This document shows positions 1-64,000 of a stretch of 64,000 bases of DNA, piece after piece (positions within the stretch are counted from its first letter, which is position 1; every line of letters begins with the position of its first letter). Source of the stretch: Streptacidiphilus jiangxiensis (GTDB taxonomy: Bacteria; Actinomycetota; Actinomycetes; Streptomycetales; Streptomycetaceae); the NCBI RefSeq assembly GCF_900109465.1, contig NZ_FOAZ01000008.1:186001-250000 (forward strand), in the 5' to 3' direction. The notes below the pieces were generated by a model. It made no database searches and was not told the DNA's origin. It saw only the letters and a program-made list of their open reading frames with translations. A program made the position numbers and the translations under genes.

Positions 1-378
1 GACACCGGCGCCCCGCTGGACGGCGCGAACGAGACCGACATCCCCGACTACGCCAAGGACCCCCAGGGCAACGCGATCCCGCTGGACGCCCACATCCGCC
101 TGGCCAACCCGCGCACGGCGAAGACCGACGACTCCCGGATCCTGCGCCGCGGCTTCAACTACGACCGCGGCGTCGACAGCGTCGGCAACCTCGACATGGG
201 CCTCGCCTTCTGCTGCTACCAGCAGGACGTCGTGCGCCAGTTCGAGGGCACCCAGACCCGGCTGATCGACGAGCCGCTGGTCGACTACATCTCGCCGACC
301 GGCGGCGGGTACTTCTTCGCGCTACCGGGCGTCAAGGACGACAAGGACTGGCTCGGCCGCGGCCTGCTGTCGGCCTGA
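1..378 (+). CDS. efeB: Dyp-type heme peroxidase (deferrochelatase/EfeB type), C-terminal fragment
   Basis: The reading frame is open from base 1 to the TGA at 376-378, so only the last 125 residues are in the window. They carry the C-terminal landmarks of bacterial Dyp-type peroxidases of the EfeB class: a HIRLANPR stretch, an [10 protein letters not shown] stretch, then LAFCCYQQD and a closing [10 protein letters not shown] segment. Known members are Tat-exported heme enzymes that act in iron uptake or peroxide-dependent oxidation, usually beside an EfeO/EfeU iron transporter. The proximal histidine and the signal peptide would lie upstream, outside the window. The family is clear; the EfeB subtype is inferred. 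Confidence 0.85.
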
Positions 379-469
379 ACCGGCCGGAAGCGGCTGGAAG
401 TGGCCGGAAGTGTGCGTCTCCCCTCGTGATCAGGCAAGGTAAGAGCCAGAAGTACGAGGGGAGCAGTAG

Positions 470-2134
470 GTGCCCGAGGGCGTGCGGCCAGGAGAGCCGG
501 AGCAGGAACCAGCCAAGGAGGCCGAGGAGGAGCGGACGGTCACCCCCGGGCTGCTCGGTCCCTCCGAACCGGTCGGCACCACGCCCTCCTCACTGGAGGC
601 CTCCGACGAGGAGACTGCGGGCTTCGACGACGAGGGCTCCGACGCCGACTGGGCGCACTTCGGCTACACCCCGACCACCGGCATCCCCGTCGAGGCGCTC
701 CGCCGCGACCTGCGGCGCGGTCGTCCGGGCGAGGCGCCCTGGCCGGACCGGATGCGGACGCTGCTGCGCACCCCGATGTCCGAGCGGCCCGCGTTCGAGC
801 GCACCGAGACCGAGGAACAGGCCGCCGAGGTCACCGCGCCCAAGGTGGCACGCGTCCTGGACCTGACGCTCCGCATCGGCGAACTCCTGCTGGCCAGCGG
901 CGAGGCCGCCGAGGACGTCGAGGCGGCCATGCTGGGCGTCTCGCACGCGCTGGGCCTGGACCGTTGCGAGCCGCAGGTCACCTTCACGCTGATCTCCATC
1001 ACCTACCAGCCCTCGCTGGTCGAGCCGCCCGTCACCTCCGCCCGCGTGGTGCGGCGCCGCGGCTCCGACTACACCCGGCTGGCCTCCGTCTACCGGCTCG
1101 TCGCCGACATAACGTCCGAGAAGGTCGGCGTCGAGGAGGCCTACGGCCGCCTTGCCGAGATCCGCCGCAACCGGCACCCCTACCCGACCTGGCTGCTCTC
1201 GATCGCCACCGGTGCGCTCGCCGGGGCGGCGACGCTGCTGGTCGGCGGCAGGGTCGACGGGCAGGCCTGGCTGGTGCTGCTCTGCGCGTTCGTCGCCTCC
1301 GTGATCGGCGACCGGCTCGCCTGGCTGATCTCCACCCGCGGCCTGCCGGAGTTCTACCAGTTCGTCGTCGCCGCCACCCCGGCCGCGGCCCTCGGCGTCG
1401 GCCTCACCCTGATCGGCTCCGGCCTGCGCGGCTCCGTCGTCATCACCGGCGGCCTGTACGCGCTGCTGCCCGGCCGCGCCCTGGTCGCGGCCGTCGCCGA
1501 CGGGCTGACCGGCTTCTACATCACCGCCGCGGCCCGCCTCCTGGAGGTCCTCTACCTCGTCGTCGGCATCGTGCTGGGCGTCACGCTGGTGCTCTACATC
1601 GGGGTCAACTTCGGCGCCAGCCTCCACCCCGAGCAGACCTTCGCCCAGAAGGCGGCCCCGCTGGTCCAGCTGCCGGCGGCGATGGCGCTGACGCTCTGCT
1701 TCGCGGTGCTGCTGCAGACCTCGCGCCGGGTGCTGCCGGTCGTCACCGTGCTGGGCGGCGTCGGCTGGGTCACCTACGGGGTGCTGCGGGAGGCGAACAT
1801 CTCCGCGATCGTCGCCACGGCGGTGGCCGCGACCCTCGTCGGCCTCTTCGGCCAGATGGCGTCGCGTTACCGCTACGCGTCCTCGCTGCCCTACGTCACC
1901 GCCGCGCTCGGCCCGCTGCTGCCCGGGTCGGTGATCTACCTCGGCCTGCTCTCGTTCACCCAGAACGAGCCGATCCCCGGCCTGCTCTCGGTCATCCGCG
2001 CGGCCGCGCTGGCCCTCGCGCTGGCCGTCGGCGTCAACCTCGGCGGGGAGCTGGCCCGTCTCTTCCTGAAGATCCCTCAGGGCGAGGGGCCGAAGCCGGT
2101 CCGCGGCGCGGCGAAGCGCACCAGAGGCTTCTGA
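470..2134 (+). CDS. Threonine/serine exporter family (ThrE-like) membrane protein
   Basis: 554 residues starting at GTG 470, with a GAGGGGAG Shine-Dalgarno just upstream. An acidic, proline-rich cytoplasmic N-terminus (about residues 1-125) is followed by the ThrE domain: a soluble part with LDLTLRIGELLLASGEAAEDVE and then about ten hydrophobic segments in two sets (about 240-400 and 405-535). This is the two-part layout of actinobacterial ThrE, which exports threonine and serine by proton-driven transport. Its stop overlaps the next start (TGATG at 2132-2136), so the two membrane proteins are probably translated together. Substrate is inferred from the family only. Confidence 0.85.
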   Translation: MPEGVRPGEPEQEPAKEAEEERTVTPGLLGPSEPVGTTPSSLEASDEETAGFDDEGSDADWAHFGYTPTTGIPVEALRRDLRRGRPGEAPWPDRMRTLLRTPMSERPAFERTETEEQAAEVTAPKVARVLDLTLRIGELLLASGEAAEDVEAAMLGVSHALGLDRCEPQVTFTLISITYQPSLVEPPVTSARVVRRRGSDYTRLASVYRLVADITSEKVGVEEAYGRLAEIRRNRHPYPTWLLSIATGALAGAATLLVGGRVDGQAWLVLLCAFVASVIGDRLAWLISTRGLPEFYQFVVAATPAAALGVGLTLIGSGLRGSVVITGGLYALLPGRALVAAVADGLTGFYITAAARLLEVLYLVVGIVLGVTLVLYIGVNFGASLHPEQTFAQKAAPLVQLPAAMALTLCFAVLLQTSRRVLPVVTVLGGVGWVTYGVLREANISAIVATAVAATLVGLFGQMASRYRYASSLPYVTAALGPLLPGSVIYLGLLSFTQNEPIPGLLSVIRAAALALALAVGVNLGGELARLFLKIPQGEGPKPVRGAAKRTRGF

Positions 2135-3120
2135 TGCGCGAGCACGGCTGGGGCTACTACGTCCACCACATCCAGGACCCGGGCAAGCAGCCGCTCTTCC
2201 TCCTGCTCGTCGGGTTCATCGGCTCGTTCCTGTTCATCCGCTTCAGCGTGCGGATGATCCGGCGCGGCGTGCGGTGGTGGCCCGGCAACGTCACCCCCGG
2301 CGGCCTGCACATCCACCACGTGGTCTTCGGGGTCTTCTTCCTCCTCGTGGCCGGCTTCACCGTGTTCGCGACGGACGGCACCCATCCGTGGATCGACGCC
2401 GCCGGACTGCTGTTCGGCATCGGCTGCGGGCTGGTCCTGGACGAGTTCGCGCTGCTGCTGCATCTGGAGGACGTCTACTGGAGCGAGCAGGGCCGCAAGT
2501 CCGTCGACGCGGTGATCGTCGGCATCCTCTTCGCGGGGCTGCTGCTGGTCGGCTACCTGCCACTGGGCGTCACCCCCGGCACGCCGATCCGCTGGGGCGC
2601 GATCGGGGTCATCTCGGTCAACGCGTGCTTCACGGTCGTGGCGCTGCTCAAGGGCAAGTTCTGGAGCGGCATGCTCGGCATCATGGTGCCGGGCCTGTCG
2701 TGGATCGCCGCCATCCGCCTGGCGCGTCCGCGCAGTCCCTGGGCCCGGTGGCGCTACACCCGCCGCCCCCGCAAGTTCGCTCGCGCGAGGCGCCGGGACG
2801 CCCGCTGGCACCGCCGCTACGATGTGGCCCGCACGTGGTTCTTCGACCTGATCGCCGGCAAGCCCACGTCCCCCGGCCAGGCCCCCTCCCGCGCCCACCT
2901 GTTCGCGGAACGCTGGGCGCACCGCATGGCGGCCCGCCTCGAACACGCGGCGTACACCCCGCTGGACCAGGCCCGCGTCCAGAAACTCGCCCACCTCAAC
3001 CGCCTGGCCGCGAAGCGGGGCCCCAAACCCTCCACCGGCACCGCCGAGTCCGCGCGCCGCAGGGCCGCGGCGAAGCGCAGACGCGCGGTGGCGGCGGGAA
3101 GGTCAAAGGGCCACCTGTAG
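2134..3120 (+). CDS. Conserved actinobacterial integral membrane protein
   Basis: 328 residues from ATG 2134, which shares its A with the stop of the ThrE-like gene. Frame and start are fixed by that overlap; the open frame further upstream is only a shadow of the previous gene. About five hydrophobic segments occupy residues 20-200, with a histidine-rich GGLHIHHVVFG motif after the first pair. The C-terminal 130 residues are very basic (many Arg/Lys) and probably cytoplasmic. I recognise it as a conserved streptomycete membrane protein but know no function. Co-translation suggests it works with the exporter. Confidence 0.75.
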   Translation: MREHGWGYYVHHIQDPGKQPLFLLLVGFIGSFLFIRFSVRMIRRGVRWWPGNVTPGGLHIHHVVFGVFFLLVAGFTVFATDGTHPWIDAAGLLFGIGCGLVLDEFALLLHLEDVYWSEQGRKSVDAVIVGILFAGLLLVGYLPLGVTPGTPIRWGAIGVISVNACFTVVALLKGKFWSGMLGIMVPGLSWIAAIRLARPRSPWARWRYTRRPRKFARARRRDARWHRRYDVARTWFFDLIAGKPTSPGQAPSRAHLFAERWAHRMAARLEHAAYTPLDQARVQKLAHLNRLAAKRGPKPSTGTAESARRRAAAKRRRAVAAGRSKGHL

Positions 3121-3248
3121 TTGCACCACCTCAGGGGCGCGAGGAACTGCGCGACAAGCCACCGGCGTGCCGATGGTCCTCAACGAGCAGGGCCATCCGT
3201 ACAGGGTGGTTTCTCGCGCAGTTCCTCGCGCCCCTGGGGGTTGCACCT
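3120..3248 (+). repeat. Intergenic inverted-repeat element, copy 1
   Basis: The outer arms are AGGGGCGCGAGGAACTGCGC (from 3133) and its complement ending at 3235. The centre, about 3160-3212, has a weaker inner inverted repeat around GATGGTCCT/AGGGCCATC. Both flanks carry GTTGCAC. It starts on the stop codon of the preceding gene and fills most of the gap to the NlpC/P60 gene. Related copies lie at 13705, 19780, 28689, 34922, 39081 and 62884. It could fold as a long hairpin in RNA. Confidence 0.85.
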
Positions 3249-3315
3249 GACCCTCCGTCACTCCAGTGGCTCTCCCGGCGGTGCGGCCGTCTGACGGAGG
3301 GCCAGACTGGGGAGT

Positions 3316-4467
3316 GTGAACCGCCGTACCGCCACCCTTGTCGCCGCCGTCGTGGTCCTGCTCGCCGCGCCGCAGGCGGCCGCTGACAATCCGCCCGGGC
3401 CGTCCGCAGGACGGCTCGCGGCGGCGCAGAGCGCCACGAGCGCCGCGCAGGCGCAGGTCGACGCGGTCGAGGCGCAGCTCGTCGCCGCGCGCAGCGCCGA
3501 GGCGGCGATGGACGTGCGCGTGGAGACCGCCGTGGAGGCGTACGACGGCGCCGCCGTCGCCCAGCAGCGGGCCACCGCCCTCGCCGCGGGGACCGCGGCG
3601 CAGTCCGTCCGGGCGGACGCCGCGGAGGGGGCCGCGCGGGACGTCGTGGGCGTGCTGGCCGCACAGCAGTACCGGGACGGGGGCTCGCCGCAGCTGGCCG
3701 GCTTCGCGGGCCTGCTCGCGGCGCACGATCCGCACGCCGCCGAACTCGCGGCCCAGGCCGCCCTGGGCGCGGCCGAGGACGCGCGGAGCGCGCTCCAGCA
3801 GGCGGTCGCCACCGCGACGCAGGCGGCGCTCGCGGACGGGGCCGCGCAGCGGGCCGCCGCGGCCGCCGCGGCGGCGACCGCGAAGCTCGCCGCCGCCAGG
3901 ACGGCCGCGCAGCAGCAGCTGACCGCCCAGCAGGCGCAGGTCGCGGCGCTGGACGCGCAGCACACCGCGCTGCTCGGCGGCCTCGTCGAGGCCCAGCGCG
4001 TCGCCCTGCGGTTGGAGGAGGCCCACGCCCAGGCGCTCGCCGCCGAGGCCGCCCGGCTGGCGGCGCTGGCCAAGCAGCCGCCGCAGCCGCCCGCGCCTCG
4101 GCCGGGCGACACCCGCGGCGTCCTCGCCTTCGCCCGCGCGGCCCTCGGCCTGCCGTACGTCTGGGGTGGGGCGGGTCCGCAGGACTACGACTGCTCGGGT
4201 CTGACCATGCGCGCCTGGCAGCGGGCGGGCGTCCAGCTCCCGCACTACGCGGCGGACCAGTACGCGGACTCCCACCCGGTGACCTACCGCCAGCTCCAGC
4301 CGGGCGATCTGGTCTTCTGGTCCCACGACGGCAGCCCGCAGGGCATCTACCACGTCGCCCTCTACACCGGCGACGACTCCATCATCGAGGCCCCGCGCAC
4401 CGGCGACGTCGTGAAGACCGCCTCCTTGTGGATCATGGGCACCCCGGACTTCTACGCACGTCCCTGA
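3316..4467 (+). CDS. Secreted NlpC/P60 (C40) peptidoglycan hydrolase with coiled-coil N-terminus
   Basis: 383 residues from GTG 3316. A Sec signal peptide (about residues 1-24, ending near QAAAD) precedes a long Ala/Gln/Glu-rich coiled coil (about 30-255) and a C-terminal NlpC/P60 domain (about 270-383). The catalytic cysteine is C293 in YDCSGLT and the histidine is H346 in YHVALYTG. The layout matches RipA-like D,L-endopeptidases, which cut cell-wall peptides between D-Glu and meso-diaminopimelate, with the coiled coil as regulatory or dimerisation part. Its last 35 bp overlap the convergent NUDIX gene. Natural regulation and partner are not visible. Confidence 0.9.
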   Translation: MNRRTATLVAAVVVLLAAPQAAADNPPGPSAGRLAAAQSATSAAQAQVDAVEAQLVAARSAEAAMDVRVETAVEAYDGAAVAQQRATALAAGTAAQSVRADAAEGAARDVVGVLAAQQYRDGGSPQLAGFAGLLAAHDPHAAELAAQAALGAAEDARSALQQAVATATQAALADGAAQRAAAAAAAATAKLAAARTAAQQQLTAQQAQVAALDAQHTALLGGLVEAQRVALRLEEAHAQALAAEAARLAALAKQPPQPPAPRPGDTRGVLAFARAALGLPYVWGGAGPQDYDCSGLTMRAWQRAGVQLPHYAADQYADSHPVTYRQLQPGDLVFWSHDGSPQGIYHVALYTGDDSIIEAPRTGDVVKTASLWIMGTPDFYARP

Positions 4468-4939
4468 AGCGCTCGTACGCCTCGCGGCCGTCGGGGAGGA
4501 AGTCCGGCCGGCGGACCAGGGCGTCGAGCTCGTCCACGGTCACCCAGGCGTGCCAGGCGATCTCGGCCGGGTCGGGGTGGATGGCGCCGCTGACGAGGGC
4601 TTCGTGCAGGCCCAGCCAGTACGGGCTGACGGCGCCGTCGCACCGGAACTTCAGAACGAACCCCGGGCGGGCGTCGACGCCGAGTTCCTCCGCCAGTTCC
4701 CTCGCGGCGGCGGCCTCGTAGGACTCGCCCGCGCCGACCGCCCCGCCGAGCAGCCAGTTGAGCCGGCCCGGGAAGCGGATGTCGTCCTCGGGGCGGCGGT
4801 GGACGAGGACCAGTCCGGCGGGGTCGTGGCAGACGACGGTCGCGACCCGGTGGAGCCAGCGTCGGCGGATCGCCTCGTCGCGGTCGACGACCCCCAGGAC
4901 CTCGTCGTGCTCGTCGACCCGCTCCACCTGTTCCCCCAT
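4433..4939 (-). CDS. NUDIX hydrolase
   Basis: 168 residues from ATG 4939; the longer open frame upstream is read-through of the neighbouring gene in another frame. The NUDIX box is complete, from GGAVGAGE through RELAEELG, so a metal-dependent pyrophosphohydrolase of nucleoside diphosphate-X compounds is expected. The early segment VDEHDEVLGVVDRDEAIRR resembles the Idi/YfcD-like NUDIX subgroup, but I cannot assign a substrate. It sits 11 bp downstream of the small membrane protein gene on the same strand and its 3' end overlaps the convergent NlpC/P60 gene by 35 bp. Confidence 0.85.
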   Translation of the reverse strand: MGEQVERVDEHDEVLGVVDRDEAIRRRWLHRVATVVCHDPAGLVLVHRRPEDDIRFPGRLNWLLGGAVGAGESYEAAAARELAEELGVDARPGFVLKFRCDGAVSPYWLGLHEALVSGAIHPDPAEIAWHAWVTVDELDALVRRPDFLPDGREAYERFRDVRRSPGCP

Positions 4940-4950
4940 GGGGGGCGAAC

Positions 4951-5400
4951 CTACTGGGCCAGGCCCAGCGCACGGAAGGTCACGCGCTGGTCGTACCAGA
5001 GCAGGCCGACCGTCGCGGCCGTCATCAGGGCCGCCATCGCGAGGTGTCCGGCGGTTCCCTCGACCTGGGTGCCGAGCGCCGCCAGCAGGCCGTGGACGCC
5101 GACCCGGAGGGCGATGAGGCCGACGAGGATCTTCCGGCTGCGTCCGTTCTTCAGCATCGCCCGCAGCAGCTTGCGGCGTCGGCCGAAGACGGTGAACCCG
5201 ACGACCATGTTGACCAGGCCCAGCCCGGTCAGCACCATCCACGCGTCGGGGTGGAGCCTGGTCACGTCGTACGCCGCGCCCATCAGTCCCTCGAAGGCGA
5301 AGAACCACGGGGAGAGAGGCCTGATGTCCTCCTGCTGCAGGGCGGGCTGCTGCTTGGAGCCGAACGTGGAGCCGATCGCGGTGCTGATGCTGAGCGCCAT
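4951..5400 (-). CDS. Small four-helix integral membrane protein of unknown function
   Basis: 149 residues from ATG 5400, preceded on the coding strand by an AGGGGGA Shine-Dalgarno about 9 nt away. A polar N-terminus of about 30 residues is followed by roughly four hydrophobic segments (about 32-48, 55-70, 90-108 and 118-136) with a basic GRRRKLLRAMLKNGRSRK loop between the second and third. That loop is probably cytoplasmic. I do not recognise the family. It is the first gene of a short leftward pair with the NUDIX gene. Confidence 0.65.
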   Translation of the reverse strand: MALSISTAIGSTFGSKQQPALQQEDIRPLSPWFFAFEGLMGAAYDVTRLHPDAWMVLTGLGLVNMVVGFTVFGRRRKLLRAMLKNGRSRKILVGLIALRVGVHGLLAALGTQVEGTAGHLAMAALMTAATVGLLWYDQRVTFRALGLAQ

Positions 5401-5529
5401 GGTGGTGGTCCCCCTGAGAGTGTCCGTCTCGAACAGGTCGAGCCTCTCGCGCCCAGGGGGTGGCCCGGCAGAATCATCGATCCTGACTCGGGCAGGACAT
5501 TTGTCATACCCGGGCCATGACAGGGCGGC

Positions 5530-7092
5530 TCAGCGCGCGATCAGCAGCAGTACGCGCACGTGGGCGAAGTCCTGAGCCTCCTTCACCCGGTAGTGCCCGG
5601 CCAGCAGGTCGCGGATGGCGGGCGGCATCTGGTCGAAGCTGTGCCCCTGCGGGGTCGTGGAGAAGAGCCAGATGCGTGTCACGCCCGCCGCGCACACCGC
5701 CGGGACCTGGCAGTTCGAGGGGTCGAACCAGCCCTTCGACACCGCGCTCTGGGCCGCGAACACGTCGTGCGGGGGCGTGGGGTCGTGGCGCAGCTGGTAG
5801 GCGAGGGCGAGGCGGGGTTCCCGGTAGCCGTTGAAGGCCATGCCGTCGCCCGGGGCGACGTGCTTGAGCATCCAGGCGGTGGCCGCCTGCCAGTCCGGCT
5901 CGCCGGGCAGGGGGTTGGCGCGGACGGTGCCGGCGTCGCCGAGAGTGCCGAGCGCGAGCGCACCGGCCGCCAGGGTCGCGGCGAGCGGCACCCGCCAGGC
6001 CGCCGACGAGGTGTCGAAGCCGGGCAGCTTGGCGAGCAGCGCACACAGGCCCGCCGCGGCCAGCAGGGACCACGCGGGCAGCGTGAAGAGCAGGTAGCGG
6101 CTGATGAAGAGGTTCAGCACGCTCTGCGTGGCGGCGAGCAGCACCGGCGGAAGCGCGGCCCAGCACAGCAGCACCACGGCGGTCCCGCTCCCGCCGCGGC
6201 GGACGAGGAGCAGCCCGACCAGCCCGAGGCCGATCACCGCCCATGCGGCCACCGCCGAGTGGAACAGGTCCGGGGGGTAACCGGGCAGGGTCTCCTGCCC
6301 GCCCTTGATCCAGGCGATCTGACTGCTCTGCGCGTGACCGAGCACCAGGAGCGGCAGCACCGGCAGCAGTCCGACGGCCGCGGCACCCGCCCAGGACAGC
6401 AGGCGGCGCGCACCCCCGCCCCGCGTGGTGAGCACGAGTGCGAGGTGGGCCGCGAGGATCGTCAGGGTGACCAGGTGGACGGCGCCCATACAGGTCACCA
6501 GCACCGCGTAGCCGGCCCAGCGGGCCACGGAGGAGCGGTCCAGTGCGCGGAGGAGCAGCAGCGTCGCGGCCAGGGCGGCGAGGACGGCGAAGGCGTAGGG
6601 ACGGGCCTCCTGCGCGTAGCGCGTCACCATGGGGATCACGGCGAAGAGCAGCCCGGCCGCCAGGCCGACCCGCTTGTCGAACATCCGGCGCCCCAGGGCG
6701 ACGAGCAGTCCCGCCGCCCCGGCCATCGCCAGCACCGAGGGGATGCGCAGCGCGGCGGCGGAGTCGCCGAACGCGGAGATCCACAGGTGCAGCAGGACGT
6801 AGTACGGCGCCAGCACGATGTCGACGTTGTCGAGCAGGTGGCCCAGGTCGCTCCAGGAGAGGGTGGCCGCCCACCAGCTGGCGTACTCGTCCTCCCAGGG
6901 CTGCCGGTGGCCGACGCCGATCAGGCCGAGGGCGAGCGTGAGCACGGTCGGCGTGAGCCAGTAGACCGTCGGAAGGGGCTCGCGGGAGGGTTCCTCGTCG
7001 TGTCCGCGGCGCCGTGACCGAGGGCGGACCACGACCTCGTCCATCAGCTCGTGGTCCGTCAGCTCGTGGCCCCGGGCGTGCGTCTCGGCCAT
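5530..7092 (-). CDS. GT39/ArnT-type membrane glycosyltransferase
   Basis: 520 residues from ATG 7092, which overlaps the stop of the GH26 gene (TGATG), so it is translationally coupled. After a basic, acidic-mixed cytoplasmic tail (about 1-45) there are some ten hydrophobic helices. The first periplasmic loop holds QPWEDEYASWW, the conserved acidic motif of GT-C enzymes of the GT39/PMT/ArnT group, which transfer a sugar from a polyprenyl phosphate on the outer face of the membrane. A soluble C-terminal part of about 170 residues follows. As third gene of the polysaccharide operon it probably decorates the polymer, its carrier or a protein. Donor and acceptor are unknown. Confidence 0.75.
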   Translation of the reverse strand: MAETHARGHELTDHELMDEVVVRPRSRRRGHDEEPSREPLPTVYWLTPTVLTLALGLIGVGHRQPWEDEYASWWAATLSWSDLGHLLDNVDIVLAPYYVLLHLWISAFGDSAAALRIPSVLAMAGAAGLLVALGRRMFDKRVGLAAGLLFAVIPMVTRYAQEARPYAFAVLAALAATLLLLRALDRSSVARWAGYAVLVTCMGAVHLVTLTILAAHLALVLTTRGGGARRLLSWAGAAAVGLLPVLPLLVLGHAQSSQIAWIKGGQETLPGYPPDLFHSAVAAWAVIGLGLVGLLLVRRGGSGTAVVLLCWAALPPVLLAATQSVLNLFISRYLLFTLPAWSLLAAAGLCALLAKLPGFDTSSAAWRVPLAATLAAGALALGTLGDAGTVRANPLPGEPDWQAATAWMLKHVAPGDGMAFNGYREPRLALAYQLRHDPTPPHDVFAAQSAVSKGWFDPSNCQVPAVCAAGVTRIWLFSTTPQGHSFDQMPPAIRDLLAGHYRVKEAQDFAHVRVLLLIAR

Positions 7093-8330
7093 CAGGGCGC
7101 CTTCTGGGTCGAGGTCGAGGCCGGTGTCGGGGTCGAGCCGGGGACCGGGTCCTGGTTCGCGCCCGCGGGCGGCCATGCCGTGGTGGGCCGGGCCAGGCGG
7201 GGCAGGTCGGCCTTGATCCCGGCCCGGAACGCCCGCAGGCTCGCCGGGTCGGCGTCGAAGCGCCAGTTGCCGGTGCCGCCCGACGAGGGGTCCTTCTCGA
7301 ACCAGATGAAGCCGATGATGTCCTTGTTCTTCGGCAGCCAGGACAGGAAGTCGGTGATCCACCGGGACTTGACCGACGGCAGCGCCCCGGTCTCGGTGAT
7401 GAGGATGGGCTTGTGCGGAGCGACCTTGCGCAGCTGGGTCAGCGTCGTGCCGAAGGTGGCCTTGGCCTTGGTCTCGGCGCCGTAGCCGACCAGGCCGACC
7501 CAGTCGACGTAGGCGTTGCCGGGGTAGAGCGGCGCGAGCCTGACGTCCGGGAGGGCCCGGACGATGTTCGGGCTCCAGAGCCAGATCACGTTGTCGGCGC
7601 CGGCCTGCGTGAACAGGTCGTGCACGTGGCGCCAGGCCTTGACGTAGTCGCCGCGGTGGTTGCCGTTGGTCTGCTCCGACCACGGGTACCAGTTGCCGTT
7701 CATCTCGTGCGCGAAGCGCAGCACCAGGGGCATCCTGCTCGCTGCGACGGCGCGGGCGAACCGGGTGATGTAGGCGTCGTAGGAGCCGCCGGCGATGCGG
7801 GCGAGGCGGTAGGCGGGCTGGTCGGTGTCGAACGACGGCGTGCCCTTCCTGCCGTTCCTGGCAGGCAGGCCCTTCCACGGCTCCCAGCTCAGCACCGGCA
7901 CGGTGCCGTGGCGGTAGGCCGAGGCGACGGCCGCCGGGTCGAAGTCCTGCGTCCACTTGACGAAGTACTCGGTCATGTCCGGCGCGGCGCCGCTCTCCGC
8001 GGTCACCTTCTTCACCTCGGCGCCCGACCACGGGGCGCTCGGGGTGGCCACGCCGTAGTACAGGCCGCCGGGGTTCAGCAGCTGCTGCTTGGTGGGGATG
8101 ACCGAGATCGGCGCACGGTGGGCGGCCGGGACGCCGTGCGTGGAATGCGCGGCGTCCGAACTGCTGCCGGCCGGGCCGGCGACCGCGCTGTGGGTGACGG
8201 CGACGGAGACCGCGTAGCTGATCAGGGCGAGCGCGGTCACGTTGACGATCATCCAGAGCCGCAGCCGGACGCCGTTGCCGCGCCGGAACGGCGCCCACAC
8301 CCTGCGGTGCGTCAGATTCGAGTCAGACAC
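7092..8330 (-). CDS. GH26-family glycoside hydrolase, membrane-anchored or secreted
   Basis: 412 residues from GTG 8330, overlapping the GT2 stop by 8 bp. An N-terminal signal anchor (about residues 23-46) places the enzyme outside. The catalytic domain (about 85-375) has the GH26 landmarks: acid/base E209 in RFAHEMNGNWYPWS and nucleophile E313 in ILITETGA. A Pro/Thr/Ser-rich tail ends the protein. GH26 enzymes cleave beta-mannans or mixed-link beta-glucans. Being co-encoded with a processive synthase, it most likely trims or releases the polymer, as endoglucanases do in cellulose loci. The actual substrate cannot be read from sequence. Confidence 0.85.
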   Translation of the reverse strand: MSDSNLTHRRVWAPFRRGNGVRLRLWMIVNVTALALISYAVSVAVTHSAVAGPAGSSSDAAHSTHGVPAAHRAPISVIPTKQQLLNPGGLYYGVATPSAPWSGAEVKKVTAESGAAPDMTEYFVKWTQDFDPAAVASAYRHGTVPVLSWEPWKGLPARNGRKGTPSFDTDQPAYRLARIAGGSYDAYITRFARAVAASRMPLVLRFAHEMNGNWYPWSEQTNGNHRGDYVKAWRHVHDLFTQAGADNVIWLWSPNIVRALPDVRLAPLYPGNAYVDWVGLVGYGAETKAKATFGTTLTQLRKVAPHKPILITETGALPSVKSRWITDFLSWLPKNKDIIGFIWFEKDPSSGGTGNWRFDADPASLRAFRAGIKADLPRLARPTTAWPPAGANQDPVPGSTPTPASTSTQKAP

Positions 8331-9642
8331 TCATCATCACCGAGCCCGCCAGCATGAGCGCTCCGATCACGTAGGGGACGGCGACCAGGGGGCTGCGGGT
8401 CCGCTCGCCGGCGAAGCTGTCGGCCCGGGTGCCCCAACCGGCGTTGTGCGCGCAGCGGAAGAAGCCGAAGAGCCGCACCGGGAGCAGCAGCAGCGTGTTG
8501 ATCAGCATGAAGACCGGCAGGAAGACCATGTCCCTGGGCCGGTAGGCGAAGTGGCGGCCGAAGCGGATGGCGATCGACAGCAGCGACATCAGCGCCGCGA
8601 GCCCGACGATGACCAGGCTCGCCTGCCACGGGGTGTGCGGGAGCGGCAGCTGGTCGTACAGACCGGGACGGGAGCCCTGGAAGAAGGCGCCGATCCAGGC
8701 GCCGAAGGTGCCCAGCAGCACGAACGGCACGGCGATGTCGGCCACGTAGAACAGGCAGAGCATCCGGGCGTGCACGAGCATCCAGCCGAGCATGCGCAGG
8801 GTGTTGTACTGCGAGCCGCGGGCCCAGCGGTACTGCTGCTTGGTCAGCTTCTTCAGCTGCAGCGGCGCGTCGGTGTAGACCAGCGAGGTGGACTGGTAGA
8901 CCGTCTTGTACCCGGCCATCAGCGTGTAGTTGGTGAGCGTACGGTCGTCGCTGACCTCGAGGAAGACGCCGAGGAACTTCTCGCCCAGGAAGCGGTCCAT
9001 GCAGTCGGCGAGGATCGAGCTGCGGAAGGCGATGGTGCGCCCGGGAAGGCAGCCGACGGTGCCGAGCGCGCTCATGGCGGGCATGGAGTACTGGCAGCGC
9101 ACGCTCTCCAGCCAGTCGGCCCAGCGGGTCAGCACCGAGCGACCCGGGTCGAGGATCCGCTGACGGGTGGTCACACCGCCGACCTCGGGATCGCGGAACG
9201 GCTTGACCAGCTCGGAGAGGGTGTTCGCGGTCCACACCGTGTCGGAGTCGACCAGGACGGCGATCTCGCCGGTGGACGCGTCCAGGCCCACCTTCAGCGC
9301 GTTGCGCTTGCCGGGGATCTCGGTCCAGCTCCAGAAGACCCCGAGGTCGTCGCAGATCCGTTCCAGGTCGGGGTTACGCGGTCCGTTGATCACCACGATG
9401 ATCTCGGTCGGCTGCTGCGCCCTGATCCGGCCGAGCACGTCGCGGAAGAGGTCCTCCGGCTCGTCCACCACGGGGATGATGACCGAGGTCGTGGTGTCGT
9501 ACGGCCGCAGCCACGGCCGGTAGCGCCGGGCCAGGATGATCCGGACCACCCAGAGGAGCCATATCGAGGCCATGAAGACGGCGAAGGGGTAGACCGTCCC
9601 CACCCGCCACCACTGTCGGCACTCCAACAAGAAAGCCAGCAA
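8323..9642 (-). CDS. Processive family-2 glycosyltransferase (polysaccharide synthase)
   Basis: 439 residues from TTG 9642. The start is chosen because AGGTG lies 7 nt upstream and the in-frame codons just before are stops. One N-terminal helix (about 17-36) leads into a GT2 domain with D132-S133-D134 in VLVDSDTVW, an acidic SDDRTL motif near 231-236 and Q269-xx-R272-W273 in QQYRW. This set marks membrane synthases such as hyaluronan, cellulose and chitin synthases. Four or so C-terminal helices (about 290-430) would form the export channel. It heads the operon GT2-GH26-GT39, opposite a UDP-glucose dehydrogenase gene, so a glucuronate-containing polymer is plausible but unproved. Confidence 0.88.
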   Translation of the reverse strand: MLAFLLECRQWWRVGTVYPFAVFMASIWLLWVVRIILARRYRPWLRPYDTTTSVIIPVVDEPEDLFRDVLGRIRAQQPTEIIVVINGPRNPDLERICDDLGVFWSWTEIPGKRNALKVGLDASTGEIAVLVDSDTVWTANTLSELVKPFRDPEVGGVTTRQRILDPGRSVLTRWADWLESVRCQYSMPAMSALGTVGCLPGRTIAFRSSILADCMDRFLGEKFLGVFLEVSDDRTLTNYTLMAGYKTVYQSTSLVYTDAPLQLKKLTKQQYRWARGSQYNTLRMLGWMLVHARMLCLFYVADIAVPFVLLGTFGAWIGAFFQGSRPGLYDQLPLPHTPWQASLVIVGLAALMSLLSIAIRFGRHFAYRPRDMVFLPVFMLINTLLLLPVRLFGFFRCAHNAGWGTRADSFAGERTRSPLVAVPYVIGALMLAGSVMMSV

Positions 9643-9649
9643 GTGCTAT

Positions 9650-9719
9650 CACCTGATCGCTGAGGGATCGGCAGTGGCTCGAACGAGTGCCGATGGCGAT
9701 CGATGCTAGCGATCAGGTG
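9650..9719 (-). promoter_or_regulatory. Leader hairpin occluding the GT2 ribosome-binding site
   Basis: On the coding (minus) strand the 5' arm CACCTGATCGCT (9719-9708) pairs perfectly over 12 bp with the 3' arm AGCGATCAGGTG (9661-9650). The 3' arm contains AGGTG, the Shine-Dalgarno for the TTG start at 9642, seven bases further on. Inside lies a second stem ATCGGCA/TGCCGAT (9694-9688 with 9673-9667). Folding would hide the ribosome-binding site, so translation of the synthase should need opening of this stem. A DNA-level cruciform or operator is an alternative. Confidence 0.6.
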
Positions 9720-9866
9720 CCAGGCCCAGACGTGGCCAAAAGTCCACGAATCAGACATCAATGAGTAGTTGTTATGCATGTGTGACAAGGTCTGGTGAAG
9801 GCCATTTCACGTTTTGTTCACTACCTGGAAGGATGCGCCCACCCGACTGTCAGGAGGAGCGCGCGC

Positions 9867-11186
9867 ATGAGGGTCACCGTCATAGGCACCGGCTATCTCG
9901 GCGCCACCCACGCTGCCTGCATGGCCGAACTCGGCCACGAGGTGCTCGGTCTCGACGTCGACCCGGACCGGATCGCGGCGCTGGCGGCCGGTCGGCTCCC
10001 CTTCTACGAACCCGGCCTGGACGAGCTGATCACCACCCATGTCGCGTCCGGCAGGCTGAGGTTCACCACCTCCTACGCCGAGGTTGCCGCATTCGGGGAG
10101 ATCCACTTCTCCTGTGTCGGCACCCCGCAGCAGCCCGGCGCCCAGGCCGCCGACCTGCGCTACGTCGAGGCCGTCATCGACTCGCTCGCGCCCCACCTGG
10201 AGCGCCCGGCCCTGGTCGTGGGCAAGTCCACCGTCCCGGTCGGCACAGCCGAACGCCTCGCCCGTCGCCTCGTCGAGCTCGCGCCCGTCGGCGCCGAGGC
10301 GCGCCTCGCCTGGAACCCCGAGTTCCTGCGCGAGGGTTTCGCCGTCGAGGACACCCTGCGCCCCGACCGCCTCGTTCTCGGCCTCGACCGAACCGGCGGA
10401 CCGGCCGAGGAACTGCTGCGCCGCGTCTACGCGGCCGTGCTGGACGCCGGCGTCCCGCTGGTCACCACCGACTTCCCGACCGCGGAGCTGGTGAAGACCG
10501 CCGCCAACGCCTTCCTGGCCACCAAGATCTCGTTCATCAACGCCATGGCCGAGGTGTGTGAGGCCTCCGGCGCGGACGTCACCCTGCTCGCGCAGGCGCT
10601 CTCCCACGACACCCGCATCGGCGGCCGGTTCCTCTCCGCCGGTCTCGGCTTCGGCGGCGGCTGCCTGCCCAAGGACATCCGCGCCTTCGCCGCCCGCGCC
10701 GAGGAGATCGGCGCGGGGCAGGCGCTGGGCTTCCTGCGCGAGGTCGACGCGATCAACCTCCGCCGTCGTGAGCGGACCGTCGAGCTGGCCCGCGAGCTGA
10801 CCGGCGGCGAGCTGGCCGGCCGCCGGATCGCGGTGTGGGGCGCGGCATTCAAGCCGAACTCCGACGACATCCGCGACTCGCCGGCCCTCGACGTCGCGGC
10901 CCGGCTGCACCGCGAGGGCGCCGACGTCACCGTCTACGACCCCCAGGCGCTGGACAACGCCCGCAAGGCCCACCCCGCCCTCGGCTTCGCCGCCTCGGCG
11001 GTCGACGCGGCGACCGACGCCGACCTCGTCCTGCACCTCACGGAGTGGGCGGAGTTCCGCACGGTCGACCCGGCCGAGCTGGCCCGCGTCGTCGCGCGGC
11101 CGTGCGTGGTCGACGGCCGCAACGCGCTGGACCCCGACGTCTGGCGTGCCGCCGGCTGGACCTACCGTGCTCTCGGCAGGCCCTGA
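9867..11186 (+). CDS. ugd: UDP-glucose 6-dehydrogenase
   Basis: 439 residues from ATG 9867, with CAGGAGG upstream. It oxidises UDP-glucose to UDP-glucuronate with two NAD+. The N-terminal Rossmann fold begins MRVTVIGTGYLG, the central helical part has the conserved GKSTVPVGTA and WNPEFLREG motifs, and the catalytic cysteine is C266 in GFGGGCLPKD. The C-terminal UDP-binding domain has WGAAFKPNSDDIRDSP. Length is normal for the family. It is divergent from the GT2-GH26-GT39 operon and is the likely source of an acidic sugar nucleotide for it. The UDP-mannose/GDP-mannose dehydrogenase relatives are less likely but not fully excluded. Confidence 0.9.
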   Translation: MRVTVIGTGYLGATHAACMAELGHEVLGLDVDPDRIAALAAGRLPFYEPGLDELITTHVASGRLRFTTSYAEVAAFGEIHFSCVGTPQQPGAQAADLRYVEAVIDSLAPHLERPALVVGKSTVPVGTAERLARRLVELAPVGAEARLAWNPEFLREGFAVEDTLRPDRLVLGLDRTGGPAEELLRRVYAAVLDAGVPLVTTDFPTAELVKTAANAFLATKISFINAMAEVCEASGADVTLLAQALSHDTRIGGRFLSAGLGFGGGCLPKDIRAFAARAEEIGAGQALGFLREVDAINLRRRERTVELARELTGGELAGRRIAVWGAAFKPNSDDIRDSPALDVAARLHREGADVTVYDPQALDNARKAHPALGFAASAVDAATDADLVLHLTEWAEFRTVDPAELARVVARPCVVDGRNALDPDVWRAAGWTYRALGRP

Positions 11187-11219
11187 CCGGGGGTCCCGCT
11201 CCAGGAAGGACGGAAAGAC

Positions 11220-11438
11220 GTGGCAAAGCCCGTGCGTGCGGCGATAGGGGACAAGTGGATCACTTGCCTGTTCTGCGGGGGCGATGTCTTTCGCGACCGT
11301 GAGGTGAAGCTGAACAGCTCCGGCATGGAGGTGATGAACCTCGGCTGGGCGAACGAGTCGGCCACCGGGTTGATCTGCTGGAACTGCGGCTACGTGCACC
11401 TGTTCACCAACGACGACCTCGGGCTGTACAAGGCCTGA
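11220..11438 (+). CDS. Small zinc-ribbon-like protein
   Basis: 72 residues from GTG 11220, with AGGAAGGACGG upstream. Two cysteine pairs, CLFC near residue 16 and CWNC near residue 53, form a probable treble-clef or ribbon zinc site. The protein has no signal peptide or membrane segment and ends in an HLFTNDDLGLYKA segment. It lies 33 bp after ugd and may be transcribed with it. The family is conserved in actinobacteria but I know no function. Confidence 0.75.
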   Translation: MAKPVRAAIGDKWITCLFCGGDVFRDREVKLNSSGMEVMNLGWANESATGLICWNCGYVHLFTNDDLGLYKA

Positions 11439-11450
11439 CACACAAGAACC

Positions 11451-11480
11451 GAGCCCGGCGGACCGAGGTCCGCCGGGCTC
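11451..11480. terminator. Bidirectional terminator hairpin between the zinc-ribbon gene and ppa
   Basis: A perfect 13-bp stem GAGCCCGGCGGAC / GTCCGCCGGGCTC encloses a 4-nt CGAG loop. It lies between two convergent genes (stops at 11438 and 11500). There is no clear T-run, as is common in streptomycetes. Confidence 0.75.
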
Positions 11481-11499
11481 AGGGGTGCCGCTGGTGCGG

Positions 11500-11994
11500 T
11501 CAGTGCGACTTGCCGGACTCGGCCAGGCGCTTGATGGAGTTGGTGATCTCCTCCTCCGCCTCCTGGCGGCCGACCCAGTGCGCGCCCTCGACGGACTTGC
11601 CGGGCTCGAGGTCCTTGTAGACCTCGAAGAAGTGCTGGATCTCGAGGCGGTCGAACTCCGAGACGTGGTGGATGTCGCGCAGGTGCTCCCAGCGCGGGTC
11701 CGAGGCCGGGACGCAGAGCAGCTTGTCGTCGCCGCCCGCCTCGTCGGTCATGTGGAACATCCCGATGGCGCGGCACTTGATGACGCAGCCGGGGAAGGTG
11801 GGCTCCTCCAGGATGACGAGCGCGTCCAGCGGGTCGCCGTCCTCGCCGAGCGTCCCGTCGACGAAGCCGTAGTCGGCCGGGTAGCGGGTCGAGGTGAAGA
11901 GCATGCGGTCGAGGTAGATGCGACCAGACTCGTGGTCGACCTCGTACTTGTTCCGCGAACCCTTCGGGATCTCGATCGTGACGTCGAACTCCAC
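11500..11994 (-). CDS. ppa: Inorganic pyrophosphatase (family I)
   Basis: 164 residues, start ATG 11994. It hydrolyses pyrophosphate to phosphate in the cytoplasm and so pulls biosynthetic reactions forward. The start [20 protein letters not shown] and the signature DGDPLDALV (about residues 51-59) with its metal-binding aspartates are typical of soluble Mg-dependent family I enzymes, and the length is that of other bacterial members. The gene is divergent from the D,D-carboxypeptidase gene, only 63 bp apart, and ends at a shared hairpin with the zinc-ribbon gene. Confidence 0.96.
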
Positions 11995-12057
11995 AGCTCT
12001 CCTCCAATATCAGTGCTTGCAGCCAATAGTGTCTCCTACGGCGTGGAGTGCTCAGGA

Positions 12058-13704
12058 ATGGGGAAGGGCCGGATGGGCAACTGGGCGGACCGGGGGAGTC
12101 GGTCGGTCGCGGCGGCGAGGGTGGCCGCGCTGCGCGTGACCCGGAAGTCGGTGCAGGTCGCGCGGCAGGCAGCCGAGGCCGCGGCGCGGCGGGCCGAGCC
12201 GACGCGGGTGTCCGCGCTGCGCTCGGCCAGGCGCGCCGGGCGCGCCTACGCGTACGCGCCGACCCGATGGGTCGTGGGCGTCGCCGCCGGCAGCGGGCTG
12301 GTGCTCGCCGTCGTCTCGATCGCGGCGGCCGGCCCCTGGGAGGGTGGGCAACGCGCGAGCGACGCCGCCCTGGCCCGCGGCCACGCCGTCGCGGGCACGG
12401 GCCACCACGGCAGGCCGACGCCGAAGCCCGCCGGACCCGCCTGGCACGACGTGGCGGACGTGCTGGACCCGGCGGGCGGCTCCGGCACCGCGCCCACCCC
12501 CCAGGGCCTCGCCGGCGCGCTGGCCGGCCCGCTCGGCGCGACCGCGCTCGGCCGGGTCACCGCCTCGGTGGTGGACGTCGCCGACGGGCACACCCTCTAC
12601 GCGTCCGGCGCGGACCAGGACCAGCAGCCGGCCTCCACCAACAAGATCGCCACGGCGACCGCGGCGCTGAGCCTGCTCGGTCCCGACCACCGCTTCACCA
12701 CGAAGGTCGTCGGCGACGCCACCACCGGCCTCACCCTGGTCGGCGGCGGCGATCCGACGGTCACCGCCGCCACCGGGGCGGACAGTCTCACCGCGCTCGC
12801 CGCGGCGACCGCGGCCGCGCTGAAGGCCGCGGCAGCGAGCCCCGGCACCACCAGTCCGAGCGCGACGCCTGCGGCCACCGCCCACCGGGTCGCGCTCCAC
12901 TACGACCTGTCGCTCTTCTCCCTGCCCGCGCTTCACCCGATAGGCGTCAACGACAACATCGCCCTCGTCCAGGCCCTCACCGCGGACGAGGGCCGCCTCG
13001 ACCCGACCAGCACCGAGAACGCCCCGCGCTACTCCGACCCGGCCGCCCACGCCGCCTCGGTCTTCGCCGCCGCGCTGGCCGCGGACGGCGTGAACGTCGA
13101 CACCTCCCCGGTCACCGGCACCGCGCCCGCGGGCGCCCCGCTCCTCGCACAGATCCGGAGCGCGCCGCTGAGCGACGTCGTCGAGCGGATGCTGACCGAC
13201 AGCGACAACGACATCGCGGAGGCCGTCGGCCACGCCGTCGCGATCGCCGCAGGCCGACCGGCGACGTTCACCGGGGCCGCGCAGGCCGTCCAGGCGCAGC
13301 TGACACGTCTCGGCATCCAGCTGGGCGCGACGCACCTGGCCGACTCCAGCGGCCTCGGTGACGCGGACGAGCTGCCTGCCGCCGTGCTGACCCAACTGCT
13401 GGTGCTGGACTCCTCGGCCGCCCATCCGGAGCTGCGCAGCGTCCTCTCCGGCCTGCCGATCGCGGGCTTCACGGGCACCCTGGACAACCGCTACGGCGGC
13501 CCCGGCAGCGAGGCCGGCCTCGGCGTGGTCCGCGCCAAGACGGGCTCCCTGCAGACCGTCAACACCCTGGCGGGCCTGGTCGTCGACCGCAGCGGACGGC
13601 TGCTCGCCTTCGCCTTCATGTCCAACGGCAGCTCCGACCAGAACGCGGCGCGCGCGGCCCTGGACGTCCTGGCGAGCCGACTGGCCACCTGCGGCTGCAG
13701 CTAG
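12058..13704 (+). CDS. dacB: D-alanyl-D-alanine carboxypeptidase/endopeptidase (PBP4, S13 family)
   Basis: 548 residues if started at ATG 12058 (GGAG 9 nt upstream); ATG 12073 is an alternative. A basic cytoplasmic tail (about 1-75) is followed by one membrane helix (about 77-95) and an extracytoplasmic S13 domain. The penicillin-binding motifs are S193-TNK, S382-DN and K494-TG. These enzymes remove or cleave the terminal D-Ala of peptidoglycan stem peptides. An Ala-rich, low-complexity stretch (about 243-275) interrupts the usual domain. The gene opens the rightward housekeeping run toward ftsH. Confidence 0.92.
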   Translation: MGKGRMGNWADRGSRSVAAARVAALRVTRKSVQVARQAAEAAARRAEPTRVSALRSARRAGRAYAYAPTRWVVGVAAGSGLVLAVVSIAAAGPWEGGQRASDAALARGHAVAGTGHHGRPTPKPAGPAWHDVADVLDPAGGSGTAPTPQGLAGALAGPLGATALGRVTASVVDVADGHTLYASGADQDQQPASTNKIATATAALSLLGPDHRFTTKVVGDATTGLTLVGGGDPTVTAATGADSLTALAAATAAALKAAAASPGTTSPSATPAATAHRVALHYDLSLFSLPALHPIGVNDNIALVQALTADEGRLDPTSTENAPRYSDPAAHAASVFAAALAADGVNVDTSPVTGTAPAGAPLLAQIRSAPLSDVVERMLTDSDNDIAEAVGHAVAIAAGRPATFTGAAQAVQAQLTRLGIQLGATHLADSSGLGDADELPAAVLTQLLVLDSSAAHPELRSVLSGLPIAGFTGTLDNRYGGPGSEAGLGVVRAKTGSLQTVNTLAGLVVDRSGRLLAFAFMSNGSSDQNAARAALDVLASRLATCGCS

Positions 13705-13780
13705 TGCCGTGGCCGGGTTTCTCGCGCCGACGCGGCGGAGCCGCATATGGGAAGAGCCTCGCGCCCCCGGGTGGTGCAAC
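13705..13780 (+). repeat. Half copy of the intergenic element with variant right arm
   Basis: Only a right-half relative is present. TTTCTCGCGC is followed by a GC-rich insertion and then AGAGCCTCGCGCCCC and GGTGCAAC. The junction AGAGCCTCGCGCCCC also occurs in the copy ending at 39221, where other copies read AGTTCCTCGCGCCCC. It fills the gap between dacB and the metalloprotease gene. Confidence 0.6.
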
Positions 13781-13781
13781 G

Positions 13782-13787
13782 TACGGT
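13782..13787 (+). promoter_or_regulatory. Possible -10 element (TACGGT) of a leaderless transcript
   Basis: TACGGT ends 7 nt before ATG 13795 and no Shine-Dalgarno is present, so transcription may start at or next to the start codon. No good -35 was found. Weak on its own. Confidence 0.3.
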
Positions 13788-13794
13788 TGAGCGC

Positions 13795-14913
13795 ATGACG
13801 AGCGCCAGCGGGAGCAGCAGCAACGGCAGCGGCACGGACATGATCGACTGGGACCTCGCGGTCGCGACGGCGACGCGTTTCGTGCGGCCGGGCCCGGAGG
13901 TGACCCGCGAGGAGGCCCGCGCCGTCGTCGCCGAGCTGCGGGTGCACGCCCGCGAGGCGGAGGGGCACGTGCGCGAGTACACCCGCATGGGCGCGCCCTC
14001 GGGCGGGACCCCGGTGCTGGTCGTGGACCGGCCGGGCTGGATCAAGGCGAACGTGGCCGGCTTCCGCACCGTCATCAGTCCGTTGACGGGCAAGCTCGCC
14101 GCCCGCCGGGCGAACGTCCCGGGCGGCGCCGCGATGAGTGCGGTCGGCAGCAAGATGACGGGGGTCGAGCTCGGGCTCGTCCTCTCCTTCCTGTCCACCA
14201 AGGTGCTCGGCCAGTACGAGACCTTCGCCCCGGCGGAGGTGCCCGCCGACCTATCCGCGATGGGCGAGCCGGCCACCCCGCCGGGACGCCTGCTGCTGGT
14301 CGCGCCGAACATCGTCTCCGTCGAGCGGGAGCTGGACGTGGACCCGCACGACTTCCGGCTCTGGGTGTGCCTGCACGAGGAGACCCACCGGACCCAGTTC
14401 ACCGCGGTGCCCTGGCTGCGCGACCACATCGAGGGGGAGATCCAGGCCTTCCTCGCCGAGACCGAGATCGACCCGGCCACGCTCTTCGAGCGCCTGCGCG
14501 AGACGGTGACCGGCGGGGGAGCCACCCCGGAGAACATCGCCGAGGTGGTGCAGACGCCCGCGCAGCGGGAGATCCTCGGGCGGCTCACGGCCGTCATGTC
14601 GCTGCTGGAGGGCCACGCGGACGTGGTGATGGACGGGGTCGGGCCGCAGGTGGTGCCGTCCGTCGCGGAGATCCGGGAGAAGTTCCAGCAGCGCCGGGCC
14701 AAGGGCGCGAGCCGGATGGACCAGCTGCTGCGCCGACTGCTCGGCATGGACGCGAAGCTGCGTCAGTACCAGGACGGGGCGGTCTTCGTGAACGCGGTGC
14801 TGGACGCCGTCGGCATGGAGGGCCTCAACAAGGTCTGGACGTCCCCGAACACGCTCCCCACCAAGGAGGAGATCCACAACCCGGCCGCATGGGTGGCCCG
14901 GATGCACCGCTGA
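13795..14913 (+). CDS. Zinc-dependent metalloprotease, DUF2342 family
   Basis: 372 residues from ATG 13795. The zinc-binding motif is H194-E195-E196-T197-H198 in CLHEETHRTQF, followed by WLRDHIEGEI. The early part has TRMGAPSGGTPVLVVDRPGWI and the C-terminus ends PAAWVARMH, all typical of the actinobacterial DUF2342 family, sometimes named a coenzyme F420 biosynthesis-associated protein from its neighbourhood in other genomes. No F420 genes are present here. No signal peptide is seen, so it is probably cytoplasmic. It sits between dacB and tilS, as in other streptomycetes. Substrate unknown. Confidence 0.85.
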   Translation: MTSASGSSSNGSGTDMIDWDLAVATATRFVRPGPEVTREEARAVVAELRVHAREAEGHVREYTRMGAPSGGTPVLVVDRPGWIKANVAGFRTVISPLTGKLAARRANVPGGAAMSAVGSKMTGVELGLVLSFLSTKVLGQYETFAPAEVPADLSAMGEPATPPGRLLLVAPNIVSVERELDVDPHDFRLWVCLHEETHRTQFTAVPWLRDHIEGEIQAFLAETEIDPATLFERLRETVTGGGATPENIAEVVQTPAQREILGRLTAVMSLLEGHADVVMDGVGPQVVPSVAEIREKFQQRRAKGASRMDQLLRRLLGMDAKLRQYQDGAVFVNAVLDAVGMEGLNKVWTSPNTLPTKEEIHNPAAWVARMHR

Positions 14914-15079
14914 GCGGTCGACCGCGGTTCACCGCGGTTCACCCGTCCGGTGGACGCGCTGCTGCGGGACGACGACGCACCCGCGTGTCGTCCATGTCTT
15001 CTGCGACGATGTGCAACCTGACGGTCACTCTGGGTGTGAGACGATGCGGCAGTCCACCCGCCCTGAGGAGTGATCGGTC

Positions 15080-16174
15080 ATGGGCCCCCATCCCGCGGTA
15101 GCAGCGATACGCCTGGCGGTGCGCCGGGTGCTCGCCGAGTTCTCCGACGAGGTTCCGCCTACGTTCGCCAATCCCGCCGTGCCCCCGCAGTTCATCCGCT
15201 CCGTGGGTGACGTCGACCCGCGGCACGCGAAGTTCCGCAGGCCCCGTCCGAGGCCCGCGCCCTCCGCGCCACTGGTGCTGGTGGCCTGTTCCGGCGGGGC
15301 CGACTCGATGGCCCTGGCCGCCGCCACCGTCTTCGAGGCCGCCAAGCTCGGCATCCGCGCCGGTGCGGTGACCGTCGACCACGGGCTGCAGACGGGTTCC
15401 ACCACCCGCGCCGTGGAGGTCGCCACGCGCCTGCGGGACCTCGGGCTGGACCCCGTCGACGCGCTCGGCGTGAACGTTCCTGCCGCCCGCGGCCACGGCG
15501 GCCCGGAGGCCGCCGCCCGGGACGCCCGCTACGCCGCCCTGGAGGCCGCCGCCGAACGCCACGGCGCCCGCGCCGTGCTGCTCGGCCACACCCGCGACGA
15601 CCAGGCCGAGACGGTCCTGCTCGGCCTCGCCCGCGGCAGCGGCACCCGCTCGCTCAGCGGCATGGCGGCCACCGCCGGCCGCTACCGCCGCCCGTTCCTG
15701 GAGCTGGACCGGGCCACCACCCGCGCCGCCTGCCACGTGCTGGACCTGCCCGTCTGGGACGACCCGCACAACACCGACCCCGCCTACACCCGCGCCCGGG
15801 TCCGCCACGAGGTGCTGCCGGTGCTGGAGAAGCACCTCGGCGGCGGCGTGGTCGAGGCCCTCGCCCGCACCGCCCGGCTCTTCCGTGACGACGCCGACGC
15901 CCTCGACGTCTGGGCCGCGCAGGTGGAGACGGAAGTCACTCATCCGGACGGACTCGACCCGGCCCGCCTCGCCGAGCTGCCCGCCGCGGTCCGCCGCCGG
16001 GTGTTGCGCCGGGCCGCGCTGGCCGCCGGGTCACCGGGCGGCGAACTGTTCGCCCGGCACGTCGAGGCCATGGACCAACTGGTGACCGCCTGGCACGGGC
16101 AGGGCCCGGTCCATCTGCCCGGAAACGTCCGGCTGCGGCGCCAGGCGGGCCGCCTGGCCTTCCGCCGCAGCTGA
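15080..16174 (+). CDS. tilS: tRNA(Ile)-lysidine synthetase
   Basis: 364 residues from ATG 15080 with GAGGAG upstream. TilS attaches lysine to C34 of the CAU-anticodon isoleucine tRNA, changing its decoding from AUG to AUA. The ATP-pyrophosphatase loop SGGADS is at residues 71-76, with [21 protein letters not shown] further on. Before the loop is a basic and proline-rich stretch (about residues 25-62) that I do not recall from the family, where the SGGxDS motif usually lies nearer the N-terminus. It is followed after about 100 bp by hpt. Confidence 0.93.
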
Positions 16175-16272
16175 CGTCGTCGCGCCTCCCGTAAGGTTGA
16201 GGAACGCAGACGCAGACGCAGGGGCGACGGACGACGACTCTGCGGGAATCCAGCTTCGAGGAAGTAGCGCGG

Positions 16273-16827
16273 GTGGACGAGAAGGACATGGGCACCGATC
16301 TTGCCAAGGTGCTCATCAGCAAGGACGAGATCGACGCCAAGCTGGCCGAGCTCGGTGCGCAGATCGACCGCGACTACGCGGGCAAGGATCTGCTCATCGT
16401 GGGTGTGCTGAAGGGCGCGGTCATGGTGATGGCCGACCTGGCCCGGACCCTGCACTCCGACGTGACCATGGACTGGATGGCCGTCTCCTCCTACGGGATG
16501 GGCACCAAGTCCTCCGGCGTGGTCCGCATCCTCAAGGACCTGGACACCGACATCTCCGGCCGCGACGTGCTGATCGTCGAGGACATCATCGACTCCGGTC
16601 TGACGTTGTCCTGGCTGCTCAGCAACCTGCAGTCGCGCAACCCGGCCTCGCTGGAGGTCTGCACGCTGCTGCGCAAGCCGGACGCGGCCAAGGTGTCGAT
16701 CGACGTCAAGTACGTCGGTTTCGACATCCCCAACGAGTTCGTCGTCGGCTACGGGCTGGACTACGCGGAGAAGTTCCGCAACCTGCCCTTCGTCGGCACG
16801 CTCGCCCCGCACGTCTACGGCGGCTGA
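16273..16827 (+). CDS. hpt: Hypoxanthine phosphoribosyltransferase
   Basis: 184 residues from GTG 16273. It salvages hypoxanthine (and usually guanine) by transfer to PRPP, giving IMP or GMP. The PRPP-binding loop [13 protein letters not shown] is at residues 99-111, the [12 protein letters not shown] segment near 45, and the typical C-terminal [14 protein letters not shown] segment is present. Length and order tilS-hpt-ftsH match many Gram-positive genomes. Confidence 0.95.
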
Positions 16828-17066
16828 TTGGTCCACTGCGGTGGGAACAGCACCCGGTTTCCCTCCGTTGGACCCTGGGAAGAGCCGTTTGACACGGGAA
16901 CGCAACCGTTCACATGGAGAATGGCTGCGGTACCGTCCAATAATTCGCTGTTCCTATCGGGACGGTCGAGGACAAACACAGACATAGGACGCACCGTCGG
17001 TCGCGAGGCCGGAGGTGCCGCACTTAGTGGCAGGAGGGACGGGGCGGCCAGGGTCGCCCCGCATGG

Positions 17067-19070
17067 ATGGACGTGAAGCGATACTTCCGTGCGCCGGTGA
17101 TGTGGATCGTGCTGGCTGTCCTCGCCATCGTCGTGCTGATGCAGGTGGTGTCTTCGGCTCAGGGTTACAAGACCGAGGACACCAGCGCAGTCATCAGCGC
17201 GATCAATGCGGGTCAGGCCCAGTCGGTCCAGGTCACGACCGGCGACAGCCAGATGATCAAGGTTCAGCTGAAGGACGGCCAGCAGGTCGACGGCACGAAC
17301 CAGATCCAGGCCCCCTACGCCTCCGACCAGTTCGCGGCGACGCTGCAGACCGACCTCCAGCAGGCCGTCGACAACGGCAAGCTGAAGAGCTACACGGTCA
17401 AGGTGGACAAGCAGAATGCCTTCTTCAGCATTCTGATCTCCCTGCTGCCCTTCGTTCTGATCGTCGGCGTGTTCCTGCTGCTGATGAACCAGATGCAGGG
17501 CGGCGGCTCCCGGGTGATGCAGTTCGGCAAGTCCAAGGCCAAGCTGATCACCAAGGACACCCCGAAGACGACCTTCGCGGACGTCGCCGGTGCGGACGAG
17601 GCGGTGGAGGAGCTCCAGGAGATCAAGGAGTTCCTGCAGGAGCCGGCCAAGTTCCAGGCCGTGGGCGCCAAGATCCCCAAGGGTGTGCTGCTCTACGGCC
17701 CGCCCGGAACCGGTAAGACCCTGCTGGCCCGTGCCGTGGCCGGCGAGGCGGGTGTGCCGTTCTACTCGATCTCCGGCTCCGACTTCGTCGAGATGTTCGT
17801 GGGTGTCGGCGCCAGCCGTGTCCGCGACCTGTTCGAGCAGGCCAAGGCGAACGCCCCGGCGATCGTCTTCGTCGACGAGATCGACGCGGTCGGCCGCCAC
17901 CGCGGCGCCGGCCTCGGCGGTGGTCACGACGAGCGCGAGCAGACCCTCAACCAGCTGCTGGTCGAGATGGACGGCTTCGACGTGAAGGGCGGCGTGATCC
18001 TGATCGCGGCGACCAACCGTCCGGACATCCTCGACCCGGCGCTGCTGCGCCCGGGCCGTTTCGACCGGCAGATCGCCGTCGACCGCCCGGACCTCACCGG
18101 CCGTCTGGAGATCCTCAAGGTCCACCAGAAGGGCAAGCCGGTCGCCCCGGACGTCGACCTGATGGCCGTCGCCCGTCGCACCCCCGGCTTCACCGGCGCC
18201 GACCTGAGCAACGTCCTCAACGAGGCCGCGCTGCTCACCGCCCGCGGTGACAAGAAGCTGATCGACAACAGCACCCTGGACGAGGCGATCGACCGCGTCG
18301 TGGCGGGTCCGCAGAAGCGCACGCGGATCATGTCCGACAAGGAGAAGAAGATCACCGCGTACCACGAGGGCGGTCACGCCCTGGTCGCGGCGGCCTCGCC
18401 GAACAGTGACCCGGTGCACAAGGTCACGATCCTCTCCCGCGGCCGCGCCCTCGGTTACACGATGGTGCTGCCGGACGAGGACAAGTACTCGACCACGCGC
18501 AACGAGATGCTCGACCAGCTCGGCTACATGATGGGCGGGCGCGCGGCGGAGGAGCTGGTCTTCCACGACCCGACCACCGGCGCGTCGAACGACATCGAGA
18601 AGGCGACCGCCACCGCGCGGGCGATGGTCACCCAGTACGGCATGACCGAGCGCCTCGGTGCGATCAAGTTCGGGACCGACGCCTCCGAGCCCTTCCTGGG
18701 CCGCGAGATGGGCCACCAGCGCGACTACTCGGAAGAGGTCGCCGCCCTGGTGGACGAGGAGGTCAAGAAGCTGATCGAGAACGCCCACAACGAGGCGTGG
18801 GAGATCCTGGTCGAGAACCGCGACGTGCTGGACAACCTGGTGCTGGAGCTCCTCGACAAGGAGACCCTGAACAAGGAGCAGCTCGCCGAGATCTTCGCCC
18901 CGATCGTGAAGCGTCCGCCGCGTCCGGCCTGGACGGGTTCGCCCCGGCGCACCCCGTCCACCCGCCCGCCGGTGCAGTCGCCGCGCGAGCTGGCCCTCAC
19001 CAACGGCGTCTCCGACGCCGTGGGCTCGCTGGACGCCTCGCCGTCCCCGCTGGACCAGCCGGAGCTGTGA
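17067..19070 (+). CDS. ftsH: ATP-dependent zinc metalloprotease FtsH
   Basis: 667 residues from ATG 17067, in the frame that reads [10 protein letters not shown]. FtsH is a hexameric membrane AAA+ protease that degrades misfolded membrane proteins and some regulators. Two helices (about 10-28 and 118-140) enclose a small extracytoplasmic domain. Walker A GPPGTGKT is at 211-218, Walker B ends at D270-E271, the second region of homology ATNRPD starts near 315, and the zinc motif is H433-E434-GG-H437. The C-terminus is a proline-rich tail (about 615-667), as in other streptomycetes. The 239-bp upstream gap contains a TTGACA hexamer at 16889-16894, but I see no convincing -10. Confidence 0.97.
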
Positions 19071-19097
19071 CCGCTGCGTGGTCCTGAAACATTGCAC

Positions 19098-19135
19098 GCT
19101 GCCCCAAGGCTTTAGCCTTGGGGCAGCGTCTTTTT
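19098..19135 (+). terminator. Rho-independent terminator of ftsH
   Basis: GCTGCCCCAAGGC (19098-19110) and its exact complement (19115-19127) form a 13-bp stem with loop TTTA, followed by GTCTTTTTG. The T-run makes it a textbook intrinsic terminator. It separates ftsH from folE. Confidence 0.92.
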
Positions 19136-19162
19136 GTCGTACTTCTTCGAGGAGCTCTACTC

Positions 19163-19771
19163 ATGATCGATCCGGTGACCGTCGAGGGTTCGACCGGAGC
19201 TGTCCGGGAGTTCGACCAGAAGCGCGCGGAGGACGCGGTCCGTGAGCTGCTCATCGCCGTCGGCGAGAACCCCGACCGCGAGGGCCTGCGGGACACGCCG
19301 GCGCGGGTGGCCCGCGCCTACAAGGAGATCTTCGCCGGGCTCTACCAGGAGCCGGAGGACGTCCTCACCACGGTCTTCGACCTCGGCCACGACGAGCTGG
19401 TCCTGGTCAAGGACATCGAGCTGGTCTCCTGCTGCGAGCACCACCTGCTGCCGTTCCACGGCGTGGCGCACGTCGGCTACATCCCCGCCGAGAGCGGGAA
19501 GATCACCGGTCTGTCGAAGCTGGCCCGTCTGGTGGACGTGTTCGCACGGCGACCGCAGGTGCAGGAGCGTCTGACGACGCAGATCGCGGACTCCCTGATG
19601 CGGATACTCGAGGCCCGCGGCGTGATCGTGGTCGTCGAGGCGGAGCACATGTGCATGTCGGTGCGCGGCATCCGGAAGCCGGGCGCGAAGACCATGACCT
19701 CCGCGGTCCGCGGCCAGCTCCGCGACGGCAAGACCCGCGCCGAGGCGATGTCCCTGATCGTCAGCCGCTGA
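19163..19771 (+). CDS. folE: GTP cyclohydrolase I
   Basis: 202 residues from ATG 19163 (GAGGAG 9 nt upstream). It converts GTP to 7,8-dihydroneopterin triphosphate, the first step of folate synthesis. The zinc and active-site region is intact: [12 protein letters not shown], then [18 protein letters not shown], and later [16 protein letters not shown]. The remaining folate genes folP, folB and folK lie 4.6 kb downstream, separated by the esterase and MprF-like genes on both strands. Confidence 0.97.
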
Positions 19772-19779
19772 CAGCTCGC

Positions 19780-19904
19780 TGCACCCTCCAGGGGCGCGGG
19801 GAACTGCGCGAGAAACCCCCCTGTGCGGATGGCCCTGTTCGGTGGGGACCATCTGCTCACCGGTGGCTCGTCGCGCAGTTCCTCGCGCCCCTGGGGGTTG
19901 CAAC
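19780..19904 (+). repeat. Intergenic inverted-repeat element, copy 2
   Basis: Left arm AGGGGCGCGGGGAACTGCGC from 19790 and right arm TCGCGCAGTTCCTCGCGCC from 19871, with inner GCGGATGGCCCT versus GGGGACCATC and a GTTGCAAC terminus at the right. It lies between the convergent folE and esterase genes and could terminate both. Confidence 0.85.
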
Positions 19905-19910
19905 GCACCC

Positions 19911-21050
19911 TCAGTGCGCCAGCTGTCCGCTGATCCACTCCAGCATGGGGCCCTGTTCCACGGCCCAGGTGCCGAAGTTGTGGCCGCCGGTCTGCAGCAG
20001 CATCGGGGTCGCCCGCAGCGGAGCGCGCACCTCGGCGAGGAAACGCTTCGTCGCCGGGTAGTCGCGGTCCTTGACCGCCGTGCCGAGGAGGACGCGGATC
20101 GAGGGCTGCGGCAGGTGGGTGAGCCGCCAGTTGAAGTCCGCCTGCTGGAGCAGGTGCTCGCGGTCCGGGCCGGGAGGGCCGAACAGCGTGCCCGTCTGGC
20201 GGTTCTCGTAGAGGCCGTAGTCGCCCCCGAGATCGGCCACGACGCCGTAGACGGACGGATGGCGCAGGCCGAAGGCGAGCGCGCACGTGCCGCCCTCGGA
20301 GTAGCCCTCCACCGCCCATGAGTCGGGCCCCGGCGCCAGCCGGTACGCGCTGCGCAGGGCGGTGGGGAGCTCGTCGGTGAAGTACGTCTCCACGGCCGGT
20401 CCGCCCACCGAGTCGACGCAGTTGGTGTCGCGTGGCAGTGCCACGTTCTGCGAGACCAGGACCAGCACCGTCGGCTGCATCCGGCCCTCGGTGATCAGGC
20501 GGGAAGCCTCCCGTGGGGGGTTCAGCCGGTCCAGCGTGGTCGCGATGGTGCCGGGGTAACCGGTCATCATCACCAGGACCGGGAAGCGCGTGCGCGCGTA
20601 GGCCGGCTGGAAGTACTGCGGGGGCAGGTAGACGTACGCCTGCTGGTGCAGGCCGGTGCGCGGGCCGAGAACGCGGACGGAGGCCAGCGCGCCGACGGAC
20701 GCCGGCCGGCCTGCCGGCCACGCGGGGGAGGAGCCGTCGGGACGGACCAGGCGGGAGCCGTGGGCCGTCGGGAGGGCGTCACCGGCGTTGCCGGTGGAGG
20801 GACCGAAGGTGACCTGCTGGTCGGAGCCGAGCAGGTCGTCCCAGGTGGGGTAGAAGTCGCCGTAACCGTTGATCAGCAGCGCCGCGACCAGGACCAGGCC
20901 CAGCTGGGCCGTCAGCAGCGCGCCGAGCCGGGCCAGGACGGACGTCCAGCCGGGCCGGGCCAGGCGCGGCCACTGCCACACCGTCGCGCCCGTGACCAGC
21001 ACGGTGAGCCCGAGGACCGTCCAGAGCAGCGCTCCGCTGGTCAGCTCCAT
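19911..21050 (-). CDS. Membrane-anchored alpha/beta-hydrolase (esterase D/antigen-85-like), paralogue 1
   Basis: 379 residues from ATG 21050; a TTG at 21098 in frame is less likely. Two N-terminal helices (about 6-24 and 37-60) flank an Arg-rich loop. By the positive-inside rule that loop is cytoplasmic, so the catalytic domain (about 100-379) lies outside. The nucleophile elbow is GYSEGG and a late GGHNFGTW segment carries the likely histidine. The domain resembles the putative esterase family that includes mycolyltransferases. It is 75 bp from a paralogue on the same strand. Substrate unknown; an acyl ester of the envelope is a reasonable guess. Confidence 0.8.
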   Translation of the reverse strand: MELTSGALLWTVLGLTVLVTGATVWQWPRLARPGWTSVLARLGALLTAQLGLVLVAALLINGYGDFYPTWDDLLGSDQQVTFGPSTGNAGDALPTAHGSRLVRPDGSSPAWPAGRPASVGALASVRVLGPRTGLHQQAYVYLPPQYFQPAYARTRFPVLVMMTGYPGTIATTLDRLNPPREASRLITEGRMQPTVLVLVSQNVALPRDTNCVDSVGGPAVETYFTDELPTALRSAYRLAPGPDSWAVEGYSEGGTCALAFGLRHPSVYGVVADLGGDYGLYENRQTGTLFGPPGPDREHLLQQADFNWRLTHLPQPSIRVLLGTAVKDRDYPATKRFLAEVRAPLRATPMLLQTGGHNFGTWAVEQGPMLEWISGQLAH

Positions 21051-21125
21051 CTGCGCCTGGCCCTCGTTCCCGTCGCGCCGGTCCGTCGTCCAGTTCAACG
21101 ACGGACGCGGGGAACGGGAGCGGCG

Positions 21126-22283
21126 TCAGGCGGAGGCGTTGCCCGGGACGCTCAGCTTGCCGGCGACCCACGGGAGCGCCAGCGGCGTCTCCTGGTTCCA
21201 GGTGTTGAAGTTGTGGCCGCCGCTCTGCAGGTAGAGCGAGGAGATCTGGAACGGGGGCTTGGCCTGGACCGCCTTGATGAAGGCCTGGGTGGCCTTGTAG
21301 TCCGCCTCCGTCTTGCTGCTGGTGACCAGCAGGGAGACCGGGACGGCCGGGAGGTTCTTGACCCGCCACATCAGGTCGGCCTGGTTGCGCAGGTCCTGGC
21401 TGCCGCCGAACAGGTCACCGGTGGTGGAGTCCTCGGCGGCCTTGTAGTAGCCGGAGAGGGAGGCCGCGGCGCCGAAGGAGTTCGGCTCGCGCATGGCCAG
21501 GGACAGGGCGCAGTAGCCGCCGGTGGAGTCGCCGATCAGGCCCCAGGCCTTGCCGTCGGTGGAGACGTTGTAGGCGGAGGCCATGGCGCTCGGCAGGTCC
21601 TTGGAGAAGAAGGTCTGCGCCTGCGGGCCACCGGGTATGTCCTGGCACTCGTTGTCACGCGGCATCGCGACGGAGGGGCGCAGCAGCACCATGACCGTCG
21701 GCGGCATCTTCTTCTGGTAGATGGACTGCGCGGCGATGGTCGGGTACTTCATCCGGGAGATCAGGTTCTCCGGGGTGCCCGGGTACCCGGTGAACACCAC
21801 CACCACCGGGAACTTCTTGTTCTTGTACGCCGGGTCCTTGTAGGCGGCCGGGAGGTAGACGTAGCCGTCCTCGGTCAGGTTCGTGGTGCCGCCGTGGATG
21901 GTGACCTGCTGAACCGTTCCGCCGCCGGCGCCCGCCGCCGCGCCGCCCAGCTGCAGCGCGACCGGCTTGCTGTTCTGGATGCTGACGCTGCCGCCGCCCT
22001 TGCCGTCGGAGGTCGGCTTGGTGTGGTCGACGATGGTCGGGGTCGGGCCCTGGTCGGTGCCGAACAGGTCGCTGAAGGAGCTGTAGAAACCGCCCCAGTT
22101 GTTCGCGACCAGCGCGAGCGCCATCAGGCTGAGCAGCTGGCTCACCAGCAGCGTGCCCACCCGTCCGAGGATGGCCTTCCAGTTGCGCCCGCTCAGACGC
22201 GGCCAGAGGTAGACCGTGCCGACGAAGCTCGCGAGCGCCAGGAGCGCGATCAGCAGCTCCAGTTTCTTGCTGGTGAGTCCCAT
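21126..22283 (-). CDS. Membrane-anchored alpha/beta-hydrolase, paralogue 2
   Basis: 385 residues from ATG 22283. It shares the layout of its neighbour: two N-terminal helices with a basic loop, a linker and an extracytoplasmic esterase domain. Here the nucleophile elbow is GDSTGG and the histidine segment is GGHNFNTW. Shared blocks such as GYPGTPENL, PRDNECQD and FFSKDLPSA confirm a tandem duplication, now clearly diverged. It is divergent from the MprF-like gene by 217 bp, which suggests a shared role in modifying membrane lipids or wall polymers. Confidence 0.8.
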   Translation of the reverse strand: MGLTSKKLELLIALLALASFVGTVYLWPRLSGRNWKAILGRVGTLLVSQLLSLMALALVANNWGGFYSSFSDLFGTDQGPTPTIVDHTKPTSDGKGGGSVSIQNSKPVALQLGGAAAGAGGGTVQQVTIHGGTTNLTEDGYVYLPAAYKDPAYKNKKFPVVVVFTGYPGTPENLISRMKYPTIAAQSIYQKKMPPTVMVLLRPSVAMPRDNECQDIPGGPQAQTFFSKDLPSAMASAYNVSTDGKAWGLIGDSTGGYCALSLAMREPNSFGAAASLSGYYKAAEDSTTGDLFGGSQDLRNQADLMWRVKNLPAVPVSLLVTSSKTEADYKATQAFIKAVQAKPPFQISSLYLQSGGHNFNTWNQETPLALPWVAGKLSVPGNASA

Positions 22284-22486
22284 GCCCCGTTGCCTATGCC
22301 TTCGTGCCTGCGTCCCGCCCCGGGGTACCGGCACGGGCGGGCCCGAGGGTGGTGGCCCGGGTCCGACGTACCAGCATGCCTGAGGGTTGCCTGAGAAGCA
22401 GCATCAGCGGTCGTATGTGTGATCCATTCATGCTCGCTTCATCACTGGGGGCCGCACGCGTGGAACGAAGTCCTTACCAGTACGTC

Positions 22487-22492
22487 TACGCT
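22487..22492 (+). promoter_or_regulatory. Possible -10 element (TACGCT) near the MprF-like start
   Basis: TACGCT ends 8 nt before ATG 22501 and the sequence before the start codon (GTCCTCCC) has no Shine-Dalgarno, consistent with a leaderless message. No clear -35. Confidence 0.3.
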
Positions 22493-22500
22493 GTCCTCCC

Positions 22501-24309
22501 ATGAGTGAACCCGTGGCCACCGAGCGACCGACCCGCAAGGGCCTGCCGATCCCCAAGGTCTCCCGTCCCTGGGTGCCACGAGCGGTCGGCTACGCCACGG
22601 CGCTCATCGGTCTCTTCGACATCATCGCCGGCGTCGCCCCGCACATCCGTGAGAGCAAGGTCCACAAGCTCGCGACGCTGCTGCCGGGCACCGTCACCAC
22701 GGTCGCCACCGCGCTCTCCCTCGTCATCGGCATCGTGCTGATCATGCTGGCGCACGCGCTGCGCCGCCGTAAGGCCCGCGCGTTCCGCGCGGTCGCGGTG
22801 CTGCTGCCGGTCGGCTTCGTGATGGAGCTGCTGCGCTGGCACCACACCGGCACCGCGGTGATCACCCTGGTGGTCTGGGCCGTGCTGCTGATCAACCACC
22901 GCGAGTTCTACGCCCTCTCCGACCCGCGCACCCGCTGGCGCGCGGCGGCCAACGCCGTGGTGATGCTGGCGCTGAGCTTCGGTCTCGGCATGATCATCGT
23001 CAGCGCGCACGCGAAGACCACCGTCGGCGACCCGACGCTGCGCGAGCGGTTCTGGGAGGTCTTCTGGGGCCTGGTCGGCATCGGCGGCCCGATCCACTAC
23101 ACCGGGGACCGCACCGGCGACCTGGTCTACTACTCGCTGGCCGGCCTCGGTTTCTTCACCGCCGTCAGCACGATCTGGCTGGCCCTGCGCCCGTCCAAGC
23201 CCTTCGCGGTGCTCGACGCCTCGGAGGAGCAGCAGGTCCGCGAGCTGCTGGGCAAACACGGCGCCCGTGACTCCCTCGGCTACTTCGCGCTGCGCCGCGA
23301 CAAGAGCGTCCTCTTCTCGCCGACCGGCAAGGCCGCCATCGCCTACCGCGTCGTCTCCGGCGTGATGCTCGCCTCCGGCGACCCGATCGGCGACGTCGAG
23401 GCCTGGCCCGGCGCGATCAAGGTCTTCATGGAGGAGGCCCACAAGCACGCCTGGGTGCCGGCCGTCATGGGCTGCAGCGAGCAGGGTGGTGAGGTCTGGA
23501 CCCGCGAGGCGGGCCTGGACGCGCTGGAGATCGGCGACGAGGCGATCGTCGAGGTGGCCGACTTCACCCTGGAGGGCCGCGCGATGCGCAACGTCCGCCA
23601 GATGGTCAAGCGCATCGAGCGGGCCGGCTACGAGTGCCGGGTCCGCCGGGTGGAGGACCTCGACGCCCGCGAGCGCGACGCGATCCGCAACGCGGCGGAC
23701 GCCTGGCGCGGCACCGAGACCGAGCGTGGCTTCTCCATGGCGCTGGGCCGTTTCGGCGACATCCGCGACGAGGGCTGTGTGGTCGTGACCGCCCACAAGG
23801 CCATCGAGGGCGCGCCCGAGGGGACCTCGGACATCCGCGCGGTGCTGCACTTCGTGCCGTGGGGCAAGGACGGCATCTCGCTGGACCTGATGCGCCGCGA
23901 CCGCGACGCCGACCCGGGCCTGAACGAGCTGCTCATCGTCAAGGCCCTGCAGGCCTGCCCCGAGCTGGGCGTCAACCGCGTCTCGCTGAACTTCGCGATG
24001 TTCCGTTCGGCGTTGGCGCGTGGTGAGCGCATCGGCGCCGGTCCGGTGCTGCGGGCGTGGCGCGGGTTGCTGGTCTTCCTGTCGCGGTGGTTCCAGATCG
24101 AGTCCCTGTACAAGTTCAACGCCAAGTTCCGGCCGATCTGGGAGCCGCGGTTCCTGGTCTACCCGAGCAGCACGGACCTGCCGCGGATCGGCATCGCCGC
24201 GCTGCAGGCGGAGGCGTTCCTGGTGATGGAGCTGCCGAAGTTCCTGCGGCGCTTCCAGAAGGCGGCTCCGGAGCCGAACGCCGCCATCACGGTGCCCGCC
24301 CAGCGGTAG
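22501..24309 (+). CDS. MprF-like membrane protein (phosphatidylglycerol lysyltransferase domain, DUF2156)
   Basis: 602 residues from ATG 22501. The N-terminal half has about six helices (about 27-240). The C-terminal half (about 245-585) is a DUF2156 tandem-GNAT domain as in MprF and in the N-terminal part of mycobacterial LysX: LGYFALRRDKSVLFSP, ASGDPIGD, SFSMALGRF-like and LLIVKALQACPELGV motifs. Such enzymes move an amino acid from aminoacyl-tRNA onto phosphatidylglycerol, lowering surface charge and raising resistance to cationic peptides. It lacks the lysyl-tRNA synthetase domain of LysX, so it would use charged tRNA made by LysS encoded at 48499. The amino acid used is not certain. Confidence 0.82.
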   Translation: MSEPVATERPTRKGLPIPKVSRPWVPRAVGYATALIGLFDIIAGVAPHIRESKVHKLATLLPGTVTTVATALSLVIGIVLIMLAHALRRRKARAFRAVAVLLPVGFVMELLRWHHTGTAVITLVVWAVLLINHREFYALSDPRTRWRAAANAVVMLALSFGLGMIIVSAHAKTTVGDPTLRERFWEVFWGLVGIGGPIHYTGDRTGDLVYYSLAGLGFFTAVSTIWLALRPSKPFAVLDASEEQQVRELLGKHGARDSLGYFALRRDKSVLFSPTGKAAIAYRVVSGVMLASGDPIGDVEAWPGAIKVFMEEAHKHAWVPAVMGCSEQGGEVWTREAGLDALEIGDEAIVEVADFTLEGRAMRNVRQMVKRIERAGYECRVRRVEDLDARERDAIRNAADAWRGTETERGFSMALGRFGDIRDEGCVVVTAHKAIEGAPEGTSDIRAVLHFVPWGKDGISLDLMRRDRDADPGLNELLIVKALQACPELGVNRVSLNFAMFRSALARGERIGAGPVLRAWRGLLVFLSRWFQIESLYKFNAKFRPIWEPRFLVYPSSTDLPRIGIAALQAEAFLVMELPKFLRRFQKAAPEPNAAITVPAQR

Positions 24310-24343
24310 TCGCGCCCCTGGGGACCCCGACTTCCCCCGGCGA

Positions 24344-24349
24344 GATAAT
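24344..24349 (+). promoter_or_regulatory. Possible -10 element (GATAAT) of a leaderless folP transcript
   Basis: GATAAT ends 6 nt before ATG 24356. No Shine-Dalgarno separates it from the start codon. The hexamer is one mismatch from the TATAAT consensus and stands out in this GC-rich gap. The -35 region is weak. Confidence 0.45.
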
Positions 24350-24355
24350 CGGGGC

Positions 24356-25222
24356 ATGGCTACTCCGCACCGACACCTTCCCGGACTGCCCGACTGGGGC
24401 CGCTGCGGGGTCATGGGCATCGTGAACGTGACCCCGGACTCCTTTTCCGACGGTGGGCTGTGGCTCGATCCGGACAAGGCGGTCGCCCACGGGATCGAGC
24501 TCACGCGGCAGGGCGCCGACCTCGTCGACGTGGGTGGGGAGTCCACCCGGCCGGGGGCCCAGCGGGTCACCGAGGAGGAGGAGCTGCGCCGCGTCATCCC
24601 GGTGATCACCGGGCTCACCGCCGCGGGTGTCGTCGTGAGCGTGGACACCATGCGGGCCGCCGTCGCGGAGGCGTCCGTCGCCGCGGGGGCGAAGGTGATC
24701 AACGACGTGAGCGGTGGACGGGCCGACGCCGACATGGTCAAGGTCGCGGCCGGGACGGGTGTCCCCTTTGTGGTGATGCACTGGCGCGGTCAGTCGACGG
24801 AGATGGAGTCGCTCGCCCGCTACGAGGACGTGGTCCGTGAGGTCGTCGCGGAGGTCGAGGCGCAGGCCGAGGCCGTCGTCGCGGCCGGTGTGAAGCCGGA
24901 GCAACTGATCGTCGACCCGGGGCTCGGCTTCGCCAAGACCCGCGAGGACGACTGGGCACTGCTGGCCCGGCTGGACGCCTGGAACCGCCTCGGGCACCCG
25001 CTCCTGGTCGCCGCTTCGCGCAAGCGCTTCCTCGGGACGCTGTTGGCCGACGAGCGGACCGGTGAGCTGCGCCCGGCGCGCGAGCGTGACGCCGCGACCG
25101 CCGCGGTCTCCGCGCTGGCGGCCGCCACCGGGGCCTGGGCGGTGCGGGTGCACGAGGTCGGCGCCACGGCGGACGCCGTGCGCGTCGAGGCCGCGCTGCG
25201 GGCCGCGCGGGAGGAGCGGTGA
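24356..25222 (+). CDS. folP: Dihydropteroate synthase
   Basis: 288 residues from ATG 24356. It joins p-aminobenzoate to 6-hydroxymethyl-dihydropterin pyrophosphate; it is the sulfonamide target. Seen are VMGIVNVTPDSFSDGG (about 20-35), the DVGGESTRPGA loop, INDVSGG, VVMHWRGQ and DPGLGFAKT. The end overlaps the next start by 4 bp (GTGA), so the NTF2-like protein is translationally coupled. It is the first gene of the folP-NTF2-folB-folK group. Confidence 0.97.
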   Translation: MATPHRHLPGLPDWGRCGVMGIVNVTPDSFSDGGLWLDPDKAVAHGIELTRQGADLVDVGGESTRPGAQRVTEEEELRRVIPVITGLTAAGVVVSVDTMRAAVAEASVAAGAKVINDVSGGRADADMVKVAAGTGVPFVVMHWRGQSTEMESLARYEDVVREVVAEVEAQAEAVVAAGVKPEQLIVDPGLGFAKTREDDWALLARLDAWNRLGHPLLVAASRKRFLGTLLADERTGELRPARERDAATAAVSALAAATGAWAVRVHEVGATADAVRVEAALRAAREER

Positions 25223-25689
25223 CGGGGGTGCCGAAGGGGAGCGAGGCCGAGGTCGCCGCGGTGCTGGACGCCAACGGCGCCCTGTACGCCGCCCTGGAGG
25301 CGGGCGACCTGGACGCCTTGACGGACGTCTGGGTCTCCGGCGCGGACGCGGACGACGTGCACGGCTGCGTGTGCGTGCACCCGGGCTGGCCGGTGCTGCG
25401 CGGGCGCGCCTCCGTGCTGCGCTCCTACGCGCTGATCATGGCCCACACCGACTACATCCAGTTCTTCCTGACCGACGTCGAGGTCGAGGTCCTCGGTGAC
25501 GTGGCGCTCGTCACCTGCACCGAGAACATCCTCTCCGGCGGCGAGGCCGAGGAGGAGGGGCAGCTCGGTCCCCTGGTCGGGGGAAAGGTGGTCGCCACGA
25601 ACCTGTTCCGACGGACGGGTGACGGCTGGCGCCTGTGGTCCCACCACGGTTCGCCGGTGCTGACCGGCGGTGACGACGAGGAAGGGTGA
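25219..25689 (+). CDS. NTF2-like/SnoaL-fold protein
   Basis: 156 residues from GTG 25219, overlapping the folP stop. It has the alpha+beta cone layout of the nuclear-transport-factor-2 fold: an N-terminal helix LDANGALYAALEAGDLDALTDVW, a middle HPGWPVLRGRASVLRSYALI block and a C-terminal strand pair ending WRLWSHHGSPVL. The family includes small enzymes and binding proteins, so function is open. Coupling to folP suggests a role near folate synthesis, but many actinobacteria carry it here without known effect. Confidence 0.8.
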   Translation: MTGVPKGSEAEVAAVLDANGALYAALEAGDLDALTDVWVSGADADDVHGCVCVHPGWPVLRGRASVLRSYALIMAHTDYIQFFLTDVEVEVLGDVALVTCTENILSGGEAEEEGQLGPLVGGKVVATNLFRRTGDGWRLWSHHGSPVLTGGDDEEG

Positions 25690-25879
25690 TCTTTTGGGGA
25701 ACATCCGGTGAAGGTCAGGGCGCCTGGGAATCAAAAGGGTGCCGTACGGGATTGTCAGTAATGCAAGGTAGCTTGGTGCCCGTGGGCAATGATGCCTGCG
25801 CCGCTCCCCCGTGCGTCCGCCCCGGTACGCCGTACCGGTACGCAGTTGGAGAGCAGGACCCTCAGGGAGTGTTCGCCAC

Positions 25880-26242
25880 ATGCTCGACCGAATCGCGATC
25901 AAGGGCCTGCGTGCCCGCGGACATCACGGCGTCTTCCCGCGCGAGCGCGAGCTCGGCCAGACGTTCGTGGTCGACGTGGTGCTCGGGCTCGACACCCGCC
26001 CTGCGGCCTCCGGCGACGACCTGGAGGCGACGGCCCACTACGGCGTCATCGCCGAAGAGGTCGTGGGCATCGTCACGGGCGATCCGGTCGACCTGATCGA
26101 GACTCTCGCCCAGCGCATCGCCGACCAGTGCCTCACCCACGCAGCCGTCCAGGAGGTGGAGGTCACCGTGCACAAGCCGGATGCTCCGATCACCGTCCCG
26201 TTCGACGACGTCACCATCACTATCGTTCGGAGTCGCGGATGA
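25880..26242 (+). CDS. folB: Dihydroneopterin aldolase
   Basis: 120 residues from ATG 25880; an upstream in-frame extension lacks family similarity. It cleaves 7,8-dihydroneopterin to 6-hydroxymethyl-dihydropterin and glycolaldehyde. The motif GLRARGHHGVFPRERELGQTF and the LIETLAQRIADQCL segment carry the pterin-binding Glu and nearby residues. The ATG of folK overlaps its stop (ATGA). The 190-bp gap before it, after the NTF2-like gene, shows no other gene. Confidence 0.95.
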   Translation: MLDRIAIKGLRARGHHGVFPRERELGQTFVVDVVLGLDTRPAASGDDLEATAHYGVIAEEVVGIVTGDPVDLIETLAQRIADQCLTHAAVQEVEVTVHKPDAPITVPFDDVTITIVRSRG

Positions 26243-26835
26243 GCCCCATGTCTCCCGATCCCATCGCCACGCCGGTCCCGTCCCAGATCAAGGAGACGGT
26301 GGACTCGGCCGACACCACCCTGCACAACCCCCGCCGCGCGGTCATCGCCCTCGGCAGCAACCTCGGCAACCGCCTGGAGACCCTCCAGGGGGCGGTCGAC
26401 CTGCTGGAGGACACCCCCGGCGTCCGGGTCAAGGCCGTCTCGGCCGTCTTCGAGACGGACGGCGTCGGCGGCCCGGAGGGGCAGCCCGCCTACCTCAACG
26501 CGGTGCTGGTGCTGAAGACCACCCTGCCGCCGCAGTCGCTGCTGGAACGCGCCAACGCCATCGAGGACGCCTTCGGCCGGGTCCGCGAGGTCCGTTGGGG
26601 TCCGCGCACGCTGGACCTCGACATCGTCGCCTACGAGGGCGTCGAACAGGACGTCCCCGAGCTGATCCTGCCGCACCCGCGCGCCCACGAGCGCGGCTTC
26701 GTGCTGGCGCCCTGGCACGACGCCGACCCGGACGCGGAGCTGCCGGGCCACGGCAAGGTCGCCGAGTTGCTGACCACCGTCAGCGAGCAGGGTGTGCGCC
26801 GTCGCGAGGATCTCACGCTGCACCTGCCCCGCTGA
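26239..26835 (+). CDS. folK: 2-amino-4-hydroxy-6-hydroxymethyldihydropteridine pyrophosphokinase
   Basis: 198 residues from ATG 26239, coupled to folB by a 4-bp overlap. HPPK transfers pyrophosphate from ATP to 6-hydroxymethyl-dihydropterin. The core starts AVIALGSNLGNR (about residue 35) after a 30-residue extension, and the signature WGPRTLDLDIV and LPHPRAHERGFVLAPW are intact. With folE, folP and folB it completes the pterin branch within this window. Confidence 0.96.
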   Translation: MSPMSPDPIATPVPSQIKETVDSADTTLHNPRRAVIALGSNLGNRLETLQGAVDLLEDTPGVRVKAVSAVFETDGVGGPEGQPAYLNAVLVLKTTLPPQSLLERANAIEDAFGRVREVRWGPRTLDLDIVAYEGVEQDVPELILPHPRAHERGFVLAPWHDADPDAELPGHGKVAELLTTVSEQGVRRREDLTLHLPR

Positions 26836-26897
26836 CCACCGGCACGGCGGGCGCCGCGCCGGGTACGGTGGATCAGATCCTGCTTGGAGGGACTGCT

Positions 26898-27389
26898 GTG
26901 AAGCCGCTTCGCCCGCTCGTGCTGGCCGTGACAACGCTCGTCGCCGGGCTGCTGTCCTGGGCCGGCGCCCGGCTGTGGAACTCGGTCGGTTCGCTGCCGG
27001 GCGTCCCGGCCGCGGCCCCGATCGTGCTCGCAGTGATCGCGGTGGTGCTCGCCGCCGCCGCGATCACGCTGCGCAGCCGGCTCCAGGCCCAGCGCGAACG
27101 CCGGCCCGGCGCCAAGGCCGTCGATCCGCTGTTCGCCGCCCGGGCCCTGGTGCTGGGCCAGGCCAGCGCGCTGGTCGCGGCGCTGGTGACGGGCGTCTAC
27201 GGCGGCATGGGCGTCTTCCTGCTCACCCTCTCCGACGCCTCCCCGGCCCGCCGCGGCCAAGCCCTCACGGCCCTGTTCGCGGTCCTCGCGGGTATCGCCG
27301 TGATGGCCGCCGGGCTCTGGCTCCAGCACATCTGTCGCCTGCCCGACGACGAGGACGAGGACCGCGAGCGGGCCACGCAGCGCCGCTGA
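26898..27389 (+). CDS. DUF3180 integral membrane protein
   Basis: 163 residues from GTG 26898 with GGAGGG at 26886-26891. Four hydrophobic segments (about 7-25, 38-57, 83-107 and 121-141) and a highly acidic and basic tail DDEDEDRERATQRR. The family is found next to folK in many actinobacteria (DUF3180) and has no known function. Transcription with the fol genes is likely, since the gap after folK is only 62 bp. Confidence 0.8.
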   Translation: MKPLRPLVLAVTTLVAGLLSWAGARLWNSVGSLPGVPAAAPIVLAVIAVVLAAAAITLRSRLQAQRERRPGAKAVDPLFAARALVLGQASALVAALVTGVYGGMGVFLLTLSDASPARRGQALTALFAVLAGIAVMAAGLWLQHICRLPDDEDEDRERATQRR

Positions 27390-27432
27390 CGCGCTGATTT
27401 TTGATCTGTCAAGGGTGTTCTTGACCCCTCGC

Positions 27433-27462
27433 CTGACATAAGTCGGACGATCACGCTAGATT
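27433..27462 (+). promoter_or_regulatory. Promoter of a leaderless gene: CTGACA-N18-TAGATT
   Basis: CTGACA (27433-27438) and TAGATT (27457-27462) are 18 bp apart, and ATG 27470 follows 7 nt after the -10. Transcription should begin at or next to the start codon. No Shine-Dalgarno is present. This is the best supported of the leaderless candidates. Confidence 0.6.
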
Positions 27463-27469
27463 TCTGGCC

Positions 27470-28687
27470 ATGTCTCGTGGTCGCCACCGTCAAGCCTCGC
27501 GCCTCGGCCGGGCGCTCCCCTCGCTCGCCTGTGCGGTCCTGGCCGTCGCCGCGCTCGCCGCAGCGATGCTGACCAGCAGTCTCGGGGTGCTGCGAATCCT
27601 GGTGGCGGCGGTCAGCGTCGGCGCCTGCGCCGCCGCGGTGCTGCTGCGCCAGCGCGAGAGCGCCACGCAGGCCGCGCTCGCCTCCGAGCAGGCCGCGCGC
27701 GGGCGCGACGAGGCCCGCTTCGAGGAGCGGGTCGCCGAGCTCGAGTACCAGGCCGAGATGGCCGAGGAGCAGGTCAAGCGCCTGGAGCGGCGGGTGCTCG
27801 CCCAGCGCAGCCAGCTCGCCCACGCGGAGGCCGCGCACGCCCAACTCCTGCGCGACCGCGCCCGCATCGCCGCCGAGCAGGCCCTGCGCGAGGCGGACGC
27901 CGCGCAGGCCCTGGAGGTCGCGAAGCGCGGTGTCCGGCCGACTCCGGCCGCCTACCTCAAGGCCGCGAACACGCTGCGCTCGCTGGAGCGGCAGGCCGAG
28001 CAGGCGGAGTCCGGCCGTACGCTGAGCCTGCGTCAGCCCCAGGTGCCCGCGCTGCCGGCGGTGCCGGAGCCGGCCCCGCCGGTCGCCGAGGCGGAGGGGG
28101 AACCCAAGGAGCGTCAGCCCGAGGCGCAGGCGGGCTCGTTCTTCGTCAAGCCCGCGAAGCCCGAGGCGCAGGCCCCTGCGGAGGCGGAGGCCCCCGCGGA
28201 GGCGGAGGCAGAGTCGGCGCCGGAGGCGGAGAAGCCCGCCGAGGCCGCGCTGCCGGCCCGTCAGGAGGCCCGTGGCGCCGCAGTGGCGGTCTCGCGGGAG
28301 CGCGGGCTGGTGGCCCCCTACATGCAGCCCTCGGCCCAGCCGCAGGCCGCGGAGGCCGCGGCGAGCGCCCCCGCGTGGGCCCGCGCCGCGCTCCCGCCGC
28401 TGCGGCCGGCCGCGGCGGTCCCCCCGCCGGCGCTGCCGCGCCAGGGCACCGGGCGCACCATGGGCGCGTTCAACTTCTTCTCCCGCCAGGAGGCCGCGAT
28501 CGGCCACGACCCGGCGGACGTCATCGGCGACGAGGCGGCCGCGGCCCAGGCCCGGTACGTGGCCGCGCCCGAGGCCCCGTCCGTCCTCCCGACGCACGCC
28601 CACGAGCGCACGGAACACGCCATCGTGGACCTCACGGCAGAGGACGAGACCGAGCCGATCGACGTGCGAGCCGTCCGCGCGGTCTGA
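27470..28687 (+). CDS. Membrane-anchored coiled-coil protein of unknown function
   Basis: 405 residues from ATG 27470. Two adjacent hydrophobic segments (about 15-32 and 38-56) are followed by a charged coiled coil rich in Glu, Gln, Arg and Ala (about 57-150). Next come a RPTPAAYLKAANTLRSLERQ segment, a long Pro/Ala/Glu-rich linker (about 185-330) and an acidic end. The hairpin of two helices puts both ends in the cytoplasm. I do not recognise the family beyond streptomycete relatives. A scaffold or cell-shape role is possible but unproved. Confidence 0.7.
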   Translation: MSRGRHRQASRLGRALPSLACAVLAVAALAAAMLTSSLGVLRILVAAVSVGACAAAVLLRQRESATQAALASEQAARGRDEARFEERVAELEYQAEMAEEQVKRLERRVLAQRSQLAHAEAAHAQLLRDRARIAAEQALREADAAQALEVAKRGVRPTPAAYLKAANTLRSLERQAEQAESGRTLSLRQPQVPALPAVPEPAPPVAEAEGEPKERQPEAQAGSFFVKPAKPEAQAPAEAEAPAEAEAESAPEAEKPAEAALPARQEARGAAVAVSRERGLVAPYMQPSAQPQAAEAAASAPAWARAALPPLRPAAAVPPPALPRQGTGRTMGAFNFFSRQEAAIGHDPADVIGDEAAAAQARYVAAPEAPSVLPTHAHERTEHAIVDLTAEDETEPIDVRAVRAV

Positions 28688-28688
28688 C

Positions 28689-28745
28689 CTCACGGGCGCG
28701 AGGAACTGCGCGACGAGCCACGGACGGGCCGATGGTCCTCGAGCC
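28689..28745 (+). repeat. Partial copy of the intergenic inverted-repeat element
   Basis: Only the left half remains: GGGCGCGAGGAACTGCGCGA, then GAGCCACGGACGGGCCGATGGTCCTC. No right arm follows, and the nuoD stop begins at 28750. It lies between two convergent genes. Confidence 0.7.
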
Positions 28746-28749
28746 CGTG

Positions 28750-29919
28750 CTACTTGTCGACGTCTCCGACGACGAAGAACATCGACCCCAGGATCGCCAC
28801 CATGTCCGGGACCAGCTGGCCCGGCAGGATCTCGCTCAGGACCTGCAGGTTGTTGAACGACGCGGAGCGCAGCTTCAGCCGCCACGGCGTCTTGTCGCCG
28901 CGGGAGACCAGGTAGTAGCCGTTGATGCCGAGCGGGTTCTCGGTCCAGGCGTACGTGGCGCCCTCCGGCGCCTTCAGCACCTTCGGCAGCCGCACGTTCA
29001 CCGGCCCCTGCGGGAGGGACGCGAGGCGGTCCAGGCACGCATCGGCGAGGTCCAGGCTGACATGGAGCTGCTCCAGCAGGACCTCGAAGCGGGCCAGGCA
29101 GTCGCCGGTCTGACGGACCGGCACCCGCAGGACCTCGGCGAGCTCCCCGTAGGCGAGGTACGGCTCGTCGCGGCGGAGGTCGAAGTCGACGCCGGAGGCG
29201 CGGGCGATCGGGCCGCTGACGCCGTAGGCGTGCACCAGCTCGGGGGCGAGCACACCGACGCCCGACGTGCGGGCGCGGAAGATCTCGTTGCCGGTGACGA
29301 GCCGGTCGAAGACGTCGGCGCGGGCGCGCACCGCCGCGACCGCGCCCCGCACGCGCTCGTACCAGCCCGCCGGAAGGTCCTCCTTCAGGCCGCCGACGCG
29401 GTTGAACATGTAGTGCATGCGGCCGCCGGAGGCCTCCTCCAACACCGACTGGAGCCGCTCGCGTTCGTCGAAGGCGTGGAAGATCGGGGTGATCCCGCCC
29501 AGCTCCAGCGGGTAGGAGCCGAGGAACATCAGGTGGTTGAGCACCCGGTTCAGCTCGGCGAGCAGGGTCCGCGTCCAGGTCGCACGCTCAGGGACCTCCA
29601 TGCCGAGCATCCGCTCGACGGCCAGTACCACGCCCAGCTCGTTGGAGAACGCCGAGAGCCAGTCGTGCCGGTTGGCCAGCATGATGATCTGGCGGTAGTC
29701 GCGCGCCTCGAAGAGCTTCTCCGCGCCGCGGTGCATGTAGCCGATGATCGGCTCGGCCTCGCTGATGCGTTCGCCGTCGAGGCGCAGGCGCAGCCGGAGC
29801 ACGCCGTGGGTGCTGGGGTGCTGGGGGCCGATGTTCAGCACCATGTCGCTGGTGCCCAGCTCGGTGCCGCTGCCCGCCAGGCCCGCGCCCGCTCCGATGC
29901 CGACCGTCGTCTCCGTCAT
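28750..29919 (-). CDS. nuoD: Orphan NADH-quinone oxidoreductase subunit D homologue
   Basis: 389 residues from ATG 29919. It has the NuoD/49-kDa subunit features: [23 protein letters not shown] (about 28-50), [17 protein letters not shown] (about 57-73), a middle [14 protein letters not shown]-like segment and a C-terminal [21 protein letters not shown] with the closing [12 protein letters not shown]. In complex I this subunit lines the quinone pocket beside cluster N2. None of the other thirteen Nuo genes is near, so this is a second, isolated copy. Its ATG overlaps the stop of the methyltransferase gene (ATGA), so the two are translationally coupled. Confidence 0.88.
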
Positions 29920-30947
29920 GACATCAGAGTCTGCCATCCCTGTGGCCACACCATTCGCAGCGATCCCACGGCCTGGACACCCCACAGGAACGAGCCCAGT
30001 CCGCCCGTCGCGGTCAGCTCCGCAGCCTCGCCCGCGCCCGCCAGGGCGCGCAGGTAGCCGACCGGATCACTCGACGCCAGCGCCAGGGGCGGCCGGGAGC
30101 CGCTCACGCCGAGCTCGTGCAGGGCGGCGCGCTGCGTCGTCCACAGGCTGTGGGTGACGCGCGGGTTCGCCCGCGCCGCCGCGGCCAGGCAGGAGTCGAG
30201 GGCGACGTGCGCGGTCAGGTCGCAGGAGCCGTCGGGGACGGGGTCCACCTGGCGGCCGCCCTGGTATCCCGTGAGCGTGCCGAACGGCGGGCGGTCGGTG
30301 CGCGTGTGCGCGTAGTCGACGGCCACGGCCAGGCCGTCGCCGACCGCGGCGACCGCCTGCGACCAGGCCTGCTCCCGCCACCGTCCCAGCTCGGCCCGCT
30401 CGACCGGGTGCGGGAAGGCGTCCCGCAGCCACGCCGCGTCCGCGGCGTCCAGCGGCTCGCCCGGCCGCTCCGCGCCCGACGCCGGGTCGACCAGGACGTA
30501 GCGGGCGACGCCCTCCTCGTCCACCTCGGCGACCTCGCAGGGCACGTTGTCGAGCCACTCGTTGGCGAAGAGCAGCCCGGCCGGCACCGGCTCGATCCGG
30601 TCCGCCCAGGACACCCACGCCGGCAGTCCCTCGGGACGCGCGGCCCGCTCCACCGCGACGAGCCGCAGCCGGTCCGCGAGCTCCGGATCGACGGCGCGGG
30701 CCTGCGCGCCGAGCGCCACCAGCAGCTCGCCGCGGCCCGCGCCGACGTCGCAGACGGTCAGCCGCTCCGGGCGGTCGAGCGCCTCGTCCACCCGCCGGGC
30801 CAGCTCCAGGACCGCCCCGGCGAAGAGCGGGGAGGCGTGCACGGAGGTGCGGAAGTGCGCGGCCGGTCCGCCGCCCTCCCGCACGAAGAACCCCTCCGGG
30901 CCGTACAGGGCCCGCTCCATGGCGTCCCGCCAGGGCAGATAGCTCAT
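29916..30947 (-). CDS. SAM-dependent methyltransferase, NDUFAF7/MidA family
   Basis: 343 residues from ATG 30947, the start giving [20 protein letters not shown]. The family landmarks are [26 protein letters not shown], the SAM-binding [14 protein letters not shown] and [13 protein letters not shown]. Mitochondrial NDUFAF7 of this family dimethylates an arginine of NDUFS2, the eukaryotic NuoD, during complex I assembly. Here the gene directly precedes and overlaps an orphan nuoD, which makes that NuoD its likely substrate. This is inference from family and position. The 145-bp gap upstream is shared with the divergent kinase gene. Confidence 0.82.
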
Positions 30948-31080
30948 GGCCCCACTCTTCCAGCGGGGATCACGGCCGAACCAGTCGGCACGACGAACGA
31001 TTGGCCCCGGCAACCAACTCCGACTTCCGGAGGAGAGCGGACTCACTCCGGCGACGGAGGGCGGACCTCTCCGCGCTGCC

Positions 31081-31086
31081 TAACCT
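31081..31086 (+). promoter_or_regulatory. Possible -10 element (TAACCT) of a leaderless kinase transcript
   Basis: TAACCT ends 6 nt before GTG 31093; GGAAG is too close to the start codon to serve as Shine-Dalgarno. No -35 seen. Confidence 0.35.
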
Positions 31087-31092
31087 GGAAGC

Positions 31093-32268
31093 GTGCAACT
31101 CCTCTACAGCTGGTTCCGCAGCCGCCCCCTGGTGTCCGACACCTTGTGGGCCGTGCTGCTGTTCCTGCTGTCGTTGCTGGAGGCCTACGCCGAACGCAGC
31201 CCCGGCCAGGTGCTGCTCGCGCTCGCCCTCTGCACGCTGCTGGCGTTCCGCCGGCGCCACCCCGACTTCGCGCTGTGGGCGGGCGCGCTGCTGGCCTTCC
31301 TGCAGCTCGGGTTCGCGCACAACGTCTACGTCTCCGACATGGCCCTGCTGGTCCTCGGCTACGGTGCGGCGGCGTTCGGCAACAAGTGGACGTCCCGAGC
31401 GGCCCTGGCGCTCGGCCTGGTCTCCGGGCCGCTGGCGTTCGTCGCGTTCTCCAACGCGTGGATCGACAAGCCGTCGGTGATGTTCTTCTCCGTCGTCGCC
31501 TCCACGCCGTTCGTGCTCAGCTGGGTGCTGGGCCGCTTCACCAGCATCCGCCGCGCCTACTACCTGGAGCTGGAGGACCGCGCCGCCCGGCTGGAGCGCG
31601 AGCGCGACGCCCAGGCCAAGGTGGCCGTCGCCGCCGAGCGCGCCCGGATCGCGCGGGAGCTGCACGACGTCGTCGCCCACAACGTCTCGGTGATGATCGT
31701 CCAGGCCGACGGCGCCTCCTACGTCATGGACGCCTCCCCGGAGCAGGCCAAGGAGGCGCTGGGCACCATCGCCGCCACCGGCCGTCAGGCGCTCGCCGAG
31801 ATGCGCCGCCTGCTGGGCCTGCTGCGCAGCGAGGAGACCACCGGCGAGTACGTGCCGCAGCCCGGCGTCGAGCAGCTCCCGGACCTGCTGGAGCAGGTGC
31901 GCAGCGCCGGCCTGCCGGTCGAGTTCAGCGTCGAGGGCGACCCGCGACCGCTGCCGCGCGGCGTGGAGCTGACGGCCTATCGGATCGTGCAGGAGGCGCT
32001 GACCAACGCCCGCAAGCACGGTGGCCCGGAGGCCAGCGCCACCGTCAAGATCCGCTTCCATGACAGCGACCTGGCCATGGTCATCGAGGACGACGGCCGC
32101 GGCGCCAGCGCCGAGCTGGTCACCACCGGCGGCGAGGACGGCTTCGGTCATGGTCTGATCGGTATGCGCGAGCGCGTCGGCATGGTCGGCGGCAGTCTCG
32201 ACGCCGGCCCCCGCGTCGGCGGCGGGTTCCGCATCGAGGCCGTCCTGCCGCTCGGCTCCGTCCGCTAG
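31093..32268 (+). CDS. Two-component sensor histidine kinase (HisKA_3 type)
   Basis: 391 residues from GTG 31093. Six closely spaced helices (about 13-145) with almost no external loops, then a short coiled coil and the HisKA_3 dimerisation domain with phospho-acceptor H191 in RIARELHDVVAHNVSVM. The HATPase domain follows, with an N-box EALTNARKHG near residue 305 and G-boxes DDGRGA and GHGLIGMRERV. Such intramembrane-sensing kinases often respond to envelope stress. The response regulator gene starts 29 bp downstream. Signal unknown. Confidence 0.93.
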   Translation: MQLLYSWFRSRPLVSDTLWAVLLFLLSLLEAYAERSPGQVLLALALCTLLAFRRRHPDFALWAGALLAFLQLGFAHNVYVSDMALLVLGYGAAAFGNKWTSRAALALGLVSGPLAFVAFSNAWIDKPSVMFFSVVASTPFVLSWVLGRFTSIRRAYYLELEDRAARLERERDAQAKVAVAAERARIARELHDVVAHNVSVMIVQADGASYVMDASPEQAKEALGTIAATGRQALAEMRRLLGLLRSEETTGEYVPQPGVEQLPDLLEQVRSAGLPVEFSVEGDPRPLPRGVELTAYRIVQEALTNARKHGGPEASATVKIRFHDSDLAMVIEDDGRGASAELVTTGGEDGFGHGLIGMRERVGMVGGSLDAGPRVGGGFRIEAVLPLGSVR

Positions 32269-32297
32269 CCACCCACCACCACCGCAGGGAGAGCCGC

Positions 32298-32975
32298 GTG
32301 ACCGTCCGGATCATGCTCGTCGACGACCAGGAGCTGCTGCGCACCGGTTTCCGGATGGTGCTGCAGTCCCAGCCGGACATCGAGATCGTCGCGGAGGCGG
32401 GCGACGGCGCGCAGGCGCTGGAGGTGCTCGCCACCGTCGAGGTCGACGTGGTGCTGATGGACGTGCGGATGCCCCGGCTGGACGGAGTCGAGGCGACCCG
32501 CCGCATCTGCGACGAGGCGACGCCGCTGGCCTCCCGCCCCAGGGTGCTCATCCTGACCACCTTCGACCTGGACGAGTACGCCTTCTCCGCGCTCAAGGCG
32601 GGCGCGAGCGGCTTCCTGCTCAAGGACGTCCCGCCGCCCGAGCTGGTCGCCGCGATCCGCGCCGTCAGCAGCGGGGAGGCGGTCGTCGCGCCGACCACCA
32701 CCCGCCGCATGATCGACCGCTTCACGGCCGTGCTCCCGGCCGCGGCCGAGCCCAAGCTCACCCCCGAGCTCGAGCGGCTGACCGAGCGCGAACGCGAGGT
32801 GCTGCTGCTGGTGGCCCAGGGCCTGTCCAACGGCGAGATCGCCGAGCGCCTGGGCCTGTCCGAGGCCACGGTGAAGACGCACGTGGGCCGCATCCTCACC
32901 AAGCTGGAGCTGCGCGACCGCGTCCAGGCCGTGGTCCTCGCCTACGAGACCGGCCTGGTCCGCGCGTCGCGCTGA
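32298..32975 (+). CDS. LuxR/NarL-family response regulator
   Basis: 225 residues from GTG 32298. Receiver domain (1-120) with acidic pocket D9-D10, phospho-acceptor D55 in VVLMDVRMPR, a Thr in LTTFDLDEYA and K105-type lysine in LLKDVPP. A C-terminal helix-turn-helix of the LuxR class (about 160-220) begins LTEREREVLLLVAQGLSNGEIAERL. It is cotranscribed with the kinase gene. Targets are unknown; the neighbouring divergent operon (methyltransferase-nuoD) is one candidate. Confidence 0.95.
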   Translation: MTVRIMLVDDQELLRTGFRMVLQSQPDIEIVAEAGDGAQALEVLATVEVDVVLMDVRMPRLDGVEATRRICDEATPLASRPRVLILTTFDLDEYAFSALKAGASGFLLKDVPPPELVAAIRAVSSGEAVVAPTTTRRMIDRFTAVLPAAAEPKLTPELERLTEREREVLLLVAQGLSNGEIAERLGLSEATVKTHVGRILTKLELRDRVQAVVLAYETGLVRASR

Positions 32976-33004
32976 CTCCCGGGCCGCCACCGCGGCACGG
33001 TCGG

Positions 33005-34132
33005 TCAGCGCAGCATCTTCAGGAACTGCCCGAGCGCGTCCTCGATCTCCTCGGGCGACCACTCCAGCGCCGGAGCGGCGACGGTGATCTCGGTGAAGGA
33101 GTGGCCCGGCACCGGCGCCGCGCGCCAGCCGCTGAACAGCGCCTGCCGGGTCTCCTCCGCCTGACGCAGCGTCGTCTCGTTGAGCGCGTCGGCCGCGTAG
33201 GGCAGCCAGTACTGGAACTGGTGCGTCTGCGGCACCCCCGGATGCACCCGGCTGCCCGGCACCGCGGCCAGCGCCTTCGCCACCACCTTGGCGTGCGCGA
33301 CGTACGCGTCCAGCCGCGGCAGCTCCTGCTCCAGCCCGATCAGCGCGGCCAGCGCGGCCGGCCACTGCTGCCACAGCTGGCCGCCGTAGCGGTGCCGCCA
33401 CGCCTTGGCCTGCGCCACGAACTCGGCCGGCCCGGCCACGGCCGCGCCGCTGACACCGCCGAGGGTCTTGTAGAAGGAGACGTAGACGGAGTCCGCCAGG
33501 TCCGCGATCTCCGGCAGGGTGCGCCCGAAGTGAGCGGTCGTCTCCCACAGCCGCGCGCCGTCGAAGTGCACGACCGCGTCACGCTCGCGGGCGGCGGCGA
33601 CGGCGTCGGTCAACTCCTCCCAGCTCGGCAGGACGAATCCGGCGTCCCGGAGCGGCAGCTCCAGCATCAGCGTGCCGAACGGCTCGGCGCAGCCCTCCAC
33701 CTCGTCCGCGTTCGGCAGCCGCGGCTCCTGGGTCGGCCACACGCTGCGCAACCCGCTCAGCTGGGCGTACGCGTGCCGCTCGTGCACCTCGGGGTGGGCC
33801 AGCGGGTGCATGGCCACCAGCGGGTTGCCGGTCCGCTCGGTCCAGCAGCGCAGCGCCACCTGCTGGGCCATCGTGCCGGTGGGGAAGAACGCGGCCGCCT
33901 CCATGCCGAGCAGCCCGGCGACCGACTGCTCGAGGGCGGCGACGATCCCGTCGCAGTAGACGTCGGGCCGACCGTCCAGGTCGTAGGCCGCGTGTCCGGC
34001 CTCGCCGGACAGCTCGGCGAGGCGCTCCGCGACGCTGCGCGGCCGAGGCCCCGACAGCAGCCGCTCCGCGCCGCGCAGCGCCGCGAAGCGGCGGGAGGCG
34101 GGATCGATCGGGGTCGAGTGTTCGTTTGCCAT
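33005..34132 (-). CDS. Threonine-aldolase-like PLP enzyme (beta-eliminating lyase fold)
   Basis: 375 residues from ATG 34132. It has the fold-type I PLP layout of low-specificity threonine aldolases: YCDGIVAALEQSVAGLLGMEAAAFFPTGTMAQQ (about 59-91), D191 in HFDGARLWE that would contact the pyridine nitrogen, and the PLP lysine K222 in VSFYKTLGG. The family cleaves threonine or allo-threonine to glycine and acetaldehyde, but relatives act on other beta-hydroxy amino acids. It is divergent from the acyltransferase gene, sharing a 112-bp gap. Confidence 0.82.
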   Translation of the reverse strand: MANEHSTPIDPASRRFAALRGAERLLSGPRPRSVAERLAELSGEAGHAAYDLDGRPDVYCDGIVAALEQSVAGLLGMEAAAFFPTGTMAQQVALRCWTERTGNPLVAMHPLAHPEVHERHAYAQLSGLRSVWPTQEPRLPNADEVEGCAEPFGTLMLELPLRDAGFVLPSWEELTDAVAAARERDAVVHFDGARLWETTAHFGRTLPEIADLADSVYVSFYKTLGGVSGAAVAGPAEFVAQAKAWRHRYGGQLWQQWPAALAALIGLEQELPRLDAYVAHAKVVAKALAAVPGSRVHPGVPQTHQFQYWLPYAADALNETTLRQAEETRQALFSGWRAAPVPGHSFTEITVAAPALEWSPEEIEDALGQFLKMLR

Positions 34133-34244
34133 GACGTCAGCCTCGCAGACGCGGGCCCGCACGTCGCCGGACGTGAGTTCATCCGTCCGGTCCGATGACG
34201 TACGATCCGCAGCGCCCGTCCTTCCACGCACCAAAGGAACGCAC

Positions 34245-34916
34245 GTGTCCCAAGCGCTCGCCAAGCTGGTGCTGTCCCCCATGACCCGGGTCGTCTACCG
34301 CCCGGTCGTGATCGGCCGCGAGAACGTCCCGCGCACCGGGCCGGTGATCATCGCCAGCAACCACCTCGCCGCGATCGACAGCGCGGTCATCCCGCTGGTC
34401 GCCCCGCGCCCGGTGGCGTTCCTGGCGAAGGCGGAGTACTTCACCGGGGCGGGTGTGAAGGGCAGGGCCAACAAGGTCTTCTTCTCCTCCATGGGCTCCA
34501 TCCCGGTCGAGCGCGGTACGCACAGGGCGGCCCAGGCCGCGCTGGACGCGGGCCTGTCCGTGCTCCAGGAGGGTGGCGCGTTCGGCATCTATCCCGAGGG
34601 CACGCGCTCGCGCGACGGCCGCCTGTACAAGGGCCGTACCGGTGTCGCCTGGCTCGCGCTGGCCTCGGGCGCGCCGGTGGTCCCGGTGGCGCTGACCGGC
34701 ACCGAGCGGATCCAGCCCGTGGGCAAGCTGATGCCGCGGATCCGGCGGATCAGGGTGCAGTTCGGCAAGCCGTTGGACTTCTCCGACCGCATCGGGATCT
34801 CCCCGGTGGGCCCGGTCCGCCGGGCGATCACGGACGAGATCATGGAGGCGATCCACGCGATGTCGGCGCAGCCTCTTTCGGGTGTCTACAACGAGCACCA
34901 GAAGGCAGACGAGTAG
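34245..34916 (+). CDS. 1-acyl-sn-glycerol-3-phosphate acyltransferase (PlsC family)
   Basis: 223 residues from GTG 34245 with AAAGGAA upstream. The acyltransferase motifs are present in order: NHLAAID (HxxxxD, about 35-41), the GSIPVERG-type motif near 80, YPEGTRSRDGRLYKGRTG (about 108-125) and VPVALTG. It would acylate lysophosphatidate or a similar acceptor at the membrane in phospholipid synthesis. Streptomycetes have several paralogues, so it need not be the essential plsC. An intergenic repeat element follows it. Confidence 0.88.
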   Translation: MSQALAKLVLSPMTRVVYRPVVIGRENVPRTGPVIIASNHLAAIDSAVIPLVAPRPVAFLAKAEYFTGAGVKGRANKVFFSSMGSIPVERGTHRAAQAALDAGLSVLQEGGAFGIYPEGTRSRDGRLYKGRTGVAWLALASGAPVVPVALTGTERIQPVGKLMPRIRRIRVQFGKPLDFSDRIGISPVGPVRRAITDEIMEAIHAMSAQPLSGVYNEHQKADE

Positions 34917-34921
34917 GCGGC

Positions 34922-35046
34922 ACACGCTGGGGGCGCGGGGAACTGCGCGACAAGCCACCCTGTGCCGTCAGATCCCGAGCGAGCAGGGCCGTCCGCCTCG
35001 GGTGGGTTTCTCGCGCAGTTCCTCGCGCCCCTGGAGGCTGCGCCTC
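34922..35046 (+). repeat. Intergenic inverted-repeat element, copy 4
   Basis: Left arm GGGGCGCGGGGAACTGCGCG from 34929 and right arm TCGCGCAGTTCCTCGCGCC from 35011, with the inner stem weakened (AGATCCCGAGC versus GGGCCGTCCG). The termini are less well kept (CGGCAC and GGCTGCGCC). It lies between two genes pointing the same way. Confidence 0.8.
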
Positions 35047-35144
35047 CCTGATAGTGGCTGGCGCCACAGCGAGTGCTCGCCTCGGGGCCGTAAACTTGCC
35101 GGGAACGTCTGGTACCTGCTGAGGACTGGAACGGAAACCGCACC

Positions 35145-36080
35145 ATGGACGACCTCGGGCTGCCCGCCTTCGGCGATCCCGACCCCACCGCGCCGGACAA
35201 CCGGCCCGGGCGCCTTGCCGTCGGCGTCGTCGGGACGGGGCGCGTCGGCCCCGCCCTGGGCGCCGCGCTGCAGTACGCCGGGCACAAGGTCGTCGCCGCC
35301 TCCGGCGTCTCCCTCGCGTCCCAGCGCCGCGCGAGCACGCTGCTGCCGGGCGTGCGGCTGGTCAGCCCGCCGCAGGTGATGGCCGCCGCCGACCTGGTCC
35401 TGCTCACCGTCCCGGACGACGCACTCGAGGACCTCGTGGCCGGCCTGGCCGCGACCGGCGCCGTGCGGCCCGGACAGATCCTCGTGCACACCTCCGGTGC
35501 CAAGGGCATCGCCGTGCTGGAGCCCGCGACCCGCGCGGGCGCGCTGCCGCTCGCGCTGCACCCGGCGATGACCTTCACCGGCACCGCCGTCGACGTCGCC
35601 CGTCTCGCCGGCTGCCCCTTCGGGGTGACCGCACCGGAGGAGCTGCGACCGGTCGCGGAGGCGTTGGTCGTCGAGATGGGCGGTGAGCCCGAGTGGATCC
35701 CCGAGGAGCGGCGACCGCTCTACCACACCGCGCTCGCCCACGGCTCGAACCACCTGGTCACCCTTGTCGCGCAGGCGATGGAGCTGCTGTCGCGCGCCGG
35801 GGTCGCCGAGCCGGGGCAGATGCTCGGCCCGCTGCTCGGCGCCGCGCTCGACAACACGCTCCGCGCCGGGGACCTCGCCCTGACCGGTCCCGTCGCGCGC
35901 GGCGACGCGGGCACCGTGCGCACCCACATCGAGCAGCTGCGCGGCACCACGCCGCAGCTGCTGGAGGCCTACCGGGCCATGGCCCGGGCCACCGCGGACC
36001 GCGCGCTGGCCAACGGAACGCTCAAGCCCGAGGCCGCCGAGGCCCTGCTGGACGCCCTCGCCGAGGAGAACAACCGATGA
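35145..36080 (+). CDS. Rossmann-fold oxidoreductase with DUF2520 domain
   Basis: 311 residues from ATG 35145. A disordered N-terminus (about 1-22) precedes a Rossmann domain beginning [19 protein letters not shown] (GxGxxG), with [12 protein letters not shown] and [10 protein letters not shown] helical DUF2520 C-terminal domain (about 160-290) begins near FGVTAPEE and contains [15 protein letters not shown]. The fold resembles ketopantoate and hydroxyacid reductases. It is coupled to panC by a 4-bp overlap, so a role as the ketopantoate reductase of pantothenate synthesis is possible; this is an inference that the sequence cannot prove. Confidence 0.8.
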
Positions 36081-36928
36081 CCGTCCTGGTGCACACCAAG
36101 CGCGAGCTGGAAGCCCAGCCGAAGGCGGGCCTGCGCGCCGTCGTGATGACGATGGGCGCCCTGCACGAGGGCCACGCCACGCTGATCCGCACCGCGCGTG
36201 AGCGTGCCGGGGCCGACGGCACGGTCGTCGTCACCGTCTTCGTCAACCCGCTGCAGTTCGGCGCGGGCGAGGACCTGGACCGCTACCCGCGCACCCTCGA
36301 CGCCGACCTGATGCTGGCCAGCGAGGCCGGCGCCGACGTGGTGTTCGCGCCGGGCGTCGACGAGGTCTACCCGGGCGGCGAGCCGCAGGTGCGGCTGTCC
36401 GGCGGGCCGATGGGCACCGGCTACGAGGGCGCCTCGCGCCCGGGCCACTTCGACGGCATGCTGACCGTCGTCGCCAAGCTGCTCCACCTCACCGGGCCCG
36501 ACGTGGCCTTCTTCGGTGAGAAGGACGGCCAGCAGCTGGCGCTGATCCGGCGCATGGTCGCCGACCTGAACTTCCCGGTGGAGATCGCGGGCGTGCCGAC
36601 CGTCCGCGAGGCGGACGGGCTGGCGCTGTCCAGCCGCAACCGCTTCCTCGCCGCCGAGGAGCGGGAGCGCGCCCTCGCGCTCTCCCGCGCGCTCTTCGCC
36701 GGGCGTGACGCCCGGGCGGCGGGCGCGGCCCCGTCGGCGGTGAAGAAGGCGGCCCAGGCTGTTCTGGAGGCGGCGGGGAGCGGTATCGCCCTCGACTACC
36801 TCGGCCTGATCGACCCGTCCGACTTCACCGAGATCGACCGGGAGGACTTCACCGGCGAGGCGGTTCTGGCCGTCGCCGCCAAGGTGGGGTCCACCCGCCT
36901 CATCGACAACGTCCGCATCCGGTTCTGA
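36077..36928 (+). CDS. panC: Pantothenate synthetase (pantoate-beta-alanine ligase)
   Basis: 283 residues from ATG 36077 (ATGA overlap with the preceding gene). It joins pantoate and beta-alanine using ATP. Seen are [11 protein letters not shown] at 23-33, [35 protein letters not shown] and the SSRNRFL segment of the ATP site. Length is normal. With panD downstream it supplies pantothenate, used later by CoaX encoded at 40242. Confidence 0.97.
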
Positions 36929-36978
36929 CGCCCGTCAGCGCCCACGGCATGTACCCCGACCAGGAGACGTGACCAAGC

Positions 36979-37425
36979 ATGATCCGCACGATGATGAAGT
37001 CCAAGATCCACCGCGCCACCGTCACCCAGGCCGACCTGCACTACGTCGGCTCGGTCACGGTGGACGAGGACCTGCTCGACGCCGCCGACATCCTGCCCGG
37101 CGAGCTGGTCCACATCGTCGACATCGACAACGGCGCGCGCCTGGAGACCTACACCATCGCGGGCGGGCGCGGCACCGGCGTGATCGGCATCAACGGCGCG
37201 GCAGCCCGGCTCGTCCACCCTGGTGACCTGGTGATCCTCATCGCCTACGGTCAGATGGAGGACGCCGAGGCGCGTGCCTTCACGCCGCGTATCGTCTTCG
37301 TCGACCGCGACAACCGGATCACCCACACCGGCGCGGACGCCGCCGCTGCTCCAGAGGGCAGCGGCCTGATGCGGGGTGACGCGATCGCCGCGGCCCCCGC
37401 CCTCGCTGTACGGAGTCACGAATGA
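36979..37425 (+). CDS. panD: Aspartate 1-decarboxylase, pyruvoyl-dependent
   Basis: 148 residues from ATG 36979. It makes beta-alanine from aspartate. The precursor cleaves itself between G24 and S25 in HYVGSVTV to form the pyruvoyl group. The proteins start [20 protein letters not shown] as in other actinobacteria, which fixes the start. Beyond the core, about 25 C-terminal residues (from [12 protein letters not shown]) are extra and probably disordered. The nadB ATG overlaps its stop. Confidence 0.97.
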
Positions 37426-39080
37426 GCAGCAGCACCGCTTCTGTGCGCAGACTCGCCGCCCCGGCGCCGGGTTGGACGACGACCACCGACGTGGTCGTCG
37501 TCGGCTCGGGCATCGCGGGCCTGACCACGGCCCTGCGCGTGCGCGCCGCGGGTCTGCGCGTGCTGGTCGTCACCAAGGCGATGCTCGACGACGGCTCCAC
37601 CCGCTGGGCGCAGGGCGGCATCGCCGCCGCGCTGGGGGAGGGGGACACCCCCGAGCAGCACCTGGAGGACACCCTCGTCGCCGGCGCCGGCCTGTGCGAC
37701 GAGGACGCCGTCCGGATGCTCGTCACCGAGGGTCCGGGCGCGGTGCGCCGCCTGATCGACACGGGCGCGGCCTTCGACCGCGACGACGAGGGCGAGATCC
37801 TGCTGACCCGCGAGGGCGGCCACCACCGCCGCCGCATCGCCCACGCGGGCGGCGACGCCACCGGCGCGGAGATATCGCGTGCGCTGGTCGCCGCGGTGCG
37901 CGACGTGCGCGACGACGAGGGCGTGGAGCTGATCGAGCACGCCCTGGTGCTGGACCTGTTGACGGACGCCGAGGGCCGCACCGCGGGCCTGACCCTGCAC
38001 GTGATGGGCGAGGGCCAGCGCGACGGCGTCGGCGCGGTCCACGCGCGGGCCGTCGTGCTCGCCACCGGCGGCCTCGGCCAGGTCTTCTCCGCCACCACCA
38101 ACCCGGCGGTCTCCACCGGCGACGGCGTCGCGCTGGCGCTGCGCGCGGGCGCGGAGGTCGCCGACCTGGAGTTCGTGCAGTTCCACCCGACGGTGCTGTG
38201 GCTCGGCCCGGACGCGGAGGGCCAGCAGCCGCTGATCTCCGAGGCGGTCCGCGGTGAGGGCGCCCACCTGGTCGATGCCGAGGGCGTCCGCTTCATGGTC
38301 GGCCAGCACGAGCTGGCCGAGCTCGCGCCGCGTGACATCGTCGCCAAGGGCATCATGCGGCGGATGCACGAGACCGGCGCGGAGCACATGTTCCTCGACG
38401 GCCGCCACTTCGGCGCGGCGATGTGGGAGGAGCGGTTCCCGACCATCCTCGCCTCCTGCCGCTCCCACGGCATCGACCCGGTCACCGAGCTGATCCCGGT
38501 CGCCCCGGCCGCGCACTACGCCTCGGGCGGCGTGCGGACCGATCTGCGCGGCCACACCTCCGTCTCCGGCCTCTACGCCTGCGGCGAGGCCGCCTGCACC
38601 GGCGTCCACGGCGCGAACCGGCTCGCCTCCAACTCGCTGCTGGAGGGCCTGGTCTTCGCGGAGCGGATCGCGGCGGACATCATCGAGCGCGACCGTCTCG
38701 GCAAGCTCGCCCCGCGCCACGAGGACACCACCCGCCCGATCGAGGTCGTCCCGCTGCTGGCCGCGGAGGCGCGGGCGGAGATCCAGCGGGTCATGACGCG
38801 GGGTGTCGGCGTGCTGCGGTCGGCGGAGAGCATGGCCACCGCCGTGGAGGGACTGGCCGCACTGTCGGAGCCGGACCCCGAGAAGCACGAGTTCCCCCAG
38901 GTCGAGACGTGGGAGGCCACCAACCTCCACCTGGTCGCCTCGGCCCTGGCCGCTGCGGCGCTGCTCCGTGAGGAGACGCGCGGCTGCCACTGGCGCGAGG
39001 ACGCGCCGGACCGCGACGACGTGAACTGGCGCAGGCACCTGACCACGACCTTGGACGAAGGACGTCTGCAGGTCGGATGA
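37422..39080 (+). CDS. nadB: L-aspartate oxidase
   Basis: 552 residues from ATG 37422, coupled to panD by a 4-bp overlap. The FAD enzyme oxidises aspartate to iminoaspartate, the first step of NAD synthesis. The dinucleotide site is [16 protein letters not shown] (about 24-39). Also seen are the substrate-binding [24 protein letters not shown] and the [22 protein letters not shown] segment that holds FAD. The order panC-panD-nadB ties two aspartate-consuming pathways into one operon. NadA is not in the window. Confidence 0.96.
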
Positions 39081-39221
39081 ATGCACCACCCAGGGGCGCG
39101 GGGAACTGCGCGAGCAACCACCCAGTGCGGATGGCCCTGCTCGTTCGGCGAAATCCCTCCCTGGGTGGCTTGTCGCGCACGCAGTTAACAAGCAGAGCCT
39201 CGCGCCCCTGAGTAGTGCAAC
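39081..39221 (+). repeat. Intergenic inverted-repeat element, copy 5, with altered right arm
   Basis: Left arm AGGGGCGCGGGGAACTGCGC from 39092 is intact. The right arm reads TTGTCGCGCA, then about 20 extra bases (CGCAGTTAACAAGCAGAGCC), then TCGCGCCCCTG. The outer terminus is GTGCAAC at 39215-39221. The element fills the nadB-nadC gap and its right end reaches the nadC ribosome-binding region. Confidence 0.8.
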
Positions 39222-39238
39222 GAAAGGATTGTTGGACC

Positions 39239-40189
39239 GTGTCCCACGAAGACCTGCCCCTCATCGAAGACGGCTGCGGCGACGACTGCGCCTGCGGCGA
39301 GTACGAGACCGGGCTCGACCCGGAGCTCGCGGCGCTGCTCGAAGCCGCCGACCTGGACCCGGTCGAGGTGGAGGACATCGCCATGATGGCCCTCACCGAG
39401 GACCTCGCCGGTGGGGAGGACGTGACGTCCGTCGCGACCGTGCCCGCCGAGGCCGTCGCCACCGCGGACTTCGTCGCGCGGCAGGCCGGCGTCGTCGCGG
39501 GCCTGCGGGTCGCCGAGGCGGTGATCTCCCTCGTCGCCGAGGAGGAGTTCTCCGTCGAGCGGCACGTCGAGGACGGCGCGCACGTGGAGCCGGGCACCGT
39601 CCTGCTCAGCGTGACCACCCGGACCCGTGACCTGCTCACGGCGGAGCGCTCCGCGCTCAACCTGCTGTGCCACCTGTCCGGCATCGCCACCGCCACCAAC
39701 GCCTGGGCCAAGGCCCTGGACGGCACCGGCGCCGTCGTCCGCGACACCCGCAAGACCACGCCGGGCCTGCGCGCGCTGGAGAAGTACGCGGTCCGCTGCG
39801 GCGGTGGCGCCAACCACCGCATGGCGCTGTCGGACGCCGCGCTGGTCAAGGACAACCACGTCGTCGCCGCGGGCGGTGTCGCCGAGGCGTTCAAGGCTGT
39901 GCGTGCCGCCTACCCGGAGCTTGAGGTCGAGGTCGAGGTGGACACCCTGGCGCAGATCCCGCCGGTGCTGGAGGCCGGCGCGGACCTGATCCTGCTGGAC
40001 AACTTCACCGTCGAGGAGCTGCGCGAGGCCGTCGCGCTGGTCGCGGGCCGCGCCAAGCTGGAGGCCTCCGGCGGGCTGACCCTGGAGACGGCCCGCGCCG
40101 TCGGCGAGACCGGTGTCGACTACCTGGCCGTCGGTGCCCTCACGCACTCCTCGCCGGTTCTCGACATCGGCCTCGACCTGCGCGGCTAG
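39239..40189 (+). CDS. nadC: Nicotinate-nucleotide pyrophosphorylase (quinolinate phosphoribosyltransferase)
   Basis: 316 residues from GTG 39239 (AAAGGA upstream); GTG 39215 is a longer option but lies inside a repeat element. It converts quinolinate and PRPP to nicotinate mononucleotide. The core begins near residue 35; DTRKTTPGLRALEKYAVRCGGGANHR and VEVEVDTLAQIP hold the substrate sites. The N-terminus carries a cysteine cluster, DGCGDDCACGEYETG (about residues 10-24), absent from the usual enzyme core and possibly metal-binding. It is separated from nadB by a repeat element. Confidence 0.95.
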   Translation: MSHEDLPLIEDGCGDDCACGEYETGLDPELAALLEAADLDPVEVEDIAMMALTEDLAGGEDVTSVATVPAEAVATADFVARQAGVVAGLRVAEAVISLVAEEEFSVERHVEDGAHVEPGTVLLSVTTRTRDLLTAERSALNLLCHLSGIATATNAWAKALDGTGAVVRDTRKTTPGLRALEKYAVRCGGGANHRMALSDAALVKDNHVVAAGGVAEAFKAVRAAYPELEVEVEVDTLAQIPPVLEAGADLILLDNFTVEELREAVALVAGRAKLEASGGLTLETARAVGETGVDYLAVGALTHSSPVLDIGLDLRG

Positions 40190-40241
40190 CCACACCTTCC
40201 CAACGACCCCAAGCTGCGACACCCAGAGAAGGCGCGCGCCC

Positions 40242-41027
40242 ATGCTGCTCACGATCGACGTCGGCAACACCCAGACGGTCCTCGGCATCTTCGACGGCGA
40301 GGAGATCGTCGAGCACTGGCGCGTCTCCACCGACCCGCGCCGGACCGCCGACGAGCTGGCGGTGCTGATGCAGGGGCTGATGGGCGCGCACCCGGTGCTG
40401 AAGAACGAGGAGGTGGACGGTCTGGCGATCTGCTGCACCGTCCCCACCGTCCTGCACGAGCTGCGTGAGGTGACGCGGCGTTACTACGGCGACGTCCCGG
40501 CCGTGCTGGTCGAGCCGGGCGTCAAGACCGGCGTGCACGTGCTGACCGACAACCCGAAGGAGGTCGGCACCGACCGGATCGTCAACACGCTGGCGGCCAA
40601 GCACCTCTACGGCGGGCCGTGCATCGTCGTCGACTTCGGTACGGCGACGAGCTTCGACGCGATCAACGAGCGCGGCGACTTCGTCGGCGGGGCGATCGCG
40701 CCGGGCATCGAGATCTCGGTGGAGGCGCTCGGGGTCCGCGGCGCGATGCTGCGGAAGATCGAGGTGGCCAGGCCGCGCAGCGTCATCGGCAAGAACACCG
40801 TCGAGGCGATGCAGTCCGGCGTGCTGTTCGGCTTCGCCGGGCAGGTGGACGGGATCGTCAACCGGATGGCGGCCGAGCTGGCCGAGAACCCGGACGACGT
40901 GCAGGTCATCGCGACGGGCGGGCTGGCCCCGCTGGTGCTGGGCGAGGCGACCAGCATCGACGTCCACGAGCCGTGGCTGACGCTGATCGGGCTGCGCCTC
41001 GTGTACGAGCGCAACACAGCGTCCTGA
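40242..41027 (+). CDS. coaX: Type III pantothenate kinase
   Basis: 261 residues from ATG 40242. It phosphorylates pantothenate, the first step to coenzyme A. The ASKHA-fold phosphate motif DVGNTQTVLG is at 6-15, the second motif VVDFGTATSFDAI near 129 and GGAIAPGIEIS near 150. These are typical of CoaX, which is insensitive to CoA and needs a monovalent cation. It ends the pantothenate-NAD block. Confidence 0.96.
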   Translation: MLLTIDVGNTQTVLGIFDGEEIVEHWRVSTDPRRTADELAVLMQGLMGAHPVLKNEEVDGLAICCTVPTVLHELREVTRRYYGDVPAVLVEPGVKTGVHVLTDNPKEVGTDRIVNTLAAKHLYGGPCIVVDFGTATSFDAINERGDFVGGAIAPGIEISVEALGVRGAMLRKIEVARPRSVIGKNTVEAMQSGVLFGFAGQVDGIVNRMAAELAENPDDVQVIATGGLAPLVLGEATSIDVHEPWLTLIGLRLVYERNTAS

Positions 41028-41069
41028 TCCTCGGCCTGCTGAGCCGAACGACTGTCAGTTTTCCGGAAG

Positions 41070-41106
41070 ACCCGCCGACATGCGGCGGGTTCATCCGATT
41101 TTCCCT
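41070..41106 (+). terminator. Probable terminator downstream of coaX
   Basis: An 8-bp perfect stem ACCCGCCG/CGGCGGGT (41070-41077 and 41083-41090) with a 5-nt loop is followed by TCATCCGATTTTCCCTTTTC, a T-rich stretch that is unusual here. Confidence 0.6.
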
Positions 41107-41116
41107 TTTCGCTACG

Positions 41117-41122
41117 TACAGT
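41117..41122 (+). promoter_or_regulatory. Possible -10 element (TACAGT) of a leaderless transcript
   Basis: TACAGT ends 6 nt before ATG 41129, with no Shine-Dalgarno in between. No convincing -35. Confidence 0.4.
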
Positions 41123-41128
41123 CGTCCC

Positions 41129-42088
41129 ATGCCTACGCCTCACGGTTCGCGCGGCGGGATGGCCTTCAGCGCGGACGAGCTCCGGGTCCTCCGACGGGCC
41201 CTCGCCCACGTGCTCAACCCTCCGACCGGGACGGACTCCAGACCGAGCGCGGCCTCCCGGGCCGCGTGGGTCGAGGACGTCCAGGACATGCTGCGGCTCT
41301 CCGAGGCGATCGAGGAGGCGGTCCTCGAAGGCGGCAGGATGCGGGCGTTCGCGCTCGCCGAGCTGGTCCGCTACCGGACCGCCCTGCCCGGCAGCGCGTC
41401 GGGCTACCTGCAGCGGCTGGAGGAGGCCGTCGCGGACGGCTACCTGCCGGACTCCGAGGACCTTGCCGCGCTGCGCGCGCTGAACGCAATGCCGTGTGCC
41501 CAGTCCGAGCACAACCGGCGGGCGCTGCTGCGCAAGCGCTGCGCGGAGCTGGCGGAGGCGGGGGTCCGCCGCCGGCTCGACGCGCCGGGCGGCCCCGGCG
41601 TGCCGCCACCTGCCGGGCCTCCGACGGTGGCCGCGGCCACGGTCCTGCCCACGGTGGTGGCGCTGGCCGCGCCCCGCACGCCGGCCGTTCCGGCCGTGCA
41701 CGCCGCAGCGCAGGTCGCCGCCAACGCCGCAGCGCACGCCCCGCAGGAGATCCCGCGTCCGCCGCGGATCGCCAGCGTGTCGATCGGGGGGAAGGTGGCG
41801 GACTTCGCGCGGGCGAACCGCCCGACCAGGCTGCGTGAGCCGGGCTCGGTCGAGCACGGTCGCGCGGAGTCGTATCCCCTGCCCATCCGACGTGGAGGAA
41901 CGAGCGACATGAGCAGCAGCACCGAGCACCCCGCCCCGGGCCGTCCCGCGGCGCCGCAGGGCCGACCGAAGCCGAAGGAGGGGGAGGAGCGTCCGGTCCG
42001 GCCCATCCCCACGCCGGGTGACCTCTTCCCGCGCGGTGTCCGCCCGGAGCCCGGCCAGGACGAGGAGCTGGCCACCGGAACCGGCTGA
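41129..42088 (+). CDS. Conserved actinobacterial protein of unknown function
   Basis: 319 residues from ATG 41129. The first 150 residues are helical and charged (FSADELRVLRRALAHVL, then AWVEDVQDMLRLSEAIEEAV, then YLPDSEDLAALRAL). A Pro/Ala/Val-rich linker follows (about 155-215) and then a basic, disordered end. An internal ATG at 41909 has its own GGAGG upstream, so a separate 59-residue product (MSSSTEHPAPG...) may be made in the same frame. I know of no function; relatives occur after coaX in streptomycetes. Confidence 0.7.
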   Translation: MPTPHGSRGGMAFSADELRVLRRALAHVLNPPTGTDSRPSAASRAAWVEDVQDMLRLSEAIEEAVLEGGRMRAFALAELVRYRTALPGSASGYLQRLEEAVADGYLPDSEDLAALRALNAMPCAQSEHNRRALLRKRCAELAEAGVRRRLDAPGGPGVPPPAGPPTVAAATVLPTVVALAAPRTPAVPAVHAAAQVAANAAAHAPQEIPRPPRIASVSIGGKVADFARANRPTRLREPGSVEHGRAESYPLPIRRGGTSDMSSSTEHPAPGRPAAPQGRPKPKEGEERPVRPIPTPGDLFPRGVRPEPGQDEELATGTG

Positions 42089-42117
42089 CGGACTGTCCGA
42101 CCGGGCCGCTCCGGCCC

Positions 42118-42158
42118 CGTGATCTGCGCGTTCCTGGCGGGCGCGCAGATCACGTTTT
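42118..42158 (+). terminator. Rho-independent terminator
   Basis: CGTGATCTGCGCG (42118-42130) pairs perfectly with CGCGCAGATCACG (42142-42154) across an 11-nt loop and is followed by TTTTGG. It closes the coaX region and separates it from the secreted-protein cluster. Confidence 0.85.
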
Positions 42159-42238
42159 GGCCACTGGCCTGGTTCGGCGGGTGCCCGAGGTGGTTGGATC
42201 TTGACTGATTCTTACCCCATTCTCACCGGGAACCCTTC

Positions 42239-43930
42239 ATGGTCTTCGCCCGCGCGCGAGGAGCGGTCCGCTTCGGAGCCGTCGCCGCCGCCGTCCTGAT
42301 ATCCGGCGGCGTGGCCGCCCTCCCCGCGCAGGCGGCCGGGGGTGACCACTTCGCCGCGCTCGTCAGCGCGTCCGACCTGACGCTGCTGCCGCAGAGCTCG
42401 GGCGCCCAGGCGCAGCGTTTCCACCAGGTCGGCCTGGTGATCATGGGCGAGACGGCGCCGCTGACCGGGGTCGCCGTCACCGTGGACGCGAGCGGCGCCA
42501 CCGGGGTCGCCGAGCTGTCCCTGGGCAAGGGCTGCTCCTTCACCGACGCCGCCAAGCTGCACGAGCGTTGCGTCGTCGGCACGGTGGACACCATCGCCGA
42601 GCTGGAGGTCGGGCTCCGTTCGGCGTCCGGCGCGGCGCTCGGCGCCAAGGGCACGGTGCGCTTCGCGGTCACCGCCGCCCACGCCACCGTCGACCCGGAC
42701 AACCCGCCGCTGACCACCGCCGTCACCGTCGGCTCCGGGCCGGACCTCGCCGTGGGCACGCTGCCCACCGTGCTGGACGTCCGGTCGGGCGGCCCCTCCC
42801 CGGTCGACCCGACCGTGCAGAACGTCGGCGACCAGGACGCGACGGGCGGCCTCACCCTGGTCCTCGGCACCGCGGGGGGCAACTTCACGCTCGGCGGCAA
42901 CTACTCCAACTGCCGCTACGACAACGGCGCCGGCTCGGTCGTCTGCCACTTCGACACCGTGATCAAGCCGGGCGAGGCCTACCGGCTGTCCACCCCCGTG
43001 CCGCTGACCGCCGACCGGAACGCGGTGGGCGCCGACGCCCTGCTCTACGGCTGGGACGTCAAGGGCGGCCTCGTCGAGCAGCAGCTCGGCGGGGGCGGCA
43101 AGCCCGGCACGGGCGCGCCGCTGACACTGGTGCCCGCCGGGCCGTCGATCTCGGCCAGGGCCAAGGCCGACATCAACTACGACAACAACGTCGGCGTCTC
43201 CGAGCTGCGGCTGGTGACCAAGGACGACGTGGCCGTCGTGGCCCCGCACACGATCACCGGCACCGTCGGGCACACCGTCCCGGCGACCTTCGGCGTGCGC
43301 AACGTCGGTTCCGTCCCGACCCACGTGCTGGCGGGCAGCCCGGGCATCACCGCGGGCGTCGTGGTGGTCGTGCCGAAGGGCGTCTCCGTCGCCTCGCTCC
43401 CGGCAGGCTGCGAGCTCATCTCCCCGGACGCGGCCTCCTCCGTCGCCGGCACCACCGGGCACCTGCGCGGCCTGCTGGCCGAGGGCCACTTCGGTGCGCA
43501 CGCCTTGGCCCCCTCCGCCGCGGCCGGCGACCCGTCCGCCCTCGACGGCACGCCCTACGCCTGCGCGGTGCGGCACGTGCTGAAGCCGGGCCAGCAGGCC
43601 GTCTTCGCCTTCCAGCTGAAGCCCACCCGGGTGCTGCGGAAGGCGCCCGGGCTCGCCATCGCCGTCGGCGCGCCGACCGACCGCAACCCGGACGACAACG
43701 TGGCCGGATTCACCGTGACCGCGACCGGGTCCACCACCACGCCCACCGCGACGCCGACCCACGCGGCCACCCCGTCCGCCTCGCCGTCGTCCCCCTCCGG
43801 CGGCCTCGCCCACACCGGTGGCGGTTCCTCCGCCCTCCCGCTCGCCGCGGCCGGCGCGGGCGCGATCGTCCTGGGCGCGGGCGCGGTCCTGCTGACCCGC
43901 CGGCGCCGCAAGGTTGACAGTCGGTCATGA
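42239..43930 (+). CDS. Six-cysteine secreted protein A, sortase-anchored (LAHTG)
   Basis: 563 residues from ATG 42239. A Sec signal peptide (about 1-33) is followed by three beta-rich modules, each with a cysteine pair: C99/C111, C225/C236 (in NYSNCRYD and VVCHF) and C391/C442. A last DUF11-like strand set ends with TDRNPDDNVAGF. Then come a Thr/Pro/Ser-rich wall-spanning linker (about 498-521), L523-AHTG, a hydrophobic helix and RRRRK. LAxTG motifs of this kind are used by streptomycete class E sortases, so the protein should be fixed to peptidoglycan. Function unknown. First of four tandem paralogues. Confidence 0.82.
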   Translation: MVFARARGAVRFGAVAAAVLISGGVAALPAQAAGGDHFAALVSASDLTLLPQSSGAQAQRFHQVGLVIMGETAPLTGVAVTVDASGATGVAELSLGKGCSFTDAAKLHERCVVGTVDTIAELEVGLRSASGAALGAKGTVRFAVTAAHATVDPDNPPLTTAVTVGSGPDLAVGTLPTVLDVRSGGPSPVDPTVQNVGDQDATGGLTLVLGTAGGNFTLGGNYSNCRYDNGAGSVVCHFDTVIKPGEAYRLSTPVPLTADRNAVGADALLYGWDVKGGLVEQQLGGGGKPGTGAPLTLVPAGPSISARAKADINYDNNVGVSELRLVTKDDVAVVAPHTITGTVGHTVPATFGVRNVGSVPTHVLAGSPGITAGVVVVVPKGVSVASLPAGCELISPDAASSVAGTTGHLRGLLAEGHFGAHALAPSAAAGDPSALDGTPYACAVRHVLKPGQQAVFAFQLKPTRVLRKAPGLAIAVGAPTDRNPDDNVAGFTVTATGSTTTPTATPTHAATPSASPSSPSGGLAHTGGGSSALPLAAAGAGAIVLGAGAVLLTRRRRKVDSRS

Positions 43931-43982
43931 ATCCGGTGAGATCCGCCTGATTCTTTGCGGTCGCCTGTCCAGGACTGTCCGC

Positions 43983-44010
43983 TTGTGGTGTAAGCGCCCC
44001 CGCCTAGAGT
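43983..44010 (+). promoter_or_regulatory. Promoter of secreted gene B: TTGTGG-N16-TAGAGT
   Basis: TTGTGG (43983-43988) and TAGAGT (44005-44010) are 16 bp apart. The predicted start, near 44017, coincides with the first base of the hairpin described next. Confidence 0.5.
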
Positions 44011-44016
44011 GCACCT

Positions 44017-44040
44017 GCTCGTCAGCATTCGCTGACGAGC
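44017..44040 (+). promoter_or_regulatory. 5'-terminal mRNA hairpin before secreted gene B
   Basis: GCTCGTCAGC and GCTGACGAGC form a perfect 10-bp stem with loop ATTC. It ends 20 nt before ATG 44061 and leaves the Shine-Dalgarno AGGGGGAG free. Such 5' stems can protect mRNA; it could also be a terminator for gene A. Confidence 0.5.
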
Positions 44041-44060
44041 GGACACCAGGGGGAGACAGC

Positions 44061-45530
44061 ATGACGCACTCAACCATCCGGCGGGTCGGGGCGGCCGCTG
44101 TCGCGCTGACGGCCGCCGTCGGCGCGGCGATGGCGGTGCCCGCCGGCGCGGAGGCGGCCGCCGGCGCCAAGGGCCGGTTCTTCGTCGAGACGGGCTTCCC
44201 GCGCACCGTTCCCGTCCGCACCGGCGGGAACGGCGCGCAGTTCCGCGCCCTCTCGCTGCAGATCGTCTCCCCGGGCCACCGGGAGCTCGACGGCGTGCGG
44301 GTCGCCGTGGACGCCACCGGCGTCAAGGGGTTCGGCGAGCTCGCGCAGCCGGCCCACGGCTGCGTCTGGACCCGCTCCGACCACCTGCACGAGACCTGCA
44401 CCCTGGGGAACCTGCCCGGCGGCTTCGCGAACTTCCTGGTCGGCGTCCGTGCCACCACGGCGGCCAAGGCCGGGCAGAGCGGCCAGGTGGTCTTCAAGGT
44501 CACCAGCAGCAACGCCACCGAGGAGGTGTTCGGGAACGTCCCGGACCGGGTCGCCGTCACCGTCGCGGACGGTCCGGACATCGCGGTCCGCGACCTCGGC
44601 GCGACCTACCGGGTCAAGCCCGGCCGGAACGATGCGCTGCCGATCAGCATCACCAACGTGGGCAGCGGGGTCGCCACCGACCCGGTGGTCTTCGTCCGCG
44701 ACGAGTACGGGGCGATGACCCTGCTCGGGAACCACAGCAACTGCGTGTACGCCAGCGAGTCGGGCAAGCGGCTCGGCGCCTACTGCGACTTCCCGGGCGT
44801 CACGCTGCAGCCGGGGCAGACCATGTCCCTGTCCGACCCGTTCACGCTGGCCGTCCCCAAGGGCTCCCACGGGGACGAGGTCCAGTACGGCGCGGACCTC
44901 GCCGGTGCGGACTGGATCGGTGTGCCCGACGGCAAGCCCGGCACCGGCGCGCCGGTCACCCTGGTGCCGGGCGGCACGCCCGCCGGCGCCGCGTCGCCGC
45001 GCGTCGCCGCCGCGGGCGACATCGACCCGTACAACGGGCTGTACTACACCAACCTCGACACCGGCCTGACGGCCGACATCGCCGCGGTGACCTCCTCGGT
45101 CCGCACGGTCGTCGGCCGGTCGGCCGCGATCACGGTGGCCGTGAAGAACACCGGCACCGTGCCGTACAGCTCGAAGGTCCAGGTCGGAGGGGGCCTCACC
45201 GGCACCGTCGGCGCCTACCTGTACGTCCCGGCCGGTGTGACGGTGCTGAGCATGCCGAAGGGCTGCCACCCGGAGCAGTCGGGTCCCGACGCGGTCGGTG
45301 CGGAGCGGGCCGAGGCGGCGCCGCAGGCGCTCGGTTACGCCTGCGTCACCGCCGCGGCGCTGGCCCCCAGGCACACGGTGGCCTGGCGCTTCGTCGTCAA
45401 GGCGGCCAAGCCGGTCACCGCGGCGCCCTTCGAGGTGGTGACCCTCGGGCCGGAGAGCCCGGCGGCGAACCCCGCCGACGACCACCGCTGGGCCACCTTC
45501 ACCGCGAGCAAGCCGACCCGCCGCGCCTGA
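44061..45530 (+). CDS. Six-cysteine secreted protein B
   Basis: 489 residues from ATG 44061 (AGGGGGAG upstream). Signal peptide about 1-35. The module plan matches protein A: C101/C113, C228/C242 (in NHSNCVYA and YCDF) and C402/C428, with no other cysteines. The middle has PGTGAPVTLVPGG, which is near-identical in A. It ends at TASKPTRRA with no sortase motif or membrane helix, so it is released or held non-covalently. An LYYTNLDTG segment lies where A has INYDNNVG. Function unknown. Confidence 0.8.
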   Translation: MTHSTIRRVGAAAVALTAAVGAAMAVPAGAEAAAGAKGRFFVETGFPRTVPVRTGGNGAQFRALSLQIVSPGHRELDGVRVAVDATGVKGFGELAQPAHGCVWTRSDHLHETCTLGNLPGGFANFLVGVRATTAAKAGQSGQVVFKVTSSNATEEVFGNVPDRVAVTVADGPDIAVRDLGATYRVKPGRNDALPISITNVGSGVATDPVVFVRDEYGAMTLLGNHSNCVYASESGKRLGAYCDFPGVTLQPGQTMSLSDPFTLAVPKGSHGDEVQYGADLAGADWIGVPDGKPGTGAPVTLVPGGTPAGAASPRVAAAGDIDPYNGLYYTNLDTGLTADIAAVTSSVRTVVGRSAAITVAVKNTGTVPYSSKVQVGGGLTGTVGAYLYVPAGVTVLSMPKGCHPEQSGPDAVGAERAEAAPQALGYACVTAAALAPRHTVAWRFVVKAAKPVTAAPFEVVTLGPESPAANPADDHRWATFTASKPTRRA

Positions 45531-45586
45531 CCGCGCGTCGCGCAGCAGAGCTCACAGAAGACATCAGGAAAGAGATGGGGGAGAAC

Positions 45587-46981
45587 ATGAGAAGCATCCG
45601 CACGGGACGCAAGGCGGCCGTCGCAGCCGTCGTCGTCGCCACCGGCGCGCTGGGCCTCGGTGTCGCGGCCCCGGCCGCCACCGCCGCCACGCAGCCGACG
45701 ATCACCCTCGATCGGGTCGCCCCGCTCGCGCTCGCGCTGACCGGTGCCCAGAGCCCGCAGCTGAACTGGACGTTCCACCGCAACCTCGGCTTCCGCAACG
45801 TCGACGTCAAGGTCGACGCCCGAGGGCTGGCCAAGGTCGGCAAGGTCGCCTTCTCGGGCGAGTGCACCGCGCACGGCCTGGTGGCGGACTGCGCCGAGTA
45901 CTGGCCGGTCGACGGCACCGGCATGGGTGGGAACGCGCCGTTCACGGTGACCCCGTTCAAGGGCGTCAAGCTCGGCACCACCGGCGGCTACACCGTCAGC
46001 GGCAGCGCGCCGGGCCTCGTCGTCAAGGGCGGCTCCGGTGTCGTCACCGTCGGCGGCCCCGCGTACAACCTGGCCCCGCTCGGTCAGTTCAAGAACGAGA
46101 AGGTCGGCGCGGTGGTCAGCCAGCCGATCACCTTCGGCAACGTCGGCGACCGCCCGGCGAACGGCTCGGACGTGGCCCTGGTGCTGTCGCCCGGCCTGAG
46201 CTTCACCCAGCACTACAGCAACTGCCGTTACCGTTCGGACGTCCAGGGCGGCGTCCGGGTCGAGGACGCGGCCGTGTGCCACTTCCGCGACTGGATGCGG
46301 ATCGGCGAGAAGGTCACCTTCGCCCAGCCGGTGCGCACCAAGGTGACGCCGCGGGCGATGTGGACCTACCTGGACGTCCAGGCCGCCCCCGCGGGCAGCC
46401 CCTCGCTGGCCTGGGCGACCTCGTCGCAGCCCACCAGCCGCTGGACGCAGGGCCGCGGCCCGGCCCTCGGCCTCAAGCGGCTCGTCGTCGGCAAGGCCTC
46501 CTCGGTACCGGCCGGCACGGCCCAGTTGATGTCCGAGAACCAGGGCTACGGTGTCGAGTCCGTCACCGCCCGCAACGGTGCGGACTACGGAGTCACCGGC
46601 AGCAGCGCCAAGGCGGCCGCCGGTCACGACGTGACCATGAGCTTCTCGGTCACCAACCACGGCCCGGCCGTGCTCTACGACCGCAGCGGTGGCGAGGCCA
46701 CCCCGTACGTGAAGCTCACCGCCCCGGCCGGGACCACCGTCGTCGGCGGCCCGGAGTGCGGTCAGGGGACGGACAGCGCCTGGTACTGCTCGGCCGGGCT
46801 GAAGGCGATCCTCTCCTTCCCGGGCGACACCTACCACTTCACGGTCACCTTCCACGTGGACACGGTCGTGCCGCAGGCCCGCGGCCAGGTGCAGCTGGTC
46901 TGGGGCGGTGGCGCCCCGAGCACCACGCTGCCGTTCGACCCGAACCCGAAGAACAACACCGCTCCCCTGATCCTGAACTGA
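45587..46981 (+). CDS. Six-cysteine secreted protein C
   Basis: 464 residues from ATG 45587, chosen because GGGGGAG lies just upstream as in gene B; ATG 45575 would add four residues. Signal peptide about 1-34. Cysteines are C93/C102, C213/C231 (HYSNCRYR and VCHF) and C391/C401. The C-terminus FDPNPKNNTAPLILN is shared with protein D, and both lack any anchor. C and D also share FAQPV and LSPGLSF/LTPGMSF blocks, so they are closer to each other than to A and B. Function unknown. Confidence 0.8.
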   Translation: MRSIRTGRKAAVAAVVVATGALGLGVAAPAATAATQPTITLDRVAPLALALTGAQSPQLNWTFHRNLGFRNVDVKVDARGLAKVGKVAFSGECTAHGLVADCAEYWPVDGTGMGGNAPFTVTPFKGVKLGTTGGYTVSGSAPGLVVKGGSGVVTVGGPAYNLAPLGQFKNEKVGAVVSQPITFGNVGDRPANGSDVALVLSPGLSFTQHYSNCRYRSDVQGGVRVEDAAVCHFRDWMRIGEKVTFAQPVRTKVTPRAMWTYLDVQAAPAGSPSLAWATSSQPTSRWTQGRGPALGLKRLVVGKASSVPAGTAQLMSENQGYGVESVTARNGADYGVTGSSAKAAAGHDVTMSFSVTNHGPAVLYDRSGGEATPYVKLTAPAGTTVVGGPECGQGTDSAWYCSAGLKAILSFPGDTYHFTVTFHVDTVVPQARGQVQLVWGGGAPSTTLPFDPNPKNNTAPLILN

Positions 46982-46992
46982 CGTACGATCAC

Positions 46993-47022
46993 CCCGGCGG
47001 TTGTTGATCAACGGCCGCCGGG
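46993..47022 (+). terminator. Hairpin between secreted genes C and D
   Basis: CCCGGCGG and CCGCCGGG form an 8-bp stem around an inner GTTGATCAAC palindrome. It lies 12 bp after gene C and 21 bp before gene D, with no T-run. It may be a terminator or a leader stem. Confidence 0.5.
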
Positions 47023-47043
47023 TTCGATCGACAGGGGGTCCCC

Positions 47044-48420
47044 GTGAGGGGAATGAGAGTTATCGGTCGTGTCGCGGGAGCGGGCCTCGCCGCGGTGGTG
47101 GCCGCGACGGGCCTCGTGTCCGCCGCGCCCGCGGCGAACGCCGCAGGGCGGCCGGGGCCGGTGGTCCAGGGACCGCCCGTGGCGGTCGCGCTGAGTGCGA
47201 CGCAGGCGCCGTCGGCCTTCGTGGCGCCGCAGTTCCGCACCACCGCCTTCGCCACCTTCCACACCCCGGCCACCGTCACCATCGACGCGCGCGGGCTCGC
47301 CCAGGTGGCGCAGGTGCGTTTCGGGGCCGGCTGCGTGGCCAAGGGCCTGGTCGCCACCTGCGCCGACACCTTGGACGGCGACGGGGCGTCCGACGGCCGG
47401 ATCCTCAGTCGCACCGGCTTCACGGCGTCCATCCGGGCAGGCGTCAAGCCCGGCGCGCACGGCAGCTACGTCATCCGGGCCACCAGCCCGCTGTGGCACG
47501 GCAGCGTGACCCAGGACGGCCAGGTGCAGATCGGTGCGCCGAAGCTGCTCCCGGCCCCGCTGGTGGACCACCAGGGCCTGACGGTCGGCTCGACCGTCTC
47601 CGAGCAGGTCTCCTTCACCAACCATGGTGACCGGCCCTCCGCCGGGGCGGAGGTCCTGCTCCAGCTCACGCCGGGCATGAGCTTCGCCCGGAGCTACCGC
47701 AACTGCGACTACGTCAGCCCGACCGGCTGGGACTTCAGCATGGCGCTGTGCCACTTCCCCGGCACGACCGTCGTGCCCGGTGAGACGGTGGCGTTCGCCC
47801 AGCCGGTCGCCTTCAAGGTCGGACGGACCGTCCGCGACGCCGGGCTCCGGGTCGTCACGCTGCCGGACGCCGACCCGAACTTCGCCCTCTGGGGTGGCAC
47901 CGTCCACCGCGGGACCGGCGCGCCGCTCGGTCTGAAGGTCGTGCGCCGCGGTCCGGTCACCCGCGTCACACCGAGCCACCTCCCCACCATCGGGAGCGCG
48001 TCCCTCCTCGGCACCATCGCCCACTTCTGGGCCCGCAACACCTCGGACCTGGGCCTCGCGGTCGGCGCGCTCCACGGCAAGCAGGGCGACGTCGTCACCG
48101 CGGACGTCGTGCTGTTCAACAACGGCCCGGCCGGCGTCTGGAACGACCCCCGGATCGGGTTCCGCTTCGTCGCCCCGCCCGGCACCTCGGTGACCTCCCC
48201 CGGCGGCAACTGCCACCTGGAGAACCCCGCCGTCGCGGGCACGTACGTCTGCGACAACGCCGCCGGCCTCCTCTTCGCGCCGAACGGCCGGGTCGACTGG
48301 CCGTTCCAGCTCCGGGTCGACCGGGTGCTCCCGGGCGCCACGGGCCGGGTGGAGCTCCTGAGCCACCTCCCGTACGACCCGAACCCGCGCAACGACAGCG
48401 CGCCGGTGGTCCTGAACTAG
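47044..48420 (+). CDS. Six-cysteine secreted protein D
   Basis: 458 residues from GTG 47044 (AGGGGG upstream); ATG 47053 is an alternative. Signal peptide about 1-34. Cysteines are C97/C106, C221/C236 (SYRNCDYV and LCHF) and C390/C403. The SNC motif of A-C has become RNC here. It ends YDPNPRNDSAPVVLN with no anchor. It is the last of four rightward genes with gaps of 56-130 bp. The set appears inserted between coaX and lysS, genes that are close in other streptomycetes. Confidence 0.8.
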   Translation: MRGMRVIGRVAGAGLAAVVAATGLVSAAPAANAAGRPGPVVQGPPVAVALSATQAPSAFVAPQFRTTAFATFHTPATVTIDARGLAQVAQVRFGAGCVAKGLVATCADTLDGDGASDGRILSRTGFTASIRAGVKPGAHGSYVIRATSPLWHGSVTQDGQVQIGAPKLLPAPLVDHQGLTVGSTVSEQVSFTNHGDRPSAGAEVLLQLTPGMSFARSYRNCDYVSPTGWDFSMALCHFPGTTVVPGETVAFAQPVAFKVGRTVRDAGLRVVTLPDADPNFALWGGTVHRGTGAPLGLKVVRRGPVTRVTPSHLPTIGSASLLGTIAHFWARNTSDLGLAVGALHGKQGDVVTADVVLFNNGPAGVWNDPRIGFRFVAPPGTSVTSPGGNCHLENPAVAGTYVCDNAAGLLFAPNGRVDWPFQLRVDRVLPGATGRVELLSHLPYDPNPRNDSAPVVLN

Positions 48421-48431
48421 CGCCCACCCCC

Positions 48432-48472
48432 GTGCCCCGCCACCCGTGCAGCTTTAACGGGTGGCGGGGCAC
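48432..48472 (+). terminator. Terminator hairpin after the secreted-protein cluster
   Basis: GTGCCCCGCCACCCG and CGGGTGGCGGGGCAC form a perfect 15-bp stem with an 11-nt loop (48447-48457). It closes gene D, 27 bp before lysS. Confidence 0.8.
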
Positions 48473-48486
48473 TGCCGTGCGATCGA

Positions 48487-48492
48487 TACCCT
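48487..48492 (+). promoter_or_regulatory. Possible -10 element (TACCCT) for lysS
   Basis: TACCCT ends 6 nt before GTG 48499. GGTGGGG before the start codon is too close to be a normal Shine-Dalgarno, so a leaderless message is possible. No -35 seen. Confidence 0.3.
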
Positions 48493-48498
48493 GGTGGG

Positions 48499-50028
48499 GT
48501 GAGCGATCAGCAGACCCCCGCAGCCCCGGCCGCAGCAGGCGCCGACGACCTTCCCGAGCAGATGCGCGTGCGGCGCGAGAAGCTGGAGCGGCTCAAGGCC
48601 GCCGGCGTCGACCCGTACCCCGTCGGGTTCCCGCGCACCAGCACGCTGGCCGACCTGCGGGCGGCGTACCCCGGCCTGGAGCCGGACACCGCCACGGGCG
48701 AGCGCGCCGGGGTGACCGGCCGCGTCATGCTGAGCCGTACCGGCGGCAAGCTCTGCTTCGCCACGCTGCGCGACGGCACCGGCGACCTGCAGGTCATGCT
48801 CTCGCTCGACAAGCTCGGCGAGGAGCGCCTCGCGCAGTGGAAGGCCGACATCGACCTCGGCGACCACGTGGGTGTCGAGGGCGAGGTGATCACCTCCCGC
48901 CGCGGCGAGCTGTCGATCATGGTCGACCGCTGGGAGCTCACCGCCAAGTGCCTGCGCCCGCTGCCGGAGAAGCACAAGGGTCTGGCCGACCCCGAGGCCC
49001 GCGTGCGTCAGCGCTACGTCGACCTCATCGTCAACCCCGAGGCCCGCGAGATGATGCAGCTGCGCGTCCGCGTGCTGCGCTCGCTGCGCGACACCTTCGA
49101 GCGCCGCGGCTTCCTCGAGGTCGAGACGCCGATGCTGCAGCCGATCCACGGCGGCGCCAACGCGCGTCCGTTCACCACGCACATCAACGCGTACGACATG
49201 ACGCTCTACCTGCGCATCGCCACCGAGCTCTACCTCAAGCGGCTCATGGTCGGCGGTGTGGAGAAGGTCTTCGAGATCAACCGGAACTTCCGCAACGAGG
49301 GCGCCGACGCGACCCACAACCCGGAGTTCACCGCGATCGAGTCCTACGAGGCCTACGGCGACTACGACACCCAGGCCGAGCTGACCCGCGACCTGATCCT
49401 GAACGCGGCCAAGGACGCGCTGGGCACCACCGTCATCAAGGGCGTGGACCAGCACGGCGAGGAGGTCGAGATCGACCTGGCCGAGCCGTGGGAGGAGGTC
49501 AGCGTCTACCCGGGCATCAGTGCCCACCTCGGCGTCGAGGTGACCCCGGAGACCTCCGTGGACGAGCTGCGCAAGCTCGCCGACGAGCACGGCGTGCCCT
49601 ACGAGAAGAAGTGGGGCCACGGTCAGCTGATCCTGGAGTTCGTCGAGCGCCTGCTGGAGCACAACGCGGTCAAGCCGACCTTCATCCGGGACTACCCGAC
49701 CGAGGTCTCCCCGCTGACCCGCAAGCACCGCTCCCTCGACGGCGTGGCCGAGAAGTGGGACCTGGTGATCTTCGGCAAGGAGATCGCCACCGCCTACTCC
49801 GAGCTGATCGACCCGGTCGACCAGCGCGAGCGGCTGACCCAGCAGTCCCTGCTGGCGGCCGGCGGCGACGTCGAGGCGATGCAGGTGGACGAGGACTTCC
49901 TGCGGGCCCTGGAGTACGGCATGCCGCCCACCGGCGGGATGGGCCTGGGCGTGGACCGACTGGTCATGCTGCTGACCAACAAGTCGATCCGGGAGACCCT
50001 CCTCTTCCCGCTCGTGAAGCCCGAGTAG
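48499..50028 (+). CDS. lysS: Lysyl-tRNA synthetase, class II
   Basis: 509 residues from GTG 48499. It charges lysine tRNA. The OB-fold anticodon domain is about 55-155. The class II core follows, with motif 1 around FLEVETPMLQPI, motif 2 FEINRNFRNEGADATHNPEFT and motif 3 GGMGLGVDRLVMLL near the end. The HGGANARPFTTH loop is typical. No membrane domain is fused, unlike LysX. It may also supply lysyl-tRNA to the MprF-like protein at 22501. Confidence 0.97.
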   Translation: MSDQQTPAAPAAAGADDLPEQMRVRREKLERLKAAGVDPYPVGFPRTSTLADLRAAYPGLEPDTATGERAGVTGRVMLSRTGGKLCFATLRDGTGDLQVMLSLDKLGEERLAQWKADIDLGDHVGVEGEVITSRRGELSIMVDRWELTAKCLRPLPEKHKGLADPEARVRQRYVDLIVNPEAREMMQLRVRVLRSLRDTFERRGFLEVETPMLQPIHGGANARPFTTHINAYDMTLYLRIATELYLKRLMVGGVEKVFEINRNFRNEGADATHNPEFTAIESYEAYGDYDTQAELTRDLILNAAKDALGTTVIKGVDQHGEEVEIDLAEPWEEVSVYPGISAHLGVEVTPETSVDELRKLADEHGVPYEKKWGHGQLILEFVERLLEHNAVKPTFIRDYPTEVSPLTRKHRSLDGVAEKWDLVIFGKEIATAYSELIDPVDQRERLTQQSLLAAGGDVEAMQVDEDFLRALEYGMPPTGGMGLGVDRLVMLLTNKSIRETLLFPLVKPE

Positions 50029-50038
50029 AGTCGAGCCC

Positions 50039-50185
50039 ATGCAGTACATCGAGGCTCTGACTCCGCCCGTGGTGATGGCGATCGCCTTCGGCTTCATGAT
50101 CCGCACGCTCTTCCGCAACCAGGGCGGTGCGAACGCGTCCAAGGAGGACGCCGTCGCCGAGGCCATCACGTCCGCCCAGGAGTAG
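50039..50185 (+). CDS. 48-residue single-helix membrane peptide
   Basis: Reads MQYIEALTPPVVMAIAFGFM and continues IRTLFRNQGG, ending EAITSAQE. One helix (about 9-24) with a basic exit (RTLFRN) and a charged C-terminal tail. It begins 10 bp after lysS, is followed by a strong hairpin, and shows normal codon use, so I regard it as real. Small peptides of this type sit after lysS in other streptomycetes. A Shine-Dalgarno GAG is weak; TAGAGT at 50026-50031 overlaps the lysS stop. Confidence 0.65.
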   Translation: MQYIEALTPPVVMAIAFGFMIRTLFRNQGGANASKEDAVAEAITSAQE

Positions 50186-50193
50186 CGCGACCG

Positions 50194-50228
50194 GTGAGGG
50201 GTGCGGGGCGACGCCCCGCACCCCTCAC
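50194..50228 (+). terminator. Terminator hairpin of the lysS unit
   Basis: GTGAGGGGTGCGGGG and CCCCGCACCCCTCAC form a perfect 15-bp stem with loop CGACG. A weak TGTTGTGG follows. Confidence 0.8.
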
Positions 50229-50269
50229 TGTTGTGGATTAATTCGGGCAAAAGTGATATTTGCCTTGTC

Positions 50270-50677
50270 ATGGTGCGCCCACTCGGTGAACTCGAGAACG
50301 ACGTCATGACCCGGCTCTGGCAGTGGAACCGGCTCGCCACCGTTCGCGAGGTTCTGGAGGATCTCCAGCGGGAACGTGAGATCGCATACACCACGGTGAT
50401 GACCGTGATGGACAAGCTGTTCCAGAAGGGCTGGCTACGCCGGGAACAAGAAGGCCGCGCCTATCGATATGCGCCGGTCTCCACCCGCGAGGCGTATACC
50501 GCGGCCTTGATGAACGACGCCTGGGAGACGAGTGACAACCCGGCGGCGGCCCTGGTGCACTTCTTCGGCATGATGTCGCCGGAGCAGCAGGAGGCGCTCG
50601 GCGACGCGCTGCGGATCTTCGCGCCTTCCATCTTCCCCGCCGATATCGATGCGCAGGAGGAAGGTGGAGCACGGTAG
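50270..50677 (+). CDS. BlaI/MecI-family transcriptional regulator
   Basis: 135 residues from ATG 50270. The winged-helix part is PLGELENDVMTRLWQWNR, then YTTVMTVMDKLFQKGWLRRE with the wing GRAYRYAPV. The C-terminal helices for dimerisation end FFGMMSPEQQEALG. Family members repress beta-lactamase or other genes and are cleaved when a BlaR1-type membrane protease senses the signal. No BlaR1/M56 gene is nearby, so the trigger must come from elsewhere. It is 9 bp from the acetyltransferase gene. The gap before it is relatively AT-rich. Confidence 0.88.
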   Translation: MVRPLGELENDVMTRLWQWNRLATVREVLEDLQREREIAYTTVMTVMDKLFQKGWLRREQEGRAYRYAPVSTREAYTAALMNDAWETSDNPAAALVHFFGMMSPEQQEALGDALRIFAPSIFPADIDAQEEGGAR

Positions 50678-50680
50678 CGT
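50675..50680 (+). promoter_or_regulatory. Possible -10 element (TAGCGT) before the acetyltransferase gene
   Basis: TAGCGT ends 6 nt before ATG 50687. The nearest Shine-Dalgarno-like AGGAGG (50656-50661) is 25 nt away and too far. It overlaps the stop of the BlaI-type gene. Confidence 0.3.
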
Positions 50681-50686
50681 CTGCCC

Positions 50687-51190
50687 ATGCAGGTCACCAT
50701 CCGCCGTGCGCGGACCGCCGATGTGTCTTCGATCCGACGCCTGGTGGACGGGTACGCCCGCGAACGGATCCTGCTCAACAAGCCGACGGTCACCCTCTAC
50801 GAGTCGCTCCAGGAGTTCTGGGTCGCGGAACGCGACGACAACGCGGAGGTCGTCGCCTGCGGCGCGCTGCACGTGATGTGGGAGGACCTCGCCGAGGTCC
50901 GCACGCTGGCGGTGGACCCTTCCTGTCGCGGAACCGGCATCGGCCACCTGCTGCTGCGGAAGCTGGTCGACACCGCCCGCTGGATCGGTGTGCGTCGTAT
51001 TTTCTGCCTGACGTTCGAAGTCGAGTTCTTCGGCAAACACGGCTTCCAGGAGATCGCCTCGACTCCGGTCGACGCCGGCGTGTACGACGAGCTCTTGCGC
51101 AGCTACGACGAAGGCGTCGCGGAGTTCCTGGATCTGGAACGCGTCAAGCCGAACACCCTCGGCAACACCCGGATGCTCCTGCATCTGTGA
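50687..51190 (+). CDS. GNAT N-acetyltransferase, amino-acid (glutamate) N-acetyltransferase-like
   Basis: 167 residues from ATG 50687. GNAT fold with the acetyl-CoA loop VDPSCRGTGIGHLLLRKLV (about 77-95), preceded by ACGALHVMWEDLAEVRTLAV. The sequence ends FEVEFFGKHGFQEI and a charged tail. This matches the short ArgA-type acetyltransferases of actinobacteria (mycobacterial Rv2747 type), which can make N-acetylglutamate for arginine synthesis. Other arginine genes are not present, so the substrate is tentative. Confidence 0.8.
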   Translation: MQVTIRRARTADVSSIRRLVDGYARERILLNKPTVTLYESLQEFWVAERDDNAEVVACGALHVMWEDLAEVRTLAVDPSCRGTGIGHLLLRKLVDTARWIGVRRIFCLTFEVEFFGKHGFQEIASTPVDAGVYDELLRSYDEGVAEFLDLERVKPNTLGNTRMLLHL

Positions 51191-51281
51191 GAGATGAGTT
51201 CTCCAAGGCCGGTTGAATTTTTCGCGGAAAGACGGTTTGCTTTCCTACGAGTAATCCAGGCTTTTGAGGAAAGGGACACCC

Positions 51282-51632
51282 GTGGCGCAGAAGGTCCAGG
51301 TCCTTCTTGTCGACGATCTCGAAGGCGGCGAGGCGGACGAGACGGTCACGTTCGCCCTCGACGGGGTTGCCTACGAGATCGACCTCACCACCGCGAATGC
51401 GGGCAAGCTGCGCGAGCTGCTGGCCCCCTACACCGACAAGGGCCGCAAGCAGAGCGGCCGCTCCGCCGGCGGCCGCGGCCGTGGCCGCACCGCCGCCGCG
51501 CCGCGTCCGGTCGGTGGCAACCCGGACACCGCCAAGATGCGGGCCTGGGCCAAGGAGCAGGGCTTCGAGGTCAACGAGCGGGGCCGCGTGCCCAGCAACA
51601 TCAAGGAAGCCTACGAGAAGGCGCACGGCTGA
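51282..51632 (+). CDS. lsr2: Lsr2 nucleoid-associated protein
   Basis: 116 residues from GTG 51282 (GAGGAAAGGG upstream). The N-terminal dimerisation domain is AQKVQVLLVDDLEGGEADETVTFALDG through NAGKLRELLAPY. A basic Gly/Arg linker follows (about 62-80) and then the DNA-binding domain with the AT-hook-like RGRVPSNIKEAYEKAHG. Lsr2 binds AT-rich DNA and silences acquired genes and specialised-metabolite clusters. Its 3' end overlaps the convergent SCO3374-type gene by 32 bp. Confidence 0.96.
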   Translation: MAQKVQVLLVDDLEGGEADETVTFALDGVAYEIDLTTANAGKLRELLAPYTDKGRKQSGRSAGGRGRGRTAAAPRPVGGNPDTAKMRAWAKEQGFEVNERGRVPSNIKEAYEKAHG

Positions 51633-52011
51633 GACCGCTCCTGGGGCTGAGCAGGAGCTGAAGCCGGGCGCAGGCGTCGGCGCAGGTGTCGAGCAGGCGG
51701 ACCACCGGTTCCGGTGAGGGCGTCCCGCCCGGCCGGAGCCGCAGTGCCCCGGCGGCAGTCCCGGCGGGCGTGTTCCGCAGGACGCCGTGCAGGTGCCCCC
51801 AGCCGAGCCAGTGGAGCAGCCCCGGCAGTTCCTCGCCCGCACCGGGCGGCAGGGGCAGCAGCAGGCGCCCGCCCAGCGTCCAGACGGCACCGGTCGGTCG
51901 GCCGCGCAGGTCCATCCGGGCCAGCGCGAGCAGGCCGGCGGTCAGTGGCACGTCGAGCAGGTCGCAGCTCCCCGGAGGGGGAGTGGCGGCCTGCTGTGCT
52001 GAGAAGGGCAC
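51601..52011 (-). CDS. SCO3374-family protein
   Basis: 136 residues from GTG 52011. I recognise it from the SCO3374 family next to lsr2 and clpC in streptomycetes: CDLLDVPLTAGLLALARM, then WTLGGRLLLPLPPGAGEELPGLLHWLGWG and a GALRLRPGGTPSPEPVVRLL segment. Members I recall carry about 40 more N-terminal residues, so this copy may be shortened; the upstream frame shows no such sequence. No Shine-Dalgarno is evident. A 9-bp palindrome lies just upstream (52021-52044). Function unknown. Confidence 0.6.
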   Translation of the reverse strand: MPFSAQQAATPPPGSCDLLDVPLTAGLLALARMDLRGRPTGAVWTLGGRLLLPLPPGAGEELPGLLHWLGWGHLHGVLRNTPAGTAAGALRLRPGGTPSPEPVVRLLDTCADACARLQLLLSPRSGLSRAPSRRLP

Positions 52012-52020
52012 GAATTCATC

Positions 52021-52044
52021 AACCGGAAGTCTCTGCTTCCGGTT
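52021..52044. promoter_or_regulatory. Palindrome upstream of the SCO3374-type gene
   Basis: AACCGGAAG and CTTCCGGTT are exact inverted repeats around a 6-nt TCTCTG spacer, 10 bp before the GTG start on the minus strand. It could be an operator or an mRNA stem. Confidence 0.4.
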
Positions 52045-52456
52045 ACGCTCGACTTAGGGATTCGTCCCAAAGGTCGACGGACCAGGTGCCCGCGGGATTC
52101 CTCGGTCAGCGAACACCGGACGGAGTCACCCGCGCGTCACCGAGGTCGGGACGGGGTACGCCACAGGGTATGAATGCCCAAGTGGGACGCCCGGTGTCGC
52201 GGCGTCGCGGCGTGTCGGTGACGCCCTTAGGGGCGCGTTCGCCGTCGGCGTAGCGATTCCAGGTGGATCTGCCTGGCCTGCGGGAACACCATCCCGCAGC
52301 ATTCGGTTGGAGTCATTGTCGGCCGTCGCACGGTCCCCCACCAGCGGGTGTCGACGGTTGGAGTGAGGAGCTGTTCCGGCCTCCGGGACTAGCATGCGGT
52401 AGGACAGGGAGGGGATTTTCCCTCACTGCCCCGACCGCTCTGAGGAGCGATTAACG
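52045..52456 (+). other. Non-coding region upstream of clpC
   Basis: This stretch of about 410 bp has no convincing gene. It holds the ClgR-like box at 52237-52250 and a possible -10 TAGCAT at 52389-52394. Immediately before clpC is a GAGGAG Shine-Dalgarno, 10 nt from ATG 52457. The rest shows no clear feature. Open frames on both strands here have atypical composition and no starts. Confidence 0.6.
52237..52250 (+). promoter_or_regulatory. ClgR-type operator upstream of clpC
   Basis: GTTCGC-CGTCG-GCG fits the GTTCGC-N5-GCG motif described for ClgR, the activator of clp genes in Streptomyces. clpC is a known target of that regulator. It lies 207 bp before the clpC start, implying a long leader or a distal promoter. 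A single motif of this size could occur by chance. Confidence 0.5.
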
Positions 52457-54979
<2,523 letters not shown>

Positions 54980-55017
54980 GACCTCAGCGCGTAACGGCTG
55001 ACGCCGCACGGCACCGA

Positions 55018-55051
55018 AAGGGCCGCCTCCGCGAGAGCGGGGGCGGCCCTT
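55018..55051. terminator. Bidirectional terminator between clpC and the NACHT gene
   Basis: AAGGGCCGCCTCCGC pairs with GCGGGGGCGGCCCTT over 15 bp (one G-U) with loop GAGA. It lies between convergent stops at 54979 and 55058. Confidence 0.8.
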
Positions 55052-55057
55052 CGGCGT

Positions 55058-58000
55058 CTACCTGACCCGGTACCAGGTCAGGTTCCCGGAGAACTGGAGC
55101 GGCGGCGGAGCGTCCAGCTCCGCCCCGCCCAGCGGGGCCGGGCCGTCGGTGCCGACGAGCAGCCCCGGGGGCAGCCCGTCGAGGGCCAGGACGGGCGGGG
55201 CGCCGTGGAACCAGAGCGAGGTGATCCCGGGGAAGGCCTCGGTGATCCGCTCCGGCGCGTCCAGCCCCTTGGCGTAGCGCAGGTGCAGCACGCGCACCTG
55301 CGGAAAGGGGCCGAGACCGGACAGGCGGGCCAGGTCGAGCGCCTCCAGGTCCAGGCTCTCCAACCGCTCGTGGCGGCGCAGCAGCTCCCAGTCCTCCAGG
55401 GCGAGGTCCGTGGCCATCAGGCGCAGGGAGTTCAGCTTCGGCGCGGCCAGCACGTGTCGCAGGTCGAGGCCCGCGGTGAACGGCTGGGCGGCGTTGGCGA
55501 AGCTGAGGTGCTCCAGTTCCGGCATGGCGCCGAGGGCGGCGAGCGACGCCACGCCCGTGCAGCTGAGCACGATCACGCGCTTGACCGCGGTGCCGGCCAG
55601 CGGAGCCAGGTCCACCTGGCCGGTGTCGTTGAAGAGCATGAACGTCGTCAGCAGCGGTGCCGCCCGGACCAGGCCCAGGTCGGTCGGGAGCGGGTTCTCG
55701 TGGAAGCGCAGCTCCCGCAGCCGCCCGAGGGGCACCAGGTCGACGACGTCCGGGCCGAGCGGCCCGACGAACTCCACCCGGTGCACGGCCGGAAGCGACG
55801 CGACGAACTCCGCCTGGGCCCGGCTGCTGACGAAGAGCCGCAGGTCCTCCTGCTCGGCCAGGGGGGTGATCACCGCTCGTCCGTACTCCTCGGTGTCGAA
55901 CCAGGGCCAGGCGCGGGCCAGTTCCATCCGCAGCTCGATGTTCGGATGGTGCGCGTAGGAGGCCAGCAGGGGGATCGCGCGGTTGCTCGTGCAACGGGTC
56001 GCGCAGACCACGACGGCCTGCGCCGTCGCGTCGTCCAGCCCCTCCGGGCCGGGCAGCAGCTCCAGGACGACGGGGCCTGCCTGTGCGAGGTCCTTCGCCG
56101 CCTCGACGTCCTGCGGCGGGACGAGAGCGGCCGTGGCGGCCGTGACCTGGTCCCTGACGGCCGGGTCCAGTTCCACCGCCATGTCCAGGCAGGCGGCCGC
56201 CAGCAGCCGCAGCCGGTCCGCGTGGGCCGGTTCGGCCTCCGCGCGGCGCAGGATGCGGGTCAGCAGCTCGGCGCGTTCGCGGCGGCGGGCGTGGCCGACG
56301 GCGAGCCGGATCACGTCCTCCCACTGGTCCTCGTGGGCGTGCTCGACCAGCAACGGCAGGTCGCCCTCCTCGATCGCGGCCTGCGCGCCCAGGTAGTCCT
56401 GGAAGGTGCGGTGCACGAAGTCGATCGCGCCGGGCGCCGGTTCGCGCAGCAGCCCGCTGCGGACCAGCAGGTGCCGCAGCACCTGCTCGGGCGTGCCCTG
56501 GATCTGCGGCATCTGCGGCAGCGCCCGCTCGATCCGGGCCAGTGCCTGCTCGCGGGCGAGCTCCGACTGTCCGTTGCGGATCAGCCAGTACGCCAGGCGC
56601 TGCAGCAGCGCCTGTTGCTGGGCCTCGGACAGCGCCAGGCCCTCCGAGGCCGGGTCGACGCCGCGCTCCTCGTCGCGGCGGACCAGCAGCATCTCCAGCG
56701 CCGCGTCGTACAGCGCCATCCGGCCCGACGGCAGGTGCCCCTGCCGGTCGGCGTTGAGGGCACAGATCAGTGAGCACATCAGCGGGTTGGTGGCCAGCCG
56801 GCCGAGGTCCTGCTTGCGGCCCACCGCCTCGGTCAGCACGTCCCGCCACCGGGCGAGCCGCTCCCGCTGCTCCCGGGCCTGCTCCGGGTCCGTGCCCGCG
56901 TCCGCGCTCTCGGCCGCGGCCGCGTGCCAGCGGTCGATGAACGCGGCGACGTCGCTGCGGCTCATCGGCAGCAGGTCCAGCTCGGCGAAGCCGAGGTCGG
57001 CCAGCCAGCCCTCACGGACGGCGGACGGTCGGGTGGTGACCAGGCACCGGGTCTCGGGGTAGGCGCCGAGCAGTCCGCTCAGCCACTCCCGCACCCGCCG
57101 CCGCTCGCTCTCCGGCGCCTCGTCGATGCCGTCGACGAGCAGCAGCACCCTTCCCTCGGCCATCCGTCGGCTGACCCACCCCTCCGAGCCGGGGAATCCG
57201 GCGAGCGGGCTGCCGGACGCCCGGAGGAACTCCTCCGGCGAGGGCAGCGCCTGCCCGGGCCGGGCGAGCGCCCGCAGCCGCAGCAGGATCGGGGTGCAGT
57301 CCTTGAACTGCGTGAGCTGTTCCGGCAGTTCGCCGCGGGCAGTGAGCGTCGTCAGCCACTGCAGCAGCGTCGTCTTGCCGGAGCCCGCGTTGCCGCGCAG
57401 CAGGATCCGCGGCTGCTGGGCCAGCGCGTCGGGGGCCCGCTGCGCGACCGGCGCGGCGTCCTCCTCGTCCGCCGCCTGCACCGGCCGCTCGCTGCCGGCG
57501 AGCTCCAGGCTCAGGTACGCGATGTCGAGCCGCCAGGATCCGTCGCCGCGCCCGGAGCGGGTGACGCCGTAGATCCGCACCTTCTCCCACTCGCGGGAGA
57601 GGTACGCGCGCAGGCGCTCCTCGAAGGAGAGCTCGGGCGGCTCCACCGTGCCCCAGCGCAGGACGACGTTGGCGTGTTCGCAGATCTCCAGCAGGGTCGG
57701 GTCCTGGACGTAGGCGCCGCTGGGGGTGAGCTCCAGCCGCCCGTCCTGCCACTGCGCGGGCACCGAGCGCACCACCCCGATCAGGCGGTTCTCCAGGAAC
57801 ACGGAGGCGCCGGACATGCCGGCCCACGGCGACACCTGCGTGCCGTCCGCCTGCGGGGGCATGCCGGACAGTTGGAGCACGGGCCGGCCGGTGCGCAGCC
57901 CGGTGCCGGGCTTCAGGGTCCCGACGGCCTGCTCGGTGTCCAACTGCCGGAGCGCGCTGCGGTTCGCCTGCGGGAAGCCGACCGCCACGGCGCCCTCGCG

Positions 58001-58297
58001 CGGCTGGAGGTCGGTGACGACTCCCCAGGTGAGCGGCTCGAAGTGCTGGTAGACGGAGGGCTGGACCAGTGCGTTCTCCGCGCGCAGCAGGGCCAGGTCG
58101 CAGCGCTCGTCGTAGCGGCGCCAGACGACCTCGCAGTCGACCCGTCCGCCGGACTGCCCCGGCACGGCGACGCTCGGGGCGACAGCGTCCCCGATCACAT
58201 GGGCCGCCGTCAGCACCAGCCAGGGGCTCAGCAGGTAGCCGCTGCCCTGGCCCTCACCGAACACGACCGCGATGCGTTCGCGCTGTGGATGCGTCAT
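55058..58297 (-). CDS. Trypsin-like protease-NACHT NTPase-LRR-like protein (bacterial NLR-like)
   Basis: 1079 residues from ATG 58297. Residues 1-215 are a trypsin-like serine protease with H33 in LTAAHVIG, D67 in CDLALLR and S162 in GMSGASVF, a complete triad. Residues about 225-600 are a NACHT-type STAND NTPase: Walker A GNAGSGKTT at 302-310, Walker B LLLVDGIDE ending at E393, and TTRPS near 421. A helical region (about 600-850) is followed by leucine-rich repeats (about 865-1040: LRELRFHENPL, LEHLSFANA, LNSLRLMATDL, LESLDLEALDL, VRVLHLRYAKG). No signal peptide, so it acts in the cytoplasm. The likely scheme is sensor repeats, NTP switch and protease effector. A Trypco2 gene lies upstream on the same strand. 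Confidence 0.9.
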   Translation of the reverse strand: MTHPQRERIAVVFGEGQGSGYLLSPWLVLTAAHVIGDAVAPSVAVPGQSGGRVDCEVVWRRYDERCDLALLRAENALVQPSVYQHFEPLTWGVVTDLQPREGAVAVGFPQANRSALRQLDTEQAVGTLKPGTGLRTGRPVLQLSGMPPQADGTQVSPWAGMSGASVFLENRLIGVVRSVPAQWQDGRLELTPSGAYVQDPTLLEICEHANVVLRWGTVEPPELSFEERLRAYLSREWEKVRIYGVTRSGRGDGSWRLDIAYLSLELAGSERPVQAADEEDAAPVAQRAPDALAQQPRILLRGNAGSGKTTLLQWLTTLTARGELPEQLTQFKDCTPILLRLRALARPGQALPSPEEFLRASGSPLAGFPGSEGWVSRRMAEGRVLLLVDGIDEAPESERRRVREWLSGLLGAYPETRCLVTTRPSAVREGWLADLGFAELDLLPMSRSDVAAFIDRWHAAAAESADAGTDPEQAREQRERLARWRDVLTEAVGRKQDLGRLATNPLMCSLICALNADRQGHLPSGRMALYDAALEMLLVRRDEERGVDPASEGLALSEAQQQALLQRLAYWLIRNGQSELAREQALARIERALPQMPQIQGTPEQVLRHLLVRSGLLREPAPGAIDFVHRTFQDYLGAQAAIEEGDLPLLVEHAHEDQWEDVIRLAVGHARRRERAELLTRILRRAEAEPAHADRLRLLAAACLDMAVELDPAVRDQVTAATAALVPPQDVEAAKDLAQAGPVVLELLPGPEGLDDATAQAVVVCATRCTSNRAIPLLASYAHHPNIELRMELARAWPWFDTEEYGRAVITPLAEQEDLRLFVSSRAQAEFVASLPAVHRVEFVGPLGPDVVDLVPLGRLRELRFHENPLPTDLGLVRAAPLLTTFMLFNDTGQVDLAPLAGTAVKRVIVLSCTGVASLAALGAMPELEHLSFANAAQPFTAGLDLRHVLAAPKLNSLRLMATDLALEDWELLRRHERLESLDLEALDLARLSGLGPFPQVRVLHLRYAKGLDAPERITEAFPGITSLWFHGAPPVLALDGLPPGLLVGTDGPAPLGGAELDAPPPLQFSGNLTWYRVR

Positions 58298-58350
58298 CTG
58301 TTTCCCCCCGCCCCGGCGGTGTTCGCCGCCGCAGCACTGTAACCGGTCCG

Positions 58351-58377
58351 GCCCCGCACCCTGGGGGAGTGCGGGGC
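58351..58377. terminator. Hairpin between the Trypco2 and NACHT genes
   Basis: GCCCCGCAC and GTGCGGGGC form a 9-bp stem around CCTGGGGGA, with outer ACCGGT repeats adding pairs. It may attenuate transcription into the NACHT gene. No T-run. Confidence 0.4.
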
Positions 58378-58398
58378 ACGACCGGTGACGGAAGGTCA

Positions 58399-58500
58399 GC
58401 GGGTGGTGGCGAGGAACAGGCTGGTGCCGTCGGGCATGGCGGCGATGGCGAGGTCGGGGCCCTGGAAGTAGGCGGCGCCGTTGGCGCCGGCTGTCGGCGA
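58399..58500 (-). pseudogene. Possible gene remnant in the Trypco2-NACHT gap
   Basis: On the minus strand, the frame ending at the TGA 58396-58398 reads GANGAAYFQGPDLAIAAM and PDGTSLFLATTR. This looks like natural protein C-terminus, but no start or further coding sequence precedes it in this frame, which overlaps Trypco2 out of phase. It may be a decayed gene end or chance. Confidence 0.25.
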
Positions 58501-58535
58501 ACCCCTGACCCGGGCCGGTCGAGGCCGGCGGAGGC

Positions 58536-58856
58536 TCAGAAGTTCTCGTCCACCTCGGCCCGGTTCGGGTTCTCCACCTCGACCCGTCCGCCGGTCGAGC
58601 GCAGCCGGGGCGTCAGCGTCACCGCCACCCGCTGCGTCCGGTGCGTCCCGTGCCGGGACTCGTAGTCGCCCGTCAGCACCCAGGCCTTGACGCCGCCCTT
58701 GACCGCCCGGTCGCGGATCAGCTCGACGGTGAACTCCAACTGGATGTCGCCGACTTCGAAGGCCAGTTCGGAGTCGGCGCCGCGCGCGGCGGCGTCGACG
58801 AGCTGGGTGCGGATGGCCTCGATGGCGTCGGCGAGCTCGACGCGGGGTTCGTCCAT
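58536..58856 (-). CDS. Trypco2-domain protein (trypsin-co-occurring domain 2)
   Basis: 106 residues from ATG 58856. One small alpha+beta domain: VELADAIEAIRTQLVDAAARG, LAFEVGDIQLEFTVEL, VKAWVLTGDYESRHGTHRTQRVAVTLTP and a tail GGRVEVENPNRAEVDENF. I recognise this as Trypco2, a domain named because it is encoded next to trypsin-like/STAND proteins in predicted conflict systems (work of the Aravind group). It is encoded 238 bp upstream of the trypsin-NACHT gene, in the same direction. It probably serves as a partner, adaptor or substrate of the protease; none of these has been shown here. Confidence 0.8.
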   Translation of the reverse strand: MDEPRVELADAIEAIRTQLVDAAARGADSELAFEVGDIQLEFTVELIRDRAVKGGVKAWVLTGDYESRHGTHRTQRVAVTLTPRLRSTGGRVEVENPNRAEVDENF

Positions 58857-59009
58857 CCCGCCATGATCCCTGATCTACGGTGCGGCGAACGGATTTTCGG
58901 CTGTTGCGAAGCTGCGACGGAACGACGATCACACGACGACGGCCCCCCGTCAGGCTTCAGGGTGCCGCCAGTGGGCGGCCGTCAACTGAGCATCCGTGGG
59001 GGTCCGTTC

Positions 59010-59966
59010 ATGTCCGCTCGTCGCAAGGTTCTCGCCGGGGCCGTCGCCGTCGCCGCCGCAGGGGCGGCCGTCGTCCTGCCCGGGGTGGCGCAGGCCGCCA
59101 CCGCCAAGCCGGTCGCAGGTAAGAGCCCGCTGGTGATGACGCTCGGCCGGGTCCAGTCCGGCCCGCTGATGCCGGGCGGGCGGGCGAAGGTGTTCGACCT
59201 CTCCATCGCCAACCCCACCGGGAAGGCGGTCTCGTTCGGCGTCGAGGTCGGCGGCAGCGCGCACGGCGCGCTCTCCCTGGACGGGACCGACGTCAAGCTG
59301 AACGTGACACCGGTCCACGCCCCGGCGACGACGGTGGAGTTCGGCGGCCAGGACGGCGGCATGCTCGGCTTCCTCTACCCCAAGCACGGTCAGGTCAACG
59401 GCACCTTCGTGCTGCCGGCCCACAGCACCTACACCTGGAAGGTCAGCCTGGCCGCGACCAAGGCCTGGCCGCTCAACGACGACCGCTTCTACTTCGGCTT
59501 CAACGCCGACACCCGGGACGGCCGTGAGGTGAGCCGCTCGCTGGACCTCAAGGTCGGCACCGCGCGCACCGGTGGTCCGATCGTCCAGTCGCTCACCGGC
59601 GGCAACGTGCTGGCCCCGGGCAAGCCGCTGGTCCTGCGCTACACGCTGACCAACCGCACCGGCGCCGCGGTGACGCAGAAGCTGGAGCCGTGGATCGTCG
59701 AGCAGCTGCCCGGCGGCGGTGCGTCGGCCGCCACGATCGCCTACGACCTGTGGGAGAACGGCCGTTGGGTGCAGCTCGACACCGACGGCGCCGGGCTGCC
59801 GAAGCTCCCCGCGCACTGGGCCAACGGCCAGAGCGTGAGCTACACCTTCCGGATGCGCCTGGTCCGCTGGAACGCGGGCGCCCCGACGTCCCAGAAGGTG
59901 CTGATCCAGGCGGCCTACGACCCGTTCCTGGCCTCCGCCGACCGCCTGGTCACCGTCACGCACTGA
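59010..59966 (+). CDS. Secreted protein of unknown function
   Basis: 318 residues from ATG 59010 with GTGGGGG upstream. The signal peptide (about 1-29, ending VAQAA) begins MSARRKVLAG, so a twin-arginine route is possible. The mature part has two beta-rich halves resembling immunoglobulin-like or COG1470-type folds: FDLSIANPTGKAVSFGVEVGG and LRYTLTNRTGAAVTQKLEPWIVEQ. There are no cysteines, unlike the 42239-48420 family. No anchor motif is seen. Function unknown. Confidence 0.7.
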   Translation: MSARRKVLAGAVAVAAAGAAVVLPGVAQAATAKPVAGKSPLVMTLGRVQSGPLMPGGRAKVFDLSIANPTGKAVSFGVEVGGSAHGALSLDGTDVKLNVTPVHAPATTVEFGGQDGGMLGFLYPKHGQVNGTFVLPAHSTYTWKVSLAATKAWPLNDDRFYFGFNADTRDGREVSRSLDLKVGTARTGGPIVQSLTGGNVLAPGKPLVLRYTLTNRTGAAVTQKLEPWIVEQLPGGGASAATIAYDLWENGRWVQLDTDGAGLPKLPAHWANGQSVSYTFRMRLVRWNAGAPTSQKVLIQAAYDPFLASADRLVTVTH

Positions 59967-59977
59967 CCTCTCGCCGC

Positions 59978-60018
59978 GAGGCGATCGCTCAGGCCTCCGC
60001 GCCCTGGGTGATCGCCTC
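59978..60018. terminator. Inverted repeat at the convergent 3' ends
   Basis: GAGGCGATC and GATCGCCTC are exact 9-bp inverted repeats 23 bp apart, overlapping the last codons of the ferritin-like gene. It may terminate transcription from both sides. The long spacer makes this uncertain. Confidence 0.35.
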
Positions 60019-61101
60019 GGCGACCTCATCGACGCGGGCGGCCTCCTCGGCCGCGAAGCGTTCCGCGTCCAGCGCCTCGGCGATCTCCTCGTCCTGCTGC
60101 ATCAGCGCGTCGAGGTTGGAGTCGCCCATCTCGAAGACGCCCATGTCGAGGTAGGCCTGCTGCAGCTTCGGGCCCCACAGGCCGATGTCCTTGACGCACG
60201 GCACGATCCGCGAGAACAGCAGCTTGCGGAAGAACTGCAGGTACTCGCTGTTCTCGCTGAGTTCCTCCGCGTCCTTCTTCGGGATGCCGAAGTTCTCCAG
60301 CACCTCCACCCCGCGCAGCCGGTCCCGCATCAGGTAGCAGCCCTCGATGACGAACTCCTCGCGCTCGGCGAGCTCCGTCGCCGACAACTCGGCGTAGTAG
60401 TCGCGCAGCGCCATCCGGCCGAAGGCCACGTGCCGCGCCTCGTCCTGCATCACGTAGGCGAGCAGCTGCTTGGGCAGCGGCTTGCTGGTGGTGTCGCGCA
60501 ACATGCCGAAGGCGGCCAGGGCCAGGCCCTCGATCAGCACCTGCATGCCGAGGTAGGGCATGTCCCAGCGGGAGTCGCGCAGGGTGTCGCCGAGAAGGGA
60601 CTGCAGGTTGTCGTTGATCGGGTAGAGCATCCCGATCTTCTCGTGCAGGAAGCGCGAGTACAGCTCGACGTGGCGGGCCTCGTCCATGGTCTGGGTGGCC
60701 GAGTAGAACTTGGCGTCCATGTCCGGCACCGACTCCACGATGCGGGCCGCGCAGACCATGGCGCCCTGCTCGCCGTGGAGGAACTGGCTGAACTGCCAGG
60801 AGGCGTAGTGCCGGCGCAGATCCGCCCGGTTGGCCTCGCTCATCCTGTCCCAGTAGGGCGTGCCGTAGAGGGTCATCGCCTCGTCGGGGACGCCCAGCGG
60901 GTCGTACGGGTCGACCTCCAGGGACCAGTCGATGCGCTTGACCTGGTCCCACTGCTTGTCCTTGCCCTTCTGGTACAGGTTCAGCAGTCGCTCGCGGCCC
61001 TCGTCGTACTCCCAGTTGAAGCGCGCGGAGCCGGAAGCGGGGACGGTCCACTGCCCGTCCTGGTCGGAGGGCTTGGTGGTGTACAGGTCGAACGTCGACA
61101 T
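59989..61101 (-). CDS. Ferritin-like diiron protein (ribonucleotide reductase R2-like)
   Basis: 370 residues from ATG 61101. A complete six-ligand diiron site is visible: E111 (LHGEQGA), E141-xx-H144 (DEARHVE), E191 (VLIEGLA) and E221-xx-H224 (DEARHVAF). This pattern and length fit R2-like or diiron oxygenase proteins. No R1 subunit gene is nearby, so a ribonucleotide reductase role is unlikely. An oxygenase or oxidase role, perhaps on fatty acyl or aromatic substrates, is possible. A TetR regulator gene lies 173 bp upstream on the same strand. Confidence 0.8.
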   Translation of the reverse strand: MSTFDLYTTKPSDQDGQWTVPASGSARFNWEYDEGRERLLNLYQKGKDKQWDQVKRIDWSLEVDPYDPLGVPDEAMTLYGTPYWDRMSEANRADLRRHYASWQFSQFLHGEQGAMVCAARIVESVPDMDAKFYSATQTMDEARHVELYSRFLHEKIGMLYPINDNLQSLLGDTLRDSRWDMPYLGMQVLIEGLALAAFGMLRDTTSKPLPKQLLAYVMQDEARHVAFGRMALRDYYAELSATELAEREEFVIEGCYLMRDRLRGVEVLENFGIPKKDAEELSENSEYLQFFRKLLFSRIVPCVKDIGLWGPKLQQAYLDMGVFEMGDSNLDALMQQDEEIAEALDAERFAAEEAARVDEVAEAITQGAEA

Positions 61102-61237
61102 TGACTCGCTCCTATGGGCCGAACTGGACGCCGGAAGGGCTCAGAGCGAGCGTCACATGGCAATATCAACCGGACAAGGGCGTCCGGTGACAGGGAGCGG
61201 GCACTCCGGTGGGACGGATCCTTGTGGCACCCGGGTA

Positions 61238-61252
61238 TTGACTCGGTGTCAA
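61238..61252 (-). promoter_or_regulatory. Candidate TetR operator/-35 region of the diiron gene
   Basis: TTGAC-TCGGT-GTCAA is a perfect inverted repeat between the tetR stop and the diiron gene start. On the coding strand it includes TTGACA, a good -35 hexamer. A repressor bound here would block it. Confidence 0.4.
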
Positions 61253-61274
61253 CAGGGGCGTACGGCGAAGGCCG

Positions 61275-61886
61275 TCACGCCTCGGCGGTGGCCTGGCCGA
61301 TCCGGTCCGCGACGTCGAGGGCGATGCGCAGCGCGGTCTCGCGGCGGGTCTCGTCGTCGGGCAGTTCCGGCAGCTCGCGCACGCACTGCTCGTTCGCGTG
61401 GGCGTCCGTGACGAACGAGGCGATGTTGATCGTCATCAGCGCGACGGTGGCGCGGACCCGGTCCTCGAAGGAGGGGTTCGGCCCCTGCATCAGCCGGGTC
61501 AGCACGATGATCCGCTCCTTGAAGGCGTTGCCGACCTCCAGCTCGCGGATGGCCGGCTGGTTCTCGTGGAAGAACCGCAGGATCGGCTGCCGGTCGGCCA
61601 TCCCCTCGGCGAAGCGGCGCAGGATCTCGTCCCGGACCTCCGGGCTGTACTGCTGCTCCTGCCCCCAGGCGATGGTCTGCTCGATCGGCTCGGAGATCCT
61701 CGCGACGATCCCGGCGAGGATGTCCTCCTTGGTGCGGAAGTGGTAGTAGAGCGCGGCCTTGGTGACGCCCAGACCGTCGGCGATCTCGCGGAGCGAGGTC
61801 TTCTCGTACCCGTGCTCGACGAAGAGCTCGAGAGCCACGTCGAGGATGCGCTCCCGGGTGTCGCCACGGGGGGTCTGGGTGGTCAT
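61275..61886 (-). CDS. TetR-family transcriptional regulator
   Basis: 203 residues from ATG 61886. The DNA-binding part is ERILDVALELFVEHGYEKTSLREIADGLGVTKAALYYHFRTKEDIL (about 12-57). The C-terminal ligand-binding domain is helical with no recognised motif. It lies just upstream of the diiron protein gene and downstream of mutY, all leftward. Candidate operators are seen both before its own start and before the diiron gene, so it probably controls itself and that gene. Confidence 0.93.
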   Translation of the reverse strand: MTTQTPRGDTRERILDVALELFVEHGYEKTSLREIADGLGVTKAALYYHFRTKEDILAGIVARISEPIEQTIAWGQEQQYSPEVRDEILRRFAEGMADRQPILRFFHENQPAIRELEVGNAFKERIIVLTRLMQGPNPSFEDRVRATVALMTINIASFVTDAHANEQCVRELPELPDDETRRETALRIALDVADRIGQATAEA

Positions 61887-61922
61887 CGCTGTCTACTCGC
61901 TCCGCCGAATCGTCCGCGTCTC

Positions 61923-61968
61923 GTTGCGCAGGGCTAGCACGAGCTTAGCGTGCTCTCTTCAGCGCAAC
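61923..61968. promoter_or_regulatory. Nested inverted repeats upstream of tetR
   Basis: The outer pair GTTGCGC (61923-61929) / GCGCAAC (61962-61968) encloses an inner pair AGCACG (61936-61941) / CGTGCT (61949-61954). They lie 37-82 bp before the tetR start, where an autoregulatory operator is expected. Confidence 0.5.
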
Positions 61969-62002
61969 TAGCCGGTCGGCAAGTAGGTTGCCGGCCGGTC
62001 GT

Positions 62003-62872
62003 TCACCCCGGCAGTCGGTAGACGCCCGGTGCGACGGGCTCCACGAGACCGTCCGTGACCAGACCGTCCAGGGCGCGCGCCCGCTGCACACCGTCCGGCC
62101 AGACCGCGTCCAGCTGCGCCTGGGTCACCGTGCCGGGGACCTCCCGCAGCACCGCGAGCAGTTTGCCGCGCACCTGGCGGTCGGTCCCCTCGTAGCTCTG
62201 CCCGCGTCGCGCGGGCCCCTCCCACGGCGGCGAGCCCGCCTGCCGCCACGCGCAGGCGCGCGCGATCGGGCAGCGCCCGCAGTCGGGCGTCCGCGCGGTG
62301 CAGACCAGCGCGCCGAGCTCCATCACCGCGACCGCCCAGGTGGCCGCGGTCTCCGGGTCATTCGGCAGCAGCGTCGCCGCGGTGCGGCGCTCGGCCGCGG
62401 TGGTCGCGTTCGCCGGGTACTCCTGGCCGGTGACGGCCCGCGCGAAGACCCGCCGCACGTTCGTGTCCAGCACCGCGTGCCGCTGACGGAACGCGAACGA
62501 GGCCACGGCCGCGGCGGTGTACTCGCCCACCCCCGGCAGCGCGAGCAGGTGCGCGTGCTCGCGCGGGACCTCCCCGCCGTACTGCTCCGTGATCGCGGTC
62601 GCGGCGGCGTGCAGGCGCAGCGCCCGGCGGGGGTAGCCCAGCCGCCCCCACGCGCGCACGGCCTCACCGGCCGCCTCCGCGGCGAGCGCCTGCGGCGTGG
62701 GCCAACGGCGCAGCCACTCCTCGTAGACGGGGAGCACGCGCTTGACGGGGGTCTGCTGCAGCATGAACTCGCTGACCATCACGCCCCAGGGGGTGGCGTC
62801 CTCACTCCGCCAGGGGAGGTCCCGCGCGGCAGTCGAGTACCAGGCGAGGACGGGGGAGTGGAGAGCGCTCAC
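62003..62872 (-). CDS. mutY: A/G-specific adenine glycosylase
   Basis: 289 residues from GTG 62872. It removes adenine mispaired with 8-oxoguanine. Catalytic E35 is in VSEFMLQQT, the helix-hairpin-helix is LPGVGEYTAAAV (112-123) and catalytic D136 is in AVLDTNV. The [4Fe-4S] ligands are C191, C198, C201 and C207. The C-terminal NUDIX-like 8-oxoG reader domain of E. coli MutY is missing. Instead there is a short winged-helix-like end (about 230-289), common in actinobacteria. Confidence 0.95.
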   Translation of the reverse strand: MSALHSPVLAWYSTAARDLPWRSEDATPWGVMVSEFMLQQTPVKRVLPVYEEWLRRWPTPQALAAEAAGEAVRAWGRLGYPRRALRLHAAATAITEQYGGEVPREHAHLLALPGVGEYTAAAVASFAFRQRHAVLDTNVRRVFARAVTGQEYPANATTAAERRTAATLLPNDPETAATWAVAVMELGALVCTARTPDCGRCPIARACAWRQAGSPPWEGPARRGQSYEGTDRQVRGKLLAVLREVPGTVTQAQLDAVWPDGVQRARALDGLVTDGLVEPVAPGVYRLPG

Positions 62873-62883
62873 GCAGCGAGCTT

Positions 62884-63012
62884 AGTTGCAACCCCCAGGG
62901 GCGCGGGGAACTGCGCGAGAAACCCCCCGCTGCGGATGGTCCTGCGCGTTGAGGACCATCCGCACGTCGGTGGCTTGTCGCGCAGTTCCCCGCGCCCCTG
63001 GAGAGTGCAACT
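62884..63012 (+). repeat. Intergenic inverted-repeat element, copy 6 (best preserved)
   Basis: Termini AGTTGCA and TGCAACT are exact inverted repeats. The outer arms are AGGGGCGCGGGGAACTGCGC from 62897 and its complement ending at 62999. The inner stem GCGGATGGTCCT/AGGACCATCCGC (62932-62963) is perfect over 12 bp. The right terminus overlaps the stop codon of the kinase gene. Confidence 0.9.
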
Positions 63013-64000
63013 ACCTCACTGTTCGAAGCTGCAGCGTCTGGGTCAGCCAGTTGCGCTGGGTCGGCTCCGCGAAGGGCGTGCCGCTGAGCGGGAGGCGGAC
63101 CGTGAAGCGGGTGCCGTGGCCGCCCGGGGCGTCCGAGATGGACACGGATCCGCCGTGCAGGGCGGCCTGCTGGGCGACGAGGGTCAGGCCGAGACCCGAG
63201 CCGGGGCTGTCGGCCCCGCGGACGAAGCGCTCGAAAACCTCCGCGCGGCGAGCCGGGGGAATCCCCGGGCCCCGGTCGTCGACCGTCAGCACCGCGTCCT
63301 GGCCGAGCACGGCCATGCCCACCTCGACCCGGGCCGGCCGGCCCGGGAGGTGGCCGTGGACCGCCGCGTTGGTCAGCAGGTTGGTGACCATGATCTTCAG
63401 GCCGGGCTCCCAGGCCCGGACCCGTACGCCGTAGCCACCCGTGAAGCCCCACGACGCCTCAGGGCGGGCGCGGCCGACGGCCGCCACGCAGGAGTCGACC
63501 AGCTCGCCCAGGTCGACCTCGGTGAACGCGTCCGCCTCGACGAGATCGCCGCGCGCCAGCGTCCGCAGGGCGGTCAGCAGTTCCAGCAGCCGCCCGTGCT
63601 CCACGCGCAGATCGGTGACGACCTCCGCCCGTTCCCCGACCGGCAGGTCGGGGTGCGCGGCGAGGACGTCGAGATTGGTCTGCATGGACATCAGCGGGGT
63701 GCGCAGCTCGTGCGAGGCCGCGGAGGCGAAGGCGCGGGCGGTCTCCAGGGCCTCACCGGTGCGCGCGGCCTGTTCGTCGTAGCGGGCGAGGACGGTGCCG
63801 AGCGCACCCGCGAGTTCGTCGACCTCCGTGACACCGGAGCGTCGGTGCCGGAAGGCGTCCGCCCCGTCCCGCGGATCCAGTGCGGCGGCCTGCCCGGAGA
63901 GCGTGCGCAGCGAGCGTGTGGCGCGACGCGCCAGGGCCAGCGTCAGCAGGCCGGCCAGCGGGGCCGCGAGCAGCGCGGCCAGGAGGACGTTGGTGCGGAC
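63011..64000 (-). CDS. Sensor histidine kinase, C-terminal part (cut by window end)
   Basis: The frame is open from base 64000 to the TAG at 63011-63013, so 329 residues are seen and the start lies outside. Order: end of a membrane helix (LLAALLAAPLAGLLTLAL), a HAMP-like linker (RRATRSLRTLSGQ to VDELAGALG), the HisKA domain with the H-box SHELRTPL, an N-box NLLTNAAVHG, G-boxes DDRGPGIPP and GSGLGLTL, and the final RFTVRLPLSG. It is a typical membrane kinase; the response regulator gene should lie upstream, beyond the window. Signal unknown. Confidence 0.93.
   Translation of the reverse strand, partial: VRTNVLLAALLAAPLAGLLTLALARRATRSLRTLSGQAAALDPRDGADAFRHRRSGVTEVDELAGALGTVLARYDEQAARTGEALETARAFASAASHELRTPLMSMQTNLDVLAAHPDLPVGERAEVVTDLRVEHGRLLELLTALRTLARGDLVEADAFTEVDLGELVDSCVAAVGRARPEASWGFTGGYGVRVRAWEPGLKIMVTNLLTNAAVHGHLPGRPARVEVGMAVLGQDAVLTVDDRGPGIPPARRAEVFERFVRGADSPGSGLGLTLVAQQAALHGGSVSISDAPGGHGTRFTVRLPLSGTPFAEPTQRNWLTQTLQLRTVR

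Follow-up and report, generated by a model that had tools for sequence, protein, structure and literature searches.

What are the four consecutive genes for exported proteins that occupy the coaX–lysS interval of Streptacidiphilus jiangxiensis, and did they arise there by local duplication? The window analysed is a 64,000-nucleotide stretch of this organism (GCF_900109465.1, contig NZ_FOAZ01000008.1, positions 186,001–250,000 of the forward strand), and all coordinates below are those of the window. An earlier note had described four secreted proteins with six cysteines each, one of them sortase-anchored, and this description was borne out by our reading of the sequences together with a TIGR01167 match in A only. 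The genes, two parts of A and the inverted repeats around them are as follows.

42118–42154, no strand: perfect 13-nt inverted repeat (hairpin) between the upstream gene and A
42239–43930, plus strand: protein A (563 aa), with a signal peptide, three beta domains of the disulphide type and a Thr/Pro/Ser stalk, followed by LAHTG, a hydrophobic segment and an RRRRK tail
43409–43564, plus strand: predicted disulphide loop of A domain 3, C391–C442, 50 residues between the cysteines (loop lengths from the alignment)
43805–43930, plus strand: sorting signal of A, LAHTG–helix–RRRRK (TIGR01167 above cut-off and sequence reading)
44017–44040, no strand: perfect 10-nt inverted repeat upstream of B
44061–45530, plus strand: protein B, 489 aa, ATG at 44061; three domains as in A, without a sorting signal
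45575–46981, plus strand: protein C, 468 aa, second ATG at 45587; unanchored type, C-terminus LN
47044–48420, plus strand: protein D, 458 aa, GTG start; unanchored type, C-terminus LN
48425–48479, no strand: 23-nt inverted repeat (87%) between D and lysS, a possible end of the array transcript

Read by eye, the N-termini of all four proteins are of the export type (basic, then hydrophobic, then AxA-like). Their third-position GC (95–97%) matches that of the neighbouring genes. The repeats at 42118–42154 and 48425–48479 would fit a separate transcription unit for A–D. A terminator scan scored neither of these two repeats and gave a single match elsewhere on the minus strand, and a sigma-70 scan, of a kind that covers actinomycete promoters poorly, found no promoter.

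The reading we favour, at a probability of about one half, is that A–D are wall-anchored and secreted surface proteins of the stalk or adhesin-like, DUF11/CLIPPER kind, which would make variable contacts. Each domain may fold as a beta sandwich, with a single hairpin disulphide as its staple instead of the CLIPPER isopeptide bond. A class E sortase would attach A to peptidoglycan, from which it would stand out as a short rod; B, C and D would be soluble relatives set free in the wall or in the medium. The slot of a few Streptacidiphilus species would have gained, lost and rearranged members belonging to other, older branches. The most likely job of such proteins would be adhesion or surface contact of hyphae, and the spread of the four over separate old branches of their family suggests that this repertoire of surface contacts can change.

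Exactly six cysteines are found in each protein, at residues 99/111/225/236/391/442 in A, 101/113/228/242/402/428 in B, 97/106/217/235/395/405 in C and 97/106/221/236/390/403 in D. The matching motifs claimed earlier are present in all four, with SNC-x-Y (SNCRY in A and C, SNCVY in B, RNCDY in D) followed by C-x-F (CHF in A, C and D, CDF in B). In an alignment of 41 rows, which omits 3 of 40 homologue references as cut or fragmentary, the six cysteine columns are occupied in 41, 41, 41, 41, 40 and 41 rows. Since each domain contains exactly two cysteines in all 41 homologues, the six-cysteine pattern is more than chance. The wider tree set has exactly six cysteines after residue 60 in 75 of 79 rows, the exceptions being two rows with one extra cysteine, one with eight and one with four; outside the 41-row alignment, L119_1875 and L098_73 have four.

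The proposal of three disulphide-closed beta domains is supported by this cysteine rule and by strand placement in an AlphaFold2 model of A (mean pLDDT 73.6, with a low-confidence domain-3 loop), the disulphides themselves being predicted. The model places the two cysteines of every pair on successive strands, which fits hairpin disulphides. The model of C was poor (pLDDT 59.5). In hhalign comparisons, domains 2 and 3 are alike (88%, E = 2.8e-6; reversed control 0.7%, E = 0.08) and domains 1 and 2 weakly so (E = 0.0012; reversed control 0.39), while domain 1 against domain 3 (E = 0.053) is barely better than its reversed control (0.097).

DUF11, since renamed CLIPPER, is a stalk and adhesin domain of bacterial surface proteins, and an isopeptide bond is known in CLIPPER domains. 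Against the Pfam gathering score of 24.6 bits for PF01345 (DUF11/CLIPPER), C reaches 22.6 bits and D 12.6, while A and B give no match; the weak match of C spans residues 341–463. Because all four score below the cut-off, we place them near DUF11/CLIPPER and do not file them in it. A DUF11 match at E ≤ 0.5 was obtained for 22 of the 41 homologues (best 1.4e-7) and a CARDB match for 7; above the Pfam cut-off, DUF11 appeared in 2 of 10 homologues scanned (29.4 and 28.3 bits). Within the predicted model of whole A, residues 34–165 (domain 1) form a beta sandwich whose best VIA-align match is the CLIPPER crystal structure 9IFR (Z 11.8, 2.4 Å, 114 residues), followed for the A model by pilin EbpB (9.9), SdrD (8.7) and the biofilm-matrix protein RbmA (8.1). 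The earlier note had no family name to offer; on these profile and structural matches the domains come nearest to DUF11/CLIPPER. The two share extracellular beta-sandwich domains arranged in tandem in surface proteins, but in the A–D family each domain has one conserved pair of cysteines, and lysine is not conserved. No alignment column holds lysine in half of the 41 rows (best 17), which makes an isopeptide bond improbable as a general feature of the family. In the parts covered of PMC12617251, this bond is described as not universal among DUF11 domains, and in those of PMC8401907 DUF11 is described as widespread in Streptomyces. The top Foldseek match of the A model was the integrin alpha leg 4NEN, which is likewise reported as a structural neighbour of one domain of a DUF11 cluster (PMC9210967, in part). 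We rejected integrin homology, as the integrin matches are series of domain matches, at an rmsd of about 19 Å in the VIA-align comparison, with no rigid fit, and we read them as shared Ig-like architecture, not kinship. Sequence searches of the PDB gave no matches in one case and nine at E 0.14 or worse in another.

Only A combines LAHTG, a hydrophobic segment and RRRRK (TIGR01167 18.7 bits, cut-off 15.9); in B, C and D the stop codon directly follows the last domain. LAxTG is the class E sortase signal (PMC5148588, in part), and A alone has the features of a class E substrate, namely LAxTG, a hydrophobic segment and a basic tail. The genome holds 13 sortase-domain matches to PF04203, a general sortase family that is not class-specific. 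In Streptomyces, class E LAxTG substrates include the chaplins ChpA–C, which are required for aerial growth (PMC5148588, in part), and chaplins come in long and short kinds (PMC13251363, in part). A resembles the long chaplins ChpA–C in its LAxTG, helix, basic tail and actinomycete surface location, but differs in its large folded three-domain ectodomain and in having no chaplin match. Chaplin membership was rejected, there being no chaplin among the Pfam matches of A–D at E ≤ 5, and chaplin is likewise absent from the 14 Pfam families found for the 41 homologues at E ≤ 0.5. Fibrillar adhesins whose stalks are built of DUF11, as described in the parts covered of PMC9210967, share with A–D export, a chain of beta domains, the neighbour 4NEN and, in A, an anchor signal; here, in contrast, there are three domains only and several members lack an anchor. 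No known adhesive domain was found in Pfam for A–D at E ≤ 5. CwpA and CwpB (PMC13251363) and SspA (PMC13293333) of Actinoplanes missouriensis are, like A, sortase-anchored actinomycete surface proteins, and are set apart by their descriptions in the parts covered: those of CwpA and CwpB mention hydrophobicity and large disordered regions, that of SspA putative disorder. The parts covered of PMC6998099 describe sortase substrates of an acidophilic streptomycete, and the A–D family is absent from them.

The interval itself is not new to the family. The four genes had been taken for a possible lineage-specific addition; among the matches listed, however, family members sit in the coaX(–lysS) slot of seven genera. 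All 20 occupied slots found hold an anchored copy; 60 of the genomes surveyed were chosen for having family matches, so that slot occupancy among these is not a rate. The best explanation of this sequence comparison is that the coaX–lysS interval would be an old slot for anchored members. Its contents are fluid: copy number across related species is 0, 1, 2 or 4, the slot is empty in 4 of 14 congeneric genomes, and G002 holds a decayed family copy. For the suggestion that A displays or nucleates the soluble proteins, no support was found; the genus search found only unanchored members in G001 and G011 and only anchored members in G003, G004, G006, G009 and G010. An observation leaning towards display is that unanchored slot copies were seen solely beside an anchored one (G000, G007, G008 and a remnant in G002).

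That same restriction, together with the chaplins among class E substrates, would suit a structural coat of aerial hyphae or spores, chaplin-like or CwpA/CwpB-like, in which soluble members coat or assemble on an anchored base. We regard such a coat as rather unlikely, given that A–D have no Pfam chaplin match, that G001 and G011 have unanchored members where the genus search found no anchored one, that congeneric slots can be empty, and that the fast change reported below would be unexpected in a self-assembling coat. A chaplin-like structural role would give a similar picture to the adhesin reading.

The idea that the four tandem genes arose as local duplicates did not survive the branching order. 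AU tests on 34 chosen rows rejected A–D (p = 1.9e-5), A+B (5.8e-5), C+D (0.0085) and B+C+D (5.8e-5) as clades, the A–D set being fixed by the window and the subsets chosen after the trees had been seen. The first tree omitted 7 of 79 rows (fragments and one duplicate); the second omitted 12 of 79 (the same 7, two long-branch rows and three that were read again under new loci) and took in 12 new ones. B falls in an otherwise anchored clade, grouped with anchored copies of G003 and G126, and therefore probably lost its anchor, whereas C and D fall in an unanchored clade. Slot copies are not one clade, because the 21 anchored-type slot rows (L037 included) need 7 changes on the tree. On these comparisons, A–D belong to separate old branches of a family of surface proteins.

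Rates of change bear on what these proteins might contact. The dN/dS of A (0.71 and 0.79) is the highest of 36 and 38 comparable window genes, by a counting method that covers window genes only and may be inflated in a high-GC genome. The ranking started from 45 genes of a crude gene caller, of which 37 and 39 had a counterpart in G002 and G006; B was left out as it had been matched to an A copy, and the next values (0.62 and 0.60) come from ORFs possibly called in the wrong frame. Between D and its G008 counterpart identity is 53%, while for the adjacent lysS it is 99%; C changes slowly (dN/dS 0.29 against its G008 counterpart). The fast amino-acid change in A and D suggests that these proteins touch something that varies between strains, such as neighbouring cells, surfaces, phages or competitors. 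Along A, residues 394–433 in the domain-3 loop have a dN of 0.69, against 0.16–0.49 in other 40-residue windows; their dS (0.65) is also the highest, so that with a loop dN/dS of 1.07 the ratio has no peak there.

It is possible, though we hold it to be unlikely, that A–D serve recognition or conflict, as polymorphic phage or competitor targets or decoys, or as strain-recognition tags with the domain-3 loop as variable contact. The rank of A, the dN maximum within C391–C442, the differing slot contents of related species and the divergence of D beside lysS would all agree with this, as would the plasmid-borne relatives of C in Streptomyces, of which 3 records align over 92% of C at about 41% identity and 13 are weaker or partial. 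The flat loop ratio argues against it, fast change also fits relaxed constraint or alignment noise, and a plasmid search with A found no relative. A more far-reaching version, which we consider doubtful, would make coaX–lysS a modular surface-recognition cassette of Streptomycetaceae, in which an old slot of anchored members takes in soluble ones from other branches and the disulphide-closed, variable domain-3 loop recognises phages, competitors or kin. Weakly constrained secreted proteins with no important role, gained and lost at random, appear more improbable still: empty slots, the decayed G002 copy and a dN/dS of A near 1 would be expected of them, but that ratio stays below 1, the six cysteines are retained across the alignment and most tree rows, C is slow-changing, most loci read have a frame that is open across the match, and family matches occur in 229 of 394 sampled genomes of Streptacidiphilus' bacterial family. 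The large genome searches scored the first three or four candidates per genome, so copies per genome are at least those given.

Under the favoured stalk or adhesin-like reading, a large surface-protein family now has a place and a likely fold; in the literature searched, which mostly excludes subscription journals, no publication was recognisable as treating it. The results point to a variant whose domains may use a disulphide instead of the CLIPPER isopeptide staple, and to a housekeeping-flanked slot with surface-protein turnover. In these soil bacteria, this one four-gene block makes it possible to test roles in adhesion of hyphae, binding of phages or recognition between strains.

Viral-contig searches with C gave no match. 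Searches of genome contigs with A returned two named loci, in Streptacidiphilus anmyonensis and S. melanogenes. No single partner recurs beside every copy that lies outside the slot; neighbours are shared among G003, G005 and G010 and likewise between G011 and G013, and single genes recur elsewhere.

The window encodes four neighbouring export-type proteins at the positions and with the features that the earlier note had described, namely six cysteines in each and an anchor signal in A alone.

A, 42239-43930, + strand: 563 aa; LAHTG, hydrophobic segment and RRRRK; TIGR01167 above cut-off
B, 44061-45530, + strand: 489 aa; stops after last domain; six Cys
C, 45575-46981, + strand: 468 aa; stops after last domain; six Cys
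D, 47044-48420, + strand: 458 aa; stops after last domain; six Cys

The A-B spacer also holds a perfect 10-nt inverted repeat (44017-44040), a possible operator.

The cysteine pattern is a rule of the family. In an alignment of 41 homologues cut at the domain borders, each of the three domains carries two cysteines, neither more nor fewer, in every row, and each of the six columns is cysteine in 40 or 41 rows. Exactly six cysteines follow residue 60 in 75 of 79 tree rows (one extra in two, eight in one, four in one). AlphaFold2 was run on six sequences, with mean pLDDT of 73.6 for A and a poor 59.5 for C. In the model of A, the pairs Cys 66/78, 192/203 and 358/409 (model numbering) sit on consecutive strands, a placement that fits hairpin disulphides; pLDDT is <50 over most of the 358-409 loop. 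These findings support the proposal of three domains, each with one predicted hairpin disulphide. By profile comparison (hhalign), domains 2 and 3 are related to each other, with cysteines in register (probability 88%, E 2.8e-6; reversed control 0.7%, E 0.08). Domain 1 is weaker against domain 2 (E 0.0012; reversed control 0.39) and hardly above the reversed control against domain 3 (E 0.053 versus 0.097).

The family resembles DUF11. With E limited to 0.5, Pfam DUF11 matches 22 of the 41 homologues (best E 1.4e-7) and CARDB seven; in the window, C (22.6 bits) and D (12.6 bits) score under the 24.6-bit DUF11 cut-off, which 2/10 distant homologues scanned pass, and a Pfam search of the window proteins gave no DUF11 match for A or B. 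Among VIA-align matches to the model of A, 9IFR ranks first (Z 11.8; 114 residues of domain 1 at 2.4 A). Integrin alpha legs come next, matched serially, domain by domain (Z 11.0 at best, rmsd about 19 A), and further matches include a cohesin, pilins, SdrD, an S-layer protein and RbmA of the biofilm matrix. Foldseek ranks integrins first, 4NEN for A and another for the poor model of C. According to PMC9210967, 4NEN is a neighbour of a surveyed domain from a DUF11 cluster, a neighbour that the model of A shares. 9IFR comes from a fibrillar adhesin and is a CLIPPER domain, the name given to DUF11 in PMC12617251, where this structure was solved with a Lys-Asn isopeptide bond. In contrast, no column of the 41-row alignment reaches Lys in half of the rows (best 17/41), making a disulphide the more likely common staple of the A-D family.

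Positions of coaX, lysS and homologues, together with read loci, gave the contents of the coaX-lysS interval (the slot) in 14 Streptacidiphilus genomes. The slot is empty in four (G001, G003, G011, G013) and has one copy in six (G004, G005, G006, G009, G010, G012). G007 has two copies, one anchored, meaning with the LAxTG signal, whose sequence contains an N gap, and one unanchored. G002 has one anchored copy and, on the side of lysS, a decaying unanchored one (L006:3378-3815), a 146-aa remnant that keeps parts of such a member but not its middle. Four copies occur in G000, the genome of A-D, and in G008, where an A copy ends one contig and D-like, C-like and C copies precede lysS on another; D/C order differs between the two, order across the break in G008 being assumed. 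Outside the genus, 60 genomes were chosen for having family matches, and in ten a member lies beside coaX and/or lysS: G023, G036 and G044 (genus g11), G050 and G164 (g14), G047 (g4), G024 (g12), G040 (g2; two anchored copies), and G087 and G111 (g6; coaX side only). For G044 the lysS side alone was seen, and its two copies belong to different branches. Including Streptacidiphilus, seven genera and 20 occupied slots are represented, and all of these slots hold one or more LAxTG members. This makes the slot an old one, and the suggestion of a lineage-specific addition does not hold.

The block itself may be limited to some genera. Of the 60 chosen genomes, 40 gave no match to LysS at a threshold of E<=1e-150; seven others have only one that is 56-59% identical and belongs to a long ORF (1098-1603 aa). 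A 309-aa ORF with an Ala/Pro-rich C-terminal half (41159-42088) separates coaX from A; it changes faster than coaX and has counterparts, some partial, in nine other occupied-slot genomes of the genus (44-86% identical).

The four genes had been read as tandem paralogues, and local duplication is rejected by AU tests (34 rows; the subsets were put to the test once the trees were known), with p of 1.9e-5 for an A-D clade, 5.8e-5 for A+B, 0.0085 for C+D and 5.8e-5 for B+C+D. In trees of 72 and 79 rows, A groups with Streptacidiphilus slot copies, B joins anchored copies that G003 and G126 have outside the slot, and C and D fall in two parts of one 24-row clade (C-terminal LAxTG in 0/24). B is the only unanchored row of the 15-row A clade and so probably lost its anchor. 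Loop lengths separate the two types: residues between paired cysteines in the three domains number 11, 9-19 and 22-52 in the A clade versus 8-9, 13-17 and 8-17 in the C/D clade (23/24 rows measured). Slot occupants do not group as one clade on the 79-row tree, whose deepest forks are weak; 7 changes are required to place the 21 slot rows of anchored type. Members may have been brought into the slot from elsewhere, or losses may have reduced an older array. Relatives of C occur in 16 Streptomyces plasmid records (four of them cover >=80% of C; the top identity is about 41%), annotated 'DUF11 domain-containing protein', 'hypothetical protein' or nothing, and are one possible route of spread.

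A and D change fast. By counting, which is rough in a high-GC genome, dN/dS of A is 0.71 (versus G002) and 0.79 (versus G006), the highest value among those genes called in the window that could be compared (36 and 38, respectively); coaX gives 0.00 and 0.01, lysS 0.13 and 0.12, and two other hydrophobic-N-terminus genes (3316-4464, 27470-28684) 0.32-0.39. Against G008, D is 53% identical (dN/dS 0.87), C 84% (0.29) and lysS 99% (0.08). Along A, dN peaks at residues 394-433 (0.69), within the C391-C442 loop, where gaps add noise. Because dS peaks there too (0.65), the ratio of 1.07 is equalled or exceeded elsewhere in A (1.20 at residues 454-493; 1.41 in the domain 2-3 linker). The fast change is a lead for positive selection, not proof.

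A would be attached by a class-E sortase, the class to which PMC5148588 assigns LAxTG specificity (sortase matches in the own genome number 13), B-D would be released, and A-D may form short rods making surface contact. The proposal that A displays or nucleates B-D gains no support from the search of the genus: two genomes (G001, G011) showed only unanchored members and five only anchored ones, so each type seems able to do without the other, yet at the slot, in the genomes examined, unanchored copies occur only beside an anchored one.

A search of G000 found A-D as the only clear members (one further match at E 0.03). Family matches occur in 14/14 Streptacidiphilus and, at E<=1e-5, 229/394 Streptomycetaceae genomes; a broader profile at E<=1e-10 matched 31/394 genomes of a class-wide sample, in two families only. 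In G134, two members with equal scores lie close to opposite ends of a contig the size of a chromosome (C1: 96524-97921 and 8888653-8890050), the arrangement that a terminal inverted repeat would give. Another branch of members adjoins large ORFs common to G003, G005 and G010 (L055, L058, L066), and the sorting signal at L058 looks degraded.
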